Below, one piece after another: positions 1 to 33,192 of a stretch of DNA of 33,192 nucleotides. The DNA lies in NCBI GenBank assembly GCA_015522635.1, contig WALW01000022.1, positions 1 through 33,192 of the forward strand, in the 5' to 3' direction. The first letter of the stretch is position 1, and the number at the start of each line of letters is the position of its first letter. The notes beneath the pieces were generated by a model, which ran no database searches, was not told where the DNA came from, and worked only from the letters and a program-made list of their open reading frames with translations. The translations under genes were made by a program, and so were the position numbers. This DNA is from Candidatus Tiamatella incendiivivens (lineage in GTDB: Archaea > Thermoproteota > Thermoprotei_A > Sulfolobales > Acidilobaceae).

Positions 1-54
1 GCTCTATGGTGACTTATGTAATAATTAAGTGATAAAGAATAATATAACTATTAT

Positions 55-72
55 TTAACAATTTTTTGTTAA
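55..72. repeat. Perfect short inverted repeat in AT-rich DNA
   Basis: The arms TTAACAA (55-61) and TTGTTAA (66-72) flank a TTTT loop. It lies in the very AT-rich, gene-free first 169 bases, downstream of the minus-strand ORF that ends at 170. It could be an operator or a weak hairpin for that transcript. In DNA this AT-rich it could also be chance. I see no other feature in 1-169. Confidence 0.3.
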
Positions 73-169
73 CTATTCTAATAAGGGTTATTGAAGATTG
101 GCTATTGTAAATTAAAATGATCATATGGTATATCTCTTTTAAAAAGAATATAAACGCGTTTTAGAATTC

Positions 170-466
170 CTAGTACGGGCTCATAAAACCAGCAACTCCC
201 ACGGTTACTAATGCGTTATAATGGAAAAGTTTATTATAAATTATAGGTGCAATTTCATTAAGTTCCTGTAAGGGATTATAGGATTTTAAACTCATTGATT
301 TAATTGATTGGAGTGCACTATCGCATAGGTTGTTTATCGTGTTTTCGTCACATCTATTGATAGGTGTGTTCCAGACAGCAACCTTGATTATTATCTTTTT
401 GTCTATAGGAAGTTCTTTATCGCAGATTGGTGATTTAGTTGTGCTTATAGGATGAGGAGTACCCAT
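170..466 (-). CDS. Hypothetical protein, 98 aa
   Basis: I do not recognise this protein. The ORF starts with ATG at 466, preceded on the minus strand by AAAGGAAACTC, a plausible ribosome site, and by an AT-rich TATA-like stretch near 500-515. The predicted protein is soluble, with three Cys (in ICDKE, NRCDE and NLCDS) and a C-terminal half of alternating hydrophobic and helical stretches ending in ALVTVGVAGFMSPY. No signal peptide or membrane segment is evident. It stands alone: the next gene on the same strand ends at 563 and is upstream of it. Composition is more AT-rich than the genes to its right, so it may be acquired, or it may be the remains of a larger gene. It could also be a chance ORF. 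Confidence 0.42.
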   Translation of the reverse strand: MGTPHPISTTKSPICDKELPIDKKIIIKVAVWNTPINRCDENTINNLCDSALQSIKSMSLKSYNPLQELNEIAPIIYNKLFHYNALVTVGVAGFMSPY

Positions 467-562
467 AGAGTTTCCTTTATAAGAGTACTGTTAATGGAAA
501 GGTGTTTATTAATTAATCACATAGTATTAAGGAAGTGAACGTTCGCTAACTTACGCCTTTGA

Positions 563-1159
563 TTAATCCTTAGTGTTCGTAGTGTTGTGTTTTGTTAGGT
601 ATTTTTTGAGTCCTGGTGCTAGTAGTGGTTTTCCGTCGTGTTGTGGGTAGGCGTATGGTAGTGTTATTTCTGTGGTGCCTAGTGGTGTTTCGATTGTTAT
701 TGTTGGGTTTTCTGTGAGTGGTATTTCCTGGAGGGTTTTTCCTTGTAGGATCATGTTTGTTAGGTAGGTTGCTCCGTCTATGCTTAGCTGGTGTGTGCCT
801 AGGTTTCTTGTTTTGGCCCATGGTGTTCGGCGGGTGATTTCTCTTGTGCGGTGTTTTCTGGGGTGGTCTCCTAGTATTCCTCCTATTATTATGCAGTCTG
901 CTTGCCTTGCTTCTTGGGGTGTGAGTGGTTGGGTTGCGTCTGGGTCTAGTATTATTGTTTTCCTGTCTTTGCAGTATTGGTGTGCTGGTGTGCCTAGTAT
1001 TTTGGGTGGGTTGCATGTTTTCTTGTTGGTTTGTTGTTCGAGTTGTTTGGGTGTGTTTGTGATTACTAGTTTGTCTCCCGCGATTTGGTGGGCTTGTAGG
1101 ATTTCTAGGAGAATTCGTTCGCCTGGTGGTTCCATGTTCTCTATTACTATCTCTGCCAC
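563..1159 (-). CDS. Sfm1-like SPOUT-fold methyltransferase (DUF431 family)
   Basis: This 198-aa protein matches the pattern I recall for the DUF431/Sfm1 SPOUT family: N-terminal IVIEN-ME with a helix (WVLLE-like, here RILLE), the KLVITN strand, an ILDPDA motif, the core CIIIGGILGDHPRKHRTRE, and a C-terminal LSIDGATYLT plus PLAPGL-type ending. The yeast member Sfm1 methylates an arginine of ribosomal protein S3. Archaeal members are usually annotated as SAM-dependent RNA or protein methyltransferases, so the substrate here is unknown. Length is normal for the family. The start is GTG at 1159, 10 bases after the stop of the upstream stress-protein gene; GAGTGA, which includes that stop, is about 10 nt before the start and probably serves as ribosome site, giving a two-gene transcript. 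Confidence 0.8.
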   Translation of the reverse strand: MAEIVIENMEPPGERILLEILQAHQIAGDKLVITNTPKQLEQQTNKKTCNPPKILGTPAHQYCKDRKTIILDPDATQPLTPQEARQADCIIIGGILGDHPRKHRTREITRRTPWAKTRNLGTHQLSIDGATYLTNMILQGKTLQEIPLTENPTITIETPLGTTEITLPYAYPQHDGKPLLAPGLKKYLTKHNTTNTKD

Positions 1160-1169
1160 GATTGGGGTT

Positions 1170-1628
1170 TCACTCTTCCTCCCTGTATTCTACTGTTAGG
1201 ACGTCTGTTTCTGCGTGTTTGAATATGTCGCTTGCTACGCTTCCAACTAGCTTGTCGAGCCAGCTGCGTTTTCCCCGTTTCCCTACTACTATTAGGTCTG
1301 CGTTTACTTTCTTCGCGTAGTTTAATACGATGTGTCCTGCACTGCCTGTTTCAACTGTTACTTCCTCTACCGTTGCTCCTTTCTCCGCTGCTATTTTCTT
1401 TGCTTCGCCTAGTGTGTTCCTAGCGTTTTCCTCTATGGCTGTTAGTGCACCTTCGATTATGGGGGTCATTGTGGCTACATAGTCTTGGATTGGCGGTATT
1501 GCCATTACGAGGTATAGTTTGCCGTCGAATTTCTTAGCTATTTCCACTGCTTTCTCTAGGGCTTTTATGGATGTGGGGCTCCCGTCTATGCCTACGAGAA
1601 TGTTCTTATACAACTCCTCGTTCACCAT
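1170..1628 (-). CDS. Universal stress protein, UspA family
   Basis: This 152-aa single-domain USP starts with the typical NILVGIDGSPTSIKALEKA strand-helix. Near the C-terminus it carries the ATP-binding pattern G-2x-G-9x-G-S: GKRG, nine residues, GS, in VVGKRGKRSWLDKLVGS. The last strand ends in TDVLTVE. It therefore belongs to the nucleotide-binding (UspFG/MJ0577-type) subgroup by motif. Family members are soluble dimers involved in stress survival; the precise role here is unknown. The ATG at 1628 is preceded by GGGGGAA with about 10 nt spacing and an AT-rich TATA-like element around 1650-1657. It is the first gene of a minus-strand pair with the Sfm1-like gene, and diverges from the aminotransferase-like gene at 1691. 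Confidence 0.9.
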   Translation of the reverse strand: MVNEELYKNILVGIDGSPTSIKALEKAVEIAKKFDGKLYLVMAIPPIQDYVATMTPIIEGALTAIEENARNTLGEAKKIAAEKGATVEEVTVETGSAGHIVLNYAKKVNADLIVVGKRGKRSWLDKLVGSVASDIFKHAETDVLTVEYREEE

Positions 1629-1690
1629 GTTATTTTAGGTTCCCCCTGTTTATTAACTTGAATTAGACGGGTTGGAGGGGAATACGGGTT

Positions 1691-2596
1691 ATGGATTCGA
1701 GGGTGTATAGTGAGTTCACTGGTAGGGAGCCGATTGGTGTGGTTTTGAATCACGCGGATCAGGATGGGTTGGTTGTAAGGCAGGGGTTGAAGGGTGTTGA
1801 GAGGCTTGAGGGGGTTCAGTTCCAGGGGGATGACAGTATCCTCCATGGTCTCGGGGAGGATGTTATCGCTGGGCTCTTAGCTGTTACCGGTTTGAAAGAG
1901 GATGAGGGTCTTAGTGTTGGGTTGTGTAGTGATGTTGGGGGTGCTGTTACTAGGTTAACGTTGAGGGGTGTCCGTTTCGAATTGGCAGATACTCCTCCTT
2001 TCCCCTACTCTGTTGGAGATGAGTACTGGTTTCATAGTGTTGTAGAAGGTGTGACTGGTAGGTATAAGCCTTTCCTGGATTGCAGGTCTACTCCGTGCAT
2101 TATAGATGGGAGTCTCGCAACCGGGGTGAGGAGGTACCCTATGGTTGACGGGGAGTATATGGTTTTCACGTCCTTCAACAAGTGGCTCTATACTCCTGGG
2201 AGGCTTGGCGCAGTATTCTATACACCCGGCTTCCCTGCCCGGTTGGAGTGCGGTGAGCCGAGTCCTTTGTTGCTAGCGTATGTTAAGGGCGTCCTGGATT
2301 ACCTTGCTTCCACAGGTATTGAGGGTGTTGAGAGTAGGGTGCTCGGGTTGACCGGGGAGTATGGTTGGCTTCTGGATAAAGCTGGTTATACTCCTCTTAC
2401 ACCTCCTGAGGGGGAGTATAGGGCTGGGATAGTGGCTTTCAGCCTTCCCCTTCCCAGCGGTGAGGTTGGCAGTATTAGGAGTAGGCTTAGTAGGATGGGT
2501 GTTAGGGTTGGGTTTGTTAGGAAGATTATGAGGTTGTCGCCTAGCTTCTATAATACTGTAGGGGATATTGATCCTGTTTTGAGGTTGCTTCCTTAG
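1691..2596 (+). CDS. Class V aminotransferase-like PLP protein, short form
   Basis: The 301-aa protein looks like fold-type I PLP enzymes of class V (cysteine desulfurase and serine-glyoxylate aminotransferase relatives). The middle holds CIIDG (Asp139, expected partner of the PLP ring nitrogen), then SFNKWLYTPGRLGAVFY, in which Lys164 sits at the Schiff-base Lys position of the usual HKWL-GP-G motif. The C-terminal domain ends with RVGFVRKIMRLSPSFYNT, resembling the small-domain Arg motif. It is roughly 60-90 residues shorter than usual class V enzymes: the N-terminal cofactor-binding region is reduced and lacks a recognisable phosphate-binding Gly/Ser-Thr loop. Activity is therefore uncertain. 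The ATG at 1691 follows GGAGGGG. The 3' end overlaps the mvk stop on the other strand by four bases. Confidence 0.6.
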   Translation: MDSRVYSEFTGREPIGVVLNHADQDGLVVRQGLKGVERLEGVQFQGDDSILHGLGEDVIAGLLAVTGLKEDEGLSVGLCSDVGGAVTRLTLRGVRFELADTPPFPYSVGDEYWFHSVVEGVTGRYKPFLDCRSTPCIIDGSLATGVRRYPMVDGEYMVFTSFNKWLYTPGRLGAVFYTPGFPARLECGEPSPLLLAYVKGVLDYLASTGIEGVESRVLGLTGEYGWLLDKAGYTPLTPPEGEYRAGIVAFSLPLPSGEVGSIRSRLSRMGVRVGFVRKIMRLSPSFYNTVGDIDPVLRLLP

Positions 2597-3573
2597 TCTC
2601 CCTCTATTTTAACTCCTTCAACACCGAATACTCCTGTCCCGCTCCATGGAGCGTTTTCCAGTAGTTTGGAGCGGATGTCCTCAGCGTTATCAGTGTGTGT
2701 TAGTGCTATTATTGCCCCACCGCGCCCTGCTCCTGTGAGCTTTGCTCCTAGTGCTCCCGCAGTTCTTGCTTTGTGTACTAGTCTTTCTATTCTCTCGTTC
2801 GATACTCCGATGGAGTATAGTAGGCCTTGGTTTATGTTCATGAGTTCCCCTACTACTTGTAGATCCCCATTCTCGAGTGCCGGGATTGATTCTTGGACTA
2901 CTGCTTCAGCGGCCTTATATATGTCTTCGAAGACGTTTTCATGTTTATCGTATAGTTTCAGGACTTCTAGGACGACGTCACCAGTCCTCCTCCTGACGCC
3001 TGTGTCTGCTATAACGAGTCTTCCACTGTTAATATTGACTGGTATTCTCCTGTAACCCTCTTCCTTCCTGTATACTATTACTCCGCCCTCGACTACGATG
3101 GTGTTGTCTATGCCGCTTGGTTTTCCATGGACTACTTTCTCTGCTTCATAGCTCATTCGGAGGAGGAATTCCCTGCTTATGTTTAGTCCTAGTAGTCTAC
3201 CGTAGGATGCTGTGTATGCAGCTGCGCTCGCCGCACTGGATCCTAGGCCTGCTGAGACGGGGATTTCAGAGTCTATTGTGATGTATGCGGGTTCGAGTTT
3301 GACTGTTTCCCTTAGTCTCTCGAGTATTTGGACGAATGGTTGGAAGACGTCTAGGTGACCTGTTTTTACTTTGAGCTTCCCCTTGTCGGGGTAGACTCTG
3401 GCTTGCATGCCTAGGTTCCTGCTTTCTATGATGAGGGGCCAGTCCTTCTTCACCCGGGAGCTCACGTATGCGCGGAGTCCTATGCTCCCTGCTATAGCGT
3501 GGTTTCCCCTGACCACGAAGTGTTCTCCGAATAGTATTATTTTCCCGGGAGCACTTGCTTTAACATTGTTCAT
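2593..3573 (-). CDS. mvk: Mevalonate kinase
   Basis: This GHMP-family kinase phosphorylates mevalonate to 5-phosphomevalonate with ATP, at the entry of the archaeal mevalonate route to the isoprenoid chains of membrane lipids. All three GHMP motifs are visible: N-terminal SAPGKIILFGEHFVV, the phosphate-binding loop PVSAGLGSSAASAAA, and C-terminal KLTGAGRGGAII. GKPSGIDN contains the Asp expected to act as catalytic base. Length (about 326 aa) is normal for archaeal enzymes. I chose the ATG at 3573. An in-frame TTG at 3588 would add five residues but has no ribosome site; the ATG has a weak GAAGTGG. A TATA-like element at 3624-3632 would start transcription near 3600. It runs convergently into the gene ending at 2596. 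Confidence 0.93.
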   Translation of the reverse strand: MNNVKASAPGKIILFGEHFVVRGNHAIAGSIGLRAYVSSRVKKDWPLIIESRNLGMQARVYPDKGKLKVKTGHLDVFQPFVQILERLRETVKLEPAYITIDSEIPVSAGLGSSAASAAAYTASYGRLLGLNISREFLLRMSYEAEKVVHGKPSGIDNTIVVEGGVIVYRKEEGYRRIPVNINSGRLVIADTGVRRRTGDVVLEVLKLYDKHENVFEDIYKAAEAVVQESIPALENGDLQVVGELMNINQGLLYSIGVSNERIERLVHKARTAGALGAKLTGAGRGGAIIALTHTDNAEDIRSKLLENAPWSGTGVFGVEGVKIEGD

Positions 3574-3620
3574 TGCTTGCCACTTCAAACGCCGGAGGGT
3601 GGGTTTGGTGTGGGATTCTC

Positions 3621-3634
3621 CCTAATAAAAATAT
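3621..3634 (-). promoter_or_regulatory. TATA box candidate for mvk
   Basis: The minus strand reads ATATTTTTATTAGG in the short gap between the deoC stop and mvk. Its centre is about 50 nt from the mvk ATG at 3573, implying a start of transcription near 3600 and a leader of about 30 nt. It suggests mvk has its own promoter in addition to any read-through from deoC. This rests on motif and spacing only. Confidence 0.4.
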
Positions 3635-3636
3635 GT

Positions 3637-4350
3637 TCACCCTCTGCCGCAGATGGAGTCGTATTGCTGTGCTATGGTGAACCCGCTGCTCGTCCCTAGC
3701 CTCGACGCTCCTGCTCCCACCGCGGCTGCCGCATCGAATACAGTCCTAATGCCTCCTGCCGCTTTTACAGGTAGCTTGTAGTGTCTGGCTATCATGGAGA
3801 CGCGGTGGACTGTGTAAGGGTCTCCGCCCTTCGCTATGACGCCTGTGCTCGTTTTAATCCAGTCGAACCCTACTTTAGCGGCTTTCTCCGCTAGAGCCTC
3901 TAGTTCACCGTCATCGAGCACGGCGGCCTCTACTATTAGCTTCCCATCAGCGCCTGACTCGTGTATAATGTCTATGATGCTTTGCAAGTGGTCTTCAACC
4001 ATGTTCCATTCACCGCTTTTTACTAGGTGTAGGGGGGCTACGATGTCTACCTCTGCTATACGGGTTTTCAATAGTAGCTTGAGTCCGCGTACGCAAGCGT
4101 CTGTCCCATAGTACGGGTGGGGGAAGCAGTATACCGTGCAGAGCCTGCCGTGCCGCCCGTAGTCCTTGTCAGCGAGTATTCCAGTGTGGTGTGGGGGTAG
4201 CATTGCACAGTAGAATCCTTCTTCAAATGTTCTTATGACAAAGTCCTCTGCTTCATCTAGGGTGAGCATGGGGGAGAGCAGGGTATTGTCGATCTTGGAG
4301 AGGAGGTGTTCCTTGTCGTGGAAGTAGTTGCAAGGCGAGAAGCTCTTCAA
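3637..4350 (-). CDS. deoC: Deoxyribose-phosphate aldolase
   Basis: DeoC reversibly cleaves 2-deoxyribose 5-phosphate to glyceraldehyde 3-phosphate and acetaldehyde, linking deoxynucleoside breakdown to central carbon metabolism. The class I aldolase residues are present: Schiff-base Lys166 in GFDWIKTSTG, the second Lys196 in PVKAAGGIRT, and the acidic Asp102 in EVDIVAPL. The residues after this Asp (APLHLVKSGEW) differ from the more common V-I-N pattern. Length of 237 aa is normal. No ATG is available near the 5' end: the start is TTG at 4350, with GGGTG about 8 nt upstream. A good TATA box (TATTATAAAAG) lies at 4389-4399. The next minus-strand gene, mvk, begins about 60 nt downstream. Confidence 0.88.
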   Translation of the reverse strand: MKSFSPCNYFHDKEHLLSKIDNTLLSPMLTLDEAEDFVIRTFEEGFYCAMLPPHHTGILADKDYGRHGRLCTVYCFPHPYYGTDACVRGLKLLLKTRIAEVDIVAPLHLVKSGEWNMVEDHLQSIIDIIHESGADGKLIVEAAVLDDGELEALAEKAAKVGFDWIKTSTGVIAKGGDPYTVHRVSMIARHYKLPVKAAGGIRTVFDAAAAVGAGASRLGTSSGFTIAQQYDSICGRG

Positions 4351-4388
4351 TGCTGGTGCACCCGGGGATCTATTAGTATAGGGTCTTT

Positions 4389-4399
4389 CTTTTATAATA
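4389..4399 (-). promoter_or_regulatory. TATA box candidate for deoC
   Basis: The minus strand reads TATTATAAAAG, centred about 44 nt before the TTG start of deoC at 4350. Transcription would then begin near 4368, giving a leader of about 18 nt that contains the GGGTG ribosome site. The match to the archaeal TATA consensus is good, but the call is from motif and spacing only. Confidence 0.5.
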
Positions 4400-4411
4400 G
4401 CATCCTGTTTA

Positions 4412-5593
4412 TCATACTTTCTCTTCTACTTTTCCTCCGGTCACTATGCTGGATAGGACGGTTGCTATTAGGGCTGTGAACATTACTCCTGCAGCTAGCG
4501 CCGGGGAGAGTAGCCCTGTTTTGAGGCCGCTGTAGGCTATGATTGTGGATACTGTGAGCCTCGCGCCGAAAACGTTGGCTAGTCTGAGATCCCGGACGCT
4601 TGATAATGCTCTTAGTCCACTGTAGCTTGCGAGTACTTTTACAGGGTAGCTTGTTGCTAGGAGTATAACTGACGGTATTAGCACTCCGCTTATTCCTGCT
4701 TTGCTTATGAGGAGGCCGGCGCTTGTGAAGAATATTGGTGCTAGGAAGCCGAATGTTATTGTCGAAGTCTTCCTCGTTATGTCCTCCTTGTCCGGGCTTG
4801 TTGAGAACGCTACTCCGAGGAGGAATGAGAATAGTATACCGTGTATGCCTGCTATCTCGCTGAATAGTGTTACGACTAGTACTAGGGCGAGGATGAGCCT
4901 TGTCTCGGCTTCAAAGGCTATTCTAGGCAGTTTCCTTATGTATTTCGCTGTGAGCCATGGGACGATTATGAGTGAGGCAACGTAGATGACTAGGATGCTT
5001 GAAGGCTTGAATACTACTGCAGTGTATGCTAGGATGCTTACAATGTCTGCAACCATTGTACTCGCTAGTATGAGCTGGCCTTTCCTAAGCGAGATGAGGC
5101 CTGTCTTCCTAATGATCATGTAGACTACTGCTACACTGGTTGTTGATACACCTACTGATGCTAGTAGCGTTTCAATCATAGTGTATCCCAGTATGTAGAG
5201 AACTCCGAGCGTCGCGATCATGGGGGCTGCGAAGCTTATTGTACCTATGACTATGCTTTTAACGAACACCGACCTCAACAGTGGTATGTCCACCTCTAAG
5301 CCTGCCATGAACATTAACAGTACGCCGCCTATGAGTGCTAGGGTGTCAATGAACTCTCCGGATGCAACGCCCATTACGCCTATAATGTATCCGAGGAGTA
5401 TCTCGAACATTGCCGGCGTAACATCTAGTGCCTCTGCGAACAATGCGGAGGCTAGGATTACCCCTCCTATGGCTGTGAGTTCTAGGAGGCCTCTCTGGGA
5501 TCCATTATACTCTAGTTCGTGGTAGAAGAGGCGTATGCCTATTAGGAGGGCTATAGTTACGGCTACACCGGTTAAAGCTAGTATGAGCCGCAT
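4412..5593 (-). CDS. Na+/H+ or K+/H+ antiporter, CPA2/Kef type membrane protein
   Basis: This 393-aa, almost wholly hydrophobic protein has about 12-13 membrane segments. The typical monovalent-cation:proton antiporter features are there: an early helix with FEILLGYIIGV, then LIGGVLLMFMAGLEVDIPLL, the conserved helix ending in GLE-D, and later GIHGILFSFLLGVAFS and FGFLAPIFFTSAGLLIS. It would exchange Na+ or K+ for protons in the cytoplasmic membrane; ion specificity cannot be read. There is no C-terminal TrkA-N domain. The ATG at 5593 is immediately preceded by AAGGAGG with no spacer, which is too close for normal use, and no earlier in-frame start exists. The real start may therefore be a little downstream, or the mRNA may be leaderless. 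It diverges from the ABC exporter genes. Confidence 0.85.
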   Translation of the reverse strand: MRLILALTGVAVTIALLIGIRLFYHELEYNGSQRGLLELTAIGGVILASALFAEALDVTPAMFEILLGYIIGVMGVASGEFIDTLALIGGVLLMFMAGLEVDIPLLRSVFVKSIVIGTISFAAPMIATLGVLYILGYTMIETLLASVGVSTTSVAVVYMIIRKTGLISLRKGQLILASTMVADIVSILAYTAVVFKPSSILVIYVASLIIVPWLTAKYIRKLPRIAFEAETRLILALVLVVTLFSEIAGIHGILFSFLLGVAFSTSPDKEDITRKTSTITFGFLAPIFFTSAGLLISKAGISGVLIPSVILLATSYPVKVLASYSGLRALSSVRDLRLANVFGARLTVSTIIAYSGLKTGLLSPALAAGVMFTALIATVLSSIVTGGKVEEKV

Positions 5594-5736
5594 CCTCCTT
5601 AGCCTACGCCTTAGAGTCTGGGATAACTCTCCACACCTGCCCGTGGAGTTTTTCTGGTTTAGGGTTTAAAGGGGTATTGATTATTCACTAATTCTAAATA
5701 TCTCTTCCCTATAGAGGATTGGGATAGGGAATAACG

Positions 5737-6747
5737 GTGGCAGTGCCTGGTACAGCGGTAATAGCTGAATCACTCGAGAAAACGTATTATAGGGGGTCGT
5801 TCCTTACGAGAGCCCCTGCTGTCAAAGCGCTCAGGGGACTCAGCTTCAGGGTTGAGAAGGGAGAAATATACGGGTTACTAGGCCCTAATGGTGCCGGCAA
5901 GACTACTACTGTTAAGATTATTTCCACCCTCATGGTCCCCGATAAGGGGGAAGCCTATGTATTAGGCTATAATGTTGTAGACGAGTTTGCCGAGGTGAGG
6001 AAGAGGATAGGTGTTATGCTGAGCGTGGAGAGGGGTTTCTTCTGGAAGCTCACCGGACGGGAGAACCTGAGGTACTTCGGCCTCCTATACGGCCTCTCAG
6101 GGAGGGATTTGGAGGACCGGATTGACCGGGCGATTGATACTGTCGGGTTGAAGGAGCTGGAAGGGGATGAGAAGTTTTTCGAGGACATGAGCCTGGGTAT
6201 GAGGGCTAGACTAGGGCTTGCGAGGGTATTGTTGAAGGACCCGGAGATCATGATACTGGATGAACCTACACTGGGGTTGGACCCTCATAGTGCGAGGCAT
6301 ATTAGGAGGCTCCTACGGTTGGAGGCTAGGAACGGTAAGACTGTACTGGTGACTACTCACAACATGTTTGAAGCGGAGATCCTGTGCGACAGGGTTGGCA
6401 TCATTAGGTCTGGTAAAATCATAGCTGAGGGGGCGCCGGAGGAGCTTAAGTCTTTCGTCTCTAAGAGCACTCCAGTAACAGTGTTGTTGAAGAGTTTCGA
6501 GGAGCCGGTTGTACAGGATCTTGTGGCTAGATTGAGCCGGGATGACGTGAAGGTTGACTATGAAAGGGTGGAGCCTGGTAAATGGAAGATCAGCCTCCTA
6601 GTCCCCCGCGGGTTTGAGGATGAGGTTTTGGCTGATGTTTACGTGAAAGCTAGGAGCCTCGGTGTCAGTGTGATGGAGACTAAGGTGAGGGAGGTTACTC
6701 TCGAGGATGTTTTCATAGCTCTGACAGGCGGGAAGGTTGAGGGGTAG
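5737..6747 (+). CDS. ABC-2 type exporter, ATP-binding subunit
   Basis: This 336-aa ABC ATPase powers the two permeases encoded directly downstream. Visible motifs in order are Walker A GLLGPNGAGKTTT, signature DMSLGMRARLGLAR (LSGGQ replaced by LSLGM-type, as in DrrA/Nod-like ATPases), Walker B EIMILDEPTLGLDP and the switch His in VLVTTHNMFEAE. About 100 extra C-terminal residues beyond the nucleotide-binding domain resemble the DrrA/CcmA-type tail. Substrate is unknown; this class exports lipids, drugs or polysaccharides. The start is GTG at 5737, after GGGATAGGG. The permease start follows 9 nt after the stop, so the three genes form an operon. Confidence 0.9.
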   Translation: MAVPGTAVIAESLEKTYYRGSFLTRAPAVKALRGLSFRVEKGEIYGLLGPNGAGKTTTVKIISTLMVPDKGEAYVLGYNVVDEFAEVRKRIGVMLSVERGFFWKLTGRENLRYFGLLYGLSGRDLEDRIDRAIDTVGLKELEGDEKFFEDMSLGMRARLGLARVLLKDPEIMILDEPTLGLDPHSARHIRRLLRLEARNGKTVLVTTHNMFEAEILCDRVGIIRSGKIIAEGAPEELKSFVSKSTPVTVLLKSFEEPVVQDLVARLSRDDVKVDYERVEPGKWKISLLVPRGFEDEVLADVYVKARSLGVSVMETKVREVTLEDVFIALTGGKVEG

Positions 6748-6756
6748 ATTGGGGAT

Positions 6757-7566
6757 ATGACGTCAATCTCAAATATAATGCTTGCGGAGATAAAGGTACA
6801 GCTCTACTGGCTTAAGAATAACAAGGTGATGATGTTAATGACCTTGTTATGGCCTTATCTTATGGTATTCATAATGATCTCCTTCGGATCCGCTTTCGGC
6901 AGCTTGGAGGAGTTTAAGGAGAAAATGGGGATAGCTAGCCCTATACTCTACCTTTTCGCTGGAAGCGCCGTAGCCACTGCCAGTATAGCAGTAATAGATA
7001 ATGCTGCGGGGGTAGCGACTTGGCACAGGTGGCTTGGAACACTATCATACGTACTCCTAGTCCCCCGAAGGTTCGTCACCTACCTATTGGTATCCAGTCT
7101 TGTAACAAGCATGGTGCAGGTAATATTCAACCTAGCATCAATAACCCCAGCGGTAATAGTGCTGGAGGGCGCTTCAGCCGGACTCCAGCTGCTAATTGTC
7201 CTCGTATTCATGTTCATCGGAACACTACCTCTACTCGGAATAGCCCTCCTCGGAGGGGTAGCCAGCCTCCTAGCCAGCGAGGAGAGTGATATCATAAACT
7301 TCCTGAACCCTCTGCTCCTCCTCCTCTCAGGCGTTTTCTACCCAGTGAAGCTTCTGCCGTGGATACTGAAGCAGGCCTCATACTATATTCCAACAAAATA
7401 TGTCGTCGACGCGGCTAAAATGGCGGCAACCTATACTCACCCGCCCGGTAGCACTATAATCATCATACTCTACGCTTTGATGCTCTTAGCTGTGCTCTAC
7501 AATATAGTAGGGGTTTTCGGGACATTTTATGCTGAAAAGGAGTTGAGGAGGCGTGGGGTACGGTAG
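6757..7566 (+). CDS. ABC-2 type permease 1
   Basis: This 269-aa permease has about six membrane segments, the ABC-2 arrangement. A cytoplasmic N-terminus (LAEIKVQLYWLKNNKV) is followed by a first hydrophobic pair, an extended loop with AGVATWHRWLGTLSYVLLVPRR, and a C-terminal block with LLSGVFYPVKLLPWILKQASYYIPTKYVVDA. The FYP-(x)n-P motif near the fifth helix is the family hallmark. It would form the membrane pore, probably as a heterodimer with the next protein. ATG at 6757 is preceded by GGGGAT; the gene follows the ATPase by 9 nt and ends inside the region where the second permease may start. Confidence 0.85.
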   Translation: MTSISNIMLAEIKVQLYWLKNNKVMMLMTLLWPYLMVFIMISFGSAFGSLEEFKEKMGIASPILYLFAGSAVATASIAVIDNAAGVATWHRWLGTLSYVLLVPRRFVTYLLVSSLVTSMVQVIFNLASITPAVIVLEGASAGLQLLIVLVFMFIGTLPLLGIALLGGVASLLASEESDIINFLNPLLLLLSGVFYPVKLLPWILKQASYYIPTKYVVDAAKMAATYTHPPGSTIIIILYALMLLAVLYNIVGVFGTFYAEKELRRRGVR

Positions 7567-7570
7567 GATA

Positions 7571-8365
7571 ATGTCAATGACGAAAGCGATGCTGTGGCTG
7601 CATCTGAAACGTGCTGTTAGATATAAATATGGACTCATAAACTGGGGGATAATTGAGTTCCTCTACATGGCGATATACATGCTTGGGGCATTGGCGTTCA
7701 CCCCTAGGGATCAATGGGGCGGGGTATCCCAGTATGTGTTCTGGGGTGTTCTAGCATGGACTCTGGTTTCGACACCTACATGGACTATTGGGAACTGGGC
7801 TCAGTTCTATATTAATATGGGGCTCTGGGAGCAGCATGAGACTATTGGAGCTAGCCACTCACTATTCCTCTCAATGAGGATTATACCGGCTATTATAGCA
7901 GGGTTCATTGGAAGCATAACGGCTTACGGGTTCCTATACGCTACTGTAGGCGGTAACCTATCCCTGAGAGGGAGTGTATTGCTGACTCTACTGTTCCTGT
8001 TATGGCTCGTGTTACAGTCAACCATTTACGGTTTATTATTAAGCTATTTATCCCTACTAACAAGCACTCCTGGACCGATGTTGGATGTTTTAAATATACT
8101 CCTCTTCATAATTGGCGGAATAGGGGTTCCCGTAGCCAAGTTACCTGAGGGTGTTAGGCTTTTCGCGGTGATCACACCCTACAGCCATGCTTCCGAGCTC
8201 ATCAGATGGTCTGCAATAGGCATTAAACCGTATCTGGGTGTTCTAGGCGAAGTATTTGCAGGGGTATTGACTACCCTTGGGTTAGGCTTGACTGCCTGGC
8301 TTGTCAGAGGCAAGGCATACAGTAATGCTAGGATGAACGGTGTCAAGGGTATTGGCAGGATGTGA
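7571..8365 (+). CDS. ABC-2 type permease 2
   Basis: This second ABC-2 type permease has about 264 aa and roughly six membrane segments. Family-like elements are MLWLHLKRAVRYKYGLINW at the N-terminus and the late helix LFIIGGIGVPVAKLPEGVRLFAVITPYSHA, equivalent to the FYP-x-P block of the first permease. The two permeases are clearly different in sequence, so the pore is likely a heterodimer. Start choice is uncertain. GTG at 7553 overlaps the previous gene by 14 nt and has GAGGAGG only 1 nt ahead. ATG at 7571, chosen here, gives the usual N-terminus. The gene ends 8 nt from the convergent ligase gene. Confidence 0.83.
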   Translation: MSMTKAMLWLHLKRAVRYKYGLINWGIIEFLYMAIYMLGALAFTPRDQWGGVSQYVFWGVLAWTLVSTPTWTIGNWAQFYINMGLWEQHETIGASHSLFLSMRIIPAIIAGFIGSITAYGFLYATVGGNLSLRGSVLLTLLFLLWLVLQSTIYGLLLSYLSLLTSTPGPMLDVLNILLFIIGGIGVPVAKLPEGVRLFAVITPYSHASELIRWSAIGIKPYLGVLGEVFAGVLTTLGLGLTAWLVRGKAYSNARMNGVKGIGRM

Positions 8366-8373
8366 GTGAGAGG

Positions 8374-9702
8374 CTATTTTCTAAGGTCTATAATCCTCTT
8401 AGCCTTACCTCCATCAACTCTATCAAGCGATCCGGGTTCAACTACTTCTACCCTCGGATTCATGAGTAGCACCTCCCTAAGCCTACTCTTAACTAGACGC
8501 TCTAATGCCATATACTTCTCCCTTGCAACATCGTCTCCTGCTTCAACTTCTATCCTCATCTTGTCAAGCCCGGATTCCCTGTACACTATAACCCTATAGT
8601 TGGGGCTTACTCCATCTACTCCGAGGAGCATGGCCTCTATAGAACTAGGGAAAACGTTTACACCGTTAATCACAAGCATATCATCAGCTCTGCCTGCTAT
8701 TCTACCTATTTTCCGCATCGTTCTACCACAGTCACAGGAGTCGGAGTCGTATAGGTATGAAATATCATTAGTCCAGTACCTTAGAAGAGGCATTGCCTCG
8801 TGAGTGAGGGGGGTTACGACAAGTACACCCTTCTCCTCAGATTCAACAGGCTCACCTGTTTTAGGGTCAACTATCTCTACAAGGTAGTGATCCTCCCAGA
8901 CATGGAGGCCGTCATGGATGGGGCATTCTCCACCTACTCCAGGCCCGTATAACTCGCTCATACCATAGACATCATAAGCCTCTATATCCCATATAGATTC
9001 TATCCTCCTCCTCAGCTCCTCAGTCCACATTTCAGCGCCGAGCAGTGCTGTGCGAACCAGTGTATCCCTCTTCAAGTCTACCCCCATTTCCAGCGCCGCC
9101 TCAGCTAAACGTATCATGTAATTGGGAACTGCAGCGATTGCCGTGGCGTTTAAATCCCTGATCATTATTATATTCCTCCTAGTATATCCTGTGCCTGCTG
9201 GAACTACTGTCGCTCCAAGGCGTAGGCCCCCGTAGTGGAAGCCTAAGCCGCCTGTGAACCAATGGTATCCGAGGGCTACATAGACTGTATCTCCACTTGA
9301 TACGCCTTGCATGCTCATGGTTCTAGCCATTAAACTACCCCAGCTTTCCAGGTCCCCTCTAGTGTAGGCAACTACAGTAGGTTTACCTGTTGTTCCACTG
9401 CTAGCGTGCAGCTCAACTACTTCTTCCAAAGGAACGCTTATCATCCCATACGGATAGTTGTCCCTTAATTGTTGTTTACGGGTGAAGGGAAGCTTCGATA
9501 CATCCGATAGTTCCCTGATGTCACTTGGAGTTATATTGTTCTCCTTCATAACCCTCCTGTAATACATGTTGTTCTCGTAGGCGTGTTTTACAGTCCATTT
9601 AAACCTTTTCAACTTGACTTTCTCTATAACATCCCTCCCAGCGGTTTCAATGGGATCGAAAAACCCTACGGTTTCCTTTACAGGTTTTGTTATAGTCTTC
9701 AT
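8374..9702 (-). CDS. Phenylacetate-CoA ligase-like AMP-forming enzyme
   Basis: This 442-aa member of the PaaK branch of adenylate-forming enzymes should activate an aryl or other carboxylic acid with ATP and CoA. Motifs are ELHASSGTTGKPTVVAYT (phosphate loop), EAYDVYGMSELYGPGVGGEC (adenine and substrate pocket), GVLVVTPLTHEAMPLLRYWT, the Cys pair region CDCGRTMRKIGRIAGRADD with hinge Asp, and a C-terminal domain ending DGGKAKRI with the expected catalytic Lys. Substrate is not readable. In peptide-fermenting archaea such enzymes often handle phenylacetate or indoleacetate. The ATG at 9702 lies 1 nt after the stop of the upstream symporter gene, so uptake and CoA activation are probably coupled. 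Confidence 0.85.
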   Translation of the reverse strand: MKTITKPVKETVGFFDPIETAGRDVIEKVKLKRFKWTVKHAYENNMYYRRVMKENNITPSDIRELSDVSKLPFTRKQQLRDNYPYGMISVPLEEVVELHASSGTTGKPTVVAYTRGDLESWGSLMARTMSMQGVSSGDTVYVALGYHWFTGGLGFHYGGLRLGATVVPAGTGYTRRNIIMIRDLNATAIAAVPNYMIRLAEAALEMGVDLKRDTLVRTALLGAEMWTEELRRRIESIWDIEAYDVYGMSELYGPGVGGECPIHDGLHVWEDHYLVEIVDPKTGEPVESEEKGVLVVTPLTHEAMPLLRYWTNDISYLYDSDSCDCGRTMRKIGRIAGRADDMLVINGVNVFPSSIEAMLLGVDGVSPNYRVIVYRESGLDKMRIEVEAGDDVAREKYMALERLVKSRLREVLLMNPRVEVVEPGSLDRVDGGKAKRIIDLRK

Positions 9703-9703
9703 T

Positions 9704-10957
9704 TCACCCGCCTCTCGGTAGTAGGGATATTATAAGTGAGATTGCTAGGGATATTGTGAAGCTGAGGTGGTTGAATGGGAGGGAGAATCCTAAGAGTCCA
9801 GCTGCACTGTATAATAGAACTGAGAGTATTCCTGTAACGCTCCCAACAAGCACACTCTCCCTATTCCCCCGCCCTGTAACCATTGAAAGTACTGGAGGTA
9901 TGAATGCAATGCCAGTTATACTCCATCCAAGCTTGAATACTGATGTAAGTGTATTGGATAGTGCTGAGGGAATGTTGAACATTCCGATCACGATGGCTAG
10001 TACTGCAATCATTACAGCACTACTGATTAACCTCACCGACCTGACGTCCCTCTTGCCAAGCAAGTCGTATGCTAGGGAGCTGCCTACTGTGAGCCCTATA
10101 CTGTCCATAGTGCTCATTGACGCAGCTATAATGGCGGCAGCCATTATAGCTGCCCCCCAAGGGCCTAGGAGGGATTCCGCTAGTAAGGGTATGACTTTGG
10201 GTGGTGGAACACTTCCTAGGAGGCTTCTCGCCATTATACCGGATGAATACGACCCGAATGTAACGAGTATGGCGAAGCCTAGGGCTATGAGCCCGGCTTT
10301 ATTGACGACCTTCTCTTCTTTAACGGTGTAGAATCTATTCAGCATTTGGGGTAATCCCCAGACTGCAACGCTCGTTATAATAGCTATGTCTAATAGTAGA
10401 TCCAGTCCTGGGAATTTCGAGGATAATGGAGTTGACTGTATTACTGCAGCCTTTACTCCTGAAACAGTTATTGCAGCTCCTGCTAGGAGTGCTACACCTG
10501 TCGCCATTACTACTCCTTGTAACGCGTCTGTCCACACTATTCCATACATCCCGCTTAGAACTACGTAAGCAGCGATTACTGATACAAGGATGACTGCGGA
10601 AGCTGTAAGCGTTATGTTTAGGACGGTTGCCAGCATGACTGAGGCTCCCGCTACTACTGTAGCGGCATAAAGTGTGAGGCCTATAGCAGCCATGGAGCCT
10701 AGGTATGATTGTAGAATGCCGGTTTTATGGGTTTTCGCTAGTAGTTCAGGTATTGTCAGTGCTTTCAACTTGTCACCTAATACCGATACTTTTGGCCCTA
10801 TTAGTTTGAATGTGACTAGTACTCCGAGCGTCACGTTTAGAAGGGGGATTAACAGGCTCCATGAGCCCCATAGGTATCCCCACATTCCTCCGACGACTAT
10901 GACGACGCTTGAGAAGTATGTTGCGCCGAACGTGAATGCTAGGAGCCATGTGCCCAT
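9704..10957 (-). CDS. Sodium:solute symporter (SSS family)
   Basis: The protein couples Na+ entry to solute uptake. SSS features are the N-terminal NMGTWLLAFTFGATYFSS, the helix MYGIVWTDALQGVVMATG with the conserved TD-QG core, and AAIIAASMSTMDSIGLTVGSS, where paired Ser/Thr help build the Na+ site. The ORF from ATG 10957 is 417 aa, but the frame is open upstream to a TAA at 11090-11092. The upstream translation, with AGYLLASLGLGVLFKSK followed by ADTLEGFLVANR, is the first helix and the conserved E-F-A-R-G motif of the family. The true N-terminus therefore lies near 11050, where only ATA is available after AGGAG with 8 nt spacing, unless a base is missing. Downstream is the CoA-ligase gene. 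Confidence 0.86.
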   Translation of the reverse strand: MGTWLLAFTFGATYFSSVVIVVGGMWGYLWGSWSLLIPLLNVTLGVLVTFKLIGPKVSVLGDKLKALTIPELLAKTHKTGILQSYLGSMAAIGLTLYAATVVAGASVMLATVLNITLTASAVILVSVIAAYVVLSGMYGIVWTDALQGVVMATGVALLAGAAITVSGVKAAVIQSTPLSSKFPGLDLLLDIAIITSVAVWGLPQMLNRFYTVKEEKVVNKAGLIALGFAILVTFGSYSSGIMARSLLGSVPPPKVIPLLAESLLGPWGAAIMAAAIIAASMSTMDSIGLTVGSSLAYDLLGKRDVRSVRLISSAVMIAVLAIVIGMFNIPSALSNTLTSVFKLGWSITGIAFIPPVLSMVTGRGNRESVLVGSVTGILSVLLYSAAGLLGFSLPFNHLSFTISLAISLIISLLPRGG

Positions 10958-11082
10958 GTTACGGTTTGCTACTAGGAACCCTTCCAGTGTGTCTGCTTTC
11001 GATTTAAATAAAACTCCAAGGCCTAATGAGGCGAGGAGGTATCCCGCTATGAGTGATTCTCCTGTAAATATACACCACCCCT

Positions 11083-11098
11083 TCCCACTTTAGTGGGA
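11083..11098. promoter_or_regulatory. Palindromic operator candidate before the symporter operon
   Basis: The arms TCCCACT (11083-11089) and AGTGGGA (11092-11098) are perfect reverse complements around a 2-nt centre. The site lies about 25 nt downstream of the TATA box at 11118-11126, so it straddles the expected start of transcription of the symporter/ligase operon. That is a normal place for an archaeal repressor to act. The short loop makes it unlikely as an RNA hairpin. The regulator is not identifiable. Confidence 0.5.
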
Positions 11099-11117
11099 GA
11101 AAGAAACTTGTTAGCCC

Positions 11118-11126
11118 ATATATAAA
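11118..11126 (-). promoter_or_regulatory. TATA box candidate for the symporter/CoA-ligase operon
   Basis: The minus strand reads TTTATATAT, preceded by AAAGG (purine-rich, BRE-like). The expected start of transcription is near 11096, within the palindrome at 11083-11098. No other good TATA element lies between the operon and the MFS gene ending at 11181. Confidence 0.5.
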
Positions 11127-11180
11127 CCTTTATCTCCCCTAGTTATACAATAAAAAGAGATTTATAATATATGAATCCGA

Positions 11181-12620
11181 TTAGGCTTCCCTTATTATTC
11201 TAACAACCTCCCTGATCAGCGGGGATATAAGCAGAAGCAAAACATAGAGCCCTGCAGAGGAGAAGAATAGGTATCTATACGCCATCACTTTAGGGATTCG
11301 GATTTTAATAAGTCCCCCCGGCGTTGGGAAGCTCATTAGAATAGAGTACATACTCATAAGCGTCCCCGCTACAGCAGGACCCCATGATGCTCCTAGGTTT
11401 CTAAATAAACTGTTTAAACCTGTGGTAACTCCGAGGAACCTTTTGTCGACAGTGAATATGAGCACGTTTATTAAGCTGACGTTAAGCACGCTAATACTAG
11501 TTCCTACTATTACAACAAGGGTTACAAGCCTGAGTAGACTGGGCCCAACGGGGTTCATTGCTAGTGTAGTTAAGCCTAATATAGCTAGAATTGCACCGGT
11601 ATAAACGAAGGGTTTGGCACCTATTTTAACCATGAATTTCCCTACTATCGGTGCCACTATAAGCATGACAATAGCGTTAGGCGTCATGAGTAGCCCGGAT
11701 TGAAGTATATTCTTCCCATACCCATAGGGATGCGGCATCTGGAGGATGTATATTACAGCCTGGTTCATCATTTGGACAGCAAAACCCGCAAGGAATATTC
11801 CTATGTCAGTGATGAGCACATTCCTATCCGCCATCAGTTTGACCGGGAGCAACGGATTATCCGCGAGCACCTCCCAGTAAATAAACGCGACTAGCGATAC
11901 TATGGACAATACCAGTAGCCCAAGAGTCCAAGAGTTAAGCCAGCCTATGGTGGGAGCCCTTGTAACTGCTATCAATGCAGCTACCGAGAATATTGACAGT
12001 AGCGTTAGACCCGTCCAGTCCATTTTACCTGGAGTCCTGTACCTGCTCTCCCTCAGAACCTTATATGAAGCATAAAGTACTAGGATTGCGAATGGTATAA
12101 TGGTATGGTAAGTCCACTCCCACCCATAGTTCTCAGCTATGAAGCTTCCCAGCGGGAGTGCTATTGCTATACCAACACCGAACATTGCACTTATGATCCC
12201 CTGTACTTGGGGTACCATTTTAGGCGGGAACTCTTCTCTCACTATTGTGAAGCCCAGTGGGAATATAGCCATTCCAAGGCCTTGGAGTGCTCTTGCAAGT
12301 AAGAGTATTGTGAATGTAGGCGCGAAGCCTGTGAAGACTACTCCTATGGTGTATATTGAGAGTGCTATCAGGAATAGTTTTCTTTTCCCATGAATGTCTC
12401 CGAGTTTACCAAAGAGAGCTACGCTTATTGTACCTGTGAGTAGGTATATGGATAGAACCCAGCTTACATCGCTAGGCGTCACGTGGAACTGCCTTTGAAT
12501 AGTTGGGAGGGATGGTATTAGTACTGCTTCTGTATACATGACTAGGAGCGGGAGGGTTACTAGGACCATCATTGCACGCTTCGCGTATTTGAGATCGTAG
12601 ACTTCCCCGTCATCCTCCAC
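11181..12620 (-). CDS. MFS multidrug-type transporter, DHA2/EmrB-QacA-like (14 TM)
   Basis: The 479-aa protein has about 14 membrane helices, as in the DHA2 drug:H+ antiporters. MFS motif A is visible as FGKLGDIHGKRKLF between helices 2 and 3. A motif-C-like helix with GVGIAIALPLGSFIAENYGWEWTY follows helix 4, including the typical GW-W-F/Y ending. Helices 13-14 lie before the short C-terminal tail. It probably exports a toxic compound using the proton gradient; the substrate is unknown. The start is GTG at 12620 with GGGTG about 8 nt upstream; an ATG just upstream is out of frame and stops at once. It diverges from the small export protein gene at 12735 across an AT-rich gap with TATA-like TTTTATATAAATATT. 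Confidence 0.88.
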   Translation of the reverse strand: MEDDGEVYDLKYAKRAMMVLVTLPLLVMYTEAVLIPSLPTIQRQFHVTPSDVSWVLSIYLLTGTISVALFGKLGDIHGKRKLFLIALSIYTIGVVFTGFAPTFTILLLARALQGLGMAIFPLGFTIVREEFPPKMVPQVQGIISAMFGVGIAIALPLGSFIAENYGWEWTYHTIIPFAILVLYASYKVLRESRYRTPGKMDWTGLTLLSIFSVAALIAVTRAPTIGWLNSWTLGLLVLSIVSLVAFIYWEVLADNPLLPVKLMADRNVLITDIGIFLAGFAVQMMNQAVIYILQMPHPYGYGKNILQSGLLMTPNAIVMLIVAPIVGKFMVKIGAKPFVYTGAILAILGLTTLAMNPVGPSLLRLVTLVVIVGTSISVLNVSLINVLIFTVDKRFLGVTTGLNSLFRNLGASWGPAVAGTLMSMYSILMSFPTPGGLIKIRIPKVMAYRYLFFSSAGLYVLLLLISPLIREVVRIIREA

Positions 12621-12734
12621 CTAGGACACCCATGCAGGATCCTATAATTATGTATTTTATATAAATATTCCAGAGTGTTTGCAGCTAATCCTTAAAACAC
12701 TCATATAAGCATAAGGTAACCAACGAGATGGTGG

Positions 12735-13229
12735 GTGGAACTGATAACGGTAAATATATCAGTGTACCTCTATGTTCTAGGGCTTATACCTACATTCGAG
12801 GGGAGATACGTTGTTGTAGTCGCGGCTGCACTACACCAGTCCCCGGCAATGGCTTTAACAACTGCTCTAGCGAGCGTCATAACACTCTCACTGGTCCTCC
12901 CCTGCATAATCCCATACATAGACGTTTTAGCTGGGAAACTTCAGTCTATGCGTAAACCAGTTATATCCCCGCTTGCAAGCTTGTATCTCACTTATGTAAT
13001 GAAAGCCAGAGTCAAAGCCGAGAAATATTCTAGGAAGTACGGGTTCCTGGGTCTTACTTTATTCATTGCAGTCCCCCTGCCTGGCACGGGAATATGGACT
13101 GGTACTCTGGGAGCCTACTTACTAGGCATCCCGAGGAGGCAAGTGGTAACTGCAGCAGTACTAGGCGGGGCATTATCAGTTTTCACCATGTTCGCAGCGA
13201 CCTATCCTTTAATAGAATTAGTTACCTAA
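12735..13229 (+). CDS. Small multidrug export-like membrane protein (COG2426 family)
   Basis: This 164-aa integral membrane protein has about four to five helices. The C-terminal half, FIAVPLPGTGIWTGTLGAYLLGI, matches the conserved core I recall for the Sm_multidrug_ex (COG2426) family, whose drug-export name has little experimental basis. The N-terminal half has GLIPTFEGRYVVVVAAAL, also family-like, where an E-R pair lies in a membrane segment. Length is normal. The start is GTG at 12735, after GATGGTGG. The next gene (short-chain dehydrogenase) starts 38 nt after the stop and may be co-transcribed. Function is unknown beyond a likely transport role. Confidence 0.78.
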   Translation: MELITVNISVYLYVLGLIPTFEGRYVVVVAAALHQSPAMALTTALASVITLSLVLPCIIPYIDVLAGKLQSMRKPVISPLASLYLTYVMKARVKAEKYSRKYGFLGLTLFIAVPLPGTGIWTGTLGAYLLGIPRRQVVTAAVLGGALSVFTMFAATYPLIELVT

Positions 13230-13267
13230 ATAATAGATCAGCGTTTTATCCTAGGTGGTTATATGAA

Positions 13268-14056
13268 ATGGTTAATCTAGGATTAAATGGATATAGAGTT
13301 ATCGTCACGGCTTCAACGGAAGGTATAGGGAGGGGCATAGTCGAGGTATTACTGGAGCAGGGGGCTAAGGTAGTTATAAACGGTAGAACCGCCGGTAAAA
13401 TGGAGAAAACCATTAGCGACCTGTCTCTCCTCGGAGAAGTTTATGGAGTAACTGGAGATTTATCGGTTCCCAGCCAGGCGGAGTCAATTGTAGATAAGGG
13501 GGTAGAGATGCTTGGAGGGCTTGATTCCCTAGTATACGTTACTGGGTCACCTAAACCCGGCGCGTTTGCCAACCTAAATTGGGAAGATTGGGATGGAGGT
13601 ATAAACCTCTTAATCAAAAGCTCTTTAGCCTTAACTAGGAGGGCTATTATACATCTTAAGGGATCAGATAATCCTTCGATAGTTTACTCGACTAGTGTGG
13701 CTGTGAAAGAACCGATACCTGATATTGCACTATCAAATGTGCTGAGGATAAGTGTCCATGGATTAGTGAAAACATTAGCCAGGGAACTTGGATCCATGAA
13801 TATACGTGTTAACGCTGTTATGCCCGGTTACATTATGACTAAACGAGTAGTTGAACTAGCAGAGTCCCGGTCGAAGGGTGATAATGTTAGTGTCGACGAA
13901 GTTATCGATAGTATTGGTAAAGGCATACCCATAGGACGTATTGGCAACCCTAGGGATGTCGGGTATGCAGTTGCATTCCTAATCAGCCGCTTGGCTTCCT
14001 ATATTACCGGAGTCTCCCTTCCAGTAGACGGTGGTTTACTGCGTTCAATATTCTAA
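13268..14056 (+). CDS. Short-chain dehydrogenase/reductase without the Tyr-Lys active site
   Basis: The protein is 262 aa with a classical-length SDR Rossmann fold. The nucleotide motif is TASTEGIGRGI (TGxxxGIG variant), followed by VINGRTAGK (a basic residue after strand 2 suggests NADPH). GDLSV and the strand-4 region VYVTGSPKPG (in place of NNAG) follow, then NIRVNAVMPGYIMTKRV and the C-terminal ITGVSLPVDGG. The catalytic block SIVYSTSVAV is followed by ALSNVLRISVHGLVKTLARE, so where classical SDRs have Y-x-x-S-K this protein has S-N-V-L-R: both Tyr and Lys are absent. I recall a subfamily with the same LSN-x-x-R pattern, so this is probably conserved, not damaged. I chose ATG 13268 with AGGTGG upstream; a longer in-frame extension overlaps the preceding gene. 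Confidence 0.8.
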   Translation: MVNLGLNGYRVIVTASTEGIGRGIVEVLLEQGAKVVINGRTAGKMEKTISDLSLLGEVYGVTGDLSVPSQAESIVDKGVEMLGGLDSLVYVTGSPKPGAFANLNWEDWDGGINLLIKSSLALTRRAIIHLKGSDNPSIVYSTSVAVKEPIPDIALSNVLRISVHGLVKTLARELGSMNIRVNAVMPGYIMTKRVVELAESRSKGDNVSVDEVIDSIGKGIPIGRIGNPRDVGYAVAFLISRLASYITGVSLPVDGGLLRSIF

Positions 14057-14215
14057 CAGTGCCTATGTTAGACTGTAAAGTCTAGGTATACCCGAAGCAT
14101 ATGTGGAGTAACAGTATATGACAGTTAGATTGAACACATTTTCATGGTATGAAGAATTATTATCTATAACACAGTATAAATCTAATTAAACATGCTTTTA
14201 GAGAGGTGTTACTCG

Positions 14216-14818
14216 ATGGATACCCTCGACCAGAAACTTATATACAAAGCCTTAGGGGTTCAAGCAATAGCTTTTGCTATATACCTAGTCTTCACTGGGG
14301 TTAATACCGGTATCACATCCATAAGCATAGTGGGGATAAGCTATACATCTAGCGCGCTAGTTAAAATGGAGAACGTAGGGCTTATACTGGCTGGACTTGT
14401 ACTCGCGTTTTCAGGTGCAATACTTTTCAGGGTGAAGGAGAAGAGAATTAAAGTATCCGGCAGCCTTTTCATAATAGCAGGCATCCTAGCTGCTGTAGCC
14501 GCCATAATTGTATTGTTAAACAATGGATCCCAAGGTGTTCTCGCCACGTTCCTATTAGGCATATTTATAGCTTCAAACACCATGGCAATGCCTATTCTAG
14601 GTTTAAGTATAATAAGAACTATTAGCAGTGAAGATAATGTTTTAAAATACTCCACGGCCCTATACATAATCACGCCAATACTCACTGTATACGGGTTGCT
14701 CGGATTAAGCTTGACAGGCCTAGTATCTACAACAATACTCTACGTAGAGTCTCAAGGCCTTCCAGAGCAAGCTGAGAAGCTGACTGAGACTATGGAGAAG
14801 GTTATACCTGAGCAATAA
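14216..14818 (+). CDS. Membrane protein of unknown function, about 6 TM
   Basis: I do not recognise the family. The 200-aa protein starts with the short charged segment MDTLDQKLIYKALG, then has about six hydrophobic helices: QAIAFAIYLVFTGV, VGLILAGLVLAFSGAILF, SLFIIAGILAAVAAIIVLL, ATFLLGIFIASNTMAMPIL, and two after KYSTALYII. It ends in a soluble acidic tail (QAEKLTETMEKVIPEQ). The ATG at 14216 is preceded by AGAGGTG at 14202-14208 with 7 nt spacing, so it is preferred over an in-frame ATG at 14192. TATA-like sequences lie at 14165-14190. Its 3' end overlaps the convergent small ORF at 14802 by 17 nt. Confidence 0.7.
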   Translation: MDTLDQKLIYKALGVQAIAFAIYLVFTGVNTGITSISIVGISYTSSALVKMENVGLILAGLVLAFSGAILFRVKEKRIKVSGSLFIIAGILAAVAAIIVLLNNGSQGVLATFLLGIFIASNTMAMPILGLSIIRTISSEDNVLKYSTALYIITPILTVYGLLGLSLTGLVSTTILYVESQGLPEQAEKLTETMEKVIPEQ

Positions 14819-14933
14819 ACCATTGTAAGGGCTCTATCAAAAAGGGTTGTGGATGAAGCTTCCTATAATATGCTGGTAGGAATAAAGCGGTTGCAGGCCC
14901 GAATACCATCAGGGCGAAGAATCCCCTGATCAT
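14802..14933 (-). CDS. Small membrane protein candidate, 43 aa, ATGA-coupled
   Basis: This short ORF starts at an ATG whose last bases overlap the TGA of the upstream 219-aa gene (ATGA at 14930-14933), a common arrangement for translational coupling. It encodes MIRGFFALMVFGPATALFLP followed by a short polar, aromatic tail ending WFIAQV. That gives one hydrophobic helix after a basic start, so an N-in membrane peptide is likely. A weak AGGAAAAA lies upstream. It runs 17 nt into the end of the convergent gene at 14216-14818. No family is recognised. The start-stop overlap and sensible membrane profile support it; its short length and lack of known homologues keep confidence modest. Confidence 0.42.
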   Translation of the reverse strand: MIRGFFALMVFGPATALFLPAYYRKLHPQPFLIEPLQWFIAQV

Positions 14934-15589
14934 GCGGGCTGTTTTTCCTGTCCACACTTTTTGAGGATAATCTTCGTTATCCTGTCAAGATCCTGTATTC
15001 CTCCACCGATTAGCTTGGAAGCTTCTCTGATACTCATATCCTTATGCAAGCCGTTCTTAATTAACTCGAAGACATCTTCCTCGCTTATCTTCTCGTAAAG
15101 GCTTGGAACGTGTAGGACAGCTTGGAGTAAACTTCCAACACCAGCTTGTAGGAAACAAATATTAATATCAACCTTCAGAGGAGGCCTCCCTCTATCTACT
15201 TTCTTCCTCACAGACATTAGTGATGAACCCTTGAAAACATGTGTAATGCTCTTCATAAGGTAGCCGTGGGCTTCAGCAGTAGCCCATAAAACAGTCATGG
15301 CACGTTGAGACAGTTCTAATCCCTCCCCCCTAGCTATAATAGGGAAGGTTTTAGCGATTAGTTCTGCTTCACTTATATAAACCTCGTATCCATCAGCAGA
15401 CTTATCAATGATGCCTACATTCTTTAACGCTAGATTCTCCAGGATTTCCCGTTCATCTGTTTCCTTTATGCGGAATAGAGTCTTATAGGATAATGGGAAA
15501 GGCAACAATCCCCTTAGATATACCAGTCTCTCGATGTTATTCAACTCAAGTAACAGGCTCCTAACTAATCCCGGCAAAGCATACTCCAC
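14930..15589 (-). CDS. Hypothetical protein, 219 aa, helix-rich
   Basis: I do not recognise this protein. It is soluble and helix-rich: an N-terminal region with LPGLVRSLLLELNNIERLVY, a central region with a basic patch (SVRKKVDRGRPPLKVDINI), and a C-terminal segment that could be a helix-turn-helix (DMSIREASKLIGGGIQDLDR followed by ITKIILKKC). The basic patch and HTH-like end would fit a nucleic-acid-binding protein, but this is inference. The start is GTG at 15589, with TTGGAG very close upstream; a TTG five codons in is an alternative. It diverges from the gamma-glutamyltransferase-like gene and is followed by the ATGA-coupled 43-codon ORF. Confidence 0.65.
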   Translation of the reverse strand: MEYALPGLVRSLLLELNNIERLVYLRGLLPFPLSYKTLFRIKETDEREILENLALKNVGIIDKSADGYEVYISEAELIAKTFPIIARGEGLELSQRAMTVLWATAEAHGYLMKSITHVFKGSSLMSVRKKVDRGRPPLKVDINICFLQAGVGSLLQAVLHVPSLYEKISEEDVFELIKNGLHKDMSIREASKLIGGGIQDLDRITKIILKKCGQEKQPA

Positions 15590-15663
15590 CGCTCCAAATC
15601 GTTACGCTATATCTCCGTTATATATGAAGGATACCTAATATATAGGGCAGGAGTTGAGGTAAG

Positions 15664-17169
15664 ATGCCTGCAATAACGGTTAAAACGAAGAGCGGTGGAG
15701 CCGCAAGCGAAAGCCCATTGGCTTCTAGGATAGGTGCTGACATACTAGGCAAGGGGGGAAACGCTGTGGATGCCGCTGTAGCTGTAAGCTATGCTATAAC
15801 AGTGGCACTTCCTCATCTAGGAGGCATTGGCGGCGATTTCTATGCAATGATAGCTGAACCTAATGGTTCGATTAGAGTGGTTAATGGTTCAGGGCCATCA
15901 CCGGCTGGACTGAAGAGAAACCTGGTAATCGGCAATGGTTACAGTAAGATGCCTGATACTGGCGGGCTAAGTATAACAATTCCAGGACTAGTAGATTCTA
16001 CTTGGCTTATGTCAAGGGAGCTTGGAACACTAGAATGGAAGGAACTAATAGATCCCTCAATAATAATGGCGTCAGGAGGCTTCCCCGCTCCCAAGACACT
16101 CGTGGACTCCGTGAATAACCTAGCAAGCACACTAGGTAAATACAAGGGAACCTGGAAGGTATACTCCTACATAACGGAGAGAGGGATGACTGTCAAATTC
16201 AAAGGACTGGCAAAGCTCCTCTCAATGATAGCAGAAGACCACAGAGTGTTCTATGAAGGAGAACCTGCAGATAAACTGGTTGAAGCCGTAAATAGCAACG
16301 AAGGAGTATTCGACCCCGAGGATCTAGCATCATATAGAGCGTATATAACCGAGCCAATAGCTATAGAATACGAGGACTGGACGGTATGGGAAATGCCTCC
16401 TAACACACAGGGAATAACAACCCTTCACATACTAAAGCTTCTAGAGGATGCTCCGACAGAAATAGAATCCTCAACAATTAATAGGCTGCTTCAAGCATAT
16501 AGAATCGCGTACTATATAAGAGACAACTACATAGGAGACCCGGATTACATGCAGTATAAACCTGTAGAACTCCTAAAAGACCCGTTTCTCAATAGAGTAG
16601 AACAAGAAGCGTCAAACTATGCGTTAGACAGAAGCGGTGACACAACATTCTTAATAACCGTAGATAGGGAGGGGAGAATAGTCCTCGGAATACAAAGCCT
16701 ATTCCACCACTTCGGTTCACTAGTCACAGAACCCCACTACCAGATCCCCCTGAACTCTAGAGCAGCCTGCTTTACACTAAAGCCAGGAGTACCCAACACT
16801 GTTGGACCGAGGAAACTACCATTACACACTCTTTCAACAGTACTAATGGAAGGGAAAGACAGGATAATAGGATTCGGGTTAAGCGCCGGCCATTATAGGC
16901 CACAGTTCCACGCACAGATAGCTAAGAGGATTATGGATGGAGGGGAAGACGCGGTTGATGCCTTGCAAGCCCCGAGGCTGGCCTGGGCACCATGGACTAA
17001 TAAGATCATAGTTGACATGGAACTAGCCTCCAAACTCCAGGGATTACAAGGCTATGAAGTAACCACTGGCAGAACAGGGGTAGGCTCTATAGTGGAAGTA
17101 TATAACGGAGATATACGCCTAGCGACAGACCGTAGAGGGGAAGGTGTACCATCCGCAGCAAGACCCTAG
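15664..17169 (+). CDS. Gamma-glutamyltransferase-like Ntn hydrolase
   Basis: The 501-aa protein belongs to the GGT superfamily of self-cleaving N-terminal-nucleophile hydrolases. The large-subunit part has ASESPLASRIGADILGKGGN followed by AVDAAVAVSYAITVALPHLGGIGG. The small subunit would begin at the first Thr of GDTTFLITVDREGRIV (Thr327), the position of the nucleophile in the T-T-H motif of classical GGT; the His is replaced by Phe. The usual SLF-x-x-FGS element is present as SLFHHFGSLV, and the late Gly-rich GLSAGHY replaces the oxyanion GG. No signal peptide is present, so it should act in the cytoplasm. Archaea of this type generally lack glutathione, so the substrate is likely another gamma-glutamyl or acyl amide. 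ATG at 15664 follows GGAGTTGAGGTAAG. Its stop overlaps the convergent gene by 4 nt. Confidence 0.82.
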   Translation: MPAITVKTKSGGAASESPLASRIGADILGKGGNAVDAAVAVSYAITVALPHLGGIGGDFYAMIAEPNGSIRVVNGSGPSPAGLKRNLVIGNGYSKMPDTGGLSITIPGLVDSTWLMSRELGTLEWKELIDPSIIMASGGFPAPKTLVDSVNNLASTLGKYKGTWKVYSYITERGMTVKFKGLAKLLSMIAEDHRVFYEGEPADKLVEAVNSNEGVFDPEDLASYRAYITEPIAIEYEDWTVWEMPPNTQGITTLHILKLLEDAPTEIESSTINRLLQAYRIAYYIRDNYIGDPDYMQYKPVELLKDPFLNRVEQEASNYALDRSGDTTFLITVDREGRIVLGIQSLFHHFGSLVTEPHYQIPLNSRAACFTLKPGVPNTVGPRKLPLHTLSTVLMEGKDRIIGFGLSAGHYRPQFHAQIAKRIMDGGEDAVDALQAPRLAWAPWTNKIIVDMELASKLQGLQGYEVTTGRTGVGSIVEVYNGDIRLATDRRGEGVPSAARP

Positions 17170-17720
17170 TTCCTCCTTCTGATCTCTCTAAACCCTATGG
17201 AAAGGCATTTCGGGTTAAGATTGAACGCTGGAGTCGTACTCATATACTCGGCATAACTCTCTCCGTATTTGGAGAGGCATTCAGGCTCCTCGACAAACAG
17301 GACGAATAGCAGTGCACCTACAACGGCCCACCCCGACCCTAGAAATGCTATCGGTGAACCGGCGAGCAATGCCAGGGATACAGGCATGAAGACCAGACCC
17401 AGGTGCTGAGGGTGCCTCATACAGGAATAGATACCTATCTTTACCAGCCTATCAGGCCAGAAGGATTCGCTTGTAGAATGAGCGTAGAGCCTTAGAGTTC
17501 TACCCCCAATACTCGAGAGGAGAATTGAATAAACGAAAACCACGGCACCCAGAGCTCTGAAAACCCATAGAGAATAACCGCTTAGAAGCCGCCAGTAGCC
17601 CGTGCTGTAATAGTAGGGTGGAACAAGGGTAATTATCCATATAATAGGCCAATAAACGAACTTCCAGGCCTGCCTCAACACCTCACACCCCTCCATATAT
17701 GTTTGTTCAAAGCAACCCAT
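17166..17720 (-). CDS. ICMT/PEMT-like membrane methyltransferase
   Basis: The 184-aa protein has about four to five membrane helices. The C-terminal block is typical of the isoprenylcysteine carboxyl methyltransferase and phospholipid methyltransferase superfamily: KIGIYSCMRHPQHLGLVF (R-H-P plus the SAM-binding turn), a hydrophobic helix, and FVEEPECLSKYGESYAEYM with the conserved Glu pair and Y-x-x-Y. It would use SAM at the membrane to methylate a lipid or membrane substrate; the target is unknown. Start choice is uncertain between GTG 17726 and ATG 17720 (GGATGAGTG just upstream). Both lie inside the 3' end of the upstream epimerase gene, so translation is probably coupled. Confidence 0.75.
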   Translation of the reverse strand: MGCFEQTYMEGCEVLRQAWKFVYWPIIWIITLVPPYYYSTGYWRLLSGYSLWVFRALGAVVFVYSILLSSIGGRTLRLYAHSTSESFWPDRLVKIGIYSCMRHPQHLGLVFMPVSLALLAGSPIAFLGSGWAVVGALLFVLFVEEPECLSKYGESYAEYMSTTPAFNLNPKCLSIGFREIRRRN

Positions 17721-18669
17721 TATCACTCATCCAACTCGTGACGAGAGGTAAACCCTCGAACAAATCAACCCTAGGCCTCCAACCCAGCCTAGAGAGCATA
17801 TCAATAGGAACATCACTAGGGGCGAGCTCAACATACCTCAAAGCCCCAACAAACCTTGACCCCATCGAGAGGATCCATTTGGGAACTGTAATCATTTCAC
17901 CAGAATCAGAGCCCCTCGCAGCCCTCAACAAAGCCTTCGCAAACTCCTCAGCACTATAAATCCTAGGACCCCTAACATTATACACACCCACACCACCAGA
18001 CTCATATAAATGGACGATAGCACTAGCAACATCCTCAGCTGAAACAAGGCCCAGAGGGAGATCCCTCCTACCCAGAACTAATCCAACCCCGTGCCTCGCT
18101 AGTCTAAGAAGCCTTGGAATATCAGGGTTACGAGTATACCTACCATACATCCATACAGGGCGGACAGTAACCCACCGCCATCCGCGTTCACGGGATCTCT
18201 CCATGACAACCTTCTCAGCCTCACACTTACTCCTCTCATACCACGTCCTAGGCCTACACACTGCACCCTCCGAAGCATTCACCCTCAACGTATCACCTAG
18301 GGCTAGGATAGCACTAACGAAGACAAAGACGCCTAAACCCTTAAGGGAATCTAATAGATTAACAGTACCCCCATAGTTGATACTCATCTCACGCCTACCA
18401 CGGCCGAGGACAGCCGCAGTATGAACAACAACATCAAAATCCAGGCCACTCAAAATATCCCTCAATCGATCCCGGTCAATAACAGAAGCCTCCACAATCT
18501 CCGCATCCTTCAATACCTTCCTAGCCCAGGGCCTCCTGGACAGAGAGCCGGGATTAACCAGGGAAACTACCTCCCACCCCATAGAGAGGAAGCGCTCAAC
18601 AACATGTAAACCCAGCATACCGCTAGCTCCGGTAATAAGAACTTTGCCTATGCTCAAGGACGTTATCAC
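17707..18669 (-). CDS. NAD-dependent epimerase/dehydratase (extended SDR)
   Basis: The 320-aa extended SDR has the nucleotide-binding loop KVLITGASGMLGLHVVERF, HTAAVLG after strand 4, and the catalytic Tyr-Lys pair in TWYERSKCEAEKVV. VRPVWMYG then matches the usual substrate-binding region. Such proteins act on nucleotide sugars, flavonoid-type or steroid-type substrates. The C-terminal half here, with the SAEDVASAIVHLYESG motif, fits a nucleotide-sugar or general 3-beta-HSD-like enzyme. Start is GTG at 18669, within about 30 nt of an AT-rich TTAATAT element near 18690-18700, so the mRNA may be nearly leaderless. The downstream methyltransferase overlaps its 3' end. Confidence 0.82.
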   Translation of the reverse strand: MITSLSIGKVLITGASGMLGLHVVERFLSMGWEVVSLVNPGSLSRRPWARKVLKDAEIVEASVIDRDRLRDILSGLDFDVVVHTAAVLGRGRREMSINYGGTVNLLDSLKGLGVFVFVSAILALGDTLRVNASEGAVCRPRTWYERSKCEAEKVVMERSRERGWRWVTVRPVWMYGRYTRNPDIPRLLRLARHGVGLVLGRRDLPLGLVSAEDVASAIVHLYESGGVGVYNVRGPRIYSAEEFAKALLRAARGSDSGEMITVPKWILSMGSRFVGALRYVELAPSDVPIDMLSRLGWRPRVDLFEGLPLVTSWMSDNGLL

Positions 18670-18825
18670 ACGGATAAAGAGAAATCTGGTTTGAGATATT
18701 AATCTTTTTGAATAGGTTATGTGTAGGTATTATTTTCTCTAATAGTGCACCTACTTATAATAATTATAATTCTCAAGCCTTATCCTAGAAGATAATAACC
18801 ATGTTATCCGTTTATTGGTCAAGGA

Positions 18826-19794
18826 TTATTGTATTTCATTGTTTGGTATATAGGCTCCACAGAATTTACAGTACCCATTTTCTAGGCATCTGCCACAGAC
18901 CGGACATGCTTTACTTGAATCCTCACACTTCTTCGGTGGTTCAATATTGTTTTCGATCATCAGCCACCCAAGATAGAGTTGTACGGGATCGCTAGGCTTG
19001 TACTCTAATTTCTTCTCAACAAGCTTCCCTTTAACATGTTTTATACTCTTCATAGTAATCTCTTCTAAATACTTTTGAGATCCGCTTCCAAGAGTTACGG
19101 GTGTTTTCTCTCGAAGGGCTATGTCTACTAGGCCTCTCTCATAGAGTGTTCTTCTTAACAATAGCTTACCCATACGTCTACCCCTATCTAGGAGACAGTG
19201 TATAGGGGCTTCCAAGGCAACTCTTTTCGCGGCATTAGAATATAGTGGAGCGATAACGTTTAGGCCTATTTGATCTCCAACCCAGATGGTTGGCATCCAT
19301 GCTTTAATTACCATCCTTTTAATCCACTTTTTCAGTTCATAATCCGTCTTTGGAAATAAGAAGCTATACCCTAGAAAAAGCTCATCTCCTCCATCTCCTG
19401 ATAGGATGCAATTACATCCATCTTCTAATGCACGAGTTAAGGCCAAGTAATGGGAAGCATCAGCTGATACTTCGACGGGGTTGATTGTGACAAGTTTTCC
19501 AATAACCCACTTGACAGCTTCAATATAATCTTCTATGGATGGTTTCAATACTATATGTTTGTATACCCCTAGTTTCACAGCGGATTTAACCGCGTATTCG
19601 AGGTCCAGTGATCCGGGTAATGCTACTGTGTAGGCCGTTACGTTACTTAGATTAGCGTGGCTTGAGATAACATATGTTGTGTCGATGCCACCGCTTAGCA
19701 GGCTACAGTCACAGTCTTTCACGAGTTTCGAGGCTGACTCGTTTAAATATCTCCTAAGCCTCATACACTCGGGTTTTTCCACTCCAAGAACCAT
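18826..19794 (-). CDS. AsnB-like PP-loop synthetase without glutaminase domain, Cys-rich tail
   Basis: The 322-aa protein is the synthetase half of an asparagine-synthase-family enzyme. The PP-loop is SLLSGGIDTTYV (usual SGGLDSS), and the family signature CILSGDGGDELFLGYSFLFP follows around residues 130-150. There is no N-terminal class II glutaminase domain (no Cys2), so ammonia must come from another protein or from solution. After about residue 290 the protein ends in CPVCGRCLENGYCKFCGAYI, two C-x-x-C pairs that look like a zinc ribbon, as often seen in tRNA-thiolating PP-loop enzymes. The product could be an amide or a modified tRNA; free asparagine synthesis is only one option. It follows the DPH6-like gene by 40 nt (GGTGG ahead of the ATG), so both are one operon divergent from the cobalamin genes. 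Confidence 0.72.
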   Translation of the reverse strand: MVLGVEKPECMRLRRYLNESASKLVKDCDCSLLSGGIDTTYVISSHANLSNVTAYTVALPGSLDLEYAVKSAVKLGVYKHIVLKPSIEDYIEAVKWVIGKLVTINPVEVSADASHYLALTRALEDGCNCILSGDGGDELFLGYSFLFPKTDYELKKWIKRMVIKAWMPTIWVGDQIGLNVIAPLYSNAAKRVALEAPIHCLLDRGRRMGKLLLRRTLYERGLVDIALREKTPVTLGSGSQKYLEEITMKSIKHVKGKLVEKKLEYKPSDPVQLYLGWLMIENNIEPPKKCEDSSKACPVCGRCLENGYCKFCGAYIPNNEIQ

Positions 19795-19834
19795 GGTAGG
19801 CCACCGGGCAATCTGTTACTGATTGATTATTTGT

Positions 19835-20494
19835 TTACGTTGTTATTTGGAATATCCCATACGATCCATATTTATCCCTTTCAACGATTCGTCTTGGCCT
19901 GTATTCTAGGGGAGGAGTTTTCATAAGCGGTGATTTGTTGACTAGCGTATGGTATTCACCGTATTCCCCTATGGGGTCTGAGTTATATGCTTTCAGTATC
20001 CTATGGATATAACCCCAATTCCCTTGATGTATCCTCGTTCCGATAAGGGATTTAGGTAGTAATGGTATTGTTGCAATAATTGTGAATTCAATATCGTTCA
20101 TTATCAACTCCTCGTATAGTTTTGCAGTATCTTCTCCGAATAGAGGTTCGACCAGTTCTACACCACTTAGCTCGCTGACTCTTTTATGCCATTTAAGGTG
20201 CTCCTCTAATAGAACGTCCCCAGCTATTAGAGCTTCTACACCATGTATCTTTCTAATGGCTTCAGCCAGAGATTCCTGCTCCTTCCCCTTCTTAAGAGCA
20301 ATCCTTCTAATAGGGATACCCATAGCCAAGGCTATCTTCTCAACAATATGATAGTTTTCCAGGTGTGGGTTCGGGTATGGGAAGGTTGGAACTATGAACA
20401 TTAAGTGTGTCACCTTGTAGCCATCGCGGATCGCTCTCAGTATAGACAGTGTAGAATCTTTTCCGCCACTGAACAAAGCTACTGCCTTCTTCAA
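19835..20494 (-). CDS. DPH6-like ATP-dependent ammonia ligase, paralogue 1
   Basis: This 219-aa ATP-pyrophosphatase belongs to the DPH6/ATP_bind_4 family (diphthine-ammonia ligase). Motifs are the N-terminal PP-loop AVALFSGGKDSTLSILRA, IAGDVLLEEHLKWHKRV, VEPLFGEDTAKLYEELI, and the C-terminal GEYGEYHTLVNKSPLMK signature. DPH6 amidates diphthine on elongation factor 2, completing diphthamide. Another copy at 27179-27835 is very similar, so one of them probably has a different amidation substrate. The start is TTG at 20494, with GGTG 8 nt upstream; the same start layout is conserved in the paralogue. It leads an operon with the AsnB-like gene and is divergent from cobT over a gap with a perfect palindrome. 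Confidence 0.82.
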   Translation of the reverse strand: MKKAVALFSGGKDSTLSILRAIRDGYKVTHLMFIVPTFPYPNPHLENYHIVEKIALAMGIPIRRIALKKGKEQESLAEAIRKIHGVEALIAGDVLLEEHLKWHKRVSELSGVELVEPLFGEDTAKLYEELIMNDIEFTIIATIPLLPKSLIGTRIHQGNWGYIHRILKAYNSDPIGEYGEYHTLVNKSPLMKTPPLEYRPRRIVERDKYGSYGIFQITT

Positions 20495-20512
20495 AGCGGT
20501 ACACCATATCAG

Positions 20513-20531
20513 TACTGTATTTATTACAGTA
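20513..20531. promoter_or_regulatory. Palindromic operator candidate shared by DPH6-like and cobT operons
   Basis: The arms TACTGTA (20513-20519) and TACAGTA (20525-20531) are perfect reverse complements around TTTAT. The site occupies the middle of the 74-bp divergent promoter region. On the minus strand AATAAAT (about 20519-20526) lies about 28 nt before the DPH6-like TTG. On the plus strand TATGTTAAA (about 20530-20538) lies about 35 nt before the cobT ATG. A factor bound here would cover both TATA regions and could control both operons together, perhaps in response to corrinoid. The regulator is unknown. Confidence 0.55.
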
Positions 20532-20568
20532 TGTTAAACCACTATTAATTGGATACGGTGTCCAACAA

Positions 20569-21675
20569 ATGCCGTTGAAAACACTATTCAACACTAAACT
20601 GTACCGGCAATTTGCGTTAGCTAATCACAGTAAGGAACCTCATATCTATATAGTAATAGGGTCAACCAAAACCAGTACAATACCAGGAATAAGTATAGCG
20701 GGAGCGACCGCCGAGCTAACTCTCACAACACCATGCCTAGATATAGAATACTTGGTTACAGGGAAACCGTTATCTATGGATATATTACCCGTAACACCAA
20801 CCGGCATTCCCACACCGGCACTCGTGACAAGAGGGGTTCTAAATAAAGCGAAAATACCGGTTACAATCATTGATGCAGGAAGTTATCTTACTCCCAGGAT
20901 TCCACATGTGACACTGCCTTCAAAGCATATAGGCGGTAGAATAGATAAAGAAACTGCTCTTCCAGAGGGATATGCCGAGAAAATCTATAGGGAAGCACGA
21001 GTGTTTGGGCATAGTATAACAGGGGTAAACAATTTACTTGTACTAGCAGAGAGCATTCCAGGCGGTACAACAACAGCTCTCGGGGTATTGATAGGCCTAG
21101 GATACGAGGCCTACGGTAAAGTTTCCAGTTCTGGGCCTGAGAATCCTCATAAGCTAAAGAAGAGTATTGTAAGTAAGGCCTATGATAGATGCATTAAAAA
21201 GAACAGTTGTAGTGACCCGTTCAGAGTAGTTGAGGAGATGGGTGACCCTGTTCATATAGCATTAGCAGGGTTAGCCGCGGGAGTATTAGATGCGGGTGGA
21301 AGCCTAGTCTTATCCGGTGGCACACAGATGGCTAGCGTCCTAGCACTATTGAAACTATCGAGAGGAATAGATGTCGGGAGTGACCAGCTCATCCTAGTAA
21401 CAACTAAGTGGCTTATAGAGGATCCTTCTAGCGATTATCCCGGTCTTGTAAGGAGCGTCGATCCGAATGTTCCAGTATTATACTATGACTATGACTTCAG
21501 GGACTCTCCGTATGATGGATTGAAATCATATGAGAAGGGGTTTGTCAAGGAAGGCGTGGGAATAGGTGGTTCCGGCTATATCGCATTTGCAATCAGAGGA
21601 TTGAACGATAATGCCATCCTATCGGGAGTATATGAAGAGTATGAGAGGGTAGCGAGGGAGGCAGGTCTACTATGA
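20569..21675 (+). CDS. cobT: CobT-type base phosphoribosyltransferase
   Basis: The 368-aa protein fits the archaeal CobT family (TIGR00303-like). It transfers phosphoribose from nicotinate mononucleotide to the lower-ligand base (5,6-dimethylbenzimidazole or another base) to give alpha-ribazole phosphate. Recognisable parts are the AESIPGGTTTALGVLIGLGY motif in the middle, LDAGGSLVLSGGTQMASVLAL, and the C-terminal FVKEGVGIGGSGYIAF, in which the Glu matches the catalytic base region. The archaeal lower base cannot be inferred. The ATG at 20569 has GGTG 9 nt upstream. It is the first gene of the cobalamin operon and its stop overlaps the start of cbiS (ATGA). Confidence 0.88.
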   Translation: MPLKTLFNTKLYRQFALANHSKEPHIYIVIGSTKTSTIPGISIAGATAELTLTTPCLDIEYLVTGKPLSMDILPVTPTGIPTPALVTRGVLNKAKIPVTIIDAGSYLTPRIPHVTLPSKHIGGRIDKETALPEGYAEKIYREARVFGHSITGVNNLLVLAESIPGGTTTALGVLIGLGYEAYGKVSSSGPENPHKLKKSIVSKAYDRCIKKNSCSDPFRVVEEMGDPVHIALAGLAAGVLDAGGSLVLSGGTQMASVLALLKLSRGIDVGSDQLILVTTKWLIEDPSSDYPGLVRSVDPNVPVLYYDYDFRDSPYDGLKSYEKGFVKEGVGIGGSGYIAFAIRGLNDNAILSGVYEEYERVAREAGLL

Positions 21676-22787
21676 ATTCTACCCCACAGGTATATGTAAA
21701 GGATGGTATTATAGGAGTAAGGCTAAACGGGAGATACAAATCTATAGGGAATACTATTCACATGGGCGGATATCATCATATAACTGGAATAATTTTCAAA
21801 CAAGTCAACGAGTGTGGAGAGGAGTGTCTTAGTGAAAAATATGCTAGTGAAATAATTAGGAATGAAGGCTTAGATCCCAGAGAGACAGCGCTCTTCTTAA
21901 CAGCAGCTGAATTACCTAAATGGTCAAGTGTAAATCGAACCAGCCTGTATGAAGGTTTCCTATTAACTATTGTAACGGCCGGGTTTAAGCCTATGGCTTG
22001 TGTGGGTGGTAATGAGGGCGACAGTAATGCTGGAACGATTAACATAGCAGTTGTGATCGATGAATGTTTAAGTGACGTCGCTGCCATCGAACTTGTTTCT
22101 ATGGCATCATCAGCTAAAACAGCGGCAATAGGAGACTTACTACTAGGATGCGGTGCTGGAATGGGAAGGGCCTACGCTACAGGGACAGACGCTATTCTGG
22201 TAGCTTACCGTGATTGCATTGGGGAAAGATTCGCAGGTCCTCTTACAAATATTGGTAAGGCTGTCTTCGCTCAAATATACAATAATATCCACAGAATTGC
22301 CGCGAATATCAGCTTTGAGAAGAGATTCCAGCATATAACAGGGCTCACAATAGGAGAGTTGCTTGATATAGGAGTAGAATTCTATAATAAAGCCCCTGTT
22401 CCAGGTGTAAGCGTTGAAGAAGCTAGAGATGTTTTAGAGAGAATAATATTGGAAGCGCTCAGGGATCCCAATGTATGGGAGCTAATAATGGCGTCACGAA
22501 GCCTAGATGATTATGGTTTGGCAGGATCTATTCCTTACTTGTCCAGGAAGGATTACTTGGCTGACTATAAGGGGATAGTCGCCGATGAGCTCCTGGGGAT
22601 AACATTATCAATGTATCTGAACGGGTGGAAGGGGTTATTTGCATACTACTGGATTGATAGAATCAAAGATAAGGATAAGCTACCAGGGTCTCTACCAATG
22701 TTTATGGATGATATTATAGGTGCTCTTTTAGGCGGGTCTCTGAGCAAGTTATATGATCACTACCTTACAAGGGGCAAAGGGTCTTGA
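21672..22787 (+). CDS. cbiS: CbiS: adenosylcobinamide amidohydrolase (CbiZ) fused to alpha-ribazole phosphatase (CobZ)
   Basis: The 371-aa protein is much longer than CbiZ alone (about 220-250 aa). Residues 1-225 are CbiZ-like, with ACVGGNEGDSNAGTINIAVV and SSAKTAAIGDLLLGCG, and would remove aminopropanol from adenosylcobinamide to give adenosylcobyric acid. Residues about 240-371 resemble CobZ, the PgpA-related phosphatase: IVADELLGITLSMYLNGWKG, then a DRIKDKDKLPGSL segment and the acidic MFMDDIIGALLGG. The acidic pairs DE and DD and the DR-K motif match the PgpA-type metal-binding pattern. A bifunctional CbiS of this design was characterised in Methanopyrus kandleri. The start ATG overlaps the cobT stop by four bases. 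The fusion supplies the phosphatase otherwise missing from the cluster. Confidence 0.85.
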   Translation: MNSTPQVYVKDGIIGVRLNGRYKSIGNTIHMGGYHHITGIIFKQVNECGEECLSEKYASEIIRNEGLDPRETALFLTAAELPKWSSVNRTSLYEGFLLTIVTAGFKPMACVGGNEGDSNAGTINIAVVIDECLSDVAAIELVSMASSAKTAAIGDLLLGCGAGMGRAYATGTDAILVAYRDCIGERFAGPLTNIGKAVFAQIYNNIHRIAANISFEKRFQHITGLTIGELLDIGVEFYNKAPVPGVSVEEARDVLERIILEALRDPNVWELIMASRSLDDYGLAGSIPYLSRKDYLADYKGIVADELLGITLSMYLNGWKGLFAYYWIDRIKDKDKLPGSLPMFMDDIIGALLGGSLSKLYDHYLTRGKGS

Positions 22788-22800
22788 GGTTTGATGGATT

Positions 22801-23340
22801 TTGCCTTTAAACGTACTAATAATGGCTGGCGGGGAGTCCAGCAGGCTTGGAGGTTTCTATAAACCACTGATGAAGACGTGTAATGGAAGGAGTATATTAG
22901 ATAAGCTTGTGGAGGTTGGAAGAGAAGCTACTGGAGGAAATGTATTTGTAGCTATATCAATGCCGAATACTATTGCGCTTGGAAAGATAAATGCAGATAT
23001 GTTCATAGTAACCGGGGGGAGGGGATTCTGCTTTGACCTCAGTGACGCACTTTCAAGAGTAGATTTCCCTATCCTCGTTATCCCAGGCGACTTACCGTTG
23101 TTAACTGCTAGGGTGATACGGGAATTCTTATCCGAAGCAATGGCTAAACCATGGGATGTAGTTTCGCTAGAAATACCATACGGTTGTAATGGTTTAGAAG
23201 GTAAAGAGGGTTTCACAGGTATAGGATTATTTAAAAAAGATAATTTCTCGAGTTACGGATCAATAGAAATGTGCAGTTATCCCGATCTTCTCGATGTTGA
23301 CAGTTTTTCAGATTATAAGAAAGTACTGGGGGAATGCTAA
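22801..23340 (+). CDS. cobY: GTP:adenosylcobinamide-phosphate guanylyltransferase
   Basis: CobY is the archaeal replacement for the bacterial CobU transferase activity: it puts GMP on adenosylcobinamide phosphate to form AdoCbi-GDP. The 179-aa protein has the nucleotidyltransferase signature LIMAGGESSRLGGFYKPLMK at the N-terminus, VIPGDLPLLTARVI with the metal-binding Asp, and a family-typical short length. There is no kinase domain, which is normal for archaea that make AdoCbi-P through CbiB. Start is TTG at 22801; GAGGTTTGAT lies upstream, and a nearby ATG is out of frame. The gene sits 13 nt after cbiS, and its stop is 2 nt before the preferred cobD start. Confidence 0.87.
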   Translation: MPLNVLIMAGGESSRLGGFYKPLMKTCNGRSILDKLVEVGREATGGNVFVAISMPNTIALGKINADMFIVTGGRGFCFDLSDALSRVDFPILVIPGDLPLLTARVIREFLSEAMAKPWDVVSLEIPYGCNGLEGKEGFTGIGLFKKDNFSSYGSIEMCSYPDLLDVDSFSDYKKVLGEC

Positions 23341-23342
23341 TT

Positions 23343-24407
23343 ATGCCTACTAGATTTCACGGGGGATACAGAGGCGGATTAGATGTCATTGATTTCAGCG
23401 TGAACATCAATCCTCTTGCTCCACCAGGTTTTATAATGGAGAACGTCTATAAGTGCTTTGAGTCAATAAAATACTACCCAGACTGGGAGTATGATACCCT
23501 TAGGAAACGATTAGCAGAACTCTACGGCATTGATCCAGAGTTGATATATCCTTCCAACGGTGCTTCCCAAGGATTATTCACAGTCATTCACTACATAAAA
23601 CCTAGAACAATAATTTGGATTATACCCTCATACGGCGACTATGCCGACTTTGCGCTTGCCACAGGAATAAACCTCATCGAGATTCCTATGACGGATCAGG
23701 GAAGGGAATTCTATCTGGATTGGGTTAATGTTGTAAAGGTGGTTAGGAACTCTTTGAAGCCAAGGGTTGTGGTAATTGTGAACCCTGTAAATCCTACTGG
23801 AACATTGTTTAGCGATAGGGACATAGATGATTTCATAGCCATGCTTCCCGGCGATACCTATCTACTATTGGATGAAGCTTATATGGATCTCTCTAAGGGC
23901 GAGTTCTCATCATCATATAGTGGTGTAGACAGTGTTTTTACTGTCAAAAGCCTAACTAAGACACTTGGTTTGCCTGGTTTGAGAATAGGCCTTGTTATAG
24001 GATGGAAGGAAGGTATTGAAGGACTATGGAAAGTTACCGGTTCCTGGCAAGTGAACTCTATTGCTGAATGCACTCTTACTAGGATAATTGAGTCCTATAG
24101 GAGTGAATTAATGGGGTTCCTTAGGAAGTCCAAAGAGTATATTAGAAGGGAGAGACGGTGGCTGGGAAGAGAGCTTTCTGGAATAGGATTCCAAGTATAC
24201 CCGTCGGAAGCGAACTTTTTCTTAGTTCGGCATGAGTGGATTGACACGTTTGATCTAGTTCAAATGATGCTTAGATGCCGGATCTACCTAAGACGGGGAG
24301 ATACGTTCAGAGGATTAGGAAGCAAGTATACTAGAATTGCTGTTCGGCAGAGATCTGACAATAAAGAATTGGTGAGAGCGTTTGAGCAAACATCTAAACT
24401 TCTTTAA
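23343..24407 (+). CDS. cobD: CobD-like L-threonine-O-3-phosphate decarboxylase
   Basis: This fold-type I PLP enzyme, about 354 aa, provides (R)-1-amino-2-propanol phosphate, the linker joined to cobyric acid by CbiB. Family-typical elements are HGGYRGGLDVIDFSVNINPL at the N-terminus, YPSNGASQGLF, VNPVNPTGTLF, LLLDEAYMDLS, and FTVKSLTKTLGLPGLRIG with the PLP-binding Lys. The NINPL motif separates it from HisC-type histidinol-phosphate aminotransferases, and the cobalamin context agrees. I chose ATG 23343, with GGGGGA about 9 nt upstream; ATG 23334 is in frame but too close to that site. The 3' end overlaps cobS by 26 nt. Confidence 0.83.
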   Translation: MPTRFHGGYRGGLDVIDFSVNINPLAPPGFIMENVYKCFESIKYYPDWEYDTLRKRLAELYGIDPELIYPSNGASQGLFTVIHYIKPRTIIWIIPSYGDYADFALATGINLIEIPMTDQGREFYLDWVNVVKVVRNSLKPRVVVIVNPVNPTGTLFSDRDIDDFIAMLPGDTYLLLDEAYMDLSKGEFSSSYSGVDSVFTVKSLTKTLGLPGLRIGLVIGWKEGIEGLWKVTGSWQVNSIAECTLTRIIESYRSELMGFLRKSKEYIRRERRWLGRELSGIGFQVYPSEANFFLVRHEWIDTFDLVQMMLRCRIYLRRGDTFRGLGSKYTRIAVRQRSDNKELVRAFEQTSKLL

Positions 24408-25143
24408 AGAGCTAGTAGCGGAGCTCGGGTTCCTTACAATTCTACCAGTTCAGGCATATGATATAGACGCTGCTGCACGAGGACTCTACTGGTCTCCCAT
24501 TATAGGCTTAATAATAGGAGCGCTCTCGATTTTTCCAGCATATCTACCAATCGACCCTCTCCTAAAAGGGGTTACTACTTTCGTGTTGCTATACCTGTTC
24601 ACCGGATTATTACACTTGGATGGCTACGCCGATTTCTGCGACGTACTAGGATCGGGGTTCCGGGGGGAGGACGCGTTAAGGGTTCTCAAGGATCCTAGGA
24701 AAGGGGCGAAAGCTATTTCATGTACATTCCTATTGCTGATAACAGTTTATACCAGCCTCTTAGTTATTTTGCGTGAAAATCCTCTCATTATTATCTTCGT
24801 TAATGCAGGAGTATACGAATCCCTGTATTTGACTGCTCTCCTAGGAGAACCACCTGAGTATAAGGGTTTGGGAAGGCTTTTCATAAGGTACTCACGTAGA
24901 ACTGTGCATCTCAATATACTTACCATAATTATCATTTTAGCCGTGCTTGCTATGATTCGATCAGCTCTTGATGCATTCGGGTTTGGTTTAGGTCTTATGG
25001 CATCATTAATCTCTTCTGCCTACTCATCCAGAAGATCGTTGAATATTTTGGGAATGGTCAACGGAGACGTCATAGGCTTCTCCCTTGAGCTTGCTCGCGC
25101 AATAGGGTTTCTGGTTCTAGCTTTCGCTATAGGGTGGGGATGA
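24382..25143 (+). CDS. cobS: Adenosylcobalamin (5'-phosphate) synthase
   Basis: CobS condenses AdoCbi-GDP with alpha-ribazole or its phosphate, the last joining step of cobalamin synthesis, at the membrane. The 253-aa protein has about six to seven membrane helices, and after an initial helix pair the conserved acidic motif LLHLDGYADFCDVLGSGF followed by ALRVLKDPRKGAKA, the metal and nucleotide-binding block of the CobS/CDP-alcohol-like family. It ends with VNGDVIGFSLELAR, another typical element. Start is TTG at 24382 with GGTGAGAG four nt upstream, inside the cobD 3' end, so the genes are translationally linked. The cbiB ATG follows the TGA with no gap. Confidence 0.9.
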   Translation: MSKHLNFFKELVAELGFLTILPVQAYDIDAAARGLYWSPIIGLIIGALSIFPAYLPIDPLLKGVTTFVLLYLFTGLLHLDGYADFCDVLGSGFRGEDALRVLKDPRKGAKAISCTFLLLITVYTSLLVILRENPLIIIFVNAGVYESLYLTALLGEPPEYKGLGRLFIRYSRRTVHLNILTIIIILAVLAMIRSALDAFGFGLGLMASLISSAYSSRRSLNILGMVNGDVIGFSLELARAIGFLVLAFAIGWG

Positions 25144-26130
25144 ATGGATGCAAACTGGGTGACGAGTATTCTGTTGCTTAATAGGCCATCAATACTTTTA
25201 CCCGGATTCATACTAGGATTATTGTTAGATGCTATATACCCACTTCATAGAGGAATACTACTTAAACTCCACCCTGTCCATACATGTTATATCTACTCTA
25301 AAAAACTCTATAGGCCATATGCAGGTTATTTATGGGGAGTTTTAAACGCTGGGAGCTGTATAATAATCCATGTACTTCCCCCCGTGCTGTTATTATACGT
25401 GTCCAGTGTTCTCCCGAAACCTTATAGTTTAATAACTAGTATAATAGTGATTGCGGTTATTGTAAAGGTTAGTATGGGTATAACACTATTATTTACATCT
25501 GTGAGAAACGTTGGACATAAACTCTCTAATGGAGACGAGATGAGAGCTAGGAGATATGTACAAGGGCTCGTTAGGAGGAATGTATATACTCTAGACATTC
25601 CCCATGTACTGTCTGCCACGATAGAGTCATTCTCTGAAAGCCTGGTTGATGGTTATGTTAGCCCATTAACATATTTCTTTATGCTTGGTCCTTTAGGAGG
25701 GTTGTTACAGAGGTTGTCTAATACTCTCGATGGATCCCTCGGGTTTAAAGGCCCTCCTATGGTAAAGCAGGGATGGTTCTCGGCTAAACTTGATACTTTG
25801 ATGAACTATCTGCCTGCTAGAATCACAGGTATTCTTATCCTCCTTGTTTCTAAGTTAATGAAACACTCGAAAATATATGAACTTAATACTCTTAGGCGAA
25901 TGGCTTCACTTCTCGAGAGCGTGAATGCAGGCTGGCCTATTGGTGCAATGGCAATTGCCTTAGGTGTTAAATTAGAAAAGCCCGGCAACTATTCTATTGG
26001 AATAGGAGAACTACCTCATCTTAGGCATTTGTTCCAGGCACTTAAGATAGGGTTCCTTGTGATACTTGGTTATACATGTTTGGCCGTATTTCTTTATATG
26101 GTTGTGGCTAAAATTTTTATTGGCGTATGA
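25144..26130 (+). CDS. cbiB: Adenosylcobinamide-phosphate synthase CbiB
   Basis: CbiB joins adenosylcobyric acid with aminopropanol phosphate to give AdoCbi-P. The 328-aa membrane protein shows the family's first motif GFILGLLLDAIYPLHR, the DIPHVLSATIESFSESLVDG block corresponding to the N-x-V-A-x-A-x-E-S-x-E-N region with some substitutions, then PLTYFFMLGPLGGLLQRLSN and LMNYLPARITGILILL. The later segment has VNAGWPIGAMAIALGVKLEK, the family's N-x-G-x-P-x-x-x-A motif. About five to six hydrophobic helices. ATG at 25144 directly abuts the cobS stop, with GGGTGGGGATGA as ribosome site. It is the last gene of the cluster; CbiS opens and CbiB rebuilds the same bond, which is the salvage logic. 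Confidence 0.88.
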   Translation: MDANWVTSILLLNRPSILLPGFILGLLLDAIYPLHRGILLKLHPVHTCYIYSKKLYRPYAGYLWGVLNAGSCIIIHVLPPVLLLYVSSVLPKPYSLITSIIVIAVIVKVSMGITLLFTSVRNVGHKLSNGDEMRARRYVQGLVRRNVYTLDIPHVLSATIESFSESLVDGYVSPLTYFFMLGPLGGLLQRLSNTLDGSLGFKGPPMVKQGWFSAKLDTLMNYLPARITGILILLVSKLMKHSKIYELNTLRRMASLLESVNAGWPIGAMAIALGVKLEKPGNYSIGIGELPHLRHLFQALKIGFLVILGYTCLAVFLYMVVAKIFIGV

Positions 26131-26278
26131 GAGTATCTCTCTTTAATACTATGCTTATATAGGATTCTCGTTTTTAGTGGCAAGTGTATGAATTCCCTGG
26201 ATATTATTCGTATTGGAACAATACTTCATTCCAATGAGTATCTAGAATTTACGGTCGTGCTAAGGGCGTTTTATTGGA

Positions 26279-26688
26279 TTAGCAACATGGGTCTCCCTGA
26301 ATTTTGAGATTAGTGGTCTCTATATCGTTCTTCTTAATATAGGGTATTGCTTCAATATAGGGCCCAGCGATCCCAGCGTCATTGCTGTGAATATAGTATT
26401 CCAGTATGGGCAAGCCCCATATTTCAAAGTTACAGGTACAGCTATATGTTCCTGGATACCTGTTTATCTCTAAATAAGTATTCTAAAACCATGGGGGACC
26501 TCCGGGAAAACCTGCTGGTCAATTGAATTCTTTTTTTGTGGAGACCATATAGATGATTAATTCTATGTAATGTTTTTCATTGATGTAATAGAATAGTTTG
26601 TAGAGTTCCTCCACTACGTCATCTCTGGAATTGCAAATCACATTTCTAGTAAACTTGTTATTACAATACTATGAGGTGACCAAGACAT
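26279..26688 (-). pseudogene. Decayed gene with two in-frame stops and one frameshift
   Basis: In the 642-bp gap 26131-26772 the minus strand holds remains of a gene of about 135 codons. AAAGGAGAAC precedes an ATG at 26688 that reads MSWSPHSIVITSLLEM and then stops. One frame over, coding continues as RNVICNSRDDVVEELYKLFY and on to MVSTKKEFN, a TGA (26521), PAGFPGGPPWF, a TAG (26485), then LEINRYPGTYSCTCNFEIWG and EYYIHSNDAGIAGPYIEA up to DPCC and a TAA at 26279-26281. From 26548 down the frame is continuous apart from these two stops. The family is not recognised; Cys residues are near the C-terminus. The 148 bases before it (26131-26278) show nothing convincing, and the 84 bases after it hold the start region of the next gene. 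Confidence 0.6.
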
Positions 26689-26772
26689 GTTCTCCTTTAG
26701 ACTTGCAATTAGAGTTGAATAAGTTATATTTAGGGTTGACTGGTAATTATTTACGTTGATATAGGTGGTTTT

Positions 26773-27141
26773 ATGAGGTATGATAGAATAGCTGATATTT
26801 ACCTTGTAATAGGGTTTATCCTACTGCCCTTAGCATACTTGCTCAAGGAGTCCTCGGCCGGCGGAGTAATCGGCGTGACAAGCCTGTTGTTCCTGGGTAT
26901 AGGTCTACTCTTCCATCTTGCTGCTTTGACTCGTTTTAAGACGATTAGAAGGGTTGCGGATATCTATCTAGTCAGCAGTTTCGTACTGTTCGTCGTATCC
27001 TACTTCCTAAAGGGCTCGGAAATAGGGTTGGTATCGGGTCTGTTTGCTTCGGCTGTGTTCCAGGTTAGTATATTGTTCTATATAGTCGCGTTTGTCTACT
27101 GGTTTAACAGTAGGAGAACAGGGGAAGTTACAGTATCTTAA
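26773..27141 (+). CDS. Small membrane protein, 122 aa, tandem duplication of a 2-helix unit
   Basis: The protein has four predicted helices arranged as two similar halves. RIADIYLVIGFILLPLAYLL (residues 5-24) and RVADIYLVSSFVLFVVSYFL (residues 61-80) line up without gaps, each followed by a Gly/Ser-rich turn and a second helix ending before AAL or IVAFVYW. It thus arose by duplication of a two-helix hairpin of about 55 residues. Both copies keep the parallel order, so the two halves insert with the same orientation. Function is unknown. The ATG at 26773 has AGGTGG four nt upstream. It is flanked by the decayed gene and, convergently, by the second DPH6-like gene. Confidence 0.65.
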   Translation: MRYDRIADIYLVIGFILLPLAYLLKESSAGGVIGVTSLLFLGIGLLFHLAALTRFKTIRRVADIYLVSSFVLFVVSYFLKGSEIGLVSGLFASAVFQVSILFYIVAFVYWFNSRRTGEVTVS

Positions 27142-27178
27142 GGGTTATCCTGTTCTTTTAGGGAGTCAAGTGCCTCGA

Positions 27179-27835
27179 TTATGGGGCTATGTTGCATATG
27201 CCGTATGACCCGTAGTCGCCCTTATTGACTGTATAGTGGAGTGTATAGTTTAGCGGGATCTTCATGAGGGGAGAATTGTTCACGAGGGTATGGTATTCAC
27301 CGTATTCTCCTATCGGATCCGACCTGTGGGCTTTTAGTAGTGTAAGTATGTGATCACTGTTTCCACCATGGACTCTCGTCCCTATGAGGTCTCTCGGCAA
27401 TTGCGGTGTTACTCCTATGATTGTGAATTCAATTCCATACTTGAACAGTTCTCTGTATAAGTTGCTAGTGTCTTCACCGTAGAGGGGTTCTATTAGCTCT
27501 AACCCACATAGCTCACAGACTTTCTTATGCCACTTAACGTGATCTTCAAGTAAAACATCTCCAGCCACTAAAGCCTCGGTGTTATCTGTTTGTTTTATAG
27601 CTTCAGCCAGTGACTCTTGTTCCCTACCTTCCTCTAGTTCTACAATTTTTATGGGAATTCCCATGGAGTCTGATATTCTCCTTACTATGTGGACATTTTC
27701 CAAGTGAGGGTTCGGTAGTGGTAGTGTAGGCACCATGAATAAAAGTTGTTTAACCTGGTAACCCATTCTTACAGCTCTTATAATTGATAGCATTGAATCT
27801 TTGCCGCCACTGAATAATGCAATCGCGTTCTTCAA
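27179..27835 (-). CDS. DPH6-like ATP-dependent ammonia ligase, paralogue 2
   Basis: The protein, about 218 aa, is a close paralogue of the one at 19835-20494. It shares the PP-loop AIALFSGGKDSMLSIIRAVR, EALVAGDVLLEDHVKWHKKV, IEPLYGEDTSNLYRELF and GEYGEYHTLVNNSPLMK, plus the C-terminal YGSYGI ending. It may be the genuine diphthine-ammonia ligase acting on elongation factor 2, or the divergent one; the sequence alone does not decide. I place the start at TTG 27835. The paralogue starts at the equivalent TTG-AAG-AAx-GCx, and both have GGTG 8-9 nt upstream. An in-frame TTG at 27859 and ATG at 27850 would add a tail without a ribosome site. It stands alone and converges with the small membrane protein gene. 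Confidence 0.82.
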   Translation of the reverse strand: MKNAIALFSGGKDSMLSIIRAVRMGYQVKQLLFMVPTLPLPNPHLENVHIVRRISDSMGIPIKIVELEEGREQESLAEAIKQTDNTEALVAGDVLLEDHVKWHKKVCELCGLELIEPLYGEDTSNLYRELFKYGIEFTIIGVTPQLPRDLIGTRVHGGNSDHILTLLKAHRSDPIGEYGEYHTLVNNSPLMKIPLNYTLHYTVNKGDYGSYGICNIAP

Positions 27836-27900
27836 ATCATCCTGCACCATTAGCTTCAATATATTAGTTTGGTATATGTGAATATTATTCTTTTAATACT

Positions 27901-27949
27901 AGGCGTTAGTTAATTGTTTCATGGTTTTACCATGTCTTTAAGGCGTTAG
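27901..27949. promoter_or_regulatory. Direct repeat plus palindrome ahead of the purine-salvage operon
   Basis: AGGCGTTAG occurs at 27901-27909 and again at 27941-27949, exactly 40 bp apart (about four helical turns). Midway is the palindrome CATGGT-TTT-ACCATG at 27920-27934. All of this lies in the 126-bp divergent gap between the second DPH6-like gene and the phosphoribosyltransferase gene, so it may bind a regulator of one or both. No regulator can be named. A chance origin is possible but the combination is unusual for a gap this short. Confidence 0.38.
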
Positions 27950-27970
27950 ATGTGTTGATGGGTGAGTAAT

Positions 27971-28630
27971 TTGGTTAAGGTTCCTGTTAAACTTGTGTCT
28001 TGGGATGAAATAGTGGAATGGACCTATAGGTTGTCCCGTATTATTTCAGACAACGGCTGGAGGCCTAACGTTATTGTGCCTGTTGCTCGGGGTGGATATG
28101 TGCCTGCCAGGCTTTTAGCTGATTTCCTTGACGTCAACAATATGCTTAGTGTGCAGAGCCAGCATTGGACTGAGGCTGCAAAAGCTGAGGAGAGGGCTAT
28201 TCTCAAGTACCCGTTTAAAGTGGATTTAAACGGCGAGAATGTTCTAGTTGTAGATGATATAGTTGATACAGGTGAAACGCTGAAACTTGCACGGAATTAC
28301 GTTTCCGAGAACTGGAATCCTGGAGAAGTAAAAACTGCGTCTCTCCAGTGGATAAGTAGTGTGGCTAAATTTGAGCCTGACTATTATTATCTAGAAGTTA
28401 AGGATTGGGCATGGTTCCAATACCCTTGGACAAGGCTTGAGGATCTCAAAGACTTTATAAAGAGAACCCTTCGTGAGGATGAGAGGCTTAAAACAGGATT
28501 CGCTCTAGAGACTCTTGAAGAGATATTTGTGGAGTGGTATGGAATAAAGCCAAAAGAATTTGGTTTCTACTGGAGTGAAGCAATACGTGAACTAGTTAAG
28601 ACGGGATATTTAAAGAAAGGAACCCCATAA
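27971..28630 (+). CDS. Purine phosphoribosyltransferase (Gpt/Hpt type) with C-terminal extension
   Basis: The protein, about 219 aa, is a type I phosphoribosyltransferase. NVIVPVARGGYVPARLLADF is the N-terminal phosphate-binding region, and VLVVDDIVDTGETLKLA is the PRPP signature with paired Asp. It would salvage hypoxanthine, guanine or xanthine with PRPP. About 70 residues after the core (from RTLREDERLKTGFALETLEE onward) form an extension ending in WSEAIRELVKTGYLKKG, winged-helix-like in pattern; it could be a regulatory or oligomerisation domain. Start: TTG 27971 has GGTGA five nt upstream and is chosen; GTG 27962 is in frame but lacks a ribosome site. It heads an operon with the MTA phosphorylase gene, 18 nt downstream. 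Confidence 0.82.
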   Translation: MVKVPVKLVSWDEIVEWTYRLSRIISDNGWRPNVIVPVARGGYVPARLLADFLDVNNMLSVQSQHWTEAAKAEERAILKYPFKVDLNGENVLVVDDIVDTGETLKLARNYVSENWNPGEVKTASLQWISSVAKFEPDYYYLEVKDWAWFQYPWTRLEDLKDFIKRTLREDERLKTGFALETLEEIFVEWYGIKPKEFGFYWSEAIRELVKTGYLKKGTP

Positions 28631-28648
28631 CAAGAGGTGAACAGTTGA

Positions 28649-29476
28649 ATGGTTTTTAACCTGAAAAGACCTGAGGGAGTCGAGGCTCGAGTAGGCATTA
28701 TAGGAGGCTCCGGAATATATGATCCAGGCACACTAGAGGCTCCCGTCGAGGTTAAAGTACATACACCTTATGGGGAGCCGAGTGACTTCATCACTGTAGG
28801 GAAGATAAGTGGAGTCAGGGTAGCATTCCTACCTAGGCACGGTAGAGGCCATAGAACACCCCCTCATACGATTAACTACAGGGCGAACATGTGGGCACTG
28901 AAGAATCTTGGTGTAAAATGGATTCTCAGCGTCTCCGCCGTAGGTAGCCTAAGAGAGGACTATAAACCAGGCGACCTTGTTATACCTAGTCAGTTCATTG
29001 ACTTGACGAGGAATAGGCTCTACACGTTCTTTGACGGCCCAGTAACAGTCCATGTTAGTATGGCTGATCCCTTCTGCGAAGATCTGTCAAATAAAGTACA
29101 TGATACAATCAATGAGCTAGGCTATGGTGTACATTACGGTGGTACATATATTTGCATTGAAGGGCCGAGGTTCTCGACAAGAGCGGAGAGCAGAGTGTGG
29201 AGGGAGGTATTCAAAGCCGACATTATAGGCATGACTCTAGTGCCAGAAGTAAACTTGGCTTGCGAGCTTGAATTATGCTATACTACGTTAGCAATGGTTA
29301 CAGACTATGATGTATGGGCGGATCACCCTGTGACAGCAGGTGAAGTTGAGAGAATAATGAAGAGTAATGTAGAAAAGGCAAGGAACGTTATCATTAAATT
29401 AGTCCCCAAGCTTACAGGAGACCCGGACACGGATAAATGCAGCTGTTGCAACTCGTTAAAACACGCTGTAGTCTAA
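28649..29476 (+). CDS. mtnP: S-methyl-5'-thioadenosine phosphorylase
   Basis: The enzyme splits MTA, the by-product of polyamine synthesis, into adenine and methylthioribose 1-phosphate. The 275-aa protein has the family motifs [12 protein letters not shown] (phosphate site), [30 protein letters not shown], and [17 protein letters not shown] followed by [16 protein letters not shown], plus MVTDYDVW. The C-terminus has KCSCCNS, a C-x-C motif like the one known to form disulfides in hyperthermophilic archaeal MTA phosphorylases. ATG at 28649 has AGAGGTGA 8 nt upstream, an excellent ribosome site. Its adenine and purine products fit the phosphoribosyltransferase gene just ahead. Confidence 0.92.
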
Positions 29477-29500
29477 CCTGTATGGAGTGAATGATCATAA

Positions 29501-30358
29501 ATGAAACACGCCAATCTTCTACGATCTACTATCAAAAACTCTGAAGAGATCATAAGTAAACTAGAGCCTCCAAAGATAGAAGGTAAAACAGTGGTACTAT
29601 ACTGCAACACAGGAATAGGCCCAGCCCGCATATATTACTGGACACTCAAGATTAGTGGAGTAGAAAACATTGAATTAGTTGACTGTGTAACTGCGATAAC
29701 CAACCTACTCCCTTACACAGACTATGATCAAGTCATAATATGGAATAATTCAACGAGAGACCCTAACCTAGTCGCAGCATACCAGAACTCTACGTTAATG
29801 AATTACCCGACTAGAATACTTACACCCATACTTTCTCCAGCGCTCGAAGAATACTTCGATCCCGAGGATCTCATCGTGTTCACAGACGAGTCCCCTTACT
29901 TTACAATGTCCCTGGCAGCTTTGAAATGGGGGGTAATGGGGAGTATGAAAAAAGATTTGAGGATGAATAGGCTCAATGACATCGTTAAAGAAGGCTTCCA
30001 CGAGTCGGTAGGAGGATTACTCGAAGCCTACTCAAGTGAACTGAATTTCCTTCAATCTATAACCAACAGTAAAGGCGTATTAGTGATGTATACTCCTCCA
30101 CAACTACCTGCTGCAATCCATCACTATTTACTTGATCCGATCGTAGCAATACCTAGTCACTGGAGTCTTAGAGTTGGCGTGCGAAAGACTCCATATGTAG
30201 TGTTTTACGGGACTAGTGTGGACGAGGGTTACTATAAGGATTTGTGGTATAAGCTTGCTGGTTCAAGGGTGACGAAGATAATACTGAATGTTGATCCTAT
30301 GACAGCACCATTGTATACTATGATGCTTCAGGGAGGAGTTTACGGTAAACTAATGTAA
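29501..30358 (+). CDS. Unknown protein, possibly SIS-like double domain
   Basis: I do not recognise the 285-aa protein with certainty. Its pattern suggests two alpha-beta-alpha halves. The first has KTVVLYCNTGIGPARIYYW, then YDQVIIWNNSTRDPNLVAAY and DLIVFTDESPYFTMSLAALK. The second has SKGVLVMYTPPQLPAAIHHY and KIILNVDPMTAPLYTMML. The spacing (strand, then a polar turn, then D-x-VIxxN-S) resembles sugar-isomerase (SIS) domains, but the usual Gly-Ser phosphate loops are not preserved, so the fold call is tentative. Its place behind the MTA phosphorylase gene, 24 nt downstream, with GGAGTGA ahead of the ATG at 29501, suggests a role in nucleoside, methylthioribose or sugar-phosphate metabolism. 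Confidence 0.62.
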   Translation: MKHANLLRSTIKNSEEIISKLEPPKIEGKTVVLYCNTGIGPARIYYWTLKISGVENIELVDCVTAITNLLPYTDYDQVIIWNNSTRDPNLVAAYQNSTLMNYPTRILTPILSPALEEYFDPEDLIVFTDESPYFTMSLAALKWGVMGSMKKDLRMNRLNDIVKEGFHESVGGLLEAYSSELNFLQSITNSKGVLVMYTPPQLPAAIHHYLLDPIVAIPSHWSLRVGVRKTPYVVFYGTSVDEGYYKDLWYKLAGSRVTKIILNVDPMTAPLYTMMLQGGVYGKLM

Positions 30359-30367
30359 AACAATTAA

Positions 30368-30490
30368 TTATGCAGCTTCACCGTAAACGGTTACAGTGTA
30401 ATCCTCTATTGCCTCCTTATCCGCTACAAATTTCTTCCTCATATGTCTCACCTTTATTTTGCCAGCCTCTTTCCTTATTACAATACTCAT
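30368..30490 (-). CDS. Small basic protein candidate, 40 aa
   Basis: This short ORF is well supported by its signals: GAGGTGA lies 6 nt before the ATG at 30490, and CTTATAATTTTTAG, a TATA-like element at about 30523-30535, would start transcription roughly 15 nt ahead. The peptide begins MSIVIRKEAGKIKVRHMRKK, is rich in Lys and Arg in the first half, and turns acidic-aromatic in the second (EAIEDYTVTVYGEAA). It has no membrane segment. A nucleic-acid or protein-binding role is possible but not shown. It sits alone between the convergent SIS-like gene and the 3' end of the KaiC-like gene. I do not recognise a family. Confidence 0.55.
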   Translation of the reverse strand: MSIVIRKEAGKIKVRHMRKKFVADKEAIEDYTVTVYGEAA

Positions 30491-30537
30491 ATGAATTCAC
30501 CTCTAACTGTCTAATATATCCTCTAAAAATTATAAGG

Positions 30538-30579
30538 GGGTGCCCGAGAAGGGTTAGACAAAAGCCTAACATAGCACCC
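30538..30579. repeat. Nested inverted repeats upstream of the small basic gene
   Basis: GGGTGC (30538-30543) pairs with GCACCC (30574-30579), and inside it GTTAG (30553-30557) pairs with CTAAC (30566-30570). AAGGGT (30549-30554) can alternatively pair with ACCCTT (30576-30581). It adjoins the upstream side of the TATA-like element of the 40-codon gene. It may be a regulatory site, a transcript end for the KaiC-like gene, or part of a small RNA; I cannot decide which. Confidence 0.3.
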
Positions 30580-30610
30580 TTAAGGTAAGATGCTTTAACT
30601 AAATATTACC

Positions 30611-32026
30611 CTATTCTCTTTCAATCGATCTTAGCAGTAATTCTCTGAGGTTACTAAGGTTTACAGGAGAAAAAGCCTCTGATTCCGTAATAAATCTAGG
30701 TTTCCTACCTCTCCTCCATGCATAGAAGCACAAGCCGAAATTATCTAGGTATTTTTCACCGCATTTATCTGTAAATTTCCCTTTGATAATAAAATCTGAG
30801 AGTGCTGCGTTTCTTCGGTAAAAAGTATCATCAACGTTATTCATATATCTAGCTACTACAATACCCATTTTCTTTAACGTAAACATTTGATTTAATAGTT
30901 CGTTAAAGTAGGATTGTTGATTTACAATAGAATTAAATACATCAATTCCATGGTACATTAGAACATCAGGGCGTTTTTCCTCTACAAGCATTGTTTCATA
31001 CGCGAGTAATTCAATCATACTCATTCCAGACGGGTTAACCGACATGACTTCCAGGTGTTTATCCATAATCCTTGTGGCTTCATTAGTTGAGAGTCCAGTA
31101 GTTCCAAGTGCCCTTGCGATAAGTTCTTTACCTTCTCCAGCACCATATCTATATGTTACTATAAGTCCCTTGAGGTTATTTGTCGCCAAAATATCCAGTA
31201 AAATGTAAATGGACAATGTGCTCCTTGCATCTGGTTCACAAACCATGAGGAAATTTTCTCCACTGCTTATATTCCCTATATAATCTTTCAAAATAGGGAA
31301 ACTGAGTTGATACTTCCCGCTTTCCCCTACTTTGATCTGCTGCGGCGAGGGAGGTGGAAACGTTCTAAACCCTTTGCTGGTTATAGCGAACGGAATTTGG
31401 GCTAGTCTTACAGGGGCGCCTCTGGCTTTCTTGATCTCCATTTCCCTAATCATTAACCCCCTTTCGAGTTTATATTTTAATAAAATCAATATGTCAGATA
31501 CAAACGAAATGTTTCCTAGCTGAAGCTTGTCGTCCCCAAATTCGAGTTCTGCAAGTAAGATGATCACGCCGTTTATAGTTTTTGATAGATTATATAGATA
31601 ATTTTGGACTAATGCTCTTTTCCTAGAACTTGTATCAACACTTTCAATTATAGGTGTTATCGAGTCTATTACTACAATATTCGGCGTGAACTCGAGTATT
31701 AAACTATTAAGGGTACTCATTAAAACATCAGGTTCTAACGTTATAGGTAGTCTAACGAATTTAAACAATTCTATATTTTCATAGTAGTTAAGATCTATTC
31801 CAATTCCTCGCATAATCATATAAAGGCGATCCTTTTCCTCTTGGAATGAAATATATAAACATTTATGGCCTCTTTCCATATTATCTTTACAAATAGCTGT
31901 TGCAAGCGTAGTTTTACCTGCTCCGGGATGCCCTCCTATTACAATGGTAGAAGTAGGATTGATCGAATGCTTAGATATTTCTTCTAGTCCTCTAATGTTT
32001 ATAGTATATTTATTGGTCGTACCCAT
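30611..32026 (-). CDS. Two-domain KaiC/RAD55-like ATPase
   Basis: The protein, about 471 aa, has two RecA-type domains. The first is intact: TIVIGGHPGAGKTTLATA (Walker A, about residues 31-40), CLYISFQEEKDRLY with the KaiC-type Glu pair, and NIVVIDSITPII (Walker B, Asp121). The second, from about residue 245, has ENFLMVCEPDARSTLSIYIL where Walker A should be, without the GKT, and a weakened Walker B (VLMYHGIDVFNSIV), so it is probably non-catalytic. It ends in a basic tail. Archaeal KaiC-like proteins are signalling ATPases; the role here is open. I prefer ATG 32026: GGAG lies 7 nt upstream and TGTATAAAAC (32049-32058) is correctly spaced as TATA. The ATG at 32059 lies within that TATA box. 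Confidence 0.83.
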   Translation of the reverse strand: MGTTNKYTINIRGLEEISKHSINPTSTIVIGGHPGAGKTTLATAICKDNMERGHKCLYISFQEEKDRLYMIMRGIGIDLNYYENIELFKFVRLPITLEPDVLMSTLNSLILEFTPNIVVIDSITPIIESVDTSSRKRALVQNYLYNLSKTINGVIILLAELEFGDDKLQLGNISFVSDILILLKYKLERGLMIREMEIKKARGAPVRLAQIPFAITSKGFRTFPPPSPQQIKVGESGKYQLSFPILKDYIGNISSGENFLMVCEPDARSTLSIYILLDILATNNLKGLIVTYRYGAGEGKELIARALGTTGLSTNEATRIMDKHLEVMSVNPSGMSMIELLAYETMLVEEKRPDVLMYHGIDVFNSIVNQQSYFNELLNQMFTLKKMGIVVARYMNNVDDTFYRRNAALSDFIIKGKFTDKCGEKYLDNFGLCFYAWRRGRKPRFITESEAFSPVNLSNLRELLLRSIERE

Positions 32027-32100
32027 GTCACTCTCCGGGGGGATATCCGTTTTATACATGTCTATTAATTATTTACTCATCCTGGTTGGAAAGTAAAAAA

Positions 32101-32484
32101 CTACACTTTCTCACAAGTCTTATTCGAGTTATCACTTTTACACATTTTACATGTATCTATTCCTCCTTTCGCAAGTATATCTTTTAGCTTCTCAGCTCCA
32201 TTTCTAGCTACTTCATAGAGTTCATCAACAGTAATATTATTATCAAGTTTCAAGCTAATAGGTTTAAGGATGAAGGATTTAAAAATGAAGTTAGCAGTCA
32301 AACTATCCCGATAGACATCTAGAATTAAATCATAAAGCTTATCCGGCATATGAAAAACTGCATCAATCAAACTAACACCTAACCTATCCTTGCAAATTCT
32401 ATCCAAGAGGATAAATACTCCCGGAGACTTTGAATAAAAATAATCAAGGAGAAACTGCCTCAGATCTTCAATAGAATTCACCAT
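32101..32484 (-). CDS. Small helical protein with C-terminal Cys cluster, KaiC-linked
   Basis: The protein, about 127 aa, is of unknown function. It is helical: SIEDLRQFLLDYFYSKSPGV, LLDRICKDRLGVSLIDAVFH and DKLYDLILDVYRDSLTANFI, then IFKSFILKPISLKL. This layout resembles small output-type domains found beside archaeal KaiC homologues (NitrOD5-like), a suggestion from pattern only. The C-terminus CKMCKSDNSNKTC has a C-x-x-C plus a third Cys and could bind metal. I chose ATG 32484 because GGAGG lies 7 nt upstream; the TTG two codons earlier is too close to that site. It lies 2 nt after the stop of the P-loop gene and 74 nt before the KaiC-like ATG, forming one module. Confidence 0.6.
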   Translation of the reverse strand: MVNSIEDLRQFLLDYFYSKSPGVFILLDRICKDRLGVSLIDAVFHMPDKLYDLILDVYRDSLTANFIFKSFILKPISLKLDNNITVDELYEVARNGAEKLKDILAKGGIDTCKMCKSDNSNKTCEKV

Positions 32485-32486
32485 AT

Positions 32487-32959
32487 TCAATCCTCCAGTT
32501 TAAACCCAATATGTTTATGCATTTCAACTAGAAAATTCTTCAATTGATTATCATTCATTGCAAACAGATTTCTACTGAAAGATCGGACATAGGTTCCCCG
32601 ATAAGCTCTACCCCGCTTATTATCCTCGACAGGAATTACTCTTACAATTACATCCTTTATAATCGAAAAATAACTCCCCCTAGGCTCCTGAGTACTAAAA
32701 TACAAACACTTACTCTCTTGGAAAACATTTTTAAAACGCATAGTAACCCCAAGAATAGTCTTACCAGCATCAGTGTGCCCTATGATAATCTCCCCGGGGG
32801 GGGGGATCCGAGCCTTAATCTACCCTTGAGAAGGAGATCAAAATCACCAACACTACAAATAAAACCCTGGCTTTCAATGTTGTGTGAAGAGTTACTCATA
32901 CCATTCGCATAAGGTTTCTGTAGTTTTTTCGTCAATTTATTGACTTTTCTCTCTGTCAT
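32487..32959 (-). pseudogene. KaiC/RecA-like P-loop gene, frame broken at a C10 run
   Basis: From ATG 32959 the frame reads MTERKVNKLTKKLQKPYANG, then VGDFDLLLKGRLRLGSPPPG, and runs into a stop. The frame one base away continues GEIIIGHTDAGKTILGVTMR (Walker A GxTxxGKT), KCLYFSTQEPRGSYF and on to the TGA at 32487. The switch point is a run of ten C on this strand (32796-32805). Eleven or eight C would restore one open frame of about 157 residues. The joined product keeps Walker A and the KCLY-S-QE strand also seen in the neighbouring KaiC-like protein, but has no visible Walker B, so it is short for the family. The break may be a sequencing error, a real mutation, or a switchable tract. The downstream half alone gives an 84-aa ORF from 32741. 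Confidence 0.6.
32796..32805. repeat. Ten-base homopolymer (G on plus, C on minus)
   Basis: Ten G in a row follow CCCC on the plus strand, within TCCCC-G10-ATCC. On the minus strand this is C10 followed by GGGG. It lies exactly where the two frames of the P-loop gene meet, immediately ahead of its Walker A segment. It is the longest G/C run I noticed in an otherwise AT-rich stretch. Such tracts are prone to both sequencing error and slippage. Confidence 0.9.
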
Positions 32960-33067
32960 TTCTTCATTTCCAAGTCAGATATTGTGTTTAGAGCTATTAA
33001 TTTTTTATTTAAAACTATATATAATAGTAACAATAACATTTTATTGAGTCTAGATTCTCTGGAATGA

Positions 33068-33075
33068 TTTAAAAA
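33068..33075 (+). promoter_or_regulatory. TATA box candidate for tRNA-Gly
   Basis: TTTAAAAA lies about 41 nt ahead of the mature tRNA 5' end at 33113, so transcription would start near 33097 with a leader of about 16 nt. The region 32960-33067 is very AT-rich and also holds the promoter area of the minus-strand P-loop gene. No other feature is evident there. Confidence 0.4.
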
Positions 33076-33112
33076 CTGGTTAATACCTACTAGAGATAGC
33101 CATGGAATGGAA

Positions 33113-33191
33113 GCGGCCGTCGTCTAGCCTGGACTAGGACACCGGCCTTCCAAGCCGGGGGTCCCGGGTTCAAATCCCGGCGGCCGCACCA
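33113..33191 (+). tRNA. tRNA-Gly (UCC anticodon), CCA encoded
   Basis: A full cloverleaf folds. The acceptor stem is GCGGCCG with CGGCCGC (7 bp). The D arm has stem GTCT/GGAC and an 11-nt loop. The anticodon stem CCGGC/GCCGG has loop CTTCCAA, giving anticodon TCC. The variable loop is GGGTC. The T arm is CCGGG/CCCGG with loop TTCAAAT. The discriminator A at 33188 is followed by CCA (33189-33191) in the DNA. There is no intron. The anticodon reads GGA and, by wobble, GGG glycine codons. The gene ends one base from the window edge. Confidence 0.96.
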
Positions 33192-33192
33192 A

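Follow-up and report, generated by a model that had tools for sequence, protein, structure and literature searches.

Genes at the locus

The window examined here, a stretch of 33,192 nucleotides from the heat-loving archaeon Candidatus Tiamatella incendiivivens, harbours a six-gene island, cobT-cbiS-cobY-cobD-cobS-cbiB, flanked by two DUF71-B12 paralogs, one on each side. The features are as follows.

18826..19794, minus strand: AsnB-like PP-loop amide synthetase; PF00733 alone, glutaminase domain absent, C-terminal zinc ribbon
19835..20494, minus strand: DUF71-B12 copy 1; PF01902, GEYGEYHT motif
20495..20568, no strand: divergent intergenic region of 74 bp between both operons
20569..21675, plus strand: cobT, NaMN-dependent phosphoribosyltransferase; TIGR00303, 307 bits (cut-off 240)
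21672..22787, plus strand: cbiS, CbiZ amidohydrolase and CobZ phosphatase; PF01955, TIGR03161, NF038002 at 222 bits (slightly below the cut-off of 250)
22801..23340, plus strand: cobY-like nucleotidyltransferase; PF12804 (NTP_transf_3) and TIGR00454, weak matches; position conserved
23334..24407, plus strand: cobD, Thr-P decarboxylase; TIGR01140, 218 bits
24382..25143, plus strand: cobS, cobamide synthase; PF02654
25144..26130, plus strand: cbiB, AdoCbi-P synthase; PF03186, NF002281 above cut-off
27179..27859, minus strand: DUF71-B12 copy 2, paralog; PF01902, GEYGEYHT, 63% identity to copy 1

An earlier note on this DNA had described the six cob genes, the 74-bp divergent gap, a DPH6-like protein and a glutaminase-less AsnB-like protein; the open reading frames are indeed present at these positions and match the families named. 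The second DUF71 gene, beyond cbiB, and a true Dph6 gene on another contig had been overlooked. In an Rfam scan of the window, a tRNA at its end was the sole match and a cobalamin riboswitch was absent. A scan for sigma-70 promoters and terminators gave no more matches than shuffled sequence.

The earlier note had seen neither CbiA nor CbiP here. This absence extends to the whole host genome, window included, in which profile searches detected no CbiA/CbiP and no CbiC. With respect to corrinoids, the host is a salvage-only organism. From the same genus one further genome was sampled (G060, 98% complete); the cob genes, the AsnB-like gene and DUF71-B12 are all missing from it together.

The two PP-loop proteins

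Both DUF71 proteins of the window match PF01902/COG2102 with 109-111 bits (cut-off 23.2) and carry the motif GEYGEYHT, in which His replaces Glu188 of Dph6. Against the NCBIfam Dph6 model they score 102-109 (cut-off 197), and the EGGE/DxE catalytic motif is absent. Dph6, the diphthine-ammonia ligase (PF0828, PH1257), shares the fold and PP-loop, and its ammonia ligase chemistry serves as a model; the AlphaFold2 model of copy 1 (pLDDT 93) has PH1257 and PF0828 as top PDB matches. EGGExE of Dph6 is, however, EYGEYH in the window proteins, and a canonical Dph6 with EGGEAET sits elsewhere in the host genome, on contig C27. The window proteins are thus members of the DUF71-B12 subfamily (signature GExGEYH) and not Dph6. 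A 2012 study (de Crecy-Lagard, PMC3541065) had already connected this subfamily of COG2102 with B12 salvage, and the earlier note was mistaken in holding that DUF71 is not a known cobalamin gene. The window copies share with the published proteins the PF01902 fold, the His at Glu188 of Dph6 and a neighbourhood of btuFCD or cbiB, and they adjoin the cbiB island in a genome with a separate Dph6. They differ in that the Asn of E-N-G-E-[FY]-H is Tyr (EYGEYH rather than ENGEYH), and in that two paralogs, each other's nearest partners in the tree, flank one island.

The AsnB-like protein consists of 322 residues with the PP-loop at residue 34. Profile searches matched the PF00733 synthetase domain and found no N-terminal class-II glutaminase domain. 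The motifs SGGxD, GDE and RxK are invariant in the alignment, and the Asn_synthase domain with SGGxD and the C-terminal RxK places the protein in the asparagine synthase-like PP-loop fold, as does the AlphaFold2 model (pLDDT 87), whose top PDB matches are AsnB and carbapenam/beta-lactam synthetases. Unlike these enzymes, it lacks the N-terminal glutaminase, carries a C-terminal zinc ribbon (CPxCG...CxxCG) and belongs to a clade of its own. Its score against the glutamine-hydrolysing asparagine synthase (TIGR01536) is 65 bits, below the cut-off of 267. In a quick tree, AsnB-like proteins from the window, Thermoproteaceae-like and Nitrososphaeria-like genomes and one bacterial member formed a single clade separate from the sampled generic AsnB. 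A contig scan with an AsnB alignment returned mostly generic AsnB and about eight informative loci. A Glu348-to-Asp exchange, considered as proof of non-asparagine chemistry, was dropped, as Asp is also found in the sampled outgroup AsnB proteins, which had been chosen with a pattern favouring Asp at this position. Among open-licence full texts, we found no publication about the AsnB-like protein or offering it as a substitute for CbiP.

Gene order and co-occurrence

The six-gene order with the AsnB-like gene and/or DUF71 was found again in dozens of genomes of many families, either as cobT-cbiS-cobY-cobD-cobS-cbiB-asnB(-DUF71) or with DUF71-asnB flanking the island. The adjacency is therefore not due to chance. 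The asnB-like gene often lies directly 3' of cbiB in the same operon. Other arrangements include BtuC-BtuD-DUF71-asnB-cbiS...cbiB in an archaeon (L146) and BtuB-asnB-DUF71-BtuF-BtuC in a bacterium (L151). In Nitrososphaeria-like genomes, the asnB-like gene is located away from the corrin genes.

The pair follows CbiB and is strongly anti-correlated with CbiA/CbiP, which assigns it to the metabolism of corrinoids rather than of diphthamide. In 147 genomes of the class, the AsnB-like protein occurs in 48 of the 54 CbiB-positive genomes without CbiA/CbiP, in none of the 32 with CbiB plus CbiA/CbiP, and in five of 61 without CbiB. Among CbiC-positive genomes, it was present in 35/37 without CbiP as against 1/32 with CbiP (Fisher 4e-16), CbiP having been called by explicit classification in 1/28 f4 genomes and in the others by two strong GATase_3 matches each. 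As the sampled genomes share ancestry, genome-level p-values overstate independence; counted by family, the figures were 10/10 without and 1/4 with CbiP (p=0.011). One genome has both CbiP and the AsnB-like protein (G423) and two have neither (G303, G201). DUF71-B12 is found alongside CbiA in G206, G430 and G268, so that its anti-correlation with CbiA is not strict. In genomes with CbiA and without CbiP, which are Nitrososphaeria-like and probably represent ammonia-oxidising archaea, the AsnB-like protein is found unaccompanied by DUF71-B12. Most carriers of the pair are salvage-only, and there the need for a biosynthetic amidase is not obvious.

If the pair amidates corrins, genomes that make the ring without CbiA/CbiP should possess it. 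Four archaeal genomes from two lineages (G042, G107, G182 and G200) have corrin-ring genes and the pair and lack CbiA/CbiP; the corrin genes of G042 were inspected in full. In G200, DUF71 and asnB are the final two genes of a single corrin operon, cbiXC-cbiH-cbiD-cbiT-cbiL-cbiF-DUF71-asnB (L224). The Thermoproteaceae-like genome G161 has a single 'CbiA'. Its gene is part of a dsr cluster (DsrK-SUMT-CbiA-DsrE), and for this reason it was not counted as a corrin enzyme. It is probably DsrN, a siroheme amidase of the CbiA family that likewise amidates tetrapyrrole side chains and stands outside the AsnB-like/DUF71-B12 module (PMC10504309, PMC3189178). The T. tenax genes are located near aps and dsr genes (PMC3189178).

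A candidate corrinoid amide synthetase

Taken together, these comparisons suggest that in those archaea from which the textbook enzymes CbiA/CbiP are missing, the pair probably forms the amides of the B12 ring. On balance we favour the view that the AsnB-like protein, with or without DUF71-B12, constitutes an alternative corrinoid amide synthetase that replaces CbiA/CbiP and in the host would serve in finishing or repair. As stand-alone, glutaminase-less PP-loop enzymes, the two proteins would activate peripheral corrin carboxylates with ATP, presumably by adenylation, and convert them to carboxamides using ammonia, thereby standing in for the glutamine-dependent CbiA and CbiP. The AsnB-like protein would most likely perform the CbiP step, on its own where CbiA is present, and together with DUF71-B12 would represent the whole amidation set where CbiA is missing too. 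The proposed reaction and its position in the pathway are those of CbiA/CobB and CbiP/CobQ; the pair, however, is from an unrelated family, neither protein having GATase_3 (PF07685) with the N-terminal ATPase domain, and presumably uses ammonia rather than glutamine. In the salvage-only host, the pair may finish or mend scavenged corrinoids that arrive under-amidated, ahead of the attachment of aminopropanol-phosphate by CbiB. The earlier proposal of re-amidation thus gains strong comparative support as far as amidation is concerned; repair is only one possible use, because de novo genomes would employ the pair in plain biosynthesis.

The 2012 hypothesis for DUF71-B12 is the opposite reaction. 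In this reading, the main rival, DUF71-B12 would act as a cobamide amidohydrolase linked to ATP, or as an enzyme of remodelling (for pseudo-B12), doing the job of bacterial CbiZ with the AsnB-like protein as partner, and the pair would serve remodelling instead of amide formation. We consider this unlikely. The anti-correlation of CbiZ and DUF71-B12 in bacteria and the Glu-to-His change led to its proposal (PMC3541065), and the bacterial linkage to btuFCD (L151) agrees with it; yet 41 of the 48 DUF71-B12 genomes of the class keep CbiZ, so no replacement pattern exists there and a CbiZ-replacing role in this clade is unsupported. ATP is not needed for amide hydrolysis, and neither the pair ending a de novo corrin operon without CbiA/CbiP (G200) nor the tracking of CbiP loss by the AsnB-like protein would be explained. 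The family is strongly linked both to the stand-alone AsnB-like protein and to the loss of CbiA/CbiP, which favours amide formation; an enzymatic role of DUF71-B12 in B12 salvage is putative.

The frequent position of asnB right after cbiB would also fit a helper of CbiB, adenylating the f-propionate of cobyric acid or supplying an activated intermediate for attachment of aminopropanol-phosphate. This is improbable, as the AsnB-like protein is dispensable in all 32 CbiB-positive genomes with CbiA/CbiP, and the CbiP anti-correlation would be left unexplained. Still less probable is an ordinary small-molecule synthetase (for asparagine, for example) travelling with the island: the synthetase domain is homologous to AsnB, but the distinct clade, the low TIGR01536 score and a distribution following CbiB and CbiP status rather than general amino-acid need argue otherwise. 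Chance neighbours serving diphthamide or tRNA modification, the alternative raised in the earlier note, for which the homology of DUF71 to Dph6 speaks, can be dismissed given the separate Dph6, the differing motif in both window copies, the synteny kept across families and the joint absence in G060.

Implications

Between them, CbiA and CbiP catalyse six amidations that are central to the synthesis of B12, and ammonia oxidisers are thought to be the source of much marine B12. Several archaeal groups, probably including ammonia oxidisers, appear to have the corrin pathway without CbiP or without both enzymes, whose genes are used as pathway markers in surveys (TIGR00379, TIGR00313; PMC4303638). 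Archaea may thus have a second, unrelated route of corrin amidation, in which a stand-alone, ammonia-using, zinc-ribbon AsnB-like enzyme takes the place of CbiP, either by itself or with DUF71-B12, and the two jointly take that of CbiA as well; in this general form the proposal is tentative, with chances slightly below even. If correct, it would account for the CbiP step that Nitrososphaeria-like genomes lack and for both steps, CbiA and CbiP, that are absent from Thermoproteaceae-like and Ignisphaera-like genomes, and would provide salvage-only archaea with a step for corrinoid finishing or repair. The orphan family DUF71-B12 receives a new hypothesis, that of a ligase instead of a hydrolase, and a two-gene candidate for the amidation gap makes the question directly testable. 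The way in which B12 producers are recognized from their genomes would change.

Gene organization around the cob island

Six contiguous cob genes and, across 74 bp on the opposite strand, a DPH6-like gene and an AsnB-like gene (a PP-loop synthetase without a glutaminase domain) had been described in the earlier note. All were found in place, and profile searches backed every gene name in the island, that of CobY most weakly. A second DUF71 gene had been overlooked, so that two DUF71 paralogues flank the island.

18826-19794, minus strand, AsnB-like gene
19835-20494, minus strand, DUF71/Dph6-like gene (copy 1)
20569-26130, plus strand, cobT, cbiS, cobY, cobD, cobS and cbiB in an unbroken run (profile searches)
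26773-27141, small membrane-protein-like ORF
27179-27859, minus strand, second DUF71-B12 paralogue just past cbiB, beside a phosphoribosyltransferase gene, 63% identical to copy 1
33113-33188, plus strand, tRNA gene at the extreme contig end

The approximately 640 bp between cbiB and the small ORF (26131-26772) contain no ORF of at least 80 amino acids and are possibly decayed sequence.

The two paralogues are each other's closest relatives and share the motif GEYGEYHT, unlike the third DUF71 protein of the host genome (1.45 Mb, with the window as its contig C22), a true Dph6 on contig C27 with the motif EGGEAET. Neither GATase_3 proteins (CbiA/CbiP) nor CbiC, our marker of corrin-ring synthesis, were found across the whole host genome, indicating that the host salvages corrinoids. 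The absence of CbiA/CbiP, noticed earlier within the window, thus holds genome-wide.

The AsnB-like protein consists of the synthetase domain and a C-terminal zinc ribbon. Proteins of this kind form a clade of their own (support 100), distinct from the sampled sequences of generic AsnB, and their invariant residues include the PP-loop SGG-D, a D-E pair and the RxK lysine. The predicted model of the AsnB-like protein (pLDDT 87) most resembles asparagine, carbapenam and beta-lactam synthetases. The DUF71-B12 model (pLDDT 93) resembles Dph6. The DUF71-B12 sequences of the host's family are spread over several distant sub-lineages, as if the gene had been repeatedly exchanged while the need persisted.

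Conservation of the gene pair

The order cobT-cbiS-cobY-cobD-cobS-cbiB-asnB, with DUF71 adjoining asnB or flanking the island and with frequent gene overlaps, is repeated across families in stretches from roughly 50 genomes belonging to the class. The pair also adjoins B12 transport genes, in a Thermoproteota MAG (L146, BtuC-BtuD...DUF71-asnB...cbiS-cobY-cobD-cobS-cbiB) and a Desulfobacterales bacterium (L151, BtuB-asnB-DUF71-BtuF-BtuC). In stretch L147 an AsnB-like gene adjoins a BtuF-like gene, and in a Nitrososphaera MAG one immediately follows methylmalonyl-CoA mutase and MeaB genes (L150, 6256-10945). The B12 operon of L146 also contains, between BtuCD and DUF71-asnB, a PfkB/ribokinase-like gene (2204-3142) that could encode a missing kinase of the nucleotide-loop branch.

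The module looks to decay jointly in genome G049, with a split DUF71, a truncated AsnB-like gene and a stop codon in CbiB (L130, 7376-9595). In the other sampled genome of the host genus (G060), CbiB, CbiZ, AsnB-like and DUF71-B12 are all missing together. Genome G019 has two separate AsnB-like genes, two DUF71-B12 genes (one shortened) and a second CbiZ (L119, L120). Members of the host's family include genomes that we take to be Aeropyrum pernix (G031), Acidilobus saccharovorans (G057) and Caldisphaera lagunensis (G058).

A fixed panel of 147 genomes from the class was compared: AsnB-like was present in 48 of the 54 genomes with CbiB and without CbiA/CbiP, in none of the 32 with CbiB and CbiA/CbiP, and in 5 of the 61 without CbiB. 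DUF71-B12 was accompanied by AsnB-like in 46 of 48 genomes.

De Crecy-Lagard et al. (2012; PMC3541065) divided DUF71 into Dph6 (EGGE/DxE) and DUF71-B12 (ENGE[FY]H) and showed that genes for the latter cluster with cbiB and btuFCD. They suggested that DUF71-B12 stands in for bacterial CbiZ, a pseudo-B12 amidohydrolase, or plays some other part in salvage; in a 2016 review its function was still given as unknown. CbiZ, however, is kept in 41 of the 48 DUF71-B12 genomes, which counts against its replacement in this clade. The 2012 study also reports that a few archaea carry a full AsnB protein fused to DUF71, and discusses the fusion as supplying ammonia to Dph6; its passages covered here contain no discussion of stand-alone AsnB-like proteins within B12 clusters.

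Corrin-ring genes in genomes lacking CbiA, CbiP or both

Four CbiC-positive genomes (G042, G107, G182 and G200) lack a full-length GATase_3 protein, and all four have CbiB, AsnB-like and DUF71-B12; G340 also lacks one, in a genome only 88% complete. G042, a probable Ignisphaera, has the complete set cbiG, cbiE, cbiX-cbiC, cbiH, cbiD, cbiT, cbiL and cbiF; CbiC is missing in its sampled congeners, G107 excepted. These congeners include G039, presumably Ignisphaera aggregans. In stretch L124 (G042:C2:294001-314000), hem genes accompany the full anaerobic corrin cluster. In G200, DUF71-asnB are the final two genes of the run cbiXC-cbiH-cbiD-cbiT-cbiL-cbiF-DUF71-asnB, where amidation of cobyrinic acid would follow.

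Other genomes of family f24, which includes several that we take to be Pyrobaculum/Thermoproteus, carry one or two CbiA-family proteins and lack CbiP. In G161 such a gene, which NCBIfam scores as a cobyrinate diamide synthase, lies in the order DsrK-SUMT-CbiA-DsrE (L235, 1-4444), and the two cbiA genes of T. tenax (TTX_0412 and TTX_1195) lie near apsAB and dsrABCGK (PMC3189178). These genes probably encode DsrN, the siroheme amidase.

In families f18, f48 and f52, which we infer to be Nitrososphaeria (f52 clusters in the AsnB tree with a named Nitrososphaera MAG), the sole GATase_3 protein is a CbiA adjoining cbiC; CbiP and DUF71-B12 are absent and AsnB-like is present. Release of cobalamin by N. 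maritimus has been reported; a lack of CbiP in that group would therefore require a substitute.

Among 69 CbiC-positive genomes, some of the comparison genomes being incomplete, AsnB-like occurred in 35 of 37 without CbiP versus 1 of 32 with it (Fisher 4e-16, a genome-level value inflated by shared ancestry; CbiP calls in most of the 28 genomes from family f4 rest on two strong GATase_3 matches each). Counted by family, the figures were 10 of 10 versus 1 of 4 (p=0.011). The exceptions are G423, with both proteins, and G303 and G201, with neither.

Proposed role of the pair

The simplest account of these distributions is that the AsnB-like protein, with or without DUF71-B12, would amidate the corrin ring with ammonia at the CbiP step, replacing CbiP, and together with DUF71-B12 would cover the CbiA step as well. 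DUF71-B12 is the less certain half, because some carriers retain CbiA (G206, G430 and G268); it may take part in the CbiP step or have a different role. In this host, which does not synthesize the corrin ring, the pair would finish or repair scavenged corrinoids, a plausible use given heat-driven deamidation.
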